From positions 496,001-560,000 of the forward strand of contig NZ_KB235896.1 in the NCBI RefSeq assembly GCF_000332135.1: DNA of 64,000 nt. The letters are read 5' to 3'. A program made the translations under genes and the position numbers. The stretch's first letter is position 1. Every line of letters starts with the position of its first letter. This DNA is from Anabaena sp. PCC 7108 (lineage in GTDB: Bacteria; Cyanobacteriota; Cyanobacteriia; Cyanobacteriales; Nostocaceae). Of this stretch, positions 1 to 64,000 are shown in pieces. Under the pieces are notes generated by a model that saw only the letters and a list, made by a program, of their open reading frames with translations, was not told where the DNA came from and made no database searches.

Positions 1-133
1 CTATGTCGGCAAAACACCTGGTTACATTTCTTTATATCGTGGCCGAGAAGAAATTAAAAAAGTCCCAGAAACACAAGGTGTAGAGGAGTTAATCAACCTC
101 ATTAAGGCTGACGGCCGTTGGGTAGATCCTTAA
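1..133 (+). CDS. ispG: 4-hydroxy-3-methylbut-2-enyl diphosphate synthase IspG, C-terminal end (partial)
   Basis: Only the last 43 codons are in the window; the frame is open from base 2 to the TAA at 131-133. The tail contains [13 protein letters not shown] and ends in [10 protein letters not shown], which I recognise as the C-terminus of cyanobacterial and plant-plastid IspG (GcpE/HDS). IspG is the [4Fe-4S] enzyme of the penultimate step of the MEP isoprenoid pathway, reducing the cyclic diphosphate to HMBPP. The catalytic domains lie upstream of the window, so the call rests on the tail only. Confidence 0.75.
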
Positions 134-195
134 ATCAGGTGATAGGTGAACGGAAAAGGGGGGAAAGAGGAAAGAAATCTGGAGAGATAAACAAA

Positions 196-231
196 CCAAT
201 CCCCAATTACCAATCACCAATCACCAATCCC
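196..231. repeat. short tandem CCAATCA-type heptamer repeat
   Basis: Imperfect tandem copies of the heptamer CCAATCA/CCAATTA lie between ispG and the protease gene. This is the short tandemly repeated repetitive (STRR) class common in heterocystous cyanobacteria. It also argues against the upstream in-frame ATG at 118 as the protease start, because the extra residues would be translated repeat. Confidence 0.7.
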
Positions 232-285
232 TGTGTTAAATTGGGCATACTGACTATAAATTTTCCCTCTGACACAACTGTCATT

Positions 286-1569
286 ATGGTGATTACAAAA
301 AGTAGACTTGTTTTAGGTGCTACGGCAGTAACGCTCTCTACAATTGCTGTTACTAGTCTTGGCATTCACTCCCGTGGTCAGGCTTTATTTAAAGCAAGTC
401 CCAAGGAATTAGTAGATGAAGTTTGGAATATTGTTTACCGTCAATATGTAGATGGTACTTTCAATCAGGTAGATTGGCAGGCTGTTCGTAAAGAATATTT
501 AAGCAAGTCCTACACTAATAAGGAGGAAGCTTATAAGTCCATTCGGGAAATGCTTAAAAAGCTAGAAGACCCTTACACCCGCTTTATGAACCCAGAGGAA
601 TTCAGAAGTATGCAAGTAGATACTTCGGGAGAACTTACGGGTATTGGTATTACTATCAGTCAGGATGAGAAAACTAAGAAATTAGTTGTAATTGCCCCAA
701 TTGAGGATACACCTGCCTTTAAAATAGGGGTTTTGGCTAAGGATATCATTCTAGAAATTGATGGCAAAAATACTGAAGGGATGGACACTAATCAGGCTGT
801 ATCTCTGATTCGTGGTGAAGCCGGAACAGCAGTCAAGTTAAAAATTCTGCGGAATGGTCAAACAAAACAATTTAACATCACCAGGGCGCGAATTGAAATC
901 CATCCAGTTAAGTTTTCCCAGAAGCAAACACCAGCAGGTAATATTGGCTACATTCGTTTAAACCAGTTTAGCGCCAATTCTGGCAAAGAAATGAAAGATG
1001 CTATTAACAACTTAGAAGCAAAAAAAGTACCTGGTTATATTTTAGATTTACGTGGCAACCCTGGTGGTTTACTATTTTCCAGTGTGGACATTGCCCGAAT
1101 GTGGCTAGATAAAGGTATCATTGTTTCTACTATTGACCGTCAAGGTGAACAAGAACGGGAAATAGCTAGGGGAAGAGCTTTGACTACTAAACCTTTGGTA
1201 GTTTTGGTAGATAAAGGTTCGGCTAGTGCCAGTGAAATTCTTTCAGGGGCTTTGCAGGATAACAAACGCGCTATTTTGGTGGGTACGCAAACCTTTGGTA
1301 AAGGCTTGGTACAATCCGTTCGTCCTCTAGAAGATGGTTCGGGGTTAGCAGTGACCATTGCTAAATACCATACTCCCAGTGGTAAAGATATTAACAAGCA
1401 TGGTGTTGATCCAGATGTAACAGTTGAGTTAACAGATGCTCAAAGACAAGATTTGTGGCTACGTGAGCGGGATAAACTCGCTACTCTAGAAGATCCTCAA
1501 TTTGCCAAAGCTGTGGAAATTTTAGGTAAGCAAGTTTCTCAAAAAGCTACAACAACGAATAATAATTAA
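286..1569 (+). CDS. Carboxyl-terminal processing protease (S41 family, PDZ)
   Basis: A 427-residue S41 peptidase of the CtpA/CtpB/CtpC type. These exported enzymes trim C-termini; one paralogue matures the D1 protein of photosystem II, but which paralogue this is cannot be settled from sequence. An uncleaved-anchor or signal-like hydrophobic stretch spans about residues 6-27, a PDZ domain about 100-180, and the S41 core follows. The catalytic Ser is S314 in GSASASE and the general base Lys is K339 in TFGKG, the 25-residue spacing expected of the family. I chose the ATG at 286 because it gives the signal sequence at the N-terminus; the in-frame ATG at 118 overlaps ispG and adds repeat-derived sequence. 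It lies about 150 bp downstream of ispG in the same direction. Confidence 0.9.
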   Translation: MVITKSRLVLGATAVTLSTIAVTSLGIHSRGQALFKASPKELVDEVWNIVYRQYVDGTFNQVDWQAVRKEYLSKSYTNKEEAYKSIREMLKKLEDPYTRFMNPEEFRSMQVDTSGELTGIGITISQDEKTKKLVVIAPIEDTPAFKIGVLAKDIILEIDGKNTEGMDTNQAVSLIRGEAGTAVKLKILRNGQTKQFNITRARIEIHPVKFSQKQTPAGNIGYIRLNQFSANSGKEMKDAINNLEAKKVPGYILDLRGNPGGLLFSSVDIARMWLDKGIIVSTIDRQGEQEREIARGRALTTKPLVVLVDKGSASASEILSGALQDNKRAILVGTQTFGKGLVQSVRPLEDGSGLAVTIAKYHTPSGKDINKHGVDPDVTVELTDAQRQDLWLRERDKLATLEDPQFAKAVEILGKQVSQKATTTNNN

Positions 1570-1797
1570 ATTAAACCCAAAATCCCTTCGGGTGATGCCT
1601 CCAGCACGCCTAAAAACCAGTCACTCATGGTGAAATCCCCTAAGACCACGCTGACTCTCCAGAATTAAATGGGTTGGCATTTTCCAGCCCTCGTTAATTC
1701 AATAAGCCCAGAAATGGTTTCTTCTGGAGTATTTAAACTTACCAATTTTTCAAAAATTTCTAGGTTTTTGTAATCAATTTTTTGCTTAGATACTATT

Positions 1798-2694
1798 TTA
1801 TGGTTTGGTTGTTCCTGTATCTGGCTGGATTAAAATAGGCATTCCTCCCTTTTCAGAACCAATAACTACAATTTTAGAATTATTAGATTGAGCAAGTTTT
1901 TCTGTAGCTTCAATTGCGCGTAATTGCAATAATTGATTATTCAGTCCACCAGAGATAATTTTTTGAGAATCAGCTATACCTTTAGCTTCTATTGTTTTTC
2001 TTTCAGCTTCTTGACGTTCTTTTTCTAAGACAAATTTCATCTGTTCATTTTCTTGTTCTGCTTTGAGTTTTTCTTGAATTGCTGTTTGTAAAGTTTCAGG
2101 CATTTTCACATTTCTCAAAAGTGCTTGGTCAACAATAAAACCTAAAGCTGTTATTTGAGTTGTGAGTTGTTGATCAATTTTTTGAACAATTTCTTGGCGT
2201 TTTGTTGAATAAATTGCAATAGCTGGATAGTTTGCTGTGATAGCGCGAACGGTGGAACGAAATCGGGAAATGATCAATTGTTTTTCATCAGTTCCAATTG
2301 TTTTATATACTATTGCTGCTTTCTGGGGGTCAAGTCTATATTGCAGACTAACATCAAGATTTAAACTTAAACCTTCTTGAGATGTTGTATCTATGTTTTC
2401 CTTGATATCTTTAAGACGAGTGGAAAAATTCAAAACTTTCGCAAAAGGGTTAACTACGTGAACACCTGAATCAAGTGTATTGTCGGCAACTTTACCGAAT
2501 AAATTGATAATACCAACATTCCCCGGTGGAACAGTCACTAAAAGTCTGGAAATAGAAGGCATTAGTGCAATACTACCAATCAATATAGTAATTCCACGGA
2601 CTGCTAATTTAGTTCTTTCGCTGGTGATTTTGCCTGTTTGCAGATATATAAGACTTGCTATGAGACTTGTGAGGAGGGGTAATATAAAGCCCAT
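1798..2694 (-). CDS. SPFH/band-7 (prohibitin-like) membrane protein
   Basis: About 298 residues. An N-terminal hydrophobic region (two short membrane segments within the first about 65 residues) is followed by a band-7 domain opening with VPPGNVGIINLFG and a long charged coiled coil (KAEQENEQMKFVLEKERQEAERK) typical of prohibitins and flotillins. Family members form membrane-bound oligomeric rings and are linked to proteostasis or microdomains; the specific role here is unknown. An in-frame ATG 14 codons upstream (2736) is possible, but the ATG at 2694 has an AGGA motif at proper spacing, so I prefer it. It is divergent from the ParA-type gene. Confidence 0.85.
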   Translation of the reverse strand: MGFILPLLTSLIASLIYLQTGKITSERTKLAVRGITILIGSIALMPSISRLLVTVPPGNVGIINLFGKVADNTLDSGVHVVNPFAKVLNFSTRLKDIKENIDTTSQEGLSLNLDVSLQYRLDPQKAAIVYKTIGTDEKQLIISRFRSTVRAITANYPAIAIYSTKRQEIVQKIDQQLTTQITALGFIVDQALLRNVKMPETLQTAIQEKLKAEQENEQMKFVLEKERQEAERKTIEAKGIADSQKIISGGLNNQLLQLRAIEATEKLAQSNNSKIVVIGSEKGGMPILIQPDTGTTKP

Positions 2695-2724
2695 AAGATT
2701 ATCCTGTGTTGTTAAGATGTTGTA

Positions 2725-2745
2725 TATACTTAACATACAAGTATA
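2725..2745. promoter_or_regulatory. inverted repeat upstream of the ParA-type gene (possible operator)
   Basis: TATACT and AGTATA form a small inverted repeat with a 9-bp spacer in the roughly 155-bp region between the divergent SPFH and ParA-type genes. Partition-type ribbon-helix-helix proteins usually bind short repeats in front of their own operon, so it could be an operator. The motif is short and AT-rich and may be chance. Confidence 0.2.
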
Positions 2746-2850
2746 ATAATAAGTTTAAGGTTTGGTTATGAATCGTTATGTTATGCTATTGCTGTAAATT
2801 CTATTTGGATACCTTAATACCTATTTAAGATTTTCAGGAGACTGTTTCTA

Positions 2851-3504
2851 TTGATTATTCTATGTACTCATAATGACGGTGGTGTAGGCAAAACTACTCT
2901 TGCTGTGCATATTGCTGGTGTTCTTCTTAATAGACAGTATAGTACACTTCTAGTTGATTGTGATGATCAGGCAGATTTTTGGCAGTTTTACATTGATCGC
3001 AATCCAGAAAAATCAAAAGATTGGGAAAAATACGAAAATAGTACAGTAATGTATAATGAAAGGCGTGAAGCAATACCAAAAGAGCTACTAAAAGGTCAAT
3101 ATGATCATATTGTTTTAGATATTAACAGTCCTCTAAAAAATACTGTACAAACAATAGTGGGTAATGACCCGGATTTGATTTTAGTACCAGTTAATAAATC
3201 TCAGAGAATCAAAGCATTGCGTAATCTTCCCAGAACTCTAAAAGTTATTGCTCAATTGGAAACAAAAGCAGGCTATGATCCACAGGTAATTATTGTACCT
3301 TTAGGAATATCACAATCCTCTATATATGAGATCGTTGACAGATTAGAAGATGATTTGAAACCTCAAAGATACAGAGTTGCAGATCAAATGTATGATTGTC
3401 AAGAGGAAATGCAAAATGCTATTTATCAAGATAGAAAATATATTTGGGACTATGAAGGCTTAGAACATTTATACGATTACTTTGTTGATTTATTAGATGG
3501 ATAA
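2851..3504 (+). CDS. ParA/MinD-type P-loop ATPase
   Basis: A 217-residue deviant Walker ATPase of the short ParA type. Walker A is NDGGVGKTT at residues 8-16, an A'-like strand LLVDCDDQAD follows at about 33-42, and Walker B is HIVLDIN at about residue 87. The usual signature lysine of KGGVGKT is an aspartate here, although the P-loop lysine is kept. The start is TTG at 2851 with CAGGAG about 10 bases upstream. It is the first gene of a tight three-gene unit with a tandem RHH-like protein and an Mrr-like nuclease. ParA proteins move DNA or protein cargo by ATP-dependent nucleoid binding; the cargo here is unknown. A chromosomal relic of a plasmid partition system is one alternative. Confidence 0.8.
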   Translation: MIILCTHNDGGVGKTTLAVHIAGVLLNRQYSTLLVDCDDQADFWQFYIDRNPEKSKDWEKYENSTVMYNERREAIPKELLKGQYDHIVLDINSPLKNTVQTIVGNDPDLILVPVNKSQRIKALRNLPRTLKVIAQLETKAGYDPQVIIVPLGISQSSIYEIVDRLEDDLKPQRYRVADQMYDCQEEMQNAIYQDRKYIWDYEGLEHLYDYFVDLLDG

Positions 3505-3520
3505 TCTTGGGAGATTAATT

Positions 3521-4024
3521 ATGTCTAGAGAAGATAAAGTAACTACTCAAAGTAAAGAGTTTTTGGTCGATAATGCCATTCAAAACGGCACAAAAAAAGT
3601 AGAGGAAGAAAAACAAGAAATCCAAAACTTAGATTTAGATATAGAATTAAGATATACTAACTCTGAGTTAGAAAAAATACGGAAACTAACTTCAATCCTA
3701 AGATTGGGAAAAGAACTATTTCTAGAATCAGCAATTAGTTATGTACATTTTCTTTTCTCTGAACATAAAGAAAGTATCCAAAAGATAATTGATGAAGAAT
3801 CAGAAAATTATCAAGCCGAGTTAAAACAAATTAGTCCCATAGAGAATATGTCTAAAAAAGACCGTGATAGATTTTCAGGGAAAATTAGGCTATCGCCTGA
3901 AACATCAAACAAAATAGAACAGTTGGAGATGAAAGATAGAATCAATGAATGTTTGTTTGTTGGTATAAATTTACTTTATAAAAAATTAGTTGGAGAATTT
4001 AAAACAGTTAATCAGGAAAAATAA
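3521..4024 (+). CDS. Hypothetical protein with two ribbon-helix-helix-like segments (ParA partner?)
   Basis: 167 residues, charged and largely helical. Two segments look alike: LDIELRYTNSELEKIRKL near residue 40 and GKIRLSPETSNKIEQL near residue 120. Each is a short beta strand followed by a helix and then a second helix ending in hydrophobic residues, the layout of CopG/ParG-type RHH domains. I infer a DNA-binding partner of the preceding ATPase. The ATG at 3521 has GGGAG eight bases upstream; the earlier ATG at 3497 would overlap the ParA gene and lacks a site. No family name is recognised, and the RHH assignment needs a profile search. Confidence 0.6.
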   Translation: MSREDKVTTQSKEFLVDNAIQNGTKKVEEEKQEIQNLDLDIELRYTNSELEKIRKLTSILRLGKELFLESAISYVHFLFSEHKESIQKIIDEESENYQAELKQISPIENMSKKDRDRFSGKIRLSPETSNKIEQLEMKDRINECLFVGINLLYKKLVGEFKTVNQEK

Positions 4025-4026
4025 AA

Positions 4027-4494
4027 ATGGATTTCTTAGAAATTGATGCCTTAGTGAATGGTATTATTTATTCTACAGAAGCGGCAAAACAAGATTTAGG
4101 AAGACGTTTTGCTGCTTATTTAGGATTAACACCAGGAAAAGTGGGACGTGACGGAGGAATAGATGGTTATGCAAAATTGGATAATGAGATGATTTATTTT
4201 CAATCTAAATTATCCCAGGATATATTGGATGCCTCTTATGCAGCAGAGTTTATTGGGAATATAGTAATTCATGAAGCTAATATCGGCATAATGTTAGCTG
4301 GTTTTGGTTATACAGACGGATTTCGTTCTCGTTTAAATAAAGCTATTCAAAGTAAACATATTAATACACACCTAAAAATTTATTTATTAAGCCTTGAGGA
4401 TGTGTTTGGAGAAACGGAGATATTTATAAAAGCTACTCAAGATTTACCTCCATTGAGGAATTTGAGTAATGGAGAATGGGCTAAATATAAATAG
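4027..4494 (+). CDS. Mrr-like PD-(D/E)XK restriction endonuclease-fold protein
   Basis: 155 residues. GRDGGIDGY (residues 40-48) followed after 10 residues by FQSK (58-61) matches the GGIDG...QxK active site of Mrr-like PD-(D/E)XK nucleases; D46, Q59 and K61 would be the catalytic set. The N-terminal helix (DLGRRFAAYLGL) fits the family. The ATG lies two bases after the stop of the RHH-like gene, so the three genes are almost certainly one transcript. A lone Mrr-type enzyme would cleave modified DNA; linkage to a ParA-type ATPase and a DNA-binding partner suggests a targeted or defensive nuclease. Substrate unknown. Confidence 0.65.
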   Translation: MDFLEIDALVNGIIYSTEAAKQDLGRRFAAYLGLTPGKVGRDGGIDGYAKLDNEMIYFQSKLSQDILDASYAAEFIGNIVIHEANIGIMLAGFGYTDGFRSRLNKAIQSKHINTHLKIYLLSLEDVFGETEIFIKATQDLPPLRNLSNGEWAKYK

Positions 4495-4611
4495 TATAAT
4501 ATCTGACGTTATCTATTATTTATATATTTATTTAAATTAGGTTTAAATGTATATGTGCATCAGCAACACTATCCAAAAATCTCACAATTTATTTGAGGAG
4601 GTGGGAATAAA

Positions 4612-5079
4612 ATGACAGCAACTCAACCAACAAACCCGACTAATTCAAATCTTTATAATGAAGATTTTTATCTGTGGATTGAGACAACAGCAAAACAATT
4701 AAAAAATGGTAACTTTGAGGAAATTGATTTAGCCAATTTGATTGAAGAAATTGAAAGCATGGGGAGAAGTGAAAAAAGAGCATTAAAAAGCAACTTATTA
4801 GTTGTATTAATGCACCTCCTAAAATATAAATACCATCCTGAAAAATGCAGTAATAGTTGGTTATCTACTATTTATGAACATAGACGCAGATTGAAAGAAG
4901 ACTTAACCGAAAGTCCAAGTTTAAAAAAATACTTCTCTGAGGTATTTAGCGAATGTTATCAAGATGCGAGAAAACAAGCTTCCTTGGAAACAGGGTTATC
5001 ACTTGATATTTTTCCTTTTGATTCTCCATTTACCACAGATGAAAGTTTAAATCAAGATTATTTACCAGAACAACCTTGA
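4612..5079 (+). CDS. DUF29 family protein
   Basis: 155 residues with the DUF29 pattern: an opening DFYLWIETTAKQLKNG, LANLIEEIESMGRSEKRAL at about 45-63, the LKYKYHPEK centre and a closing tail rich in acidic and aromatic residues. DUF29 proteins are abundant in cyanobacteria, often in multiple copies in accessory regions; function is unknown. A strong GAGGAGG ribosome-binding site sits upstream of the ATG at 4612. It follows the ParA/RHH/nuclease cassette after a 117-bp gap in the same direction but probably has its own promoter. Confidence 0.85.
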   Translation: MTATQPTNPTNSNLYNEDFYLWIETTAKQLKNGNFEEIDLANLIEEIESMGRSEKRALKSNLLVVLMHLLKYKYHPEKCSNSWLSTIYEHRRRLKEDLTESPSLKKYFSEVFSECYQDARKQASLETGLSLDIFPFDSPFTTDESLNQDYLPEQP

Positions 5080-5116
5080 TTTTTTTCTTATCTTCTTTTA
5101 CGTGAGATAAAAAAAC
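5080..5116. terminator. possible bidirectional terminator between convergent genes
   Basis: A T-run, the stem TTATCT/AGATAA and an A-run lie between the convergent DUF29 gene and the EF-G-like gene. The short stem with T and A tracts would suit termination in both directions, but the stem is weak. Confidence 0.4.
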
Positions 5117-5170
5117 GGAAGGTAGAACTTTCTTGATAGCATTCCCAGTCAGAGACTGGGAACGAGATTA

Positions 5171-7201
5171 CTACTTACCGTTACCACCATTACTAATTAG
5201 AATGCGTTCAGCCAGCTTTTCCGGGACTTCTTGCAGATGATCTTGTTCCCAATGGAAAGAACCAACGCCTAAAGTAAGCGATCGCAATTCTACAATAAAA
5301 TTCTGCATTTCCGCTTGGGGTAAATATGCAGCCACGTTATCCCAACCAGGCCAATCATGTCTACCTTCATAACCCAAAATCTGCCCCCGTCTCCCACTCA
5401 ACAGCTGCAACACCTTAGAGGTAAACTCATTAGGAGTAGTCACATCTACCTTTAAAATCGGCTCTAACAGGGTCGGTTGGGCTTGGGGTATACCCGTCTG
5501 CATTGCTAATCTTGCAGCTTGTTTAAAAGCCTGTTCCGAACTATCAACGCTGTGATAAGAACCATTGATTAATGTCACCGCCACATCTACGATAGGGAAA
5601 CCCAAAGGACCGTGGGTGAGAAATTCCCGCACTCCCATTTCTACACCAGGAATGTATTGTTTAGGAACAACACCACCAACAATTTTTTCATTAAAGTTAA
5701 AACCTTCCCCTCTTGCTAAAGGTTGAATATCTAGAAAAACATCACCAAATTGTCCATGTCCACCGCTTTGATGTTTATAACGTCCATGAACTGAATTTAC
5801 AGATTTACGAATAGTTTCTTTGTAAGGAACTTGGGGTAAATGAGTAGACATAGGCAAATTATATTTGCGACGCAATCTATCTAAAGCAACTTGCAAATGT
5901 ATTTCACCTTGTCCCCACAGAATAACTTCGTGGGTATCTCCATGCTGTTCCCAATTTAAAGCCGGATCTTCTTCTAATAACTTAGTCATAGCAGCACTAA
6001 GTTTGACTTCATCATTGCGTTTTTCTGGGGTAATTGCTAAAGCAAAAACTGGTTCTAATTGTTCAGCTTTTGGTAATTCCATCCTATGGGAATTTGTAGA
6101 GATTATATCACCAGTTTTAATTCCTTCCAGCCGACTCACCGCAATAATTTCCCCAGCGACAGCTTCATTAATTTGCTGTGTTTGTTGTCCCATTAAACGG
6201 TAAAGACCACCAGCGCGAACACCATTTAAAACAATACCATCAGTTAATGTACCTTGCCAAACTCGCACTAGAGAAAGTTTACCACCTTGAGGAGTATAAA
6301 AGGTTTTGAGAACTTGAGCTAAAGGAGTATCGCTAATTTGAGCTAAACGCCGTTCTCTTGTGGTTTCGGGTTCTGGTGCTTCTCTCAACAGTGCTTCTAA
6401 TAAAGGTCTAACACCATAATCTTGTTCCGCGACACCAAAGAAAACTGGTACAACTAAATCTGCACCTAATTCTAATTTTAAATCTTTGAGAATTTCTTCT
6501 TGGGGAGGTTCGATATCTTCTAAAATTTCTTCCAGTAAATGATCATCAAAATCTGCCAAAGCTTCCAGCATTTCTGCTCTGGCTATATGTTCTTCTACTT
6601 TTAATTCTGCTGGAAAAGGTATAGAATCAGCAGGTGCGCCGGGATGATATTGATATGCTTGTTCACTTACCATATCAATAAATCCTGTGAGTTGTTCCCC
6701 TTGCATAATGGGGTATTGGTGAGCAACTAAAGGACGACTAGAAACAGCTTTGAGGGAGTGTAATGTTTCTAAAACGTGAATATTTGCCCTATCCATTTTA
6801 TTCACAAAAACGATATGGGGAATTTCCCAATCATCAAGGAATTTAAATAATGGTGCGAGTGTAAGTACACGTTCCCGTATTGGTTCGCAAACAACAATTG
6901 CGGCATCGACTCCCATTAAAGCATTATATGTTTCTTGGGCAAATTCTATAGAACCGGGACAGTCTATAAATGTGAAGCGAGTATTTTCATATTCGGTATT
7001 AGCTGCGGATACCTCAATACTCATGCGTCGGTCGCGGGCTTCGTTGGCGCTATCTCCGACTGTGTTACCATCTTTAACGTTACCTTTACGAGAAATCGCT
7101 CCAGTGACAAATAACAAACTTTCAAGTAAAGTGGTTTTTCCGCTTAAATAAGGGCCGACAATTGCCACATTCCGCGAACCGGATTTTACTCTTTCGTTCA
7201 T
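5171..7201 (-). CDS. Elongation factor G-like translational GTPase (EF-G paralogue)
   Basis: 676 residues with the five-domain EF-G layout. G motifs: GPYLSGKT (16-23, unlike the GHVDHGKT-type loop of housekeeping EF-G/EF-Tu), DCPG (80-83) and NKMD (134-137). Domain IV/V regions such as GGVVPKQYIPGVEMG are clear. This EF-G-like subfamily is found alongside the canonical fusA in cyanobacteria and some other phyla; its ribosomal role is not settled. A strong GGAGG stands just before the ATG at 7201. It is monocistronic, convergent with the DUF29 gene. Confidence 0.88.
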   Translation of the reverse strand: MNERVKSGSRNVAIVGPYLSGKTTLLESLLFVTGAISRKGNVKDGNTVGDSANEARDRRMSIEVSAANTEYENTRFTFIDCPGSIEFAQETYNALMGVDAAIVVCEPIRERVLTLAPLFKFLDDWEIPHIVFVNKMDRANIHVLETLHSLKAVSSRPLVAHQYPIMQGEQLTGFIDMVSEQAYQYHPGAPADSIPFPAELKVEEHIARAEMLEALADFDDHLLEEILEDIEPPQEEILKDLKLELGADLVVPVFFGVAEQDYGVRPLLEALLREAPEPETTRERRLAQISDTPLAQVLKTFYTPQGGKLSLVRVWQGTLTDGIVLNGVRAGGLYRLMGQQTQQINEAVAGEIIAVSRLEGIKTGDIISTNSHRMELPKAEQLEPVFALAITPEKRNDEVKLSAAMTKLLEEDPALNWEQHGDTHEVILWGQGEIHLQVALDRLRRKYNLPMSTHLPQVPYKETIRKSVNSVHGRYKHQSGGHGQFGDVFLDIQPLARGEGFNFNEKIVGGVVPKQYIPGVEMGVREFLTHGPLGFPIVDVAVTLINGSYHSVDSSEQAFKQAARLAMQTGIPQAQPTLLEPILKVDVTTPNEFTSKVLQLLSGRRGQILGYEGRHDWPGWDNVAAYLPQAEMQNFIVELRSLTLGVGSFHWEQDHLQEVPEKLAERILISNGGNGK

Positions 7202-7427
7202 AAAACCTCCTTTGCGGTGATTCCCTTAACCGCATTCTGTGTTTTTCAGGAGTAATTCATTTATTGATTCAGGAGAATTATTCCTGCTTTAGTTTTTTAT
7301 TATCCTCCTTTTAATCTAAAGATAAAAAAATCGTTGCTTGTTGTAAGATTTACTTTAAGAAGATTGAAGTAGTACTAAGTTTTATTCTGAATCTAAAATT
7401 TTTGTTAAATAATTCGTTTATCACAAT

Positions 7428-7549
7428 CAATACCTTGTCCATTTTCTGTAGGTTGGGTTAAGCGACAGCGCAACCCAACGCATTTGTTGGGTTTCATACT
7501 TCAACCCAACCTACAAATCAAGGCTTTTTCCAATTTGGACAAGGTATTG
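7428..7549. mobile_element. MITE-like inverted-repeat element
   Basis: About 122 bp bounded by perfect 14-bp inverted ends CAATACCTTGTCCA (7428-7441) and its complement (7536-7549). Inside, a second inverted pair TGTAGGTTGGGTT (7447-7459) and AACCCAACCTACA (7503-7515) encloses a further GGGTT/AACCC hairpin. There is no coding capacity. It fills most of the 374-bp gap between the EF-G-like gene and the TPR gene. This is the form of a miniature non-autonomous transposon; the mobilising transposase is unknown. Confidence 0.6.
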
Positions 7550-7575
7550 CACAATATTTTCTTACTAGTAAATTT

Positions 7576-8646
7576 ATGACATTACCATTAAAAAAATATC
7601 CTCTAATTGGAATTGTTACTGTGCTGGTACTAAATGTAAATATTAGTCCAGTAATTTCAACCTCTTCCCCAGTTAACTCAACTCAATTGAATATCAAACC
7701 TCTCTCCAAACCTCTCTTCACCCCCCTAAAGTCTCCCCTACAGGGGGGACAAAAACTGAGCCTCTCCTTTCAGGAGAGGTTTGGAGAGGTGGAGAGAGGC
7801 TTTAACTCACCTTTCCCTGGTTGGGGGGTTAGGTCTTTTTTAGCTCAAACTACCCGTCAAACAGCGTTAGATTGGTTAAATAAAGGATTACAGGCGATTA
7901 AGGGGGGAAATATGCAAGATGCAATTAGCGCTTTTCGCCAAGCAATTCAACTTGATTCGACATTAGCACCAGCGCATTATAATTTGGGTTTAGCATTGCG
8001 ACAAGCGGGACAGTTACAACCAGCAGCAGATGCATTTTATCAAGCGACGCAAGCAGATCCTCAATTTGCACCAGCTTTTGCTAATTTAGGAGGTGCGTTG
8101 TTAGAAGGGAATAATTTACAGTTAGCGGTTGATTATTTAGAACGAGCGCTTCAACTAGATCCGCAACTGGGTTTTGCCCATTATAACTTAGGACTGGTCA
8201 GAGAAATACAAAAAGATTGGCAGAGTGCGATCGCATCTTTTCAGCAAGCCATTATCTATAGTCCGAATTCCCCAGAACCCGCTTATCATTTAGGGATGTC
8301 TTATTTGCAACAAAATAAAATTGAACTTGCAAAAGAAGCCTTTACCAAAGCAATCACCATAAATCCTAGATATGCAGAAGCTTATTATAATCTTGGCTCA
8401 ATTTGGTTTAATCAGGGCAAATTTAACGAAGCATTAACAGCATTTAGAAAATCAGCCGAAGTAAATTCCAATTATGCTGATGCTTATTATGGTGCAGGAC
8501 TAGTATTTATACAAAAAAAACAATATTCAGAAGCAATAAAAGTATTAAAATATGCCAGAGATTTATATAAAACTCAGAAGAATTCCCAATGGGCAATAAA
8601 TGCTGAACAATTGTTAATACAAGCACAAAACTTAAATAACAATTAA
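7576..8646 (+). CDS. Exported tetratricopeptide-repeat protein
   Basis: 356 residues. A hydrophobic N-terminus (about 8-25) looks like a signal sequence. Residues from about 95 to the end form six to seven TPR units with the W..LG..Y/F...A...P pattern, for example AHYNLGLALRQAGQLQPAADAF. TPR proteins mediate protein-protein contacts; the partner is unknown. Residues about 45-87 are proline- and glycine-rich and are encoded by a repeat-type DNA insert (7706-7836), so this stretch is probably an acquired linker. The ATG at 7576 follows the MITE-like element, and no good ribosome-binding site is seen. Confidence 0.8.
   Translation: MTLPLKKYPLIGIVTVLVLNVNISPVISTSSPVNSTQLNIKPLSKPLFTPLKSPLQGGQKLSLSFQERFGEVERGFNSPFPGWGVRSFLAQTTRQTALDWLNKGLQAIKGGNMQDAISAFRQAIQLDSTLAPAHYNLGLALRQAGQLQPAADAFYQATQADPQFAPAFANLGGALLEGNNLQLAVDYLERALQLDPQLGFAHYNLGLVREIQKDWQSAIASFQQAIIYSPNSPEPAYHLGMSYLQQNKIELAKEAFTKAITINPRYAEAYYNLGSIWFNQGKFNEALTAFRKSAEVNSNYADAYYGAGLVFIQKKQYSEAIKVLKYARDLYKTQKNSQWAINAEQLLIQAQNLNNN
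7706..7836. repeat. palindrome-rich repeat inserted inside the TPR gene
   Basis: Nested inverted repeats (AAACCTCTCTCC / GGAGAGGTTTGGAG and TCCCCTACAGGGGGGA) lie within the reading frame of the TPR gene and keep it open. Sequence of this style, CCCCCCTAAAGTCTCCCC, is normally intergenic in Nostocales, and a related GGGGAGGGGTTAGGGGTGG stretch occurs near 25675. It is most simply an in-frame repeat insertion after the signal sequence. Confidence 0.6.
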
Positions 8647-8661
8647 ATAACCAATTAAATC

Positions 8662-8784
8662 AGGACTTACGCAACTGGCACATTGGTAGGGTGCATCAGA
8701 CGGCATAAATCCTGCAAATAACCAGATTGTTGATATCTGACGCACCCTACAACAGATTTTTAGTGTGACACTTGCGTAAGTCCT
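8662..8784. mobile_element. MITE-like element, copy 1 (AGGACTTACGCAA ends)
   Basis: 123 bp with 13-bp perfect terminal inverted repeats AGGACTTACGCAA and internal arms GTAGGGTGC(A/G)TCAGA / TCTGACGCACCCTAC. A second copy is at 25327-25472. The central segment reads in the same direction in both copies while the outer arms are exchanged. Non-coding; it fills the gap between the TPR and PsiE-like genes. Confidence 0.75.
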
Positions 8785-8880
8785 ATAAATAACAAACCAC
8801 GCTGAGGCGCGAACCTTTAATATTACGTAACAATAAGATAATTGGGTTAACTGGCTGGTGTGGTCTGAATCCCAATAGTA

Positions 8881-9441
8881 ATGAAAATGTATACGCAGAA
8901 ACGCTTCAAGAGCCGATTTTTATTTTTTGACCGTTGGTTAGATCGTCATGCAATCGTTCGCAACATGGAGGCCTTCCAAGACTTAATTGTCATTTTCCTC
9001 TGTTTAGCCTTATTTGCAGTCATGTTAGTACAATTGTGGGGAATATTTATTGCTCTCACTCATTCACTAGACTACAAACAAGTAACAGCTAAAATGTTAT
9101 TTGTATTAATTCTAGTTGAGTTATTTCGACTACTTATGGTTTACTTACAAGAGCATAGTATTGCTGTTGGTGTAGCAGTCGAAGTAGCAATTGTTTCCGT
9201 TTTGAGAGAAGTAGTAGTTCATGGTGCGCTAGATATTTCGGGAATACAAACAGCAGCAATTTGTGGCTTATTACTTATTTTGGGTGGATTATTATTAGTC
9301 TGTGCCAAAACACCTCACATGGATTGTATGAGTGCTAACACAAAATCTTGTCCAATTTTGCATTCAGGAAGGAGAGAAGAGGAAAATGAACTAGAATTTA
9401 GATATTCACGTACCTGTGATGAAAACCAACCTCCTGCATAA
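8881..9441 (+). CDS. PsiE-like phosphate-starvation-inducible membrane protein
   Basis: 186 residues with four hydrophobic segments: DLIVIFLCLALFAVMLVQL near 35, KMLFVLILVELFRLLMV near 75, VAVEVAIVSVLREVV near 100 and an ICGLLLILGGLLLVCA segment near 130. The hydrophobic pattern and the ELFRLL..YL...IAV block match the PsiE family (PF06146-type). These are small inner-membrane proteins, often phosphate-responsive in E. coli; their biochemical function is unknown. The C-terminal about 40 residues are polar. Starts at 8881 or 8887 are both possible. Confidence 0.8.
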   Translation: MKMYTQKRFKSRFLFFDRWLDRHAIVRNMEAFQDLIVIFLCLALFAVMLVQLWGIFIALTHSLDYKQVTAKMLFVLILVELFRLLMVYLQEHSIAVGVAVEVAIVSVLREVVVHGALDISGIQTAAICGLLLILGGLLLVCAKTPHMDCMSANTKSCPILHSGRREEENELEFRYSRTCDENQPPA

Positions 9442-9621
9442 ATAAGCCAAAAGACATCATTCTCTGGCTAGATAAACCAAGCCATAAAAGTAGCAAGTGG
9501 GAATACCAAATACTTGAGGCTGCTAATGCAGCCTTGATACTTTTCCCTCAGCTTTTTGGTAGATGAATGACTCTTTGAGAGTGAGTATAAATTAATTAGA
9601 AACTTTCAAAAGGGTAAATTT

Positions 9622-9861
9622 ATGACTACTGGTAACGGGCAATCGCAACAACCCATTAGTAATTTAGAGTACGACTTCATTACCGTACTGCACAACAAAG
9701 CCGCAGCAGTACAAGCTTACGAACGTTACATTCAAGATGCACAAGAAGTTAATTCTCAGCCTTGTGTAGAATTGTTCCAAAAATTACGTCAATCAGAAAT
9801 TGAAGAAGCACAAGAAATTCGTCATCATCTGCAACAAGTGATGGCACAAGGAAGGATGTAA
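9622..9861 (+). CDS. Conserved small helical protein of unknown function
   Basis: 79 residues, all predicted helical: NLEYDFITVLHNKAAAVQAYERY followed by CVELFQKLRQSEIEEAQEIRHHLQQ. The spacing of helix pairs with E/H residues resembles small ferritin-like or DUF2383-like four-helix proteins, but no metal site is convincing at this length. AAAAGGG precedes the ATG. I regard it as a real cyanobacterial small gene without known role. Confidence 0.65.
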   Translation: MTTGNGQSQQPISNLEYDFITVLHNKAAAVQAYERYIQDAQEVNSQPCVELFQKLRQSEIEEAQEIRHHLQQVMAQGRM

Positions 9862-9876
9862 ACTTTAAATCCGTAG

Positions 9877-9903
9877 GGTGCGTTAGCAACAGCGTAACGC
9901 ACC
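9877..9903. repeat. palindromic GGTGCGTTA...TAACGCACC repeat
   Basis: Inverted repeat with a 9-bp loop just after the small helical gene. The same core recurs near 35811-35836 and is related to the GTAGGGTGCGTCAGA arms of the MITE-like elements. Confidence 0.65.
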
Positions 9904-9932
9904 ATTAGCATTTTTGAATAGGTCTTATAAAT

Positions 9933-10620
9933 TTACAAATCATCGAATTTTTTATTTACTTCCAGAATTTCTAATCCAACGTCAATTCTATTACGACACC
10001 ACATTGCGTTTTCTTTAGACCAGTTTAAATCTTCAACAAGATATTGCTGAATTAATTCAGTATTTATCTTCTTTCTTTTACAAAAACCCGAAGCTGCACA
10101 AATAAATAAATCAAGCCTTTCAATATCATTACGATGATAGCTTTGTGGATGAGAACTCAGGTATCTTTCAAATCGCTCTCTTGTTTTTGGAGATGAAATG
10201 ATTTCATTTAGTCCAATATCTTCTTTTGATATTTCAATAGAAATATTCTGAACACCAGAATTAATAAATTTATTAAAATCTTGATAAAATCGCCTTAGTA
10301 AAGCGTTATATTCTAGCATTGATATATAGCCATGCTGCGAATTAAAAATATTTACTATGGAATAATATAATTGGTCATTTTTTCGAGTTTTTTTAGTCAC
10401 AATATTTCTTTTAGTTATAAGAAATTTTGGTTGGTGGTAGCCATTATCTAAAGATAGAATACAGGAGGGCTTACTCGTTTCTTTTATATGTTCTTCAGAT
10501 TCTTTTTGGAGATAAGTCCAATCCTTAACCTGTTGAGTGAAATCTTTAATAACATTAATTAATAAATTCGGTATCACTCATTTCTTTTGATTTTAAGTTT
10601 AATTCTTGATAAGCATTCAT
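9933..10620 (-). pseudogene. Hypothetical protein, probably frameshifted near the N-terminus
   Basis: The longest open frame (9933-10577, 214 residues) starts at a weak GTG. Upstream, another frame starting with ATG at 10620, with an AGG eight bases before it, encodes MNAYQELNLKSKEMSDTEFIN and then stops. The junction contains TTAATTAA (10555-10562), a tandem TTAA. With a single TTAA the two frames join as ...TEFINVIKDFTQQ..., a natural-looking protein of about 228 residues. So either the gene is disrupted by a 4-bp duplication or it is phase-variable. The product is soluble, lysine-rich, with no recognised domain. An alternative is a functional shorter protein from the GTG. Confidence 0.55.
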
Positions 10621-10794
10621 TTAATTAACCTAAAAATATTTAATTTGCTTGACAAGGATGTAGGAAACCACCTGAATTAAATTCTATGTTGGTCACGAGC
10701 GATAACTAAGCAATATATAGAAATCGTGCCTTTTTCCCCTGCTTCTATCTTTAAAAAGATACACCTCCGACCACCGAAAAAGGTTTAAAATCTC

Positions 10795-11055
10795 TTAGAC
10801 AATTGCCAAATCATAATGCAAAACTAAAATTTCATCTGCTCTTAACGTAGCCATTGCATATTCACACCCTTGAGAGTCAGCAAATTCTACTAAATAATAA
10901 CATTCTTCTCCTTCCTCATAAACTTCTACAATTGTTCCGACTTGCCCATTTGGTAAACTTGAAATAGAAGTATAATCTTCTTCCACCAAGGTTAATCGCT
11001 CAACTGGAATAGGCTTGAGAGTGGCGATAGTATCTAAAAGTTTAAGTTTTTTCAT
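10795..11055 (-). CDS. DUF4926 domain protein (putative antitoxin/immunity partner)
   Basis: 86 residues with the DUF4926 pattern LPNGQVGTIVEVYEEGEECYYLVEFAD...ATLRADEILVL, a small beta-barrel-like fold. It overlaps the upstream DUF6883 gene by 14 bp, so the two are translationally coupled. DUF4926 genes commonly follow DUF6883 genes in cyanobacteria, suggesting a toxin-antitoxin or toxin-immunity pair; this is inferred from gene pairing, not from known activity. Confidence 0.75.
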   Translation of the reverse strand: MKKLKLLDTIATLKPIPVERLTLVEEDYTSISSLPNGQVGTIVEVYEEGEECYYLVEFADSQGCEYAMATLRADEILVLHYDLAIV

Positions 11056-11386
11056 CTAATTTAAGAAACGCAGTAATCAAGCGTGGATTAGGATTTTTAG
11101 CAGTAATTTCCCAGATTGTCCGCAGTCTAATTCCATCTGTATCAGGTACTATCCAATCTACCTTAAACTGTTCACCAAATGGTGTTGTGTTTTGCTGGAC
11201 AACTTCACCTGATATTGCGGCTGTTTGTACAAGTTCACGCAAAATATTAGCATCTTCAACTTTAATTCCTAAAACTGATGCAAAAACCCTAGCTTTATGT
11301 TTTCCACTAGGATGTTCTAGGTTTAGGCAGTAGTCAGTTAGCTTTTCCATAGCTATCTCTGACTTTTCGCCATTGGGTAATTTCAT
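11042..11386 (-). CDS. DUF6883 domain protein (putative toxin)
   Basis: 114 residues. The motif LEHPSGKHKARVFASVLGI near residue 27-45 and the C-terminal block VDWIVPDTDGIRLRTIWEI fit DUF6883, a domain also seen at the C-terminus of polymorphic toxins. As a stand-alone gene coupled to DUF4926 it is a candidate toxin. It is first in the pair; in classical type II modules the antitoxin is usually first, so the order is reversed. Activity is unproven. Confidence 0.7.
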   Translation of the reverse strand: MKLPNGEKSEIAMEKLTDYCLNLEHPSGKHKARVFASVLGIKVEDANILRELVQTAAISGEVVQQNTTPFGEQFKVDWIVPDTDGIRLRTIWEITAKNPNPRLITAFLKLDEKT

Positions 11387-11498
11387 CTTTTGAATTTGGG
11401 TAGATGCACCTAATACAATAACTACTTATTTAAGATTATATCAATAAATCACATCTCCTCCGCGAACCTCTGCGCTTACCTCCGCGTTTCCTCTGCGT

Positions 11499-11537
11499 TA
11501 AAAAACAATACCCCTCTCCGCCACCGGAAAGGGGTAA
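11499..11537 (-). terminator. Rho-independent terminator of ndhC-K-J
   Basis: On the minus strand TACCCCTTTCCG / CGGAGAGGGGTA form a 12-bp stem with a 4-base loop, followed by TTGTTTTTT. It lies about 25 bp beyond the ndhJ stop. Confidence 0.8.
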
Positions 11538-11561
11538 ATCATAGCTGCAACTCAGCACTAC

Positions 11562-12089
11562 CTAATAAGCATCTTGCAACTCATAGAAATCAGGCGAAAT
11601 GTAATCCTTACGTAAAGGCCAACCCACCCAATCTTCCGGCATCAAAATCCGCTTCAAATTGGGATGACCTTCATAGATAATGCCATACATATCGTAAGAC
11701 TCACGCTCTTGCCAGTCCGCAGTCTTCCAAATCCAGTAAACTGAAGGCACAGAGGGATTTTCTCTAGGTAAGAACACCTTGACTCGGACTTCTGCCGGCT
11801 TATCAGCATTATCACTGACTTTAACCAAGTGATAAACACTCACCAATTCTTGTCCTGGACCCAAGTCAATACCTCCTTGAAACTGGAGATAATTAAACCC
11901 GTAGGCGTACAAAGCTGTAGCAGTAGGAAGTAAGAAATCTGCTGCTACCTTAATAATCTCCACCCCGTTCACGTCTGGGGCTAAAGATTCATGGTCAAAG
12001 CCATTTTCCGTCAACCACTGAGAAACTTGACCAGCAGGAACTATAGACTCTTCTGCTGCGGGAACCAATTTAGATTCTTCTTCAGCCAC
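11562..12089 (-). CDS. ndhJ: NAD(P)H-quinone oxidoreductase subunit J
   Basis: 175 residues, the 30-kDa-type subunit (NuoC homologue) of the peripheral arm of NDH-1. The hallmark [10 protein letters not shown]...[13 protein letters not shown]...PLRKDY near residues 125-165 is intact. In cyanobacteria NDH-1 accepts electrons from ferredoxin and drives respiration, cyclic electron flow and CO2 uptake. Last gene of ndhC-K-J; its start overlaps the ndhK stop by 8 bp. Confidence 0.97.
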
Positions 12090-12816
12090 GCTTTTCTTCC
12101 TCCTTTGTCTTTGCTGTCAGTAGCGCTGGTGGTATGGGCATACCCATAGCTTCCGTTAATTCCTTCGGTGGAGTAAAGCGGGTATCTGACTGCATATACT
12201 TACCAGTTAAAATCATTGGTACTGGTTTCAAGTTATGAGTCGTACTGTAATAGCGGTGAGTTTGTTTAATTTGACCCCGTTCTTGCATGGAATCATTGGC
12301 AATTTTCTTCCGCAACTTAATAATTGCGTCAATAATCGCTTCAGGACGGGGAGGACAACCGGGTAAATATACATCGACCGGAATCAGCTTATCAACTCCG
12401 CGCACTGCACTAGGAGAGTCAACACTGAACATTCCCCCAGTAATTGTACAAGCACCCATAGCAATTACATACTTGGGTTCGGGCATTTGTTCATAAAGAC
12501 GCACCAATTGAGGAGCCATCTTCATGGTAATTGTTCCCGCAGTGATAATTAAATCAGCTTGACGGGGGCTAGAACGGGGAATTAGTCCAAAACGGTCAAA
12601 GTCGAATCGAGAGCCGATTAAAGCGGCAAATTCAATGAAGCAGCAAGCTGTACCAAATAGCAAAGGCCACAAACTAGAAAGCCGCGCCCAGTTGTAGAGG
12701 TCATCAACGGTGGTTAAGATGACGTTTTCTGAGAGTTCTTGAGTGACAGTAGGGCGATCAACAGGGTTGATGATACGCTCTTTATCCTGGGTGGTTATAT
12801 TAGAATTCAAGACCAT
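12082..12816 (-). CDS. ndhK: NAD(P)H-quinone oxidoreductase subunit K
   Basis: 244 residues, the NuoB/PSST homologue that binds [4Fe-4S] cluster N2 at the quinone site. The cysteines are present in [17 protein letters not shown] and PGCPPRPEA. The N-terminal 30 residues are variable as in other cyanobacteria. It overlaps ndhC by 10 bp and ndhJ by 8 bp, indicating translational coupling. Confidence 0.97.
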
Positions 12817-13169
12817 TCCAAAGCTCCTTTACGCCATGCGTAAACTAAGGCGATTACGAGAATCGCAATAAAAACTAGCGCTTCAATAAACGCCAATAAA
12901 CCCAAACGGTGGAAAGCAACCGCCCAAGGGTACAAAAATACAGTTTCTACGTCAAAAACGACAAAAACCAGTGCGAACATATAGTAGCGAATGTTGAATT
13001 GAATCCAGGCTCCGCCAATGGGTTCCATGCCGGATTCATAAGTGGTGCGCCGTTCTGGGCTGAAGCTACTAGGTCTGAGGAGCTTGGACGCTGAGAGCGC
13101 CAGGGCTGGTACTAGGCTACAGAGAAGGAAGAAGCCTAGAAGGTATTCGTAACCGCTGAGGACAAACAC
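12807..13169 (-). CDS. ndhC: NAD(P)H-quinone oxidoreductase subunit 3
   Basis: 120 residues with three membrane helices (about 5-25, 60-80, 90-110), the NuoA homologue. The loop with [19 protein letters not shown] and the [12 protein letters not shown] segment are diagnostic. First gene of the ndhC-K-J operon; the promoter should lie in 13170-13395. Confidence 0.97.
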
Positions 13170-13395
13170 AATGGATATCTACCGCTGATGGTGTAATTGA
13201 AATGGAGAATTTTCCTTTACATTATATCTTTCCAGGCTTTCTGAAATCGTGGAATTAGACACACTGAGGGTAGGGTGTTGATTTGATTGTAAATTAATTT
13301 AAAAATGCTCATGCAGTTTCTAGAAATAGCAAGAAATGGGTGGCATTGAACCACTGCTATTCATAAATTGAGGAATGGGTGAATAAATTAACAGT

Positions 13396-14286
13396 ATGAA
13401 TTCCTCGATAGAAACTACTAATAGTTACAATAGAGAAGCCTATAAATGCATTGCTAAAGCGATAGCGAAGCGCTCCGTAGGAATCGCATTTATGCAGAAA
13501 AATCATCTACACCAGCCTGACTTGCAAACCGTAGCTCAACACGTACAACTGAGTGAATATCACTTTCAGCGCTTATTTACGAAATGGGCAGGAATCAGTC
13601 CCAAACGTTTCTGGCAATATCTCACGGTTGAATATGCAAAATCAAAAATCACTGAGACTAAGAGCCTTTTATCTCTGACTATGGATGTCGGGTTATCGAG
13701 TCCAGGACGTTTACACGACTTGTTTGTGAAGCTAGAAGCCATGTCACCCGGTGAATTTAAGTCTGGGGGTGCTGGGTTGAAGATTTGGTATGGTATTCAT
13801 GAAACCCCTTTTGGTGATTGTCTCATTGCCACAACAGCACGTGGCATCTGCAATCTTCATTTCCTGAATGCAAAAGATGAAGAAATTGCTGAAAATAACC
13901 TGCGTACAGAATGGAAAAATGCAGAAATCATTCATGATCAGCAAGTGACAAGAGAAACTATCACTCGCATCTTCCAACCAGTTGCAGACAATAGTCCTCC
14001 CTTAGTCCTTGACGTTAAAGGGACTAACTTCCAGATTCAAGTTTGGCGATCGCTGCTGAGAGTTCCCTGGGGAGGAATTACCACCTATAAGGGTTTAGCA
14101 GCATCAATGGGTCGTCCAACCGCTGCTAGAGCCGTAGGTAACGCAATTGGAAGTAATCCAGTTGCCTACTTAATTCCCTGTCATCGCGTGATTCGAGAAT
14201 CGGGTGAGATGGGTGGTTATAGGTGGGGATTAGAACGTAAGACGGTTCTCCTGGGATGGGAAGCTAGTCGAAATCAGCTAAGTTAA
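13396..14286 (+). CDS. Ada-type AraC regulator / methylated-DNA-protein-cysteine methyltransferase
   Basis: 296 residues: an AraC-type helix-turn-helix region (about 38-115, QTVAQHVQLSEYHFQRLFTKWAGISPKRF) fused to an O6-methylguanine-DNA methyltransferase domain (about 125-290) with the acceptor cysteine in IPCHRVI. This matches Ada lacking the N-terminal zinc methyl-phosphotriester domain. It repairs O6-alkylguanine by suicide transfer and may activate repair genes. Residues about 22-31 (AIAKRSVGIA) are encoded by a short palindromic repeat that has inserted in frame at 13459-13487, before the HTH. Monocistronic, convergent with the vapC remnant. Confidence 0.9.
   Translation: MNSSIETTNSYNREAYKCIAKAIAKRSVGIAFMQKNHLHQPDLQTVAQHVQLSEYHFQRLFTKWAGISPKRFWQYLTVEYAKSKITETKSLLSLTMDVGLSSPGRLHDLFVKLEAMSPGEFKSGGAGLKIWYGIHETPFGDCLIATTARGICNLHFLNAKDEEIAENNLRTEWKNAEIIHDQQVTRETITRIFQPVADNSPPLVLDVKGTNFQIQVWRSLLRVPWGGITTYKGLAASMGRPTAARAVGNAIGSNPVAYLIPCHRVIRESGEMGGYRWGLERKTVLLGWEASRNQLS
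13459..13487 (-). repeat. palindromic GCGATTCCTACGGAGCGCTTCGC module inside the Ada-like gene
   Basis: The 29-bp sequence is, in reverse orientation, nearly identical to the module at 40416-40444 inside the old-yellow-enzyme gene. The reading frame is preserved. Related copies occur at about 14681, 25269, 52041 and 61407. Confidence 0.75.
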
Positions 14287-14299
14287 GCCTTTGCATCAC

Positions 14300-14811
14300 C
14301 TACCACAGTATATTTGTTTGGTAGGTTTTAAATGCACCGTCTTTCGTGATCACAGGTATACTTTCTGCTAAACTTTGGGCGATTATGAGCCTGTCAAATG
14401 GATCTTTATGGTGAAAAGGCAGCTTTGCTAACTCATCTAAATGTTCTGGTTGTATTTCAAGTAACTCAATAGCATTTCCATACACTTCCCGCTTAACTAA
14501 CTCAGTGAGCGCCATGCCAAGTTCTAGCTTGCCGATACTAACCTTGATAGACATCTCCCAGAGACTCGCAATGCTCAAAAATCTCTGGTTTTCTTGGTTT
14601 TCGATCAAATTCCTGGCCGCGTTACTACTCCCTTCACAATGTAAAACTACATATCTTCTTCCTTCTTCCTTCGCGCTCTATCCCTACGGGACACTTCGTG
14701 AACGCGTCTTTGCGGTTCATTTAATCCATATTCTTCCAGTGATTAGGGAGTAAGATTGAGAATACCTTCGATAAACCACAGAAACGTATGGGTATCGAGT
14801 AGAAGCTTCAT
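14300..14811 (-). pseudogene. VapC-like PIN-domain toxin, interrupted
   Basis: The 5' part (ATG at 14811) encodes MKLLLDTHTFLWFIEGILNL and stops at 14743. The remainder resumes downstream as ARNLIENQENQRFLSIASLWEM and continues to 14300 with the PIN acidic residues in KDPFDRLIIAQ and PVITKDGAF. About 115 bp of repeat-type sequence separates them. VapC toxins of this subfamily are RNases. The start overlaps the antitoxin stop (ATGA), the usual vapBC arrangement. The downstream piece alone (about 102 residues from a TTG) lacks the first catalytic Asp, so activity is unlikely. Confidence 0.8.
14626..14745. repeat. repeat insertion splitting vapC
   Basis: Non-coding insert containing the CCCTACGGGACACTTCGTGAACGCG module and the AACCGCAAAGACGCG / GCGCGAAGGAAGAAGG sequence style otherwise seen between genes (compare 60120-60165). 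GGGAGTA flanks both sides approximately, as GGGAGTAAG at 14747 and its complement ACTACTCCC at 14624-14632. The exact borders are uncertain. Confidence 0.55.
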
Positions 14812-15035
14812 GGAGTGTATTCCTCAAAGTCCTCTAATGGCTCATCAAAATCATCTGTCATTCTTACTAACCCCTTAGCACTGCCAAATTTAGGACTTGC
14901 CCTTACTGCTGTAATTGGCACAATTTTGAAAGATGATCCATCGTTCCGAGTGATGATAACTTCTTCTCCACCTGCCACTTCTTCAATTAGCTTTGCCAGT
15001 TGAGTCTCAGCTTCTTTCAAGTTAATCTGGTGCAT
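14808..15035 (-). CDS. VapB/Phd-type antitoxin
   Basis: 75 residues from the ATG at 15035: MHQINLKEAETQLAKLIEEV followed by GGEEVIITRNDGSSFKIVPI, the Phd/YefM-like fold of antitoxins that pair with PIN toxins; the acidic C-terminus (DDFDEPLEDFEEYTP) would wrap the toxin. GGAAA stands upstream of this ATG. A longer frame begins at a TTG (15098) overlapping the HIT gene stop but adds an unlikely N-terminus. The cognate toxin is broken, so this is an orphan antitoxin. Confidence 0.8.
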   Translation of the reverse strand: MHQINLKEAETQLAKLIEEVAGGEEVIITRNDGSSFKIVPITAVRASPKFGSAKGLVRMTDDFDEPLEDFEEYTP

Positions 15036-15094
15036 TGATGGTTTCCAGCCAAAAAACCGATGTCTTGAATATAGCTTCTTTGTGAGGTCATTGT

Positions 15095-15562
15095 TCAAGG
15101 AGCATTGTTGCTATTACAAAGTTTTTGATGACGTTTAATGGACTCAGCTATTTCATACATTAATGGCTTATCCCGTTCTAAATTGAATGGTGTGGCATTT
15201 TTCCAATCATAAAACCATACTGGCTTTCGTCGCTTATCCTCTGGCTCGATCGGATATCTTGGAAAAACATGGGCGTGTAGTGCTGCCTCACTGTTACCTA
15301 AAATCTCGTAATTGATGCGAGTAGCACCAGTGACTTCCAGCAGTGCATCTCCCAATAATGTCATGTCTTGCAAGAAGTTTAGACGCTGATCCATTGTTAA
15401 AGCATTTAGGTCTGGAACCACAGGATCGGGTAGCAAGAGAGAGTAACCCCGCAAAAACTGCACATCTCCAAGTACTACCCAACCTGATCCAACACGGCAA
15501 ATTACGGTGGGATTAGTTCCCTGTCGTGCGGCCTCAACTCGATCATGAATGAGAGTGGACAT
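15095..15562 (-). CDS. HIT-family hydrolase
   Basis: 155 residues. The histidine-triad motif is HAHVFPRY near residue 97, preceded by NYEILGNSEAAL. HIT proteins are nucleotide hydrolases or transferases acting on dinucleoside polyphosphates or AMP-lysine-type adducts; the precise substrate is not evident. It lies directly upstream of the antitoxin gene in the same direction and may be cotranscribed. Confidence 0.85.
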   Translation of the reverse strand: MSTLIHDRVEAARQGTNPTVICRVGSGWVVLGDVQFLRGYSLLLPDPVVPDLNALTMDQRLNFLQDMTLLGDALLEVTGATRINYEILGNSEAALHAHVFPRYPIEPEDKRRKPVWFYDWKNATPFNLERDKPLMYEIAESIKRHQKLCNSNNAP

Positions 15563-15647
15563 ATAAAATTACTAAATAGAAAAGCCTAACAAATATGTCA
15601 TAATTTGTAACGTATCTTTAAGATTTGCCCTCTGGGAGGCTTTAGCC

Positions 15648-16001
15648 ATGAGCGAACAAGCTGAACAAGCTGAACAAGCTATTGAAACTCCAGTTTTAGA
15701 TAGGTATGAATGTCGCTCTTGCGGTTACGTTTATGAACCGGAGAAAGGAGACGACAAAAGTGATATTACCGCTGGGACACTGTTTGCAGAACTACCTGCC
15801 AGTTGGCGTTGTCCAGTTTGTACTGCTAACAAGGTAGCTTTTGCCAACATTGGTCCTGCGGGTACAGCATCTGGTTTCAAAGAAAATTTAGGTTACGGCT
15901 TAGGTGTTAATACGCTGACACCAACCCAAAAGAACATTTTGATCTTCGGTGCTTTAGCCCTTGGTTTCTTGTTCTTTATCAGTCTTTACGGCTTACAATA
16001 A
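15648..16001 (+). CDS. rubA: Membrane-anchored rubredoxin (photosystem assembly)
   Basis: 117 residues. A rubredoxin fold spans about 18-65 with two iron-binding pairs, CRSCGYVY and CPVCTAN, and a single C-terminal membrane helix covers about 95-115 (NILIFGALALGFLFFISLYGL). RubA is required for photosystem assembly in phototrophs and is conserved directly upstream of ycf48 and psbEFLJ, as here. The N-terminus contains a QAEQAEQA direct repeat encoded by triplicated GAACAAGCT-type units. Confidence 0.95.
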   Translation: MSEQAEQAEQAIETPVLDRYECRSCGYVYEPEKGDDKSDITAGTLFAELPASWRCPVCTANKVAFANIGPAGTASGFKENLGYGLGVNTLTPTQKNILIFGALALGFLFFISLYGLQ

Positions 16002-16055
16002 GAACCGGTTTTCACAAATACCTTACACAAATTTAGAAAAGACTAAGAAATACTG

Positions 16056-17078
16056 ATGCACTCAATTGTAAAAAAGTGGCAAGGAATTTTTGCCGCGTTA
16101 ATAGTAGTTATAGCTTGTATAGGTTGTAGCAAAGTTCCCTCTATCAGCTACAATCCCTGGCAAGTTATTAATGTGCCAACAGAGTCGAAACTATTTGATA
16201 TTGGCTTTACTGGCAATCCCCAACATGGTTATTTAGTTGGTAGTAATGCTACCTTATTAGAAACCAAAGATGGTGGAAATACTTGGCAGCCTCTCAAACT
16301 GGAACTAGATGATGAAAGGTATCGCTTTAACTCAGTTAGTTTTACTGGTAATGAAGGCTGGATTGCTGGAGAGCCTTCGTTGCTGCTACATACTACTGAT
16401 GAAGGTAAATCTTGGTCACGTATTCCCTTAACCGAAAAGTTACCAGGTAGCCCAATTGCGATCACCGCCTTGGCTGAAAATACAGCCGAAATGGCTACTG
16501 ATGTGGGTGCTATCTATCAAACTACAGATGGTGGTAAAAACTGGAAAGCACAAGTCGAAGCTGCTGTTGGTGTGGTGCGTAACCTAGAGCGATCGCCTGA
16601 TGGTAAGTATATCGCTGTTTCTGCCAAAGGTAGTTTTTACTCAGTCTGGGAACCAGGACAAGCAGCTTGGGAACCCCATAACCGTCTCAGTTCTCGACGA
16701 GTAGAAAATATGGGCTTTGCTGATAATGGCCAGTTATGGTTGTTAGCAAGAGGTGGTCAAGTTCAATTTAGCGACTTGACTAAACCAGATGAATGGCTAG
16801 ACGTAGAATATCCAGAATTGGCCACCAGCTGGGGTTTACTAGATTTGGCCTATCGCACACCCGATGAAATCTGGATTGGTGGCGGTAGTGGTAATCTGTT
16901 ACGCAGTACCGACGGCGGCAAAACTTGGGAAAAAGACCGGGAAGTGGAAGGAGTGGCCGCTAATTTTTACAAAATTGTATTTTTTAAGCCAGACCAAGGT
17001 TTTATCATTGGCGATCGCGGTATTTTACTCAAATATAACCCCAGTGCAGAACCAGCTGACCAACCAGAGGCTGCTTAG
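16056..17078 (+). CDS. ycf48: Photosystem II assembly factor Ycf48 (HCF136)
   Basis: 340 residues. An N-terminal signal with a lipobox-like IACIGC (about 18-23) suggests lipid anchoring on the lumenal side. The rest is a seven-bladed propeller with recurrent TTDGGK(N/S)W motifs. Ycf48 binds precursor D1 early in photosystem II assembly. Second gene of rubA-ycf48-psbEFLJ; 54 bp after rubA. Confidence 0.96.
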   Translation: MHSIVKKWQGIFAALIVVIACIGCSKVPSISYNPWQVINVPTESKLFDIGFTGNPQHGYLVGSNATLLETKDGGNTWQPLKLELDDERYRFNSVSFTGNEGWIAGEPSLLLHTTDEGKSWSRIPLTEKLPGSPIAITALAENTAEMATDVGAIYQTTDGGKNWKAQVEAAVGVVRNLERSPDGKYIAVSAKGSFYSVWEPGQAAWEPHNRLSSRRVENMGFADNGQLWLLARGGQVQFSDLTKPDEWLDVEYPELATSWGLLDLAYRTPDEIWIGGGSGNLLRSTDGGKTWEKDREVEGVAANFYKIVFFKPDQGFIIGDRGILLKYNPSAEPADQPEAA

Positions 17079-17197
17079 TTACATCCAGGGTTAAGTGATG
17101 ATACTCTTTTCTGAGAAGAACGTTGCAAGTTGTAACTGTTTCTAAACTTTGTAGGATAATAAACTCAATAGTAGTTTTCGTGAAGGTAGTGATTTAA

Positions 17198-17446
17198 ATG
17201 GCAGGTACCACTGGAGAGCGTCCGTTTTCGGACATTATTACCAGCATTCGTTACTGGGTAATTCACAGCATCACCATTCCAGCTTTATTTGTGGCTGGCT
17301 GGCTATTTGTCAGCACCGGACTGGCTTATGATGTGTTTGGCACACCCCGTCCTAATGAGTATTTCACACAGGTGCGTCAAGAAGTGCCAATTGTGAAAAA
17401 CCGTTTTGAAGCTAAAAAGCAAGTAGAAACATTTATCGGAAAGTAA
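17198..17446 (+). CDS. psbE: Cytochrome b559 alpha subunit
   Basis: 82 residues, normal length. [27 protein letters not shown]-type start with the heme-ligating His in VIHSI, one membrane helix, and a lumenal tail ending in QVETFIGK. It pairs with PsbF to bind the b559 heme in photosystem II. First gene of psbE-F-L-J. Confidence 0.98.
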
Positions 17447-17455
17447 TTTGAAATC

Positions 17456-17593
17456 ATGACTAGCGGCAATAACATCAATCAACCAGTTACCTATCCAATT
17501 TTTACGGTTAGATGGCTTGCAGTTCACACTTTAGGTGTACCAACTGTCTTCTTTTTGGGCGCGATCGCCGCAATGCAGTTTATTCAACGCTAG
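17456..17593 (+). CDS. psbF: Cytochrome b559 beta subunit
   Basis: 45 residues: [20 protein letters not shown], then the heme-ligating His in AVHTLGVP and one membrane helix ending FIQR. It starts 9 bp after psbE. The second heme ligand of cytochrome b559. Confidence 0.97.
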
Positions 17594-17602
17594 GAGTAAT
17601 TT

Positions 17603-17722
17603 ATGGAAAGATCACCAAATCCTAATCAACAACCAGTTGAATTAAACCGTACCTCTCTGTACCTAGGACTACTCTTGGTTTTTGTGCTAGGGATTCTGTT
17701 CTCCAGTTACTTCTTTAACTAA
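17603..17722 (+). CDS. psbL: Photosystem II reaction center protein L
   Basis: 39 residues; begins [20 protein letters not shown] and continues into one hydrophobic helix ending SSYFFN, the invariant PsbL pattern. Ten bases after psbF with a TAGGAG site overlapping the psbF stop. PsbL stabilises QA and the dimer. Confidence 0.97.
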
Positions 17723-17776
17723 CTGGAACCGTCATTGCTAATTTCTGTTGATTTGTTCTTAAGAGAGGAGAAAACC

Positions 17777-17896
17777 ATGTCTGGAAGTGGAAGAATTCCC
17801 CTGTGGGTCGTCGCTACGGTCGCAGGCTTAGGTGTAATTACTGTTGTAGGTATTTTCTTTTATGGAGCCTACGCTGGAATCGGTTCTTCGTTGTAA
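17777..17896 (+). CDS. psbJ: Photosystem II reaction center protein J
   Basis: 39 residues; [20 protein letters not shown] followed by a single helix with [13 protein letters not shown], diagnostic for PsbJ. An AGAGGAG ribosome-binding site precedes the ATG. Last gene of psbEFLJ. Confidence 0.97.
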
Positions 17897-17932
17897 TGAT
17901 AAGCTGATCCGAATTTTTGTTTAAAAAACATC

Positions 17933-17968
17933 AAAAACCGCCTATCTCAATGAGAACGGCGGTTTTTT
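17933..17968 (+). terminator. Rho-independent terminator of psbEFLJ
   Basis: AAAAACCGCC / GGCGGTTTTT form a 10-bp stem with a 15-base loop, ending in six Ts, 36 bp after the psbJ stop. Confidence 0.85.
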
Positions 17969-18029
17969 AACTAAAAGTTGAGACAGGGTGCAGGAAGAAG
18001 AAAAAAGAAAGCAGGAAGAAAAAAGAAGA

Positions 18030-18115
18030 AATACTCTCCGTGTCTCCCCATCCCCGCGTCTCCGCGTCTTCCCATCTCCGCGTCTCCGCGTCTCCCCATC
18101 TCCCTGTCTCCCCAA
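18030..18115. repeat. tandem CCGCGTCT/CCCCATCT octamer repeat
   Basis: Degenerate 8-bp units (CTCCGCGT, CCCCATCT) are repeated about ten times between the psbJ terminator and psaI. The same units form the third module of the cassettes near 55920 and 61560 and occur singly near 35490. Confidence 0.75.
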
Positions 18116-18129
18116 TCATGAGTCCCTAA

Positions 18130-18270
18130 TTAGGCGATATCTTCGCTTTCAATGTATGAAAATAGAAATGCGAAAATGACTGCTGGTAAAACTAGACCAG
18201 TCAGAGGTACGAAAATGGAAGGTAAAAATGAAGAATAGGCCAAAATAGAGGGCAGAAGTGAACCTGACAT
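18130..18270 (-). CDS. psaI: Photosystem I reaction center subunit VIII
   Basis: 46 residues: starts MSGSLLPSILAYSSFLPSIF and ends FLFSYIESEDIA, matching Nostocales PsaI, with one membrane helix between about 18 and 40. AAGGAC lies seven bases before the ATG at 18270. PsaI helps trimerise photosystem I with PsaL. It is convergent with psbEFLJ. Confidence 0.88.
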   Translation of the reverse strand: MSGSLLPSILAYSSFLPSIFVPLTGLVLPAVIFAFLFSYIESEDIA

Positions 18271-18366
18271 AGTAAAAGTCCTTTTAAGTCACACTACAAT
18301 TCAAAACGAGCTTACTGTAAAATTCTGCCTATTTTTGCAAATTCTCAAGATTTTTAACACAGACCT

Positions 18367-20739
18367 TTACATACCCAGCAGTTCATCTGGTTCCAGACTC
18401 GGTAAATCAGGAGGAATCACAGTTTTGACTACTGTAACTTTGCGACTTTCCTGTTGTGTAGTCAAATCGAGAGCGATCGCTTCCACACGGATTTCCACAC
18501 AGCCTAAAGGTACAACTAAGTGAGTTACTGCTTCCCAATTTCCCCAGGAGGTAGGTCGCAAGTCTTTGAGTAGATGCGGCCCGTCTAGCAACCCACGAGT
18601 TTGGTAATCTTCAACCCATAACTTCACCGCCACCCCTGACCATATCTCAGACAGTTCTAAACGCACTTTCACCGACTTTCCAGCCAGCAATTCACCATTG
18701 GGCAGAAAGAGTTGGGGTGTTGGTAAAAATGCCAGTACAGGACTAAATATATCTACTAGTGGTTGTTCTTGTTGTTCAGGAGACTGATTGTTGTTTTTAT
18801 TTGTCAGTGGTCTATAAATATCATCGAGATCATCGAGAACGATTTCTTGGGATAACAAAGTAGTATTGGTTTGGAGCGTGCTAGGAAGTAGTATTTGTCC
18901 TGCTTCTAGTTGTGATTCACCAGCATCTAAAGAAGGATTTTCTGCAAAATTATCTATATCTAGCTCCTCAACTGCCGAATTTTCTCCATTCAGAGTTAAA
19001 GGCTGCTCCTGATTTGACTCATGAGTATGATTATCTTCATCTACTAACTCGATACCTGCTGGTAACAATAATCCTTGATTCTGCATCCACTTTTTAATTA
19101 GGGGAGATAAATCTGGGGTATTTGTGGTGATGGATTCTTCACCCTCCAGAGTCGGAACTTGAGTAACAGGATTTTCTGTTAATTCGAGATTAGGTACATC
19201 TGCAAATGCGATCGCTTCATTGATATTGTTAGCATCTCCTAGGAGTTGAGATTCATCTGGAATCTGAGATCCTAAGGCATCCAGAGGGTTAATTTTGACT
19301 TCTTCTTCTCTAACTGGGACTACTTTTAACCGTTTTAAGTAGGGTAAAGTAGTTTTTGTCTGTTTAATCACCAACTTTTCCAGATCAATTGGAGCTATCT
19401 GCCGAGCTATTTTCACAGTTCCTGTTAATGTCAGTGATTCTGCCACTACAGCATCAGTAGCAATGGCATCTTTTTGACTTCCAGGCAGCTTGGGGAGTTG
19501 CGGTGAAAGCCTATCCAAAAAAACTATAGGTTTAATTCGCGGTGGTAAAGATTTGTTGCGGGATGGTTTTAAGATATGAAACTGGGCTAGTTTTGGCTTT
19601 TTGCCCAAATTAAACAGTTCTAAACTGATACTGACAAGTGGTTCCTGCTTTGTGGCATCTACTTGGGTAGGTGGCACATTGCTGTCAGTTGATAAGTCTG
19701 GTGTAATTGATTTTTTGCTGCTAACTGTCAGTAATTCTGTGACATCTGCTGTAATTGTCAAAGCATTGCTGGCTAAGAGTATGACTTCACCACCATTTGT
19801 AACTGCGCCATATAAATTAATATCTGCCAAAATCAACTTTGATTCGGACTCAGTGGGAATATCAATTACAGTACTAAATCTCAAAGGCAAGGTTTTAGCT
19901 GTGAGAGGCTGCTTGACTTGAGTTAAAATTTGTGACTCTAGGGGCGATCGCAGTTCAATGACTAGTTGCAGCTGATCGAGGCTTATAGTAGATAATATTT
20001 CATCTTCCAGATTCCCCATTTCTGCCAATTCCACTTCTCCATTTACTGTTATGGGCTTTCCCCAACAAGTAATGTAAGTATCCCGTTCTAAAGATAGTTT
20101 CAATAGCGGGTGTGGTGATATTGGTCTAAAATCCTCAAATAGTTGTTTTTCATCTAAGGATTCCGAGGTAGGTAAAGCCAAATCTATTAAGCTTTGTAAA
20201 ATCTGTTCCGCTGTCTCGCCTTTAACCCAAACTGGGCTAACAGGCTGGTTAATAATTATATCTTCTTCAGTTTCCGTGAAAACATCCTGAATATCTAAAT
20301 TCTCATGTGGAGTAATCCCAGATTCCTCTTCGGCATCTAATTGCTTGTCAAACTGATCAACAATACCGGGGGTTGGTTGGCCACTAAGTTCTTGGGGTAA
20401 GACTTTAATCGTCAGCGTATATTGCCAGGATTCACCTAGCATATGCGTCATCAAGTCACCAGAACATCGTAACTCCCAAATTCCGGGTTTGAGATCAATA
20501 AAGGGAATGACAGCCATTAATCCATCTGCATTTGTGCGACGCAAACGCTTAAAAATTCTCCGTTTGGGGAGAACTTCCTGGATTGACGAGTGAGTTACCC
20601 GCACTTCTACATCTGTATTGCTAAGATGAGAACGAGCCAAAACTCTATACTTACCTGCCAAAATTTTTAGAGTTGGCGATTCCAGGGTTTGCCAAGTGCG
20701 ATCGCCCTGTTTCTGTATCAGAAATTGCCAGTGTTCCAT
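18367..20739 (-). CDS. Large conserved cyanobacterial protein of unknown function
   Basis: 790 residues. No catalytic motif is recognised. The N-terminal about 120 residues (MEHWQFLIQKQGDRTWQTLE..., GLMAVIPFIDLKPGIWELRC) and the C-terminal about 110 residues (LFLPNGELLAGKSVKVRLEL...) look like two beta-sandwich modules, the first with a cytosolic start and no signal peptide. The middle is long, acidic and low in conserved features. Such proteins are typical of filamentous cyanobacteria. Coding bias and HIP1 sites are like the neighbours, so there is no sign of transfer. Confidence 0.75.
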   Translation of the reverse strand: MEHWQFLIQKQGDRTWQTLESPTLKILAGKYRVLARSHLSNTDVEVRVTHSSIQEVLPKRRIFKRLRRTNADGLMAVIPFIDLKPGIWELRCSGDLMTHMLGESWQYTLTIKVLPQELSGQPTPGIVDQFDKQLDAEEESGITPHENLDIQDVFTETEEDIIINQPVSPVWVKGETAEQILQSLIDLALPTSESLDEKQLFEDFRPISPHPLLKLSLERDTYITCWGKPITVNGEVELAEMGNLEDEILSTISLDQLQLVIELRSPLESQILTQVKQPLTAKTLPLRFSTVIDIPTESESKLILADINLYGAVTNGGEVILLASNALTITADVTELLTVSSKKSITPDLSTDSNVPPTQVDATKQEPLVSISLELFNLGKKPKLAQFHILKPSRNKSLPPRIKPIVFLDRLSPQLPKLPGSQKDAIATDAVVAESLTLTGTVKIARQIAPIDLEKLVIKQTKTTLPYLKRLKVVPVREEEVKINPLDALGSQIPDESQLLGDANNINEAIAFADVPNLELTENPVTQVPTLEGEESITTNTPDLSPLIKKWMQNQGLLLPAGIELVDEDNHTHESNQEQPLTLNGENSAVEELDIDNFAENPSLDAGESQLEAGQILLPSTLQTNTTLLSQEIVLDDLDDIYRPLTNKNNNQSPEQQEQPLVDIFSPVLAFLPTPQLFLPNGELLAGKSVKVRLELSEIWSGVAVKLWVEDYQTRGLLDGPHLLKDLRPTSWGNWEAVTHLVVPLGCVEIRVEAIALDLTTQQESRKVTVVKTVIPPDLPSLEPDELLGM

Positions 20740-21057
20740 TGTGAGTAATGCCCAAGCCGAATAGCCACCGATTAATATTTTGCATTAACTTGCTTGCCAG
20801 TTTAACTCAGGAATACGTAATTGCATCACTTATCTTGGCTCAATACATCTACACTGTGTCTGAATCCGACTCAGTTCTAAAAAATCTTACCTGTTCCCTG
20901 TTCCCTACTGCAAATCAAATCGGATTGCTATAGTATTGGTATTAGGTATCAGATATTGATCAAGATATCAATCTAAATAGTGAAAAATCTGACAATTTAT
21001 AATTTTTATTTGATTTATTATTAACCAGTTTAAGTTGATGACAACTCTAATTTAATT
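20740..21057. other. intergenic region between divergent genes
   Basis: 318 bp between the start of the large unknown gene (minus strand) and the zinc-finger membrane protein (plus strand), so both promoters should lie here. It holds a short CCTGTTCCCTGTTCCC repeat near 20890 and an AT-rich stretch; no gene is seen. Confidence 0.5.
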
Positions 21058-21549
21058 ATGCCTAGTTCCCAAAATTTTTCCACATCTTTAAATTTTCAAG
21101 GAGATTACCCCTGTCCTGTTTGTCGCATTGGTAAAATTTATCATATGTCATTAATGGAGGCTATGTCTTGTGACTTTTGCCAAGAAATTTTTACCGTAAA
21201 TTTAGAACTACAACAAATTAAAATGCCTTCTAGAGAACCACCTTTAGTTTGGCGGTGGAATGGTTTTAAATGGACAGAAGCCCAGTTAGAAGGTGTAGAA
21301 TTGGGTTGGGGTTATGTCTTGGCCGCAATTGGTTTTATATTTTTTCCTACTACATTAATTGCCATCGGCGCTTATCATTTTCCACCAGCACCTCATGATC
21401 CTCTTAGCTGGATACCATCTATCTGGACAGTACTCACTTTTTTATTACATTTAGCAATAATAGTTTGGATTTTAATTGAAATTTATCAAATCCCAATTAT
21501 GGCGTATTTTCGAGCTATAAATCGCTGGAGAAATGAATTAACAAGGTGA
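21058..21549 (+). CDS. Membrane protein with N-terminal zinc ribbon
   Basis: 163 residues. A CPVC...CDFC four-cysteine ribbon lies at about residues 18-44, followed by two predicted membrane helices at about 82-105 (GWGYVLAAIGFIFFPTTLIAIGA) and 120-147 (WTVLTFLLHLAIIVWILIEIY). The W-rich linker (PPLVWRWNGFKW) is distinctive. Family unknown; a conserved cyanobacterial membrane protein. Confidence 0.7.
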   Translation: MPSSQNFSTSLNFQGDYPCPVCRIGKIYHMSLMEAMSCDFCQEIFTVNLELQQIKMPSREPPLVWRWNGFKWTEAQLEGVELGWGYVLAAIGFIFFPTTLIAIGAYHFPPAPHDPLSWIPSIWTVLTFLLHLAIIVWILIEIYQIPIMAYFRAINRWRNELTR

Positions 21550-22193
21550 ATATTAAATAACACAAAATTGTATCCTTTTCAGGAAGGGGACTTAAAGCCA
21601 CAATCTGACTTGCTGTCAGCATAGTAACATAAGCTACGGGCATATCTACGCCTTTGCTGCTATCCTTATGTAAGGGTATTAAACTGATATTATAGGTCTG
21701 TAGCAATATTAGATTTGCCCAATACTTTGAAAACATCTTCTCAGTAAGTCAGTGTAAATATTTATCGTTATGACTAGACAGGAAAGAGGAGAGTTTTCAC
21801 TTTGTTTACATAGATATGTTTATTTACACATTTTTACTTGTATTTGTTTATCCTGTGGGAACTTTAGCGCAACAAAGTGTAGTAGTATTTTAGAGATAAC
21901 TCACAAAAAATTATTGAATGGAAAAAATCGGAAATTGGGAATTAGAGAGAAAGAGACTTGAACAGTGATCTTTAGTAATTTTTAAAGACGCACTCGTTAC
22001 AGGAGAATCTGGTCATGTCAAAAAGCCACTTCACTATCTGGGGCTGGGTAAAAGGCTAAATCGATAATCGATACAGAATCTGAAATCCCCTGTATGAATC
22101 TAGGGAGAGCCTCAATCAATATTTATACTGTCAAATGACGGCATCACTCATAATTAATTTAATGATTATTCTGATTGTCCACCAACACATTGT
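21550..22193. other. gene-poor region
   Basis: About 640 bp without a convincing gene. A 25-codon open stretch at 21816-21893 reads like a truncated secretory signal (MFIYTFLLVFVYPVGTLAQQ) and then stops; it may be a remnant. No repeat family member is obvious. Confidence 0.4.
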
Positions 22194-22841
22194 ATGAGCG
22201 AACTGGAGCGGTATTACAGAGTCTTAGAATTAGAGCCTGGAGCAACACTAGAAGAAGTAAACCAGGCTTATAAAGATTTAGTGTTTGTTTGGCATCCTGA
22301 TCGCCTTCCTAAAGACAACCACCGCTTACAAAAAAAAGCTCAAGACAAGCTCAAAGCCTTTAATGAAGCTCGTGACCAATTGCGTTCTTCAAAAGATAAG
22401 CCTGAAACTGCACATACTCATAGAACAACTCCGCAAAAAAAACCACCAACTACAAATTATCAACCACCAAATCAAAACCCAGACTTGAGTGGAAAAGATT
22501 TTAGTCGAGCCAACTTGAGTAACAAAGACTTATCTGGTAGAAACCTAAGTTATGCCAATTTGAGCGGTTCTAATCTCAGTGATACTTTTATGCACAAAGT
22601 TAATCTTAGAGGAGCGGACTTATCGGAAGCAAATTTGTTTAGAGCTAACCTACTATTAGCAGACTTAAGAGAAGCCAATTTACGCTCGGCTAATCTGATT
22701 GGTGCGGATCTCAGTGGTGCAGACTTGCGTGGTGCAGATTTGCGTGGTGCTAGAATTCGTTCAGGTGAAAGGCTATTGGTGAAACTGATTGGTGCTAACT
22801 TAGCTGGAGCTATTATGCCTGATGGGGTAATTCATAGTTGA
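22194..22841 (+). CDS. J-domain protein with pentapeptide repeats
   Basis: 215 residues. An N-terminal J domain spans about 4-65 with the HPD triad in VWHPDRLP, followed by a polar linker and a C-terminal pentapeptide-repeat beta-helix from about 100 (A(D/N)LXX units such as LSGADLRGADLRGA). The J domain would stimulate an Hsp70 (DnaK); the repeat probably recognises a client. Fusions of this kind are frequent in cyanobacteria. No zinc-finger or client-binding region of true DnaJ is present. Confidence 0.88.
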   Translation: MSELERYYRVLELEPGATLEEVNQAYKDLVFVWHPDRLPKDNHRLQKKAQDKLKAFNEARDQLRSSKDKPETAHTHRTTPQKKPPTTNYQPPNQNPDLSGKDFSRANLSNKDLSGRNLSYANLSGSNLSDTFMHKVNLRGADLSEANLFRANLLLADLREANLRSANLIGADLSGADLRGADLRGARIRSGERLLVKLIGANLAGAIMPDGVIHS

Positions 22842-23270
22842 CACTAACCAAGCCTTTCAGGTAAAGAAATCTTAACAGTTGTAAAAATCCTGCCCCAATC
22901 ATTGGTAAGACAAACAGGGAGGTAGTTAATTTTCTTAAAAAAAATCAAATAAGATTTCCATCGTGTAGAAAAACCTGAAAAACCTGGTTAACATTACTTG
23001 CAATATGGGAAACTTAGTAATATTCCTTATAAATCAGATTGCCCATGAATAGTATCATATATAACATTTTAGTCAAAATAATTAATGGAGAAGATCAGCA
23101 ACTCAACATCTTTAAGAGTAGTGTCAAGGTAGATTCACCCGAATTAATTGCCATAATTGAAAGATAACTAGCAAAAGAGTCCTTGGTCATTAGTGACGAC
23201 TTAAAAAGTCTTATATTATTGATTATTGACTTAGGAAAAACACTTTTTAATTAATTGGTGTTAAATTGTC
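22842..23270. other. intergenic region with a possible 40-codon ORF
   Basis: About 430 bp. A 40-codon open frame at 23045-23167 (MNSIIYNILVKIINGEDQQL...) has no good ribosome-binding site and no recognised relatives; it may be a remnant. Otherwise AT-rich, with nothing clear. Confidence 0.35.
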
Positions 23271-24095
23271 ATGAATATTGTAATAATTGGTTGTGGTTAT
23301 GTTGGTTATGCAGTTGCTCAATATTGGCAACGAAATAATAATTTTGGGATTACTACAACCACAACTAATCCTGAGCGTGTCCCCGGATTACAAGCCGTAT
23401 CTCAAAAAGTTATCATTACCCAAGGGAATGATACAGAAAGTCTAAAAGCAGCATTAAAAAATCAAGATGTTGTTCTATTAACTGTGGGAGCGAAAAGTGC
23501 AATTTCCTATGAAGAAACTTATCTGCAAACTGCTAAAACATTAGTTTCAGTATTAAGAGATTGTCCTAATATTCGCCAATTGATATATACAGGAAGTTAT
23601 TCAATTTACGGTGATAGAAATGGTGTCTGGGTAGATGAAGAAACTCCACCAGCACCAGCTAACCTTAATGCTCAGATTCTTCGTAAAACTGAGGATGTTT
23701 TACTGTCAGCCGAGAATGAAAACATTCGCGTTTGTATTTTACGTTTGGGGGGAATTTATGGACCCGGTAGAGAATTAAAAAAAATATTTGCACAAATCGC
23801 AGGGACAACTCGTCCTGGTAATGGCGAAGATATCACAAATTGGATTCATCTCGATGATATTGTTGGTGCTATCGAATTTGCTCGCAATCACCGCTTACAA
23901 GGTATATATAATCTTGTTGATGATGCACATCTTACCAGTCGAGAATTAATTGATCATGTATTAACAAAACATAATCTACCTAATGTTATGTGGGATGCAG
24001 CGAGTAAAAGTACCCGTCAATATAATACCTGGGTATCAAATCAAAAGCTAAAAGATGCAGGTTACAATTTAATTCATCCCCAGATAATTTTTTAG
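23271..24095 (+). CDS. NAD(P)-dependent sugar epimerase/SDR-like oxidoreductase
   Basis: 274 residues with an extended short-chain dehydrogenase fold. The nucleotide-binding glycines are GCGYVGYA at residues 7-14. A YTGSYSIYGDR strand and LRLGGIYGPGRE (about 165) follow the YeeZ/epimerase pattern. The usual YxxxK is not evident (R replaces Y in the ...ILRKTE stretch), so catalysis is uncertain. It lies 20 bp upstream of the hydrolase-like gene, probably cotranscribed. Confidence 0.8.
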   Translation: MNIVIIGCGYVGYAVAQYWQRNNNFGITTTTTNPERVPGLQAVSQKVIITQGNDTESLKAALKNQDVVLLTVGAKSAISYEETYLQTAKTLVSVLRDCPNIRQLIYTGSYSIYGDRNGVWVDEETPPAPANLNAQILRKTEDVLLSAENENIRVCILRLGGIYGPGRELKKIFAQIAGTTRPGNGEDITNWIHLDDIVGAIEFARNHRLQGIYNLVDDAHLTSRELIDHVLTKHNLPNVMWDAASKSTRQYNTWVSNQKLKDAGYNLIHPQIIF

Positions 24096-24115
24096 CGAAT
24101 ATTAAATTTAGAATC

Positions 24116-25045
24116 ATGCAGCCATCAACCGTAGCTAATACATCTTCTGCAATACCGCCTAGTTCTGAATTTTATTCTTGGCAGACTCATCATTGTGCTT
24201 ATGAAGTTCATCAACCGATAAATTCAACTCCAGTAGGTATTCCGGTGCTATTAATTCATCCCATTGGGGTAGGATTATCAAGGAAATTTTGGCAGAGATT
24301 TATCCGTGAATGGTATCAGACAAATCACCACAACTCTATTTACAATCTTGATTTATTGGGATGTGGTGAAAGTGATATGCCACGCAAAGCTTATACACCA
24401 ATTGATTGGGCAAAACAGTTACAACATTTTTTACAAACAGTAGTCAAAAAACCTGTGATTTTAATAGCACAGGGTGCTTTATCTCCAGTAGCAATTGAAT
24501 TAGTTAAACTGGAACCAAATTTAATTGCCGGAATTATATTTTCTGGTCCAACTGCTTGGAGTGTGACTACTAAAAATGCACCTAAATGGCAACAAAAACT
24601 ACTATGGAGTATCTTTGATTCACCTATAGGTAATGCTTTTTTCCGCTATGCACGTACTCGTAAATTTTTAGCTTCTTTCTCAACTGAAAAACTGTTTGCA
24701 TCTGCTGATACTGTGGATGAGGAATGGCTAAATACTCTATCAGCAGATGCTCAAAATATGGGTGGACGTTATGCTGTATTTTCCTTTTTAGCGAGATTTT
24801 GGCAACGGGATTATAGTGGTGATATTGCGGCTATTGTACAACCAACCTTAGTAGTTTTGGGAGATATAGCATCAGCTATTAGTAAGGAAGGAAAAGCAGA
24901 AACGCCAGATGAACGTTTAGCGGATTATCTAGCTTGTTTACCTCAAGGACAGGGGATAAAAATTAAGGGAAGAAATGTTTTACCCTATGAATCAACATCT
25001 GAATTTGTAGCGGCTATATCCCCATTTGTTAATGAACTTTCTTAG
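24116..25045 (+). CDS. Alpha/beta-hydrolase fold protein, nucleophile apparently absent
   Basis: 309 residues. A lipase/peroxidase-like alpha/beta core is visible from VLLIHPIGVGLSRKFW (oxyanion region near 45) and NLDLLGCGESD near 80. At the nucleophile elbow, where GxSxG is expected, the sequence is ILIAQGALSPVA (about residue 116-127), so the serine position is a glycine. It is probably a non-enzymatic or atypical member. Downstream partner of the SDR-like gene. Confidence 0.75.
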   Translation: MQPSTVANTSSAIPPSSEFYSWQTHHCAYEVHQPINSTPVGIPVLLIHPIGVGLSRKFWQRFIREWYQTNHHNSIYNLDLLGCGESDMPRKAYTPIDWAKQLQHFLQTVVKKPVILIAQGALSPVAIELVKLEPNLIAGIIFSGPTAWSVTTKNAPKWQQKLLWSIFDSPIGNAFFRYARTRKFLASFSTEKLFASADTVDEEWLNTLSADAQNMGGRYAVFSFLARFWQRDYSGDIAAIVQPTLVVLGDIASAISKEGKAETPDERLADYLACLPQGQGIKIKGRNVLPYESTSEFVAAISPFVNELS

Positions 25046-32735: not shown

Positions 32736-34862
32736 TTAAGGACAACGGGGATGAATGCCACCTTTAGTACAAATGAAAGCCAGTTGCTTGGGATCTAGAT
32801 TTTTAGCTTCAGTAAAATCCACACCCTGGACTATAGCAGCTTGTGAACCGAGATCAGAAGTTTGGACAAACTGATCTGCGGGGTCTTGTTTGGCAGGGAA
32901 GAGTGTAGTACCTTGAAAATCTGCTCCGTTCAAATTTGCGCCCCGTAAATCTGCACGACTTAAATCGGCATTTCGCAAGTTAGCATTTTCCAAATTAGCA
33001 GAGCGCAAAACAGCACCAGAAAGACGAGCCGTACTGAAGTTAGTATTGCTCAGATTAGCATTATCTAAATAAGCTTCAGATAAGTCTGAACCTTGCCAAT
33101 CAGTGTTAGTTAAATTGGCAGATGATAACTGTGTGCCGATCGCAGAAACACGACCTAAATGAGCAGCATATAAATTGGCTTCCATTAATTTAGCATCACT
33201 GATATCTGCCCCAGTGAGACTGGCATTTTCCAAGACTGCTTTCTGTAAATCGCTGCCTATTAGCTGGGCGCTGCTGAGATTTGCACCTACTAAACGGGCG
33301 TTGGATAAGTTCGCTTTGTTGAGGATAGCGCGGCTTAAATCGCTGCGATTCAGCAATACTCGACTGAGGTTAGCATCAGAAAGGTTGGCTTGCTTCAACT
33401 GAGTTTTACTCAAATCAGCGATGACATCATCATAAGTATCCCAACGTCCATCTTCACCCACACTACGGAAGCGACTACCTTTCAAACTAGCCCGATTCAG
33501 ATTGGCAGCTTTAAAAATCACTCCAGATAAATCAGTGTTGTTTAGTACCAAGTTAAATAAAGAAGTTGCTTCAGAGCTGTTCGTCCCCAGTTGGGTGCTG
33601 CTCAAATCGATGTCATTAATTTTGCCGCTATAGACAGTCAAAATTTTATTGATAGCCTGTTGGTTAAGACTTAATTGCTTTTGTCTAAGCTCTTGGTTTG
33701 GGCTGTTACCTGCTGATTCCAGTTCCCCTGAGAGAAACTGATTCATGCGTTTTAATTCTGGCAGAGCTTGGGGTCCAATATTTGCTAAAGCCTGTTGGAT
33801 TGTATCTAATATGTTGGGATCAGTTTCCTTAACCAGCAAATCTACGAGAAATTTGATGGACTGTGTGTCGTTGATACCACCCAAAACCAGAATTGCCCTT
33901 TGGCGTTCCTCATTGGTGATACCAGCATTAGGATTGAGTTGTTTTACTAGTTCGAGAAACTTTTCGCTGTTAATTTGCTGGGTTTTTCGCAGGCTTTCTT
34001 GGTTTTGGACGTAGATTTGTGTCCCAACTAAAGTTGATAAAACCGCAATCATGCTGGCTACACCCACCAACAACAGGGTTAGATTGGGGCTACCCAGCTT
34101 CACCTCTGTGGAGATAGGTTGCTGACTAGATGTATTTACCCCATCCTCATTTTCTGATGGTGACTCCTCATTGCTAGGACTAACCGTGGTTTTAACCCGC
34201 TTGTTGCCAGTTATGGCATCAATGGTGTAAGTACCTGCTAACTGATCATGGAAGGCACGACGGCGCTTTTGGGAAGGCCAGCCCATGGCTTGTCCTAGCA
34301 CCATTAACACAGCTAAAAATGTGAACAGACCTAAGTTAGGAAAGGCAAAGCTGTAGCGCCAAAGCAAATAGGCGATGGAAACTGGCACAGACCAGCGTCC
34401 TAGTCCTTCCCGCACGACTACAGCGCCCAAACCGGGGGCGTTACCTTCTTCATTAACTACCTTGACACCAAACCTCCGTTTGGGGATGGTGCTGCCGGTT
34501 TTACCCAGTAAATACAATTGCCACCAGGAGAGGGTAATTGGTGCTAATAGGGCGACTGTCCAGAGGAAATTAGTCGGCCAGGCCACATTTCTAATACCGT
34601 AACTGACGGGTAAAGCTAAAGGGCGGGCGATCGCTCTTTCTGTGACTACCAACACTGGATTCAGCGGCACTCGATTGATATCGCTGCGAGAATTGGCATA
34701 AACACCCATGCCAAAGGGAACCAAGCCACTGGCAACTACTAGTGTCATTTCCACTGCCCAAGCTGCACAACGCCTTGTTACTAGGGGTAGGGAATTAGCT
34801 TTTTCTGGTTTTTTGGACTGGCTAGATTGATTAATATTTGTCCTGACAGTTGGGGTCGTCAT
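32736..34862 (-). CDS. RDD-domain membrane protein with HEAT-like and pentapeptide repeats
   Basis: 708 residues. The RDD domain (about 28-215) has RRCAAWAVEMTLV, four or so membrane helices and HDQLAGTYTI. A further membrane helix near 265-285 leads to a HEAT-like helical stretch (about 310-375, RAILVLGGINDTQSIKFLVD) and then about 40 pentapeptide units (425-650, A(N/D)LSX) ending with a CTKGGIHPRCP cysteine pair. It probably places a beta-helix scaffold at the membrane. Role unknown. Confidence 0.85.
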   Translation of the reverse strand: MTTPTVRTNINQSSQSKKPEKANSLPLVTRRCAAWAVEMTLVVASGLVPFGMGVYANSRSDINRVPLNPVLVVTERAIARPLALPVSYGIRNVAWPTNFLWTVALLAPITLSWWQLYLLGKTGSTIPKRRFGVKVVNEEGNAPGLGAVVVREGLGRWSVPVSIAYLLWRYSFAFPNLGLFTFLAVLMVLGQAMGWPSQKRRRAFHDQLAGTYTIDAITGNKRVKTTVSPSNEESPSENEDGVNTSSQQPISTEVKLGSPNLTLLLVGVASMIAVLSTLVGTQIYVQNQESLRKTQQINSEKFLELVKQLNPNAGITNEERQRAILVLGGINDTQSIKFLVDLLVKETDPNILDTIQQALANIGPQALPELKRMNQFLSGELESAGNSPNQELRQKQLSLNQQAINKILTVYSGKINDIDLSSTQLGTNSSEATSLFNLVLNNTDLSGVIFKAANLNRASLKGSRFRSVGEDGRWDTYDDVIADLSKTQLKQANLSDANLSRVLLNRSDLSRAILNKANLSNARLVGANLSSAQLIGSDLQKAVLENASLTGADISDAKLMEANLYAAHLGRVSAIGTQLSSANLTNTDWQGSDLSEAYLDNANLSNTNFSTARLSGAVLRSANLENANLRNADLSRADLRGANLNGADFQGTTLFPAKQDPADQFVQTSDLGSQAAIVQGVDFTEAKNLDPKQLAFICTKGGIHPRCP

Positions 34863-34917
34863 TGCATAATTCCCTTTGACTTTATGTTTACGCCACTCTC
34901 GGCGCGGTTAAAATAGA

Positions 34918-35262
34918 CTATTGCTTATTTTGAAAGCTATTAGACACAAAAAATTTGTATCCAAGATACACTAACACTGCTAAAAGTGCCAGACTAATTA
35001 CAGATGCCACCAGTTTAAACACTGTTTGTAACACCAAAAAGCCTAAAAAGATCGCCAAACCGGCAACGGCAACCTTTTTTATTCCCGCTAAACTTTGGAA
35101 CCATAAACGCGATCGCTCTAAATATGAGTTCAATTTGGCAAATCCAGACGAGGGTGTCTGTTGTTGTGTTTCTGATTGGGTAGGGGTTGTGGAAAATGAA
35201 TTCATCTCCTCCTCTAGCTTTTGGAGACGACGTTGCCAGTCTTCTTCTGATTTTGGATTCAT
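34918..35262 (-). CDS. Small membrane protein with N-terminal coiled coil
   Basis: 114 residues: a charged helix (EEDWQRRLQKLEEEMN), a Thr/Gln-rich linker, then two hydrophobic segments, about 62-82 and 85-106, ending YLGYKFFVSN. Lies 56 bp upstream of the RDD gene in the same direction and might be cotranscribed. A conserved cyanobacterial protein with no known role. Confidence 0.75.
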   Translation of the reverse strand: MNPKSEEDWQRRLQKLEEEMNSFSTTPTQSETQQQTPSSGFAKLNSYLERSRLWFQSLAGIKKVAVAGLAIFLGFLVLQTVFKLVASVISLALLAVLVYLGYKFFVSNSFQNKQ

Positions 35263-36152
35263 GAATTTTGTTTACCTCAGCTAGGACACCTATTTTACAA
35301 CCAATCAACCAAATCCTTGCTGTAGCGGTTGTCTGAAGTAGGTGGGCGGGAATATTTATCCTTAGGATTAAGCACTAGGAAAGAAGGTTCTAACCTTGTT
35401 AATTTTTCTTCACAATAGTTATGCTGATTTGTGCGGCGTTGCATAATTGCGGGATGATTTGAGAATCCGCATCAATATATAATCACCGCGTCTGGAGCGT
35501 CTCCGTGTCCCCGCGTCAGCCTCAATCATCCCCTTATTCAGCAACGCCATTTGTGCATACCTACTGAGTGATTTTAGTAATGTCTATATGTGCAACACCT
35601 CTATAGCTAGGAAAAATCATGTATTTTACCGATATTACAGGAATCAAGGGCGTAAATTTACGGCTTTTGCTGCCAATCTGAAGGATACAATTTATTAGGT
35701 ACTACAACTTAAACATGATTAAATTTGAGTATCAGTAAGATTTTTCTGTCTTTCTGCTGACGCTTCAGGACATTTTATTTTAATGTTTTGATTTTTGAAC
35801 AGACACGTAGGCTGCGTTAGTGGTAGCGTAACGCACCAAAGCTTGAATAAGTTTGGAACTAAACACAATATTCAGGGTCTTCGCTAATGAATTTCATTTT
35901 GTCCAACTACTTAAAAATTTATACTTTCTCTGTCGGAACCAAACTGACTTGCTTACGTCTCAATAACCAGATAGAGATAATATCATGTCCGGTTAAAGAC
36001 TTATCATTAGGGAACCGCGCTCAAGACACGGGGACGCTCTTACACGGAGAGTTTTTTTGATAAGCAATTAGCCGGACTTGATATAGTTTATAAATTTATT
36101 AAATTTATAAATTTATAAATTTTTATATCAACAGTTGGGAGCATTAATTAAA
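35263..36152. other. repeat-rich intergenic region
   Basis: 890 bp with no gene. It contains a CCGCGTCTGGAGCGTCTCCGTG repeat (about 35490-35516), a GCTGCGTTA...TAACGCACC hairpin (35811-35836), a MITE-like element (35981-36083) and a run of AAATTTATAAATTTAT units (about 36090-36125) just before the secreted-protein gene. Confidence 0.6.
35981..36083. mobile_element. MITE-like inverted-repeat element
   Basis: 103 bp with imperfect 32-bp terminal inverted repeats TATCATGTCCGGTTAAAGAC... and the complement of ...CAATTAGCCGGACTTGATA (about 80% matched). The centre includes GACACGGGGACGC and an AGAGTTTTTTT tract. Non-coding. Confidence 0.5.
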
Positions 36153-36584
36153 ATGAAGACTTTAAAACTTTTGAATCTTGTTCCCGCAATCTTGGCTATA
36201 AGTTTGGTGTTCAACCCAGTTAGTTTTGCCCAGACTCCAACCATTGTAATTGATAAAAATCTCCAGTCAGATCCAACTATTGTCAATGGAACGTCTGGAG
36301 GAAGTGTCAAGAGCAATTGCGGAAATATTAGCGCTGCACCTAGTCAAGTTATTCAGGTTAAAAAACCACTACCTTACTTGCGTTTAACAGTTGAGAGCCA
36401 AGGAAAGTCTACGCTGTTAATTGAGGGTCCTGGGGGGCGCTTTTGTGTGATGGCAGATAATTATTCAGGAGATAAGCCAGAACTTTCTGGTTTTTGGCCG
36501 ATTGGGCAATACTTGATTTATATAGGCAATTTATCCCCACAGCAGTATCCCTATACCCTATCAATTTCACAACAAAATAAGTAG
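36153..36584 (+). CDS. Secreted protein of unknown function
   Basis: 143 residues from the ATG at 36153. A signal peptide spans about 1-25 with cleavage after SFA. The mature part has two cysteines (SNCGN, RFCVM) and a beta-rich pattern ending PYTLSISQ, similar to small pre-peptidase C-terminal-like domains. A TTG at 36135 adds six residues without support. Unknown role. Confidence 0.75.
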   Translation: MKTLKLLNLVPAILAISLVFNPVSFAQTPTIVIDKNLQSDPTIVNGTSGGSVKSNCGNISAAPSQVIQVKKPLPYLRLTVESQGKSTLLIEGPGGRFCVMADNYSGDKPELSGFWPIGQYLIYIGNLSPQQYPYTLSISQQNK

Positions 36585-36632
36585 TCAAAGTAATTGATAA
36601 TTAATTAATTAATTACTTCTGACTATTGAAAA

Positions 36633-37004
36633 TTAATCTTCCCGTGATTTGGGTGGGACTTCAATGGCTGTGATATCAATTGTGTCATCTGGTGTGAAGC
36701 GGCGAAATTTACCATTTTGTACTAATAGCTGTTCTCCGCAATTTGGACATTGTAACTGGCTGTTATTTAAACCTGTCGATTCAAACCCGCAGACGGGACA
36801 CTTGTCAGTAACCAAGCTACGTTGTAGCCACCAGCGAAACGCAACGAAGCCTATGATAGGTGTCACCAGGAACAGTCCCACAATAATTAGCAAGGAATTG
36901 ACTAACCAGCCTAAGCCCAATGATCCTAATAACCAGATTACTACTAAGAATATGAGCCAAGGGCGGAGATTATCAAGATTTAATTGAAAGTTATTAAAGC
37001 GCAT
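36633..37004 (-). CDS. Membrane protein with C-terminal zinc ribbon
   Basis: 123 residues. Two membrane helices at about 15-35 and 37-58 are followed by a zinc ribbon, CPVCGFE...CPNCGEQ (about 73-92), and an acidic tail. It mirrors the layout, in reverse order, of the gene at 21058. Function unknown; conserved in filamentous cyanobacteria. Confidence 0.75.
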   Translation of the reverse strand: MRFNNFQLNLDNLRPWLIFLVVIWLLGSLGLGWLVNSLLIIVGLFLVTPIIGFVAFRWWLQRSLVTDKCPVCGFESTGLNNSQLQCPNCGEQLLVQNGKFRRFTPDDTIDITAIEVPPKSRED

Positions 37005-37034
37005 TTCTCAATTTTTTTCTACTTTCACTTTATC

Positions 37035-38219
37035 TTAGTCATTGGTCAGCAAAGAGGAGGAGAGCAGCATTTGTTGTAAACGTTGTTGAAAAGCTTGTAT
37101 ACCAAAAACAGCGATCGCTTGCTCTCGTAACCATTTTCCATCACAACGCTGTTCATGACCTTGAAGAATTTCAATACAAGCTGCTGCTACTGCATCAGAA
37201 TGTCGGTATGGTACTCTCCATCCTAGTTTACCATCTTGTAAGGGATCAGATGAACCATCATCGTCACCAGATAAAACTGGGACACCACAAGCCATTGCTT
37301 CTAGATAAACTATGCCAAAGCCTTCTTGAGAGGGCATAACATAGGCATCCGCTAGACGGTAGTGTAACATTAATGCTTCTGTAGCTACAAAACCGGCAAA
37401 GATCACGCGATCGCTCACACCTAAATCTTGTGCTAACTGAGCTAATCGTGGTTGGTCATCACCACGACCAATTACCAAATATTTTACCTCTGGAAATACC
37501 TGGATAATTTGCGGTAATGCTCTAATTGTGACATCTACACCTTTGTAAATATCCCCAGACCATAAACGCGCTACAGTCATTAATACCTTGGCATTATTTA
37601 AGCCATACTTCTCAACTAATTCTGGTGCTTTGAAGCCAGGAGTAAATTTATCCCCATCAATAGCACAAGGTAACATCTTTACCTGAAGAGGATTTATCCC
37701 ATTAGCAGCACAAGCACGATCTCGACTATAGCGACTAATTGTCCAAATCGTCGAAGCTGAAGCCAACGCCCGTCTTTCTTGATTTTTTAGCGGTGTCCAG
37801 ACTTCCTTCCCATAAGTTAATACAGTATAAGGAATACCCAAGGGCTGACATAAAATTTGGATAAGTCTCGCTAACTTAATATGACCACAGAAAACCTGTT
37901 GTGGTCTGTTTTGAATGAGATATCGAAATAATGCCAAAGCCAATTTAATTCTCCCTATTTTGGGGGAATTACCTTTAAAATAATGAAATTTTAAATTTTC
38001 TGATGCAAAAGGATTAACACAATCAGGACTATCCCGCAATAAGAAAACTTCCGCTTGACAACTTTGATTTAATCCCTGATAAGCACGAAAAATATCCTTA
38101 ACATAGGATTGAATTCCACCTTCAAGGGCAAAAATTTCTAAGAACACAAATACATGATTGGCTCTCTCGTTAAATTTTCCACTTGAAGTTACTTTATCTG
38201 CCACTTGATTAATTACCAT
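37035..38219 (-). CDS. Glycosyltransferase family 4
   Basis: About 394 residues. GT-B fold: an N-terminal acceptor domain, then a donor domain with GRGDDQPRLAQLA near 250 and the EX7E motif in EGFGIVYLEAMACGVPVL near 298-315. The ATG at 38219 leaves 13 bp to the preceding dehydratase; the longer frame (38273) would overlap it by 41 bp. Adjacent to a GDP-mannose dehydratase, it probably transfers a GDP-linked sugar to a cell-surface polysaccharide. Confidence 0.87.
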   Translation of the reverse strand: MVINQVADKVTSSGKFNERANHVFVFLEIFALEGGIQSYVKDIFRAYQGLNQSCQAEVFLLRDSPDCVNPFASENLKFHYFKGNSPKIGRIKLALALFRYLIQNRPQQVFCGHIKLARLIQILCQPLGIPYTVLTYGKEVWTPLKNQERRALASASTIWTISRYSRDRACAANGINPLQVKMLPCAIDGDKFTPGFKAPELVEKYGLNNAKVLMTVARLWSGDIYKGVDVTIRALPQIIQVFPEVKYLVIGRGDDQPRLAQLAQDLGVSDRVIFAGFVATEALMLHYRLADAYVMPSQEGFGIVYLEAMACGVPVLSGDDDGSSDPLQDGKLGWRVPYRHSDAVAAACIEILQGHEQRCDGKWLREQAIAVFGIQAFQQRLQQMLLSSSLLTND

Positions 38220-38232
38220 TGTTGGATAGATA

Positions 38233-39231
38233 TTATATTGGTAAAGCCGATATAAAAGGCGTAACTTTGCCACTTTGCAAACCTTCCAAATCTGTTTTTA
38301 CCATCTTTTCTAAAAGTTGTTCAAAACTAACTTTTGGTTCCCAGCCCAGATTTTGTTTGGCTTTACTGGGATTAGCAACGAGTTGAAAATGTTCATCTGC
38401 CCGTAACAAATTGCTATTAGTAACTACGTAATTTCGCCAATCTAATTCCACACAATCAAAAGCCGTGGCGATTAATTCTCTGACACTGTGGAGTTTACCT
38501 GTGCCAATCACATATTCCTCCGGCTCATCAACCTGTAGCATTCGCCACATAGCTTCAACATGATCTCCAGCAAAACCCCAATCACGCTTGGCATCCAAGT
38601 TACCCATTTCTAAGGTTTGGGCTAAACCCAATTTAATCGATGCTACCGCTAAAGAGACTTTGCGTGTCACAAACTGAGGAGGACGTAGAGGAGATTCATG
38701 GTTATATAAAATACCACTACAAGCAAACAAACCATAACGCTGTCGGTGATGTACCATAGTCCAGTGAGCGTGTAATTTTGCTGCCGCATAGGGATTTTTG
38801 GGACGGAAAGTAGTTTCTTCATCTTGAGGAGAAACATCAACATCCCCAAACATTTCTGAACTGCTGGCTTGATAAAACCTTGTAGATAAACCAACTTGGC
38901 GGATTGCGTCTAATAACCGCGTAGCAGTGCCGGTGATCAGATCGAGAGTTCCTAAAGGATCATGCCAGGAATCGGGAACAAAACTCGGCGCAGCTAAATT
39001 GTAAATTTCGTGGGGCTGTAGTTGTTCGACAGCAGTTAATAAACCCGCACAATCTCTTAAATCAACGGTGTAAATTTCTACTTTATCTTTTAGACTTCCC
39101 AATTTTGACAAGTTAGGTTGTCGATGGGGAGATACCAAGCCCACGACTCGGTAATTTTGGTTAAGCAGTAAATGACTGAGATAGTAGCCATCTTGACCTG
39201 TAATGCCTGTAATTAGGGCTGTTTTTGTCAT
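38233..39231 (-). CDS. gmd: GDP-mannose 4,6-dehydratase
   Basis: 332 residues. GITGQDGYYL (residues 8-17) is the NADP-binding loop, SSSEMFGD lies near 130, and NPYAAAKLHAHW near 156 provides the Y-x3-K pair; YNHESPLR and KRDWGFAGDHVEAMW are diagnostic of GMD. It forms GDP-4-keto-6-deoxymannose, precursor of fucose or rhamnose-type sugars. Slightly shorter than E. coli Gmd (373). Upstream of the GT4 gene in one operon. Confidence 0.9.
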   Translation of the reverse strand: MTKTALITGITGQDGYYLSHLLLNQNYRVVGLVSPHRQPNLSKLGSLKDKVEIYTVDLRDCAGLLTAVEQLQPHEIYNLAAPSFVPDSWHDPLGTLDLITGTATRLLDAIRQVGLSTRFYQASSSEMFGDVDVSPQDEETTFRPKNPYAAAKLHAHWTMVHHRQRYGLFACSGILYNHESPLRPPQFVTRKVSLAVASIKLGLAQTLEMGNLDAKRDWGFAGDHVEAMWRMLQVDEPEEYVIGTGKLHSVRELIATAFDCVELDWRNYVVTNSNLLRADEHFQLVANPSKAKQNLGWEPKVSFEQLLEKMVKTDLEGLQSGKVTPFISALPI

Positions 39232-39278
39232 AATGAGAATATAGTATATTTATTAACGTAAGTTGCTAGTTAGATTAA

Positions 39279-39345
39279 GTAGGGTGCGTCAGAACCTGAA
39301 AATTAGCACTCTGTGCCTAAAATTATCCTGTCTGACGCACCTTAC
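39279..39345. repeat. inverted-repeat element with GTAGGGTGCGTCAGA arms
   Basis: GTAGGGTGCGTCAGA (39279-39293) and TCTGACGCACCTTAC (39331-39345) flank 37 bp. The arms equal the inner arms of the MITE-like copies at 8662 and 25327, but the AGGACTTACGCAA ends are absent, so it is a shortened or ancestral form. Confidence 0.65.
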
Positions 39346-39508
39346 AGACTACAAAATCCCTGAAAATGAATAACTAAGAACTTGAGTTAGTATTATTTTT
39401 ACAGAAAAATTGGTGTTTCCATTAGTGAGATTTCGGAAATTTCTTAAACATTTATTAAAGATTTATGAATATATTAATTTTGGCTGTCTATTTTAAAGAT
39501 TTGACAAA

Positions 39509-40615
39509 ATGAGTAGCAATCTCAATCTTTTCGCACCTGTTCAGCTAGGAGCCTATATCCTACCCAATCGGATTGTCATGGCTCCTATGACTCGGTTAAG
39601 GGCAATTGACAGTATCCCTAACTCCCTAATGGCGACTTACTACGCTCAACGCGCTAGTGCAGGGTTAATTGTTACAGAATGCACGATGGTGTCTCCTCTC
39701 AGTTTAGGCTACATGAATTGTCCGGGTATATACTCAGAAGAGCAGGTGGCAGGATGGCGCTTGGTGACAGATGCTGTCCATGAACAAGGAGGAAGAATTT
39801 TTCTGCAATTATGGCACGCTGGGAGGGTTTCCCACTCGTCTTTGTTGGGTGGTGAGTTGCCTGTTGCGCCTAGTGCCATAGCGGGGGTTGGTTCATTACA
39901 TACGCCAATTGGTAAAGTGTCTTTAGAAACTCCTCGTGCTTTAGAAATTGAGGAAATTACTGAAATCATTGAACAATTCCGCCAAGGGGCGAAAAATGCT
40001 TTGGCTGCTGGTTTTGATGGTGTTGAACTTCACGGCGCGTTTGGTTATTTAATTGACCAATTTTTACAAGATGGCTCTAACCAACGTACTGATGAATATG
40101 GTGGTTCCATTGAGAACCGCAGTCGGTTCCTTTTGGAGGTGGTAGCTGCGGTGGTTGATATTTGGGGAGGTGAACGTGTCGGTATTAAACTTTCACCTAG
40201 TAATACATTTTACGGGATGCAAGATAGCAATCCTCAAGCAACTTTTGGCTATGTGATTAAGACGCTTAACTCTTTTGGGCTTGCTTATCTGCACTTGATG
40301 GAACCGAATGAAGTTGATTTAGCTACCCGTGAGGTGTTGAATCCTGTCATTACTGAGTTTCGCCCGATTTACCCAGGAACTATCATTACTAATGGTGGCT
40401 ATGATGGCATCACAAGCGATTCCTACGGAGCGCTTCGCGAGCGCATTATCATGAGTGGTATTGCAGATTTAGTCTCTTTTGGCAAGTTATTTATCTCTAA
40501 TCCAGACTTACCAAAACGCTTACAACTTAATGCTGAATTGAATACACCAGATCCAAAAACATTTTATGCTGCCGATGCTACAGGATATACTGATTATGCT
40601 TTCTTAGAATCTTAG
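39509..40615 (+). CDS. Old yellow enzyme-type alkene reductase
   Basis: 368 residues, FMN-binding TIM barrel. NRIVMAPMTRLRA near 20, the substrate histidine and asparagine pair in ELHGAFGYLIDQFLQDGSNQR near 175-195 and ENRSRFLLEV match NemA/XenA-like enzymes, which reduce activated C=C bonds with NADPH. At residues about 303-312 an in-frame palindromic repeat (40416-40444) adds SDSYGALRER between GGYDGIT and the IIMSGIADLVSFG strand. The insert is in a loop and probably tolerated. Confidence 0.9.
   Translation: MSSNLNLFAPVQLGAYILPNRIVMAPMTRLRAIDSIPNSLMATYYAQRASAGLIVTECTMVSPLSLGYMNCPGIYSEEQVAGWRLVTDAVHEQGGRIFLQLWHAGRVSHSSLLGGELPVAPSAIAGVGSLHTPIGKVSLETPRALEIEEITEIIEQFRQGAKNALAAGFDGVELHGAFGYLIDQFLQDGSNQRTDEYGGSIENRSRFLLEVVAAVVDIWGGERVGIKLSPSNTFYGMQDSNPQATFGYVIKTLNSFGLAYLHLMEPNEVDLATREVLNPVITEFRPIYPGTIITNGGYDGITSDSYGALRERIIMSGIADLVSFGKLFISNPDLPKRLQLNAELNTPDPKTFYAADATGYTDYAFLES
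40416..40444 (+). repeat. palindromic GCGATTCCTACGGAGCGCTTCGC module inside the old-yellow-enzyme gene
   Basis: 29-bp module, nearly identical to the one at 13459-13487 in opposite orientation. It keeps the frame and adds about ten residues compared with related enzymes as I recall them. Confidence 0.75.
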
Positions 40616-40790
40616 CATCTTCACAAAGACAGCATAAAATTCGGCATAAAATCGATAAACTCATAACCAGTTTCGGTTTTATAATCGTCTAGAGCAGCTA
40701 AGAAAACAGGTAATTAAACATGGGCAGAAATAGGTTGAATCAAACCTATCTAAACACAGCATATTGCAGGTAAATTTAGCCCAAAATTTA

Positions 40791-40818
40791 GTAGAGGCGT
40801 ATTGCAATACGCCCCTAC
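40791..40818. repeat. 28-bp palindrome GTAG(A/G)GGCGTATTGCAATACGCC
   Basis: A near-perfect palindrome with GTAGAGGCGTATTG and CAATACGCCCCTAC arms, about 90 bp before the rubrerythrin gene. Repeats of this form are common between genes in Nostocales. Confidence 0.7.
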
Positions 40819-40908
40819 ATAACTGTATTTTAGATATGGCTCATCTCACCTAGTTTGAAAGCCTGTTTTTACCAGGAAATATCACTTTGCGGGTACGCAC
40901 AAATAATT

Positions 40909-41622
40909 ATGGATTTGTCAAACTTTACTACACTTCAAAACTTAGAATCTGCTTTCGGTGGTGAATCGATGGCAAATCGCAAATACCTGTTTTTTGCTAA
41001 TGTTGCGCGTCAACTGGGTTTTTCCGACTTAGCAAAACTTTTTAAGGAAACAGCAGATCAAGAAACTGAACACGCTTTTGCTCATTTTCAGTTGTTACAT
41101 CCAGAATTAGTTGTTAAAGATGCAGCAAGTTTAACTGATGAACAAAAACGGGAAATTATCTCTCGTTGTTTGTCTTTAGCAATTGAAGGTGAAACCTATG
41201 AATACACTACAATGTATCCTGAATTTGCTGCTGCTGCTGAAAATGATCGTGATAATCCCGCAGCGGAAGAATTTCTTAAACAAGCTCAAGAATCTAGCGA
41301 TCATGCTAACACATTCCGCTCCGCAGCACACCGTTTTGGGTTGCTAAAATTCATTGAAAATTACCATGCAGATCGTTACTCTGAAGCTTTGGAAGTATTA
41401 AATGGAGGACAAGCTGTAACTAGAGTAGCAGGTGAAGATCCCGCAACTCAAAAATGGATTTGTAGACAATGCAGCATGATTTATGATCCTGTTGCGGGTG
41501 ATCCTGATTCGGGAATTGCACCTGGTACACCTTTTGCCGCAATTCCTGATGATTGGAGTTGTCCTATTTGCGGTGCTACTAAAAAGACTTTTAAACCTCT
41601 TGAGGAAAAAGTTGCTGCTTAA
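40909..41622 (+). CDS. Rubrerythrin
   Basis: 237 residues from the ATG at 40909. A ferritin-like diiron domain (about 1-145) with AFGGESMANRKYLFFA, ETADQETEHAFAHF and EGETYEYTTMYPEF carries the E and H ligands; a C-terminal rubredoxin domain (about 180-225) has CRQCSMIY and CPICGAT. Rubrerythrin reduces H2O2. Unlike the classical form the domain order is normal. An upstream TTG start (40855) adds 18 unlikely residues. Confidence 0.92.
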   Translation: MDLSNFTTLQNLESAFGGESMANRKYLFFANVARQLGFSDLAKLFKETADQETEHAFAHFQLLHPELVVKDAASLTDEQKREIISRCLSLAIEGETYEYTTMYPEFAAAAENDRDNPAAEEFLKQAQESSDHANTFRSAAHRFGLLKFIENYHADRYSEALEVLNGGQAVTRVAGEDPATQKWICRQCSMIYDPVAGDPDSGIAPGTPFAAIPDDWSCPICGATKKTFKPLEEKVAA

Positions 41623-41681
41623 GATAACACTGATTGAGTTTCTCGGTTGAATTTAAGTAAATTACAACTAATATAGCCTTT

Positions 41682-41734
41682 ATCCCTCTTCCCTGATAAT
41701 CTATAAAATATGGAAGGGGGATTTTTATATTTTT
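41682..41734 (+). terminator. Rho-independent terminator of rubrerythrin
   Basis: ATCCCTCTTCC / GGAAGGGGGAT form an 11-bp stem with a 19-base loop followed by TTTTATATTTTT. Confidence 0.75.
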
Positions 41735-41767
41735 AACTAACTGAGTTTAATTTCTGGATAAATAAAT

Positions 41768-42262
41768 ATGCTGCCAAAAATAAGAAAAATTTACAGACTT
41801 GAAGAATACTCTCAGTCAGATATATTCTATCATTCTTTGGCTCCCATTATAGGAATCATCTTATCAGTTTTTGGTGGCTGGATAATGTTTAGTTTTTGGT
41901 TTTTAACAGGTGCATTTATTAGTATTTTATTTTTAGATATTGATAATTGTTATGAAGTACTAACTTGTCACTTCAATTCCACAATTGGTAAAATCACCTT
42001 GCAACAACGAAATATATTTTCTCAGGGAGTGATTGAAATACCACTTAATGAAATTGAAACTGTACTAATTAACTCATGTAGTTCTTCCTTTACTACTAAA
42101 ACTAGATTTGGTAAAAAAATCCAAATTGATAATCAGTTATATTGGATTGTTGTTGTTTTGCATTCTGGTGAACATCGTCGCCTGACTTATTATGAAACAT
42201 CTATGTTTAAGAGTAAACAAATAATAGTTGATTATATTTTGTTTTTGAAAGAGAATACATAA
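41768..42262 (+). CDS. Hypothetical membrane protein with PH-like domain
   Basis: 164 residues. Two adjacent hydrophobic helices, about 25-42 and 43-60, are followed by a beta-rich half (TCHFNSTIGKITLQQRNIF, GVIEIPLNEIETVLI, YWIVVVLHSGEHRRLTYYE). That layout resembles small cyanobacterial bacterial-PH-like proteins. Function unknown. Shares the downstream accessory region with the RloA/B pair but has its own start. Confidence 0.65.
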   Translation: MLPKIRKIYRLEEYSQSDIFYHSLAPIIGIILSVFGGWIMFSFWFLTGAFISILFLDIDNCYEVLTCHFNSTIGKITLQQRNIFSQGVIEIPLNEIETVLINSCSSSFTTKTRFGKKIQIDNQLYWIVVVLHSGEHRRLTYYETSMFKSKQIIVDYILFLKENT

Positions 42263-42622
42263 GATTAATTATCGAGAGGTGCATCATTATCATTATTTGG
42301 TCTTGGTTTGGGGGAATGAATAGTGTATTTTTTGGCAGCGCTAGGTTTTACGATTTTGATATTTTTCGTATTTAGGTATTAGGTATTTGACTTGTAGGTG
42401 AAGGGGGTTAGCTGAAAGTTACTAGGGTTAAAAATTCAGCAGATGTGTATTAGTTTGTATTGATACTTGCAGATTTTCTCATCCGCTAGTGATATTCTAC
42501 ACCAAAAATAAGGTTGCTTGATGACTATTTTGGAGAAAAAATCTCCACATTTATAATTCTATGACATTATTTGAGTAAGTTGTAGTAATTTTATTTGAAG
42601 CTCTTGAGCAGGTAAAACAGTA
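42263..42622. other. intergenic region, no gene seen
   Basis: 360 bp. A short TATTAGGTATTTG repeat near 42373 is the only notable feature; the promoter of the RloA/B-type operon should lie here. Confidence 0.4.
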
Positions 42623-44047
42623 ATGCTAGTTCAGTTAACTATAGAAAACTTCCTATCTTTCAGAGAGGAGACAACATTTAGTCTAGTGGGGGTAAGCAGT
42701 GACCAGCGTCATGCAGATCATTTTGCTGTAGACGCAGCAGGTAAAGGGCGATCACTATTGCCTATCTCTGCTATATATGGTGCAAACGCAGCAGGTAAGT
42801 CTAATCTGATCAAGGCAATTGATTTTGCAAAAAATTTGATTGTAGAAGGAACACGTAGTGGGCAAATTATTCCAATTTCTCCATTTAAATTAGGTGATGA
42901 CAATAAAAAACCTAGTAAGTTTGAATTTATTTTTACTTATCGGGACAACCTTTATTCTTATGGATTTAAGCTGAATGCTACTCAGATTCTTGAAGAGTGG
43001 CTTTATGTCACTCCTGCTGGTAAAAAAAGAGAAGTACTATACTTTGAGCGTATTACCTCTGAAAATAAAGAAACAAAAGTAGAGCTTGGAGCATCGCTTA
43101 AAGGTAGAAGTAACAAAAATAAGCAATTTTTAGAATTTATTGAACAAGGTACTCGTCCTAATCAGCTTTTCTTGACAGAAACTGTGGATCGTAATGTTCA
43201 GTTAGTAAAGCCAGTATTTGACTGGTTCAAAAAGGTGCTGACCGTTATACCAGCAGAAGCTACACATCAAGGTTTAGAGCTTGGAATGCTGAATAGTAAG
43301 GAATTCACTGATTTTTTGAGCAATTTTTTGAAATTTGCCGGTACAGGAATTGATTCGATAGGAACAACAGAGGTTGAACTAGATTTTGACCGTTATCTTC
43401 CAGACATACCAGAAAATCATAGAGAGGAAATAATTCAAAATCTTTCTGAATCTGGTGAAAATTCAGCCGTCATGATTGAGAATTCATTAGGTAAGCGTTA
43501 CCTTCTTATGAAAAATTCTCAAAATCAGTTAAATTTAATTCAGATCAGAACTCAACATCATCATGAAAGTGGTCACCTTGTTGACTTTACAATCGAGGAG
43601 GAATCCGAAGGTACACAGCGCTTGATTAATCTCATTCCTGCGCTTTTTATTTTGAAGGAAAATCCTGAAAAAGTCATTTTTCTAGATGAGTTGGATCGTC
43701 GTTTACATCCCTTGCTATCACGTCAATTTGTAGAAGGTGCATTAAAATGCAAAAGTCAAAACAATATGAGCCAACTAATTTTCACAACTCATGATACTAA
43801 TTTGCTTGACTTAGAACTTCTGCGTCGAGATGAAATTTGGTTTGTTGAAAAAAATAAACAAGGTGCATCACATATCTATTCTCTAGCTGAATTCAAAATT
43901 CGCCCTGACTTGGAAATAGAAAAAGGATATTTAAACGGTCGATTTGGAGCTATTCCATTTTTTGGTGATATTCGTAGTTTAGGATGGCTTGATTGTGAAG
44001 ATGATGTAACTAAAAAAAATAATATTAACAATGGGAAAAATCAGTAG
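42623..44047 (+). CDS. RloA-type AAA ATPase of a defence pair
   Basis: 474 residues, AAA15/ABC-like ATPase. MLVQLTIENFLSFREETTFS is the typical start; Walker A is GANAAGKS (53-60); the signature region EEESEGTQRLINLIP lies near 328-342, Walker B is VIFLDELDRRLHP near 353-365, and FTTHDTNLLD follows. This is the RloA/AbiEii-like ATPase found with RloB. It overlaps rloB by 17 bp. The ATPase is expected to sense infection and release or activate the nuclease, as in related PARIS (AriA/AriB) systems. Confidence 0.85.
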   Translation: MLVQLTIENFLSFREETTFSLVGVSSDQRHADHFAVDAAGKGRSLLPISAIYGANAAGKSNLIKAIDFAKNLIVEGTRSGQIIPISPFKLGDDNKKPSKFEFIFTYRDNLYSYGFKLNATQILEEWLYVTPAGKKREVLYFERITSENKETKVELGASLKGRSNKNKQFLEFIEQGTRPNQLFLTETVDRNVQLVKPVFDWFKKVLTVIPAEATHQGLELGMLNSKEFTDFLSNFLKFAGTGIDSIGTTEVELDFDRYLPDIPENHREEIIQNLSESGENSAVMIENSLGKRYLLMKNSQNQLNLIQIRTQHHHESGHLVDFTIEEESEGTQRLINLIPALFILKENPEKVIFLDELDRRLHPLLSRQFVEGALKCKSQNNMSQLIFTTHDTNLLDLELLRRDEIWFVEKNKQGASHIYSLAEFKIRPDLEIEKGYLNGRFGAIPFFGDIRSLGWLDCEDDVTKKNNINNGKNQ

Positions 44048-44642
44048 AACTAAATTAATTGATCGTGCCTATAATACACGAGATGCAAAACTTTTTATAA
44101 TTGCTACTGAGGGTGCAGAAACTGAACAGCAATACTTTGGAATGTTTTATGATTCCCGCATAAAGATAGAAGTATTATCTACGGGAGAAGATAACAGATC
44201 TGCTCCCCAATATGTTTTAGATAGATTAGAAGAGTTTGTCAGAAAGTATGATTTAAATGAAGATGATAGTCTTTGGCTTATGTTTGATGTAGACAGATGG
44301 CCTGTCAAGAAATTAAGTGAGATTTGCCGTGAAGCTAGAAAGAAAAAATATCATTTAGCAATTAGTAATCCCTGTTTTGAAAGCTGGTTATATTTACACT
44401 TTGATAATTTAAGTCCTGATGATAAGCCATGCAGAATTATTGAAGATAAGCTACGTGAAAAATTAGGAAGTTACAACAAGAGTAATCTTGACTTAAGTTT
44501 GTACAAAGAAAATATTGAAGAAGCTGTAGAACGTGCTAGGTATTTGGATACCAACCATAATCATAATTGGCCTCATACACCAGGAACGCGAGTTTATAAA
44601 CTCGTTGAGATACTTCTTAAAGCAATACAAGATTTTAGTTAA
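44031..44642 (+). CDS. RloB family Toprim-like nuclease of a defence pair
   Basis: 203 residues. ATEGAETEQQYF (near 26-37), LWLMFDVDRW (near 82) and AISNPCFESWLYLHF (near 112) are the RloB hallmarks, with a C-terminal PGTRVYKLVEILL. The Glu and DxD motif form a Toprim-like metal site, suggesting an RNA or DNA nuclease effector. Translationally coupled to the ATPase. RloA/RloB pairs are widespread in mobile or restriction islands. Confidence 0.87.
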   Translation: MGKISRTKLIDRAYNTRDAKLFIIATEGAETEQQYFGMFYDSRIKIEVLSTGEDNRSAPQYVLDRLEEFVRKYDLNEDDSLWLMFDVDRWPVKKLSEICREARKKKYHLAISNPCFESWLYLHFDNLSPDDKPCRIIEDKLREKLGSYNKSNLDLSLYKENIEEAVERARYLDTNHNHNWPHTPGTRVYKLVEILLKAIQDFS

Positions 44643-44689
44643 TCATTAATTTAATTAGAGTTGTAAGAATTATTTTTTCAAAAATACCC

Positions 44690-44742
44690 CCAAAAAAAGA
44701 GAGTGGGAGGAGGCATTATCAAGCGCCATTCTCTCCCACTCT
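44690..44742 (-). terminator. minus-strand terminator-like hairpin
   Basis: On the minus strand AGAGTGGGAG / CTCCCACTCT form a 10-bp stem with a 23-base loop, followed by CTTTTTTTT. No minus-strand gene is recognised directly upstream; it might end a small RNA or act as a boundary after rloB. Confidence 0.45.
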
Positions 44743-45125
44743 ACTATTTGCTGCTGAAGCGATTCAGGAATATACACATAACGCTAATCGTTTCTTAGGG
44801 GGGTAATCTACAGGTTAACGATAACGCCTCTACTCAGTGAGTATTCCTATTGCAGCAAACACTAATTCTATTTATTTGTCTGACAACCTTAACAAGAATC
44901 ATTTGCTAATTTGTTTAACCTTTTCACAACTGCTTGCTTTCGTTTGTCTAATACAATTTAGCTTGGTTCATCATCAGGTGGTTGCCAATTTGGCATTTTC
45001 TTTTGGTTTTTATATTGTTCATTGTTAACAATTTACAATATGAATATCTGTTAATGCAACAGAAAATCACTAGATAAATTTCTGCAAAAATATCCGGATA
45101 ACTGAAAAGAGACTGTTGGTAAATT

Positions 45126-45144
45126 AAAAAGGGGTAACACCCCT
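45126..45144 (-). terminator. minus-strand terminator of the small ORF at 45309-45494
   Basis: On the minus strand AGGGGT / ACCCCT form a 6-bp stem with a 3-base loop followed by TTTTTAATTT. It lies about 165 bp past the stop of the minus-strand small ORF. Confidence 0.5.
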
Positions 45145-45308
45145 CATCTCTATCCAGACTTGATTTCAGTAGGTTTTAAGACACTTTATATATTTATCTA
45201 AAACTGATTTTAAAGCAACTTAACCATATAAAACCAATGTTTTAGCTATGAGGGGTGAAACCCTTCATTAATTAACAACCTGTTTTCTAAAAGTCGTAAT
45301 TATCGAAT

Positions 45309-45494
45309 TTAAATGCTTAAACCAATTCTCCTAGGGGCAAAATCAGCAACGGTGGGATGACAAAATTCATGAGTTGTGATATCTCGCCAAATAGGCAAAG
45401 CTAAGGTTATATATTCGGCTCTAGCTTGTAAAGATGCAGCTGCGGCTTCTGGTGAAAGCGTCGTGACAACAACTGCACTATTGATGTACAACAT
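45309..45494 (-). CDS. Small hypothetical protein
   Basis: 61 residues: starts MLYINSAVVVTTLSPEAAAA and ends TVADFAPRRIGLSI. Alanine-rich with a balanced codon pattern and a true ATG, divergent from the polyferredoxin fusion gene 66 bp away. No domain is recognised and no ribosome-binding site is obvious; a downstream terminator supports it weakly. Confidence 0.4.
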   Translation of the reverse strand: MLYINSAVVVTTLSPEAAAASLQARAEYITLALPIWRDITTHEFCHPTVADFAPRRIGLSI

Positions 45495-45560
45495 CTGAAC
45501 AAAGTTATTTTGTCAGGAATATCAGCGATAATTTTGGTTATACGTCTGCACGGAGAACTC

Positions 45561-48089
45561 ATGCTGACATCTCCAGAAATTGTTACATGGCTACAAGAAC
45601 GCACAACTTTAGGCATTCTCTCATCTGAAGTATTGAATGCGATCGCTCAAGCTATAGAAGAAACCGTCATTCCCGCTGGAAAAAACCTTGTTACTGAAAG
45701 AACATCCCCACAAGCGCTTTATATTCTCGTCAATGGTCAAATAGAAAGCGATTCTGTTTGTGGCTTCCTTCCTGGTGCAGTTATTCACCTCAAAGAAATA
45801 CTCCTAGATGAATTAATCCCATTCACAATTACCACCCTCACAGAATGTCATCTCTGGGTTATCCCCCGCGCCAAATTTCAGGATTTAGTCAGTCAATATC
45901 CAGAAATTAGCCAAGCTTTGTCTCGTCTATTAGCTCAAGAATTGGCTCAATTAGCATCTGCGTTAACCTACGAACAAGAGCGTTCTCTCGCTTTGCGACC
46001 CTATGTAGTCACCAAAGCCCAACGGGGAATTGTGGGTACAAGTCGGTATGCTGTCAAGTTACGAGAGCAAATTTGTAAAGCGACTAATGACCAGAAATCT
46101 GTAGTTATTTTTGGGGAACCTGGTTTAGATAAAGATAATATCGCCGCCCTAATTCACTATAGTTCTCCCCAACGACGACAACCAATTATTAAAATTAATT
46201 GTGGCCTTCTTCAACATAGCGGTGCAGATTTATTTGGTCGTGCTGGTGGTAAACCAGGACTGTTGGAATGGCTGGGAGGAGGTACTCTCATTCTCAACAA
46301 CATCCAAGAATTACCCACAGAATTATTACCGAGTTTGATACAGTTACTCAAAACAGGGACATATTCACCTACTGCGCGTCCTGAAGATCCACCGGCTGAA
46401 GCTCGCATCAGTAAAGCCCGGATTCTCATGGTATCAGAAAAAACTTTACCAACTGTTGAGCGCTGTGTTGGACATAGTATTAAAGTCCCGCCGTTACGGG
46501 TCAGGAAAGCTGATATTAAAGTGCAGGTGGAATATTACACCAGTCTCTACACTCGCTCTAGAGGTTTAGCGAAACCACGGATGACTCCTGAAGCTTTACG
46601 TAGCCTTCAGTCCTATGATTTTCCCGGAAACCTCAAAGAACTCAAAAATCTCGTTGAACGTGCCATAGTGCAAGCTGGAACAGCCAGTGAATTAACAACA
46701 GAACTGTTTTGGGCTACCCAAGGGAAGCAACAGCAATTTCGGGTAAATTTATTAAATGCCTATCCGAGGTTACGGCGATTTCTGCGAAGTGATTGGTGGC
46801 CGGAACGCATCAACTATGGTTTTACGGTGATAGCTTTTCCCTTGATTGTGGCTGTGTTGTTCATGGGACCGCAAACGCGCGATCGCAATTTTGCTTTAAA
46901 TATGTTTTGGGCTTGGTGGTGGCCTTTCTCGCTGTTGATATTTCCCTTTTTAGGGCGAGTGTGGTGTTCTGTTTGTCCATTTATGATTTATGGAGAAATC
47001 ACCCAAAAGCTATCTTTGATATTATTTCCGCGCACATTGCAACGCTGGCCAAGAGAAAAAGCTGAAAAGTGGGGTGGCTGGTTTTTATTTGGTTTATTTA
47101 CCCTCATTTTCCTCTGGGAAGAACTTTGGCATTTAGAAAATACAGCTTATCTTTCGGCTTGGTTACTATTATTAATTACCGCTGGCGCAATGATTTGTTC
47201 TGCCATTTTTGAGCGGCGATTTTGGTGTCGTTATCTCTGTCCTATTGGCGGCATGAATGGCTTATTTGCTAAACTTTCTATGACCGAACTTCGCGCCGAA
47301 CAAGGTATCTGTTCTGCCAGTTGCACAACTTATCAATGTTATAAAGGCGGAGTGCAGAAAGGCGAAGGTTTAGAAACTAACGGCTGTCCTATATATTCCC
47401 ACCCAGCCCAGTTAGAAGAAAACCGCGATTGTGTTCTGTGCATGACTTGTTTAAAAGCTTGTCCTCATCGTTCTGTAGCCTTTAATTTGCGTCCTCCTGG
47501 AATTGAATTGTGGACAACTCATACTCCCCGCAGTTATGAAGTGGCATTATTATTTTTACTCTTGGGTGGAGTATATTTGCATCGTTTACCAGAATTACAA
47601 ACTTGGTTAGGTTTGGAACTAGATTTAAATCAGTTTTTACCGCATTTAGGTTTATCGCTGTTGGCGTTAATTATTCCTGTGGCTGTTCCTTTCGGGGCAT
47701 ATAAGTTAATGCAACTTTTTTACTGGCTGGGAAAATCCAAAATTAAAACATCTTCTAAACCCAGACCTTTTATCGAACTTGTTTATGGTTATTTACCTTT
47801 GATATTGGGTGGAAATTTGGCGCATTATTTACGTTTGGGTTTAAATGAAGGAGGGCGAATTTTGCCGGTGACTTTTGCAACTTTTGGTTTAAATGGCGAA
47901 CAGTTGCCAATATTGGTAGCACACCCAGCAGTGATTGCATTTTTACAAGGTTCTACTCTTGTGTTTTCTGTGTTGTTAACGATGGTTTTAACACAAAAAA
48001 TTGCTCGACAACCCTTACGGATGCTGCTTTGGCAACACTTGGGAGCTATTATTTTAGGTTGGAGTATGTCGATGTTGATTGTATTTTAA
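45561..48089 (+). CDS. CNB / degenerate AAA+ / membrane polyferredoxin fusion protein
   Basis: 842 residues. A cyclic-nucleotide-binding-like domain (about 15-125) is followed by a sigma54-activator-type AAA+ domain (about 150-390) and a membrane NapH/NosR-like ferredoxin module (about 410-842). The AAA+ part is degenerate: Walker A is GEPGLDKD, the GAFTGA loop is missing (ADLFGRAGGKPG), and Walker B has LNNIQELP in place of DE. The module has CSVCPF, CRYLCPIGG, CSASC...C and CVLCMTCLKACP clusters between membrane helices. Cyanobacteria lack sigma54, so it cannot be a sigma54 activator; a redox- or ligand-gated electron-transfer protein is more likely. The ATG at 45561 has GGAG upstream. Confidence 0.8.
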   Translation: MLTSPEIVTWLQERTTLGILSSEVLNAIAQAIEETVIPAGKNLVTERTSPQALYILVNGQIESDSVCGFLPGAVIHLKEILLDELIPFTITTLTECHLWVIPRAKFQDLVSQYPEISQALSRLLAQELAQLASALTYEQERSLALRPYVVTKAQRGIVGTSRYAVKLREQICKATNDQKSVVIFGEPGLDKDNIAALIHYSSPQRRQPIIKINCGLLQHSGADLFGRAGGKPGLLEWLGGGTLILNNIQELPTELLPSLIQLLKTGTYSPTARPEDPPAEARISKARILMVSEKTLPTVERCVGHSIKVPPLRVRKADIKVQVEYYTSLYTRSRGLAKPRMTPEALRSLQSYDFPGNLKELKNLVERAIVQAGTASELTTELFWATQGKQQQFRVNLLNAYPRLRRFLRSDWWPERINYGFTVIAFPLIVAVLFMGPQTRDRNFALNMFWAWWWPFSLLIFPFLGRVWCSVCPFMIYGEITQKLSLILFPRTLQRWPREKAEKWGGWFLFGLFTLIFLWEELWHLENTAYLSAWLLLLITAGAMICSAIFERRFWCRYLCPIGGMNGLFAKLSMTELRAEQGICSASCTTYQCYKGGVQKGEGLETNGCPIYSHPAQLEENRDCVLCMTCLKACPHRSVAFNLRPPGIELWTTHTPRSYEVALLFLLLGGVYLHRLPELQTWLGLELDLNQFLPHLGLSLLALIIPVAVPFGAYKLMQLFYWLGKSKIKTSSKPRPFIELVYGYLPLILGGNLAHYLRLGLNEGGRILPVTFATFGLNGEQLPILVAHPAVIAFLQGSTLVFSVLLTMVLTQKIARQPLRMLLWQHLGAIILGWSMSMLIVF

Positions 48090-48323
48090 AAATTCTCGAA
48101 GATAAATCAATTGACTTCTATTACTGATTAGATATAGCTAATTTAGCCGAATCAGCAAATGCTTTAGTATCTGTAAATACCGTAAGTTCTGCATCACTTT
48201 GTTAACGTACCATTCTATTTAAACTGATCGTATTTTCAGCTACAGTTATCCCTTCCCGAAGTGAGTAACAATGGAGATAAATAACTGATATGCAGCCTTG
48301 TCTGTAAATAATGCGGCTGTTTC

Positions 48324-50012
48324 ATGAAACCTCGAATCATTGTTTGTGGCTTAGGACGCACTGGATATAAAATCTTTCGTTTGCTGAGACAACAGGGTGC
48401 TTTAGTTGTCGGTATTCATCGCAAACCCATACCTGGCGAAGCTGCGGGAGATGTAATTATTGGCGATTTATATGCAGCTTCTACCCTGAAAGCAGCAGGA
48501 ATTGAGCAAGCACATACTTTAGTAATTGCTAGTTCTGATGATGCCCTAAATTTGTCAATTATGATGCAAGCGCGGGTATTAAATTCTCGTATTCGGATTA
48601 TTAACCGCTTTTATAATACAAATTTAGGTGAACGTCTAGATCAAACTATAGTAGACCATTTTAGTATGAGTGTTGTTGGTTTAGCAGCACCAGTATTTAC
48701 TTTTGCGGCTTTGGGAAATCAAGCAATAGGACAAATTAAGTTATTTGATCAAACTTGGCCAATTCAGGAAGAATATATTGATGAGGATCATGTTTGGATA
48801 GGTCAGAAACTGAGTGATTTATGGGAAGATAATACGCGAATGCTAATTTATTATCTACCTGTAGTCGGGAAGATGAATTTAGTATCGGCGGTCTTGTCTG
48901 AACAAAGATTAAAAGTAGGCGACCGCTTAATTATTGGTACTCAACCTCGCATTAATCAATCACGGAAATCATTAGGAAGAAAACTGCTAAAAATATTTAC
49001 AAGTATCCGCCAGTTTCAGAAACACGCTCAATCTGTGATAGTCATGGCAATGGTACTAGTAGTAATTATTTTACTGGCTACATTTACCTATGTTTCTACT
49101 AAATTAAATATCTCATTTGTTGATGCTTTATATTTTGCTGTAGGCATGATTACAGGTGCAGGTGGTAATGATAAAGTAGTAGAACAAGCACCAAATAGCA
49201 TTAAATTATTTACAGTTTTTATGATGCTGGCAGGGGCAGCAGTTTTTGGGATTTGGTATGCTATGCTTACTGATTTTGTTTTAGGTACTCGCTTTAAACA
49301 ATTTTGGGATGCTGCCAGAATTCCCCAACGGAGTCATTATATTGTTTGTGGTTTGAGTGGGATTGGTATTAGGATTATCCAGCAACTCCACGCCAGTGGA
49401 CATGAAGTAGTAGTAATTGAAACAGATCCTAATAATAAATTTGTCAGCACTGCTAGGGGAATGAGTATTCCTATTATTCTTGCTGATGCCAGTTTTCGGA
49501 CAACTTTACAAACTAGTAATATAGATACTGCTGCCGCAGTTTTGGCTGTTACTAACAACGATGCTACTAATTTAGAAATTGCTCTTAAAGCTAAGTGTTT
49601 AAAACCCAAAATTCCTGTAATTGTTAATTACGTTGATCCTGATTTTGCGGGTATGGCACAACAGGTATTTGACTTTGAAGCTGTATTGAGTCCGGCGGAA
49701 TTAGCCGCCCCTGCTTTTGCTGCTGCTGCCCTTGGGGGTAGAATTATTGGGAATGGGATTATTGCCGATAGTTTGTGGGTAGCTTTTGCCACTTTAATTA
49801 CACCTTTACACCCTTTTTGTGGTCAATGGGTCAAAGATGTAGCCAGGTCTGCAGATTTTGTACCTTTATATTTAGAGACAAATCATCAAACTTTAAATGG
49901 CTGGGATTTATTAGAAACTAATCTCAGTCCTGGAGATATTTTATATATGACCATTCCTGCAAATCGATTATATCAATTATGGCGTGAGGAACAGCAGCCG
50001 ATCATAGGTTGA
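48324..50012 (+). CDS. RCK (TrkA-N/C) ion-channel-like protein with two RCK units
   Basis: 562 residues: RCK1 (about 1-215; nucleotide loop GLGRTGYKIF at 9-18), a two-helix pore module (about 235-325) and RCK2 (about 335-560; GLSGIGIRII). Such proteins gate K+ or other cations by nucleotide or ion binding. The loop where TVGYGD is expected reads MITGAGGND, so K+ selectivity is doubtful. It follows the polyferredoxin gene by 234 bp in the same direction. Confidence 0.82.
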   Translation: MKPRIIVCGLGRTGYKIFRLLRQQGALVVGIHRKPIPGEAAGDVIIGDLYAASTLKAAGIEQAHTLVIASSDDALNLSIMMQARVLNSRIRIINRFYNTNLGERLDQTIVDHFSMSVVGLAAPVFTFAALGNQAIGQIKLFDQTWPIQEEYIDEDHVWIGQKLSDLWEDNTRMLIYYLPVVGKMNLVSAVLSEQRLKVGDRLIIGTQPRINQSRKSLGRKLLKIFTSIRQFQKHAQSVIVMAMVLVVIILLATFTYVSTKLNISFVDALYFAVGMITGAGGNDKVVEQAPNSIKLFTVFMMLAGAAVFGIWYAMLTDFVLGTRFKQFWDAARIPQRSHYIVCGLSGIGIRIIQQLHASGHEVVVIETDPNNKFVSTARGMSIPIILADASFRTTLQTSNIDTAAAVLAVTNNDATNLEIALKAKCLKPKIPVIVNYVDPDFAGMAQQVFDFEAVLSPAELAAPAFAAAALGGRIIGNGIIADSLWVAFATLITPLHPFCGQWVKDVARSADFVPLYLETNHQTLNGWDLLETNLSPGDILYMTIPANRLYQLWREEQQPIIG

Positions 50013-50303
50013 AGTGGAATATTGGGATATATTGTTATTCACAAATTATTTGTCAAGGAAAGCCAATATCTGTATGATAGTTTAAGGATTTTAAATTATG
50101 CCAAGAAAAATAAATATTTAAGTCGTATTGCATTAGACATATTTGATAATTAGTATATTTTTCTAGTTTAAAAATATGCTGAAAAAGAGCATTATTTGAT
50201 ACAAGTTAAATTTCTCAAAATCTATTCTTGATTACAACTTTAAAAACACTTTAGGAAGAGAATGGATTGAGAAAAGAATATTATTTGGACTCGGAGACGA
50301 ATC

Positions 50304-52022
50304 ATGGTAGCGATCTCAGAGAAAGTTCAGCCCCGGTTAACTATACAAACTGTAGAAATTGCCCCTAATACAACGGCGATTCGCTCTCTTGATTGGGATC
50401 GAGATCGTTTTGATATTGAATTTGGACTGCAAAACGGCACAACCTATAATTCATATTTAATTAGGGGTGAACAAACAGTTTTGATTGATACTTCTCATCA
50501 GAAGTTTCGTCACCTGTATTTAGAAACCCTCAAAGGTATTGTTAACCCCAAGACAATTGATTACATTATTGTCAGCCACACAGAACCAGATCATAGCGGT
50601 TTGGTAGAAGATGTATTACAGTTAGCACCGAGAGCAACTGTTTTAGCTTCTAAAGTAGCGCTTCAGTTTTTGGAAGGTTTAGTACATGATCCTTTTTCCA
50701 AGCGAATTGTCAAAAGTGGCGATCGCATCGATATTGGTAAAGGACATGAAATCGAATTCGTCAGTGCGCCCAATTTACACTGGCCTGACACGATTTTCAG
50801 CTTTGATCGCCAAACCCAAATCCTGTATACCTGTGATGCATTTGGAATGCATTTCTGCGACAATCGCACCTTTGACGAAGACTTAGAAGCGATTGAAGCC
50901 GACTTCCGATTTTATTACGATTGCTTAATGGGTCCTAATGCTCGTTCTCTATTGAATGCAATGAAGAGAATGGGTGAACTTGGTAAAATCAAAATAATTG
51001 CTAACGGACATGGTCCATTACTGCATCATAATCTAGATCTGCTGACAGAGTGTTATCAAAACTGGAGCCAAAAACAAGCTATAGCAGAGACTGTAGTTGG
51101 TTTATTCTATGTTTCAGAATATGGATATAGCGATCGCTTGGCTATGGCGATTTCTGAAGGTATCCAAAAAGCTGGAGTGGGAGTAGAAGTAATTGATCTC
51201 AACACAGCAGAACTCCAAGAAATTCAAGAACTAGCAGGTAGAGCATCGGGTATTATTATCGGAATGCCTCCAACTACCTCCATAGCAGCTCAAGCTGGAA
51301 TGAGTTCATTGTTATCAGTCGCCAAAAATAAGCAAGTAGTAGGACTATTTGAATGTTATGGTGGCGATGATGAACCCATTGATACCCTACGTCGTAAATT
51401 TATTGATTTAGGTGTCAAAGAAGGCTTCCCAGCAATTCGGATAAAAGAAGTTCCCAGTGCATCAACCTACCAACTTTGTGGAGAAGCTGGTACAGACTTG
51501 GGACAATTGATCATGCGAGAACGCAACATCAAACAAATCAAGTCTCTCGACGTGAACATGGAAAAAGCGTTGGGTAGAATTAGCAGTGGCTTGTATATTG
51601 TCACCGCCAAAAAAGGTGATATGAGTGGAGCAATGATCGCTTCCTGGGTGACACAAGCTAGTTTACAGCCTTTAGGCTTCACAATAGCCGTGGCCAAAGA
51701 CCGGGCTATTGATAACTTACTCCAATTAGGCGATCGCTTTGTTCTCAATGTCTTGGAAGAAGGAAACTATCAAGACCTGAAAAAGCATTTCCTCAAGCGG
51801 TTACATCCCGGTGCAGATAGATTCGCCGGCGTGAAAACCCAAACCGCCAAAAACGGTTCACCCATTCTTACAGACGCACTCGCATACATGGAATGTGAAG
51901 TTGTCACCAGCATGGAATGTAGCGACCATTGGATTTTATACTGCACAGTCGAAGATGGACGTGTTTCCAAGCCTGATGGAATCACAGCAGTACGCCATCG
52001 CAAAGTAGGGAATTACTACTAA
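50304..52022 (+). CDS. flv3: Flavodiiron protein Flv3 (probably heterocyst-type Flv3B)
   Basis: 572 residues in three modules: a metallo-beta-lactamase-like diiron domain (about 25-260), a flavodoxin domain (about 265-410) and a C-terminal NAD(P)H:flavin reductase domain (about 425-572). Diiron ligands are canonical, H92-x-E94-x-D96-H97, with later D and H in FGMHFC and NGHGPLLHHN regions. Flv3 with Flv1 reduces O2 to water using photosystem I electrons. The immediate flv3-flv1 order matches the heterocyst isoforms (flv3B-flv1B) as known in Anabaena 7120; isoform assignment is inferred from order. Confidence 0.88.
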   Translation: MVAISEKVQPRLTIQTVEIAPNTTAIRSLDWDRDRFDIEFGLQNGTTYNSYLIRGEQTVLIDTSHQKFRHLYLETLKGIVNPKTIDYIIVSHTEPDHSGLVEDVLQLAPRATVLASKVALQFLEGLVHDPFSKRIVKSGDRIDIGKGHEIEFVSAPNLHWPDTIFSFDRQTQILYTCDAFGMHFCDNRTFDEDLEAIEADFRFYYDCLMGPNARSLLNAMKRMGELGKIKIIANGHGPLLHHNLDLLTECYQNWSQKQAIAETVVGLFYVSEYGYSDRLAMAISEGIQKAGVGVEVIDLNTAELQEIQELAGRASGIIIGMPPTTSIAAQAGMSSLLSVAKNKQVVGLFECYGGDDEPIDTLRRKFIDLGVKEGFPAIRIKEVPSASTYQLCGEAGTDLGQLIMRERNIKQIKSLDVNMEKALGRISSGLYIVTAKKGDMSGAMIASWVTQASLQPLGFTIAVAKDRAIDNLLQLGDRFVLNVLEEGNYQDLKKHFLKRLHPGADRFAGVKTQTAKNGSPILTDALAYMECEVVTSMECSDHWILYCTVEDGRVSKPDGITAVRHRKVGNYY

Positions 52023-52186
52023 TTCGTAATTTGTAATATTTCCTGCGGAAACGCTTCGCGAACGTAATTCGTAATTCGTAATTTGTAATTAAAAATCTAA
52101 TTATGAATTATGAATTACTAATTACTAATGTTTAAATTTTGAATTGCAATGCACAGATATTTTCCTGCAAATATTTCATAATTATT
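52023..52186. repeat. AATTCGTA heptamer repeats with a palindromic module
   Basis: Tandem TAATTCG/TAATTTG and AATTACT units fill the gap between flv3 and flv1, with TCCTGCGGAAACGCTTCGCGAACG at 52041-52064 between them. The same TAATTCGTAA + module + TAATTCGTAA arrangement is seen at 61385-61440. Confidence 0.75.
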
Positions 52187-53983
52187 ATGAGCTTCCCAGA
52201 TCCTCTTTCTAACGCTTTTGAATCTGCTAAAAATTGGTTGTCACAAGTTTTTTCTCCACAACAAAAACCTATGAGCAATTCCAAACCACGCGACGTACAA
52301 ATTCTACCTATTGCCACAAACACCAAAGTTATTAGAGCCAGAAGTGCGTCACGTCTAAGGTTTGAAATTGAATATGCACTTGAAAGAGGAACTACCTCCA
52401 ATTGCTATTTAATAGAAGCCGATAAAACTGCCTTGATTGATCCTCCAGGGGAAAGTTTCACCGCAATTTATCTGGAAGCATTACAGGATACAGTTAACTT
52501 CAGAAAGTTGGATTATGTGATTTTGGGTCATTTTAGTCCCAACCGTGTACCAACTTTAAAAGCACTGTTAGAACTTGCACCACAAATAACTTTTGTTTGT
52601 TCTTTGCCTGCATCTGCTAATTTACGGGCGGCTTTTCTAGACCAAGATATCAAAGTTTTGGTCATGAAAGGAAAAGAAAATTTAGATTTGGGTAAAGGTC
52701 ATATTTTAAAATTCTTACCTACACCTAGTCCCCATTGGCCAGAAGCACTTTGTACCTACGACCAACAAACCCAAATTCTCTACACAGATAAATTATTTGG
52801 AGTACATATCTGTGGAGATGAGGTATTTGATGACAACTCAGAAAGCTTTAAAGAAGACCAGCGTTACTACTTTAATTGCTTAATGGCTCCCCATGCAATC
52901 CATGTAGAAGCAGCTTTGGAGAAAATCTCCGATTTGCAAGTGAGAATGTATGCTGTTGGTCACGGGCCGTTAATTCGCACCGGCTTAATTGAACTGACAA
53001 AAGCCTATGGAGAATGGAGTCTTTCCCAAAAGAATCGGGAAATTTCCGTAGCGTTACTTTACGCTTCAGCTTATGGCAATACTGCAATTTTAGCGCAAGC
53101 TATGGCGCTAGGATTAACTAAAGGTGGGGTTGCAGTTCAATCAATTAACTGTGAATTTGCCCTACCTGATGATATTCGTAATACTGTAGAAAAAGCAGAT
53201 GCTTTTATTATAGGTACTCCCACCATTGGTGGTCATGCACCTACTCCTATTCACACAGCTTTGGGTATTGTTCTCTCTACCGGTGACAATAGCAAACTGG
53301 CTGGGGTATTTGGTTCCTACGGTTGGAGTGGTGAAGCCTTAGACTTGGTTGAAGGTAAACTCCGAGATGCTGGATATCGGTTTGGCTTTGATACCTTGAA
53401 GGTAAAATTTAAGCCTGATGAAGTTACACTCAAATTATGTGAAGAAATCGGTACAGATTTTGCTCAAGGTTTGAAAAAAGCCAAAAAAGTTCGTGTACCC
53501 CAACAATCTGCTACCCCAACAGAACAAGCTGTAGGGCGGATTATTGGTTCTGTCTGTGTGGTGACAGCCAAGCAAGGAGAAGTTTCCACAGGAATGCTAG
53601 GCGCTTGGGTTTCTCAAGCTACTTTTAATCCACCAGGAATTACAGTTGCGATCGCTAAAGACCGAGCCGTAGAATCTCTTATGTATCCTGGTGGAAAATT
53701 TGCTCTCAATATTCTCCCTGAAGGTGTTCATGTAGATTACATGAAGCATTTCCGCAAGAATTTCGCCCCCGGAGAAAATAGATTTGCTAACTTCCAGACT
53801 GTAGAAGCAGAAAACGGCTGTACAATTCTCACTGACGCATCAGCTTATCTGGAATGTTCAGTTAGCCAACGTCTTGAATGCGGCGATCATTGGGTAGTAT
53901 ATGCAACAGTGGATAACGGTAAATTACTCAAGGCTGATGCTATGACTGCTATCAACCACCGCAAAACAGGTACACACTATTAA
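52187..53983 (+). CDS. flv1: Flavodiiron protein Flv1 (probably heterocyst-type Flv1B)
   Basis: 598 residues with the same three-module order as the preceding gene. The diiron site is non-canonical: H115-x-S117-x-N119-R120 replaces H-x-E-x-D-H, as in Flv1 and Flv2. Flv1 forms the heterodimer partner of Flv3. The ATG at 52187 gives a normal length; further ATGs at about codon 26 are possible. A good terminator follows. Confidence 0.87.
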   Translation: MSFPDPLSNAFESAKNWLSQVFSPQQKPMSNSKPRDVQILPIATNTKVIRARSASRLRFEIEYALERGTTSNCYLIEADKTALIDPPGESFTAIYLEALQDTVNFRKLDYVILGHFSPNRVPTLKALLELAPQITFVCSLPASANLRAAFLDQDIKVLVMKGKENLDLGKGHILKFLPTPSPHWPEALCTYDQQTQILYTDKLFGVHICGDEVFDDNSESFKEDQRYYFNCLMAPHAIHVEAALEKISDLQVRMYAVGHGPLIRTGLIELTKAYGEWSLSQKNREISVALLYASAYGNTAILAQAMALGLTKGGVAVQSINCEFALPDDIRNTVEKADAFIIGTPTIGGHAPTPIHTALGIVLSTGDNSKLAGVFGSYGWSGEALDLVEGKLRDAGYRFGFDTLKVKFKPDEVTLKLCEEIGTDFAQGLKKAKKVRVPQQSATPTEQAVGRIIGSVCVVTAKQGEVSTGMLGAWVSQATFNPPGITVAIAKDRAVESLMYPGGKFALNILPEGVHVDYMKHFRKNFAPGENRFANFQTVEAENGCTILTDASAYLECSVSQRLECGDHWVVYATVDNGKLLKADAMTAINHRKTGTHY

Positions 53984-54011
53984 TTACCAAAAGGTATAAA
54001 TTAAATAACCT

Positions 54012-54050
54012 AACCGCCTTGAGTAATTACCAAGGTGGTTTTATTTTGGT
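54012..54050 (+). terminator. Rho-independent terminator of flv3-flv1
   Basis: ACCGCCTTG / CAAGGTGGT form a 9-bp stem with a 10-base loop followed by TTTATTTT, 28 bp after the flv1 stop. Confidence 0.82.
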
Positions 54051-54336
54051 GTTGACGATATGAATCAAGTTAAAAGTGGGTAGTTTAAATACAGTGCCAG
54101 ATCAAGTCATCTCTTGACTGAGGAATAATTGTATAGCAGGTGACAGGTGACAGTCTGAAGAGTCTTTTGGTGTCTAGGTTTTATAATCACTTGGTGTCCT
54201 AGCCGCCCTGTTCGTTGCTATATATGTGACTATGAAATAGCCCTGATAGTCAATCAGATATAAATATAATATTAGTAGAAATTGCTAAATTTTTATAATT
54301 TTATACATTATAAAAACTACAACAATTATTACAGCT
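54051..54336. other. intergenic region before the Hpt-macro gene
   Basis: 286 bp past the terminator with a small CAGGTGACAGG unit near 54138 and an AT-rich run directly before the ATG at 54337. No gene seen. Confidence 0.4.
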
Positions 54337-55416
54337 ATGAAACCAAAAGAATTTCAAAAAATCATCAGCTACTTTATAGAAGAATCAGAAGAGCATCTCA
54401 ACACAATCTACAAAGGTTTATACAATTTACAAAACACTATTGATGATAGAGAAGAATTAAATGCCATATTCAGTGCTACTTTTAGTATGAAAGGTGGCGC
54501 AGCAATGCTAGGATTTACCAGTTTGCAAAAAATTGTATCTCATCTAGAAGATTGTCTGAAATTACTGCGTTATCCGATTATTGCCGACGAACCTCTACAA
54601 TTACTATTCTTGGATATTTATCATGCTATCAAAAGATTAGTTACGGTAATTAAAGCAAATGATGGTTTAAATGCAGCCAAAGTAGTTGATATTACTTTGA
54701 ATACTGATGCTGTTTTTACAGTTCTCAACTCTCATTTACTTTTTCTGATTGATAAAACTAACTATAAAGCCAAAATAACTAACATAGATGTCTGTGAAAA
54801 CTGGAGTTATGATATACCATTAAAGCTGATTTTATTAGATACTAAAAACTTTTTATGTAGAGCTTTCGCCGATTATTTTGAAGGCTTACCCAATGTAAAA
54901 ATCGTCAATGGAACTTTTGAAGAGTTATCTTTTTTTGATTGTATAGTTACTGCTGCTAGTTCTTTAAATTCCGCCAATAATATTGATTCTACAGTACTAA
55001 ATTTTTTTGGTAAAGACGTAGAAACATTATTACAAAAACGCATTCAGGAAGAGTATTTGGGAGATCAACCTATCGGCACATCTTTAATTGTAGAAACAAA
55101 TCATGCTTTACATCCATTTATTGCCCATAGTCCCACTCTGAGAATGCAAATGTCAATAGCTGGTAAAGATCACGTTTATCAAGGACTGTGGTCAACTCTT
55201 TTAGCCATTCGCAAACATAACCAAACTTATTGTAATTGTTTACAAAAACAAATAAATACAGTTGTTGTTCCTGGTTTGGGGACTAGTCCAGGTAGCGTCC
55301 CAGTTGATGAAGTGGCTAGACAAATGTCTATGGCATATCAAAATTTTCTTTTCAGTGTTCAGCCTTTACAGTCTTCATATCCAAGACAAGCACAGGATTC
55401 GCTTGCACTTTCTTAA
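54337..55416 (+). CDS. Degenerate Hpt domain fused to a macro-like domain
   Basis: 359 residues. The N-terminal about 110 are a four-helix Hpt domain (FIEESEEHLNTIYKGLYNL, FSMKGGAAMLGF); the phosphorylated His of HxxKG is F49. Residues about 160-345 look like a macro (ADP-ribose binding) domain of the cyanobacterial IVETNHALHPFIAHSPTLRM / VVPGLGTSPGSVPVDEVARQM type. The ADP-ribose loop, usually NSFGxMDGGID, reads SSLNSANNID, so binding may be lost. Both domains therefore appear inactive, suggesting a protein-protein or structural role. I recall no described protein of this build. Confidence 0.7.
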   Translation: MKPKEFQKIISYFIEESEEHLNTIYKGLYNLQNTIDDREELNAIFSATFSMKGGAAMLGFTSLQKIVSHLEDCLKLLRYPIIADEPLQLLFLDIYHAIKRLVTVIKANDGLNAAKVVDITLNTDAVFTVLNSHLLFLIDKTNYKAKITNIDVCENWSYDIPLKLILLDTKNFLCRAFADYFEGLPNVKIVNGTFEELSFFDCIVTAASSLNSANNIDSTVLNFFGKDVETLLQKRIQEEYLGDQPIGTSLIVETNHALHPFIAHSPTLRMQMSIAGKDHVYQGLWSTLLAIRKHNQTYCNCLQKQINTVVVPGLGTSPGSVPVDEVARQMSMAYQNFLFSVQPLQSSYPRQAQDSLALS

Positions 55417-55573
55417 AAAAAGCAAAAGTAAAATTTTCTTAAATTCTGTAATTGCCACCAAGACAATTGCTAAATCCTAGTTTAATCTTTAATTATAAAG
55501 GTATTGATAGTTGACTTTTTTAATCAAATGCCAGCTACTGCCAAAGCTATTTTATAGTATTTTTTTTCCTCCT

Positions 55574-55753
55574 ATGGCTCCCAAACACACAAAAATTAAA
55601 TTTCCTCTTTGGCATTATTTGAACCAACCCTTATTTAGCCGTGATACTAAATTAATTTGGAATCCCCAGCGTTTCGCACTAATCTGGCGAATTGGACTTT
55701 TAGAAAGGTGTTTGGCTAAACATTCTGACGCTAAAGGACCCCAACAACATTAG
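55574..55753 (+). CDS. Small conserved cyanobacterial protein
   Basis: 59 residues from the ATG at 55574: MAPKHTKIKFPLWHYLNQPL... with LIWNPQRFALIWRIGLLERCL and a DAKGPQQH tail. Basic, possibly membrane-associated, no known domain. No strong ribosome-binding site. The frame could extend to 55511 but without support. Confidence 0.6.
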   Translation: MAPKHTKIKFPLWHYLNQPLFSRDTKLIWNPQRFALIWRIGLLERCLAKHSDAKGPQQH

Positions 55754-55763
55754 CTAATCAAAA

Positions 55764-55960
55764 TAATTCGTAATTCGTAATTCGTAAACAGGGAACAGGG
55801 AACAGGTGACAGGTGACAGGTAACAGGTGACAGGGAACAGGTGACAGGTGACAGGGAACAGGGAACAGGTGACAGGTGACAGGTAACAGGTGACAGGTAA
55901 CAGGTAATTCTTAATTTCCCCGCGTCTGGAGCGTCTCCCCATCTCCGCGTCCTCCCTCGT
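55764..55960. repeat. three-part tandem repeat cassette A
   Basis: In order: ATTCGTA heptamers (55764-55787), about seventeen ACAGG(G/T)(A/G) heptamers (55788-55905), the linker TAATTCTTAATTTCCCCGCG, then degenerate CGTCTCC(C/G)-type octamers (55919-55960). Cassette B at 61385 has the same modules in the same order with different copy numbers. Confidence 0.8.
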
Positions 55961-55984
55961 TCTCCCAACGACACACCGGACTAC

Positions 55985-57280
55985 TTAAGCCTCGTCGTCT
56001 ATAGAACGGGGTTTTTTGCCATCTAATAAAGCACTGACAGTCATATCTCCCATGACATTGATTGCAGTGCGACAACGATCTAAAAACCAGTCTACAGTTA
56101 CTAGTAATGCTATATAATCTGTCGGTAAACCCACAGAACTAAAAACCAAAGTCATTGTTACTAGTCCAGCATTGGGAATACCTGCTGCACCTACAGAAGC
56201 AAAAATGGACGTGAGAACTACAATTAATTGCTGACCTAAACTTAAATGTTGCCCGATCACCTGAGAAATATATAATGCAGACATGGCTTCATAAAGAGCA
56301 GTTCCATCATTATTGAAATTTGCGCCAACTAAAGCTCCCAAAGATGCAGAAGATTCTCTCAAACCAATTTTTGTTTGTAAAACCTCAAAGGTGATCGGCA
56401 TTGCTACTGTTGAAGAAGAAGTGGAAAAAGCTGTTAAGAAGGCATCAGCACCACCAGCTAAAAACTTGATTGGGTTTACCCAAGAACCCAATTTGACTCT
56501 GGTGAGATAATAACAAGCTTGTAAAAACAAAGCCACCAGCACCGCGATAATAAATGCGGCTAAAGATTGAAAAGGTGCAAAACCTCTTTCAGCAATGATT
56601 TTAGCAACAATACCAAAAACAGCTAAAGGCACTAAGGCAATTACCCAGTTCAAAATGCGGATGATTGCTTCAAATAATGTGGCGATGACATTTTCAATGG
56701 ACTGGTATTCTTTTTTGCCTTGGTTGATTTGTTCTGATTTTAAACCCCGCAGAACGATACCAAAACTGAGGGCAATGATAATTAATTGGATTACATTATT
56801 ATCAACTAATGGCTTGAGTATGGCATCTGGTACAGCATCTTTAAATAATCCCCAAGGGTCGAAACTTTGAGGAGTGATTTGTGTGCTGCCTGGGTCTACT
56901 AAAGTTCCCCAAGTTCCTGGACGCAGGATGTTGGCAACTAAAAGCCCTATAACGATAGCTACTGTGGTGTTGGTTAAGAGTAATACTGCTAACTTCCTTC
57001 CCGCTGTCCCAGGGATATTTGTAGTCATGAAGGTATGCAGCACCGCTACTAAAATCAGCGGTGTGGCTAGGGCGCGGAGTGCCTTGAGGATTAATTCGGC
57101 AGGAATTGCTAAATTAGTGATGAAGATAGCGTTGCTGGGGCTAGGATTCCCCGCACCTAGGGCAATGCCGAGGATAATTGCCAGCACGAGAGCAATAATA
57201 ATTTGTAAGGTGAGGGGAATACGCTGCCACCATGACAGGTTTTTAGTTCCGGGTGAGTTAGTATTCTCTGTTTCGCTCAT
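55985..57280 (-). CDS. Dicarboxylate/amino acid:cation symporter (DAACS)
   Basis: 431 residues with about eight membrane helices and two re-entrant loops. The serine-rich loop AFSTSSSTVAMPITFEV near 275-290 and GANFNNDGTALYEAM near 318-332 are signatures of GltP/DctA-type transporters; NAGLVTMTLVFSSVGLPTDY near 370-390 gives the second loop. It imports glutamate/aspartate or C4-dicarboxylates with Na+ or H+; the exact substrate is not deducible. Convergent with the small protein at 55574. Confidence 0.9.
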   Translation of the reverse strand: MSETENTNSPGTKNLSWWQRIPLTLQIIIALVLAIILGIALGAGNPSPSNAIFITNLAIPAELILKALRALATPLILVAVLHTFMTTNIPGTAGRKLAVLLLTNTTVAIVIGLLVANILRPGTWGTLVDPGSTQITPQSFDPWGLFKDAVPDAILKPLVDNNVIQLIIIALSFGIVLRGLKSEQINQGKKEYQSIENVIATLFEAIIRILNWVIALVPLAVFGIVAKIIAERGFAPFQSLAAFIIAVLVALFLQACYYLTRVKLGSWVNPIKFLAGGADAFLTAFSTSSSTVAMPITFEVLQTKIGLRESSASLGALVGANFNNDGTALYEAMSALYISQVIGQHLSLGQQLIVVLTSIFASVGAAGIPNAGLVTMTLVFSSVGLPTDYIALLVTVDWFLDRCRTAINVMGDMTVSALLDGKKPRSIDDEA

Positions 57281-57441
57281 ACTAGATGCTATTAAATGGC
57301 TGTAACTATTAAAACATCACCGGCAACCATAAAAATTCCGGGAATAGGAAAGCGGTCATTGAGGGTAAAAACTGTTAAGCTGGTATCCCGTATTGATAAA
57401 GTCAATCTAAAATCCAAAATATAAACAAAATATAAAATTAT

Positions 57442-60072
57442 ATGTCTTTTGTCCCTTTGCATATTCATAGTGACTATAGTTTGCTCGATGGAGCCAGTCA
57501 GTTACCAGAATTAGTAGATAGAGCGATCGCACTGGGTATGAAAGCGATCGCACTCACAGATCATGGTGTCATGTATGGTGCAGTTGAATTAATTAAAATC
57601 TGCCGCAATAAGAATGTTAAGCCAATTATTGGCAATGAAATGTATATTATTAACGGTGATATTGAAAAACAAGAACGCCGTCCCAAATATCATCAAGTCG
57701 TTTTAGCTAAAAATACAAAAGGCTATAAAAACTTAGTTAAAATCACTACAATTTCTCACCTTCAAGGTGTACAAGGTAAAGGTATTTTTTCCCGTCCTTG
57801 TATTAATAAAGATTTGCTTAAACAATATCATGAAGGTTTAATTGTTACCAGCGCTTGTTTAGGTGGAGAAATTCCCCAAGCCATACTTAGTAATCGACCA
57901 GATGCAGCCCGAAAAGTTGCTAAATGGTATAAAGAAGTTTTTGGTGAAGATTTTTATTTAGAAATTCAAGATCACGGTTCTCAAGAAGACCGAATTGTTA
58001 ATGTTGAAATTGTCAAAATAGCACGGGAATTAGGAATTAAATTTATTGCTACTAATGATTCACATTATATTTCTTGTTTTGACGTAGAAGCCCATGATGC
58101 TTTGCTATGTATTCAAACAGGACAGCTAATTAGTGAAGATAAAAGAATGCGATATAGCGGCACAGAATATCTCAAATCTGCTGATGAGATGAAGGCGCTA
58201 TTTCGTGACCATTTAACTGATGATGTCATTGCGGAAGCTATAGCTACAACGGTCGAAGTAGCGGATAAAGTTGAGCCTTATCATATTATGGATGAGCCGA
58301 AAATTCCTACTCCTCCAATTCCATCTGGTCACACTCCTGACACTTATACAGAAGAAATTGCTTGGCAAGGACTTCTAGATAGATTAAATCGTAAATCTCG
58401 TAGCGAAGTAGATCAAGTTTATAAAGAAAGATTGGAATATGAATTAAAAATGCTGCAAAAAATGGGTTTTTCTACATACTTTTTAGTTGTGTGGGATTAC
58501 ATCAAGTTTGCACGAGATAATAATATTCCTGTGGGACCAGGACGAGGTTCTGCGGCTGGTTCTTTGGTTGCTTATGCAATGCGAATTACTAATATTGACC
58601 CTGTACATCATGGTTTATTATTTGAGCGCTTTTTGAACCCAGAACGAAAGTCAATGCCTGATATTGATACGGATTTCTGTATTGAAAAACGGGATAAAGT
58701 CATTGAATATGTAACTAATAAATATGGGGCTGATAGAGTTGCTCAAATTATTACTTTTAACAGATTAACATCTAAAGCAGTTTTAAAAGATGTCGCCAGA
58801 GTGTTAAATGTTCCCTATGGTGACGCTGATAAAATGGCGAAATTAATTCCTGTGGTGCGAGGAAAACCAACCAAGCTTAAAGTTATGGTTTCTGATGAAA
58901 CACCAGCACAAGAGTTTAAAGATAAATATGATAATGACCCAACTGTTCGTCATTGGTTGGATATGGCCATGCGAATTGAAGGTACTAACAAAACCTTTGG
59001 AGTTCACGCTGCTGGTGTGGTGATTTCTGCTGATCCTCTTGATGAAATTGTCCCCCTACAACGCAATAATGATGGTTCTGTAATTACCCAATATTTTATG
59101 GAAGATTTGGAATCATTAGGTTTGTTGAAAATGGATTTTCTCGGTTTGCGGAACCTGACTCTAATTCAAAAAACTATTGATTTAATTGAAGAAACTAAGG
59201 GTTATAAAATTGACCCTGATGAAATTACAGGTCAAGAAAGAAAAGCACAACATATATTAGCAAAAGGTCAGCATAGCACCTTACCCAAAGAAGTGCAGAA
59301 AGCTTATGATTTATTAGAATCTGGTGAATTAGAAGGAATATTTCAATTAGAGTCTTCGGGAATGAAGCAAATAGTTAGAGATTTGAAGCCTTCTAATATT
59401 GAAGATATTTCTTCTATTTTGGCACTTTATCGACCGGGACCATTAGATGCAGGATTGATTCCTAAGTTTATTAACCGTAAACATGGACGAGAACAGATTG
59501 AATATGAAACAGGTATTTTAGAACCAATATTAAATGAAACCTATGGAATTATGGTCTATCAAGAGCAAATTATGAAAATTGCTCAAGATATGGCTGGTTA
59601 TTCTTTGGGACAAGCTGACTTGCTGCGTCGGGCTATGGGTAAAAAGAAAGTTTCGGAAATGCAGAAGCAGGAAGAAAAATTTATTGATGGTTCAACTAAA
59701 AACGGTGTGAGAAAGCAAGTTGCTGAACAGTTATTTGCGGATATGTTGAAGTTTGCAGAATATTGTTTAAGTTCCGATACAGAAGTTTTAACTGTTGAAT
59801 ATGGTTTGATTCCCATTGGAGAAATTATCGAAAAAAGGATTGATTGTAGTGTGTTCAGTGTTGATAAAAATGGAAATATTTACACTCAACCAATAGCACA
59901 ATGGCATGATCGGGGAATACAGGAATTGTATGAATATTGTTTAGATGATGGTTCAACAATTCGCGCCACAAAAGACCATAAATTTATGACTACTGCGGGG
60001 GAAATGTTGCCGATTGATGAGATTTTTGAACGGGGTTTGGATTTGTTAAAGGTGCATAATTTGCCACAGTAA
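57442..60072 (+). CDS. dnaE: DNA polymerase III alpha subunit, N-terminal extein with split DnaE intein-N
   Basis: 876 residues: 774 of extein plus a 102-residue intein-N. PHP domain at the start ([11 protein letters not shown] at 7-17); polymerase palm acidic triad in PDIDTDF near 406; fingers region [12 protein letters not shown] near 730. It ends at KFAEY followed by the intein CLSSDTE. The C-terminal extein and intein-C must be encoded elsewhere and joined by protein trans-splicing to give the replicative polymerase. No second half is seen in this window. Standard for Nostoc-type cyanobacteria. Confidence 0.96.
59764..60069 (+). other. DnaE split intein, N-terminal half (IntN)
   Basis: 102 residues starting with the catalytic Cys1 ([19 protein letters not shown]), block B TxxH region in IRATKDHKF and ending [11 protein letters not shown]. 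It is clearly of the Npu DnaE type, with about a quarter of positions different by eye. The C half (about 36 residues) is expected at another locus. Confidence 0.95.
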
Positions 60073-60352
60073 AAATTTACAGCTATTTTTAGGTAAATGA
60101 ACCACATCTTTGATTAAAGTTTCGCGCAAAGACACAAATAAGCAAAGGCGCAAAGGAAGAAAGAAATTAATTTGGGGTGTGGTCTCAATACATGAAAACT
60201 GCTGTTAAATTTAAAATTTAAAATTAAACACCCAACTAAACTGAGACTATCTGTAGACTTAGGGGTATTAAAACCTTGAATTTACGATAAACAAGTAAAA
60301 ATTTAAAAGTGAGATACTCTGACAAAAATATCTTGATAAGGACAAAAATCCT
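60073..60352. other. intergenic region with CGCAAAGACRC repeat
   Basis: 280 bp. A TTTCGCGCAAAGACACAAATAAG / CAAAGGCGCAAAGGAAGA tract (about 60120-60165) belongs to the common Nostocales CGCAAAGACGC repeat, which also lies in the vapC insert. No gene is seen; no transcription terminator for dnaE is obvious. Confidence 0.5.
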
Positions 60353-61384
60353 ATGACTCAAGGAACAAATACTGCAATTGAAGGTATTTATGAAGTCTGT
60401 ATTGGCGTTCCAGATCCAATTTCAGCAATTCAATATTGGGAACAATTTGGCTATCGCATTGGGCAAGTGGCAGAATTAAATGCAGATGAAGCTTACCAAT
60501 TATACAAGGTGAATTCCCCTTTAAAAGCGATTCGTCTTTATCACCAAGACGCAGATCATGGTTTAATTCGGCTGATGGTTTGGGAAAACCCGACAAATCA
60601 AGGATTGGGTATCGGTTCGATGAAAGTTAAGGGTAATCGTTGGGGTACTGCTTTAACTGCTGATTTGTTAGGAATTTTAAATCATGCAGAAAATGCCAAA
60701 GCCGCAGGTTCGACTATCAGGTATTCGCACCCTCACTGGGAAGTGATTTATGACAAAGAGAGAAAAAGCCGTCCTTTTATAGATGCTGCTATTGGGGTGC
60801 GAGAAATGATGTTGCTGCAACCATTGACGCGACAGGTGCTATTTCAACGTTTTGGCTATGTGATGCCCCATTATGGAAAAATCAATCACAATGGGGCTTT
60901 AGCCACTAGTCAGTTTACCCATATGGGGATGATTGTTCAGGATGATAGCAAAGAAACTCTGCGCTTTTATGAAGAAGTTTTGGGTTTATTGCGTGTGCGT
61001 GATGATGTAGAAACTACCTATGAATCTTCTTTAGTCGGTCGAGATTTGTTTGAACTTAATCCTGGGGAAAAGTTTATAGTTACGGCTTTTGATGATCCTC
61101 GTTCTTCCAAGTCTGATTTTATGGCAGCACGCAGTGGTAGACTTTACATCATTCGCTTTCCAGAGCATATCAGCTTAGAGTCGCGCTTTGAATCTGCCCA
61201 ACCGGGAAGTTTGGGAATGTGCCTTTACACTTACCGCGTCAGGGGAATACATACCTATTTTGACCGAATTCGGGCGAGTAATGCCAAAAATTTGACAGAT
61301 ATTGTGAATAATGAATTTGGAGAATTGAGTTTTTCCTTTGTTGCACCGGATGGCTATTTCTGGACTTTGATGGAAAAAAATTAA
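60353..61384 (+). CDS. Two-domain VOC (glyoxalase/dioxygenase-fold) protein
   Basis: 343 residues. Two VOC domains: residues about 8-140 (IYEVCIGVPDPISAIQYWEQFGY) and about 186-340 (FTHMGMIVQDDSKETLRFYEEVLGLL...DGYFWTLMEK). Metal ligands are not fully evident, so enzymatic identity (dioxygenase, isomerase or binding protein) is open. Strong coding signal; no ribosome-binding site except AAGGAC-like AAGGACAAAAATCCTATG. Confidence 0.8.
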   Translation: MTQGTNTAIEGIYEVCIGVPDPISAIQYWEQFGYRIGQVAELNADEAYQLYKVNSPLKAIRLYHQDADHGLIRLMVWENPTNQGLGIGSMKVKGNRWGTALTADLLGILNHAENAKAAGSTIRYSHPHWEVIYDKERKSRPFIDAAIGVREMMLLQPLTRQVLFQRFGYVMPHYGKINHNGALATSQFTHMGMIVQDDSKETLRFYEEVLGLLRVRDDVETTYESSLVGRDLFELNPGEKFIVTAFDDPRSSKSDFMAARSGRLYIIRFPEHISLESRFESAQPGSLGMCLYTYRVRGIHTYFDRIRASNAKNLTDIVNNEFGELSFSFVAPDGYFWTLMEKN

Positions 61385-61724
61385 ATAATTCGTAATTCGT
61401 AATAATGCCTACGGCACGCTACGCGAACGTAATTCGTAAACAGGTTACAGGGAACAGGGAACAGGTTACAGGGAACAGGTTACAGGGAACAGGGAACAGG
61501 GAACAGGGAACAGGGAACAGGGAACAGGGAACAGGGAACAGGGACAGGTAATTCTTAATTTCCCCGCGTCACCGCGTCCCCGTGTCCCCGCGTCACCGCG
61601 TCACCGTGTCCCCGCGTCACCGCGTCACCGTGTCCCCGTGTCTCCGCGTCCCGACTTCCCCGCGTCACCGCGTCTCCGCGTCTCCGCGTCTCCGCGTCCC
61701 GACTTCCCTACCTCCCCACCTCCC
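61385..61724. repeat. three-part tandem repeat cassette B
   Basis: TAATTCG heptamers with a CCTACGGCACGCTACGCGAACG palindromic module (61407-61429), then about fifteen ACAGGGA/ACAGGTT heptamers (61439-61545), the linker AGGTAATTCTTAATTTCCCC and about twenty CCGCGTC(A/C/T) octamers (61562-61705). The order equals cassette A. It separates the VOC gene from convergent thrC; no terminator is seen. Confidence 0.82.
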
Positions 61725-62825
61725 CTAAAATCCCATTGCTTCAGCTACGGCTTTAACTTCTGCGTCAATACCCTGTTTAAATTGACTGTGACTGTGCTTA
61801 ATTGCTGTATCTGGGTCTTTAAGACCGTTTCCGGTGAGGACACAAACTACTGTTGCACCTGTAGGAACTTGGTCTTTTACCTTTAATAACCCTGCCACAG
61901 AAGCCGCACTGGCAGGTTCACAAAATATACCTTCTGATGATGCTAGGAGTCTATAAGCATCAAGGATTTCTTCGTCTGTGACGGCGTTGAAGCTTCCCTG
62001 ACTGGCTGATTGGGCGGCGATCGCTTTATCCCAACTAGCAGGATTACCAATTCTAATTGCTGTGGCTAAGGTTTCTGGATTTGCTACTGGTTTACCATTT
62101 ACCAAGGGTGCAGCACCAGCAGCTTGAAAGCCCATCATTTTCGGTAAGCGATCGCATTTACCGATTTGATGATATTGACAAAATCCCATCCAATATGCTG
62201 TGATATTTCCCGCATTTCCCACAGGTATACATAACCAATCGGGAGCATTACCCAAAGCATCGACAACTTCAAATGCGCCTGTTTTCTGTCCTTCCAAGCG
62301 GTAGGGGTTGACAGAATTCACCAAGGTAATCGGATAACTATCTGCCATTTCCCGGACTATTTCCAACGCCCGGTCAAAATTGCCTTTAATTGCTAATACC
62401 TCAGCCCCATAGAGTAATGCTTGTGCTAACTTACCCAAAGCAACATAGCCGTCAGGAATCAACACAAAAGGTTTCATTCCCCCACGGCGAGCATAAGCTG
62501 CGGCTGCGGCAGAAGTGTTACCTGTACTAGCGCAAATTACCGCTTTAGCACCTGCTTCTTTAGCTTTGGTAATGGCCATGGTCATCCCCCGATCTTTGAA
62601 GCTACCGGTAGGGTTAAGACCATCATATTTAACAAATACCTTAACCTGTCTGCCAATGCGTTCTGCGATCGCTGGCACTGGTATCAAGGGCGTGTTACCT
62701 TCCAACAAGGTAACAACTGGAGTGCTTTCACTGACAGGCAAGTATTCACGATAGGCTTCTATCAGTCCAGGCCAGGGTTGGCGATGAGATTTAGCAACAG
62801 ACAAGCTCAAAGTCACAGGATTCAA
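61725..62825 (-). CDS. thrC: Threonine synthase
   Basis: 366 residues, PLP-dependent fold type II. The PLP lysine is in [11 protein letters not shown] (near 72-82), the phosphate loop in [14 protein letters not shown] near 205-218, and the serine-glycine region GTGN-like [10 protein letters not shown] near 333-342. It converts O-phosphohomoserine to threonine. Length and motifs fit the short bacterial/plant-like class without the N-terminal extension. Confidence 0.93.
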
Positions 62826-62835
62826 AACTTCTTAA

Positions 62836-63009
62836 CTAGGGATTGAAGATGGGAAAATTGTCTTTTATCTTAGTGGTGTCAATAACTTTACCACGCTGAT
62901 GGCGATCTTCAGCTGCCGCGTCTACAAATTGCATGATTCTTCTTTCAAACCTCTGCTGCTGTTGAGAACGCTGCCTTGTTGCTTGAATGTATAAACTATC
63001 AAAGCACAA
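62836..63009 (-). CDS. Small open frame upstream of thrC (tentative)
   Basis: 57 codons from a TTG at 63009: CFDSLYIQATRQRSQQQQRF, then MQFVDAAAEDRHQRGKVIDTT and a tail KIKDNFPIFNP. The charged, Gln/Arg-rich composition with ordered codon use looks translated, but the only start is TTG with no ribosome-binding site, and a stop lies 15 codons above in frame. It may be a small cotranscribed gene or a remnant. Confidence 0.35.
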   Translation of the reverse strand: MCFDSLYIQATRQRSQQQQRFERRIMQFVDAAAEDRHQRGKVIDTTKIKDNFPIFNP

Positions 63010-63162
63010 TAGATCATTGGTGGAACTGAGGCGCTATCATCGTAGTTTCTTATGACTTAACTGACAATCTATTAGATTATGTGATTAAAAGTATACAATG
63101 ATTTAAGAAAGCTTAAGATAGCAATATTATAATATCTCAAATGGTGTGAGTTAAGTTTGCAA

Positions 63163-63366
63163 ATGAGTATAACCATGTCCAATTTGTCATCCAGTGTTGC
63201 CAGTTGCGAATCTCATAGCGAATTAGTCAAGAAACTGACTAAGGCTTATTATCGAGACGACCAGCAAGAGAAGTTTATGGATTTACAAGCAGAAGTAGAT
63301 TCTTTACTGCAACAGTTACAGAATCTCAAGAGCCAAAAGCTAGAATCTTGCAACCAGGAAGAATAA
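63163..63366 (+). CDS. Small coiled-coil protein of unknown function
   Basis: 67 residues from the ATG at 63163 (a second ATG at 63175 is equally possible): SVASCESHSELVKKLTKAYY, then a helix DLQAEVDSLLQQLQNLKSQKL forming a short leucine-rich coiled coil. Conserved in style with small cyanobacterial regulators, but no family named. The GTGTGAG stretch upstream is a weak ribosome-binding site. Confidence 0.6.
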   Translation: MSITMSNLSSSVASCESHSELVKKLTKAYYRDDQQEKFMDLQAEVDSLLQQLQNLKSQKLESCNQEE

Positions 63367-63383
63367 ACTAAAAAATTTAGTGG

Positions 63384-64000
63384 CTATTCAAAGCGCTGAT
63401 TAGTTTCCGACCAGCGCTTTAGAATGTATCTATCAGCACTTTCTACCAATAAAATTAGAGATTGGTCATTGGCAGGATGAGCGATCGCACTTAGAGCTTG
63501 CTGTGATTTTGGGCTAAAGTCATTATAGATAACCTTACCAGTATTCGAGAAAATCAGAGTCCGGGGACGTTTTTGAGCTTCTACATTTCCCCCCTTGATA
63601 GACGGTTTGATAGGCGCTGACTGATTCAATGATTCTATCGCTGCACCCGAAATAGTCAGAACTACGTCCAGATTACCGTCATTAGTGACATCAATCAGTT
63701 GTACAGGCCAATCACCCATTTTTACCTGCATCTCTGGGAATTTGGGAACAGCACCACTAAGGGGCATATCACCAGATTTTTGCCAAGAACGCCATGTATT
63801 TTCTAGCATTAACTGGACTAATTGGGGATTTTGTTGATAGAGTTCTTGGACAGTAATAGGAGATGGTTGTACCCATTCTAAGGCTGCCGGCGTGAGAGCT
63901 AAAGGTTTGGGTTGAAGAGAATTATTTTGAGTTTGAGGAATAGCCACACCAGCAGCTAAAAGCCGTAAAACACCATTCCGAAGTTGTACTGCTTTAATAG
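63384..64000 (-). CDS. Hypothetical protein with FG-GAP-like calcium motif (partial)
   Basis: The frame stays open through the right edge of the window; the GTG at 63947 is internal, since the upstream codons read AVQLRNGVLRLLAAGVAIPQTQ without a stop. At least 205 residues are present, the N-terminus lies beyond 64000. DVTNDGNLDVVLTI near 105 from the GTG is an FG-GAP/VCBS-type D-x-[TN]-x-D-G calcium motif. The rest is unassigned; possibly a cyanobacterial envelope protein. Confidence 0.6.
   Translation of the reverse strand, partial: IKAVQLRNGVLRLLAAGVAIPQTQNNSLQPKPLALTPAALEWVQPSPITVQELYQQNPQLVQLMLENTWRSWQKSGDMPLSGAVPKFPEMQVKMGDWPVQLIDVTNDGNLDVVLTISGAAIESLNQSAPIKPSIKGGNVEAQKRPRTLIFSNTGKVIYNDFSPKSQQALSAIAHPANDQSLILLVESADRYILKRWSETNQRFE

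Follow-up and report, generated by a model that had tools for sequence, protein, structure and literature searches.

To understand what a ParA-type ATPase, a small DNA-binding protein and a nuclease might be doing together in one short operon, we analysed a three-gene cluster within a 64,000-nucleotide stretch of the Anabaena sp. PCC 7108 genome (hereafter, the window) and compared it with its relatives in other genomes. The trio looks like a system, apparently undescribed, for policing or attacking DNA, and no description of a ParA/tandem ribbon-helix-helix (RHH)/nuclease trio was found in the open-licence literature that we searched. The open reading frames agree with the layout given in a first-pass annotation of this DNA, with the three genes running head to tail at 2851-4494 and separated by 16 bp (ParA/RHH) and 2 bp (RHH/nuclease); an alternative in-frame ATG for the middle gene lies upstream at 3497 and would give an 8 bp overlap with the ParA gene. 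The cassette, of about 1.65 kb, lies on a 5.7-Mb contig and is flanked upstream by an S41 peptidase gene and a divergent SPFH/Band 7 gene, and downstream by genes encoding a DUF29 protein, an EF-G-like protein (by reading) and a TPR protein. Comparison of the window with three relatives gave dN/dS values of 0.11-0.30 across the three genes (0.11-0.24 for the ATPase, 0.11-0.30 for the middle gene and 0.19-0.24 for the nuclease) and, since the gene order is also kept across families of the order, the trio is not a chance arrangement. The EF-G-like gene that adjoins the module in another genome, G053 (L086:8885-9440), is a remnant in which residues 1-130 of the window protein are joined to residues 617-672. 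Far along the window there are tandem arrays at 55787-55907, 61439-61548 and 61560-61708, built from 7-bp (AACAGGK) and 24/48-bp units.

Features of the module in the window (positions are those of the window)
Feature	Position	Strand	Remarks
ParA-superfamily P-loop ATPase, 217 aa	2851..3504	+	TTG start; Walker A D-GGVGKTT without signature lysine
Tandem ribbon-helix-helix protein, 167 aa	3521..4024	+	predicted TraY/DndE-like arrangement; low-confidence N-terminal tail
PD-(D/E)XK nuclease, 155 aa	4027..4494	+	predicted Mrr-like catalytic core only; GGID46G, FQ59SK61
Approximate inserted stretch relative to the module-free SPFH-DUF29 junction of G126 (L153)	2773..4575	.	ends by eye

The first gene product is a member of the ParA (SIMIBI) superfamily by family profile and Walker motif. 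It matches the Pfam families AAA_31 (1.6e-11) and CbiA (1.2e-9) and the NCBIfam ParA_partition model (1.3e-14, yet scoring 54 bits where the cut-off is 180), and its PDB profile matches include Soj, McdA (6non, 6noo) and plasmid ParAs. Its Walker A motif reads N-D-GGVGKTT, with aspartate at the position of the deviant-Walker signature lysine, so that the first-pass label of a ParA-type, deviant Walker ATPase stands for the family and the P-loop and fails for the signature lysine. Amongst the 24 readable module ParAs the Walker lysine is invariant and GxGK[TS] is present in 23, the exception being L142 (GVGKI), while the signature position before GG is occupied by lysine in six and by D, N or S in the other 18. 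The full-length module ParAs form a separate set in the 192 genomes of the family, with E-values from 1e-147 to 5e-24, other ParAs beginning at about 1e-7. McdA, the carboxysome-positioning ATPase, is a ParA family member that also lacks the signature lysine; unlike the module ATPase it works with McdB and no nuclease.

The AlphaFold2 (AF2) model of the middle protein (pLDDT 78.7, pTM 0.67) contains two strand-helix-helix units, the first with a strand at residues 41-44 and helices at 47-60 and 64-81, the second with a strand at 119-122 and helices at 126-135 and 138-165. Structure comparison placed DndE and a chain of the F-plasmid relaxosome, which we take to be TraY, nearest to this model, with matches that are middling in Z for a mainly helical model; identity to TraY is 6%, and no relaxase or transfer genes lie near the module. 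Foldseek returned nothing significant with the same model (best E 0.74) and sequence family profiles gave no convincing match: the RHH_1 profile matched two of 22 members only, at best at 0.25, and the Pfam DndE profile a single one, at 0.075. The protein is not a DndE by sequence or by neighbourhood, since it lies next to ParA rather than DndD or DndC. The prediction nevertheless supports two RHH units in one chain, as had been proposed from two RHH-like segments in the sequence. In G137 an intact tandem-RHH gene (L110:8175-8588) stands as an orphan without ParA or nuclease, within a kinase/VWA gene cluster.

The third protein is predicted, with support from its AF2 model (pLDDT 89.1, pTM 0.84), to be a nuclease with an Mrr/restriction-type core, which agrees with the original description of it as Mrr-like. 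The model has a compact PD-(D/E)XK core and resembles AspBHI and MspJI most closely, or EcoT38I by Foldseek. The Mrr_cat match of the window protein (0.0046) is below Pfam's cut-off, and 16 of 19 aligned relatives match this profile at E-values up to 0.1, the best being 6e-6. With the modification-dependent restriction enzymes Mrr and MspJI/AspBHI the protein shares the D..Q-x-K core and a weak to moderate Mrr_cat match; it differs from them, and from Mrr/type IV restriction enzymes as a class, in that its 155 residues comprise one catalytic domain and short extra helices with no separate DNA-recognition domain, and in its obligate ParA and tandem-RHH neighbours. D46 is present in 25/25 nucleases and K61 in 22/25. 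Catalytic motifs are kept in the module proteins. In the remaining three nucleases (L132, L136, L142), which form one clade and two of which have an intact reading frame, Q-x-R replaces Q-x-K, and activity may have been altered or lost while the gene was kept.

The three genes are co-inherited as one unit. Within the family, the nuclease is found in 21 of 192 genomes at 24 places, decayed copies included, and the RHH protein in 18. Across 386 genomes of the phylum, the nuclease alignment matched 17 genomes, 12 of them strongly, and the RHH alignment 14, 11 of them strongly; weak matches (five genomes for the nuclease, three for RHH) were left out of the module counts, and two of the five weak nuclease matches proved on inspection to be other Mrr-type proteins. 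All 11 genomes with a strong RHH match are amongst the 12 with a strong nuclease match, and the twelfth, G157, carries a decayed copy. Outside the family, RHH and nuclease genes lie side by side in all 12 of the strong loci retrieved (seven genomes), with a ParA gene in 11 and a ParA remnant in one, always in the same order. Coverage of all three proteins exceeds 75% in 25 of 43 loci, and in these 25 the distance matrices of the trio correlate at 0.84-0.86, a value reached by none of 2000 permutations and for which shared descent alone could suffice. The neighbourhood comparison supports the earlier proposal that the three proteins act together as one functional unit: the genes travel together in a conserved order. 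None of the outcomes that the first-pass annotation had named as refuting its proposal appeared, be it failure of the genes to co-occur, a middle protein lacking the RHH fold or a third protein lacking a nuclease core. The module is patchy, being present in two of five genomes of the source genus, and reaches four copies in one genome (G458). A contig scan with a single protein of the window as query, which finds close relatives only, gave 11 loci, of which eight are cyanobacterial and three (two Furfurilactobacillus, one Bacteroidetes) encode larger Mrr-type proteins without a ParA or RHH match.

The surroundings of the module differ between genera, with copies near aconitase, transhydrogenase, cytochrome oxidase or a kinase/VWA cluster (labels by reading) and alanyl-tRNA synthetase identified by Pfam in three neighbours; within one genus the module can keep its place (L092/L093, L105/L109). 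Of 153 candidate neighbours at 27 loci we scanned 95, which come from 26 loci. At 1e-5, 129 PADLOC models matched neighbours and, among the 25 matches listed, a DndD/PbeC-like neighbour was seen at one of the 26 loci, the chromosomal L135, where the rest of its cluster was not seen. A DpdF match at L131 was rejected, the protein reading as a topoisomerase. Many neighbours are housekeeping genes. One plasmid copy does adjoin Abi and restriction genes, and one copy on a chromosome lies near the DndD-like gene, but as a general setting defence islands are not supported. The module proteins themselves had no strong match in PADLOC-DB 2.0.0, the best being mad8 (0.0087, ParA) and mREase_IV (0.03, nuclease).

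How might such a unit work? Our tentative preference, with a little under even confidence, is that the trio is a conflict module that is self-contained and targets DNA, in all likelihood incoming DNA. By analogy with DndE and TraY, the tandem RHH protein would fold on itself to form one two-stranded DNA-reading ribbon, giving the complex its DNA specificity, and the nuclease, which itself lacks a recognition domain, would depend on it. The ParA-like ATPase would bind DNA in its ATP state and could act as a scanner, an assembler or a licensing switch, a role modelled on the DndD ATPase, which is thought to work with DndE. The ATPase and RHH protein may in this way locate target DNA for the nuclease, as the first-pass annotation had inferred, with cleavage following once the complex sits on DNA that is foreign or being replicated; the RHH protein may in addition act as repressor of the operon and restrain the nuclease. 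The cassette encodes no methyltransferase. Several results count against this reading: the lack of a general defence-island setting, the poor PADLOC matches, the absence from the phage and viral collections searched, the modest structural matches of the RHH model, the three Q-x-R nucleases, and the loci that keep an intact nuclease without a working ParA. A more specific version, somewhat less likely in our view, is a new form of DNA immunity: a ParA-family ATPase, mostly without the signature lysine, would scan or polymerise on DNA together with an adaptor of two RHH units and bring in a restriction nuclease devoid of a recognition domain, turning partition machinery into a weapon in parallel to DndD-DndE on an unrelated ATPase. 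DndD-DndE with its effectors is the nearest described logic, although the module ATPase is of the ParA type and that of the Dnd phosphorothioate systems of the ABC type, and neither DndB nor DndC lies beside the module. DndC is found in 187 of the 192 family genomes regardless of the module and, because it is near-universal, the hosts of this family may have DNA phosphorothioation as a trait in common.

The main rival, rather unlikely in our estimate and still serious, is a toxin-antitoxin-like addiction system, in which the nuclease would be a DNA-cleaving toxin, the RHH protein its antitoxin and the operon repressor, and ParA would control activity or distribution. The gene layout is that of a type II system, with the RHH gene in the same operon as the putative toxin gene and directly 5' of it, often overlapping it or ending just a few bases away. 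A classical type II system, however, needs no ParA partner and, to our knowledge, a restriction-like fold is not typical of type II toxins. Decay of the cassette bears on this reading from both sides. All three genes are intact in 21 of 42 loci by the threshold of our script, or in 23 once a pair of divergent RHH proteins is included. Lesions confined to one gene affect ParA in four loci, the nuclease in three and RHH in none (P 0.05 relative to gene length with L087 scored as a ParA lesion, 0.07 without it). The RHH gene is intact in eight of 13 loci in which the nuclease is broken or missing and is kept beside an intact nuclease in 26 of 29 by the script threshold or 28 of 29 by a generous count, which adds the divergent full-length frames of L135 and L142 and the frameshifted L087. 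The pattern hints at a cost of losing RHH as long as the nuclease still functions, a hint weakened because the association is significant under the generous count only (Fisher 0.007, compared with 0.083 for the script count) and because L087 contradicts it, having an intact nuclease despite a C-terminally frameshifted RHH protein and no ParA. The only nuclease without any adjoining RHH gene (L095:9079-9534 in G018), intact and also lacking ParA, shares its genome with a complete module to which it is 94% identical over 511 bp, which is in keeping with this reading. It adjoins an apparent PIN toxin-antitoxin pair (by reading). The ATPase is not always kept, since the nuclease is intact where ParA is lost, broken or absent in six loci (L050, L087, L095, L099, L134, L140). 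In L099 (G175), at approximately 9197-11173, ParA is split by what reads as a serine-recombinase gene paired with a TnpB-like one, while the RHH and nuclease frames are open.

We also weighed two further readings. RHH-type partition loci such as ParF-ParG and delta-omega are known to place ParA beside an RHH gene, and the module resembles them in that the gene for a ParA-type ATPase precedes one for a small RHH protein whose N-terminal tail is flexible; it differs in having two RHH units per chain and a nuclease that is always next in intact loci, and in being mainly chromosomal. ParA-RHH neighbourhoods are tabulated in PMC2701414. A partition or positioning system that acquired a nuclease and maintains an integrated element or a chromosome region, with one module copy indeed found on a plasmid, is improbable in our view. 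Nineteen of 36 nuclease places are on contigs of 4.7-11.6 Mb (the remainder are on shorter draft contigs for which the replicon was not assigned), and among 72,556 plasmid records the trio occurs once, in Synechococcus elongatus, on a plasmid that carries a second ParA gene pair elsewhere. This mostly large-contig location and single plasmid record therefore speak against the suggestion that the operon is a partition-restriction hybrid left by a plasmid. Inspection of 21 loci by eye showed no shared upstream repeats and nothing like a centromere, the window has only two-copy, chance-like repeats, and no operator or centromere was found upstream of the operon. The module is thus not tied to a low-copy plasmid with centromere repeats, and the partition reading is disfavoured because of its location, the missing signature lysine (18/24) and the absence of repeats; the unit also includes no integrase or replication gene. 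Less probable still is a selfish homing-type cassette, whose nuclease would cut module-free sites into which the module is then copied. This explanation would suit a unit that is mobile and patchy, has no transposase and includes a single nuclease, and module-free alleles exist, but the settings vary between genera and are not alleles of one site, the SPFH-DUF29 junction of G126 is no clean empty site, with about 160 bp of different sequence in the place where the window carries the module, and ParA is left unexplained. No target duplication or terminal repeat was seen by eye at the ends of the inserted stretch and, with no transposase in the unit, we rejected a transposon. Searches of 50,697 phage records and of viral contigs did not turn up the module. 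Beside DUF29, G144 carries an HNH-type gene (by reading; L150:3059-3799) and G164 a decayed module, making this site a possible exchange site for nuclease cassettes.

The DNA-targeting conflict module that we favour is directly testable because it is small, self-contained and present in tractable cyanobacteria, among them Synechococcus elongatus UTEX 3055. If this reading is true, it would add a second ATPase and tandem-RHH core beside DndD-DndE and provide a natural test of how a ParA works without its signature lysine, and the ParA family, known for moving plasmids, chromosomes and carboxysomes, would extend to nucleic-acid defence or addiction.
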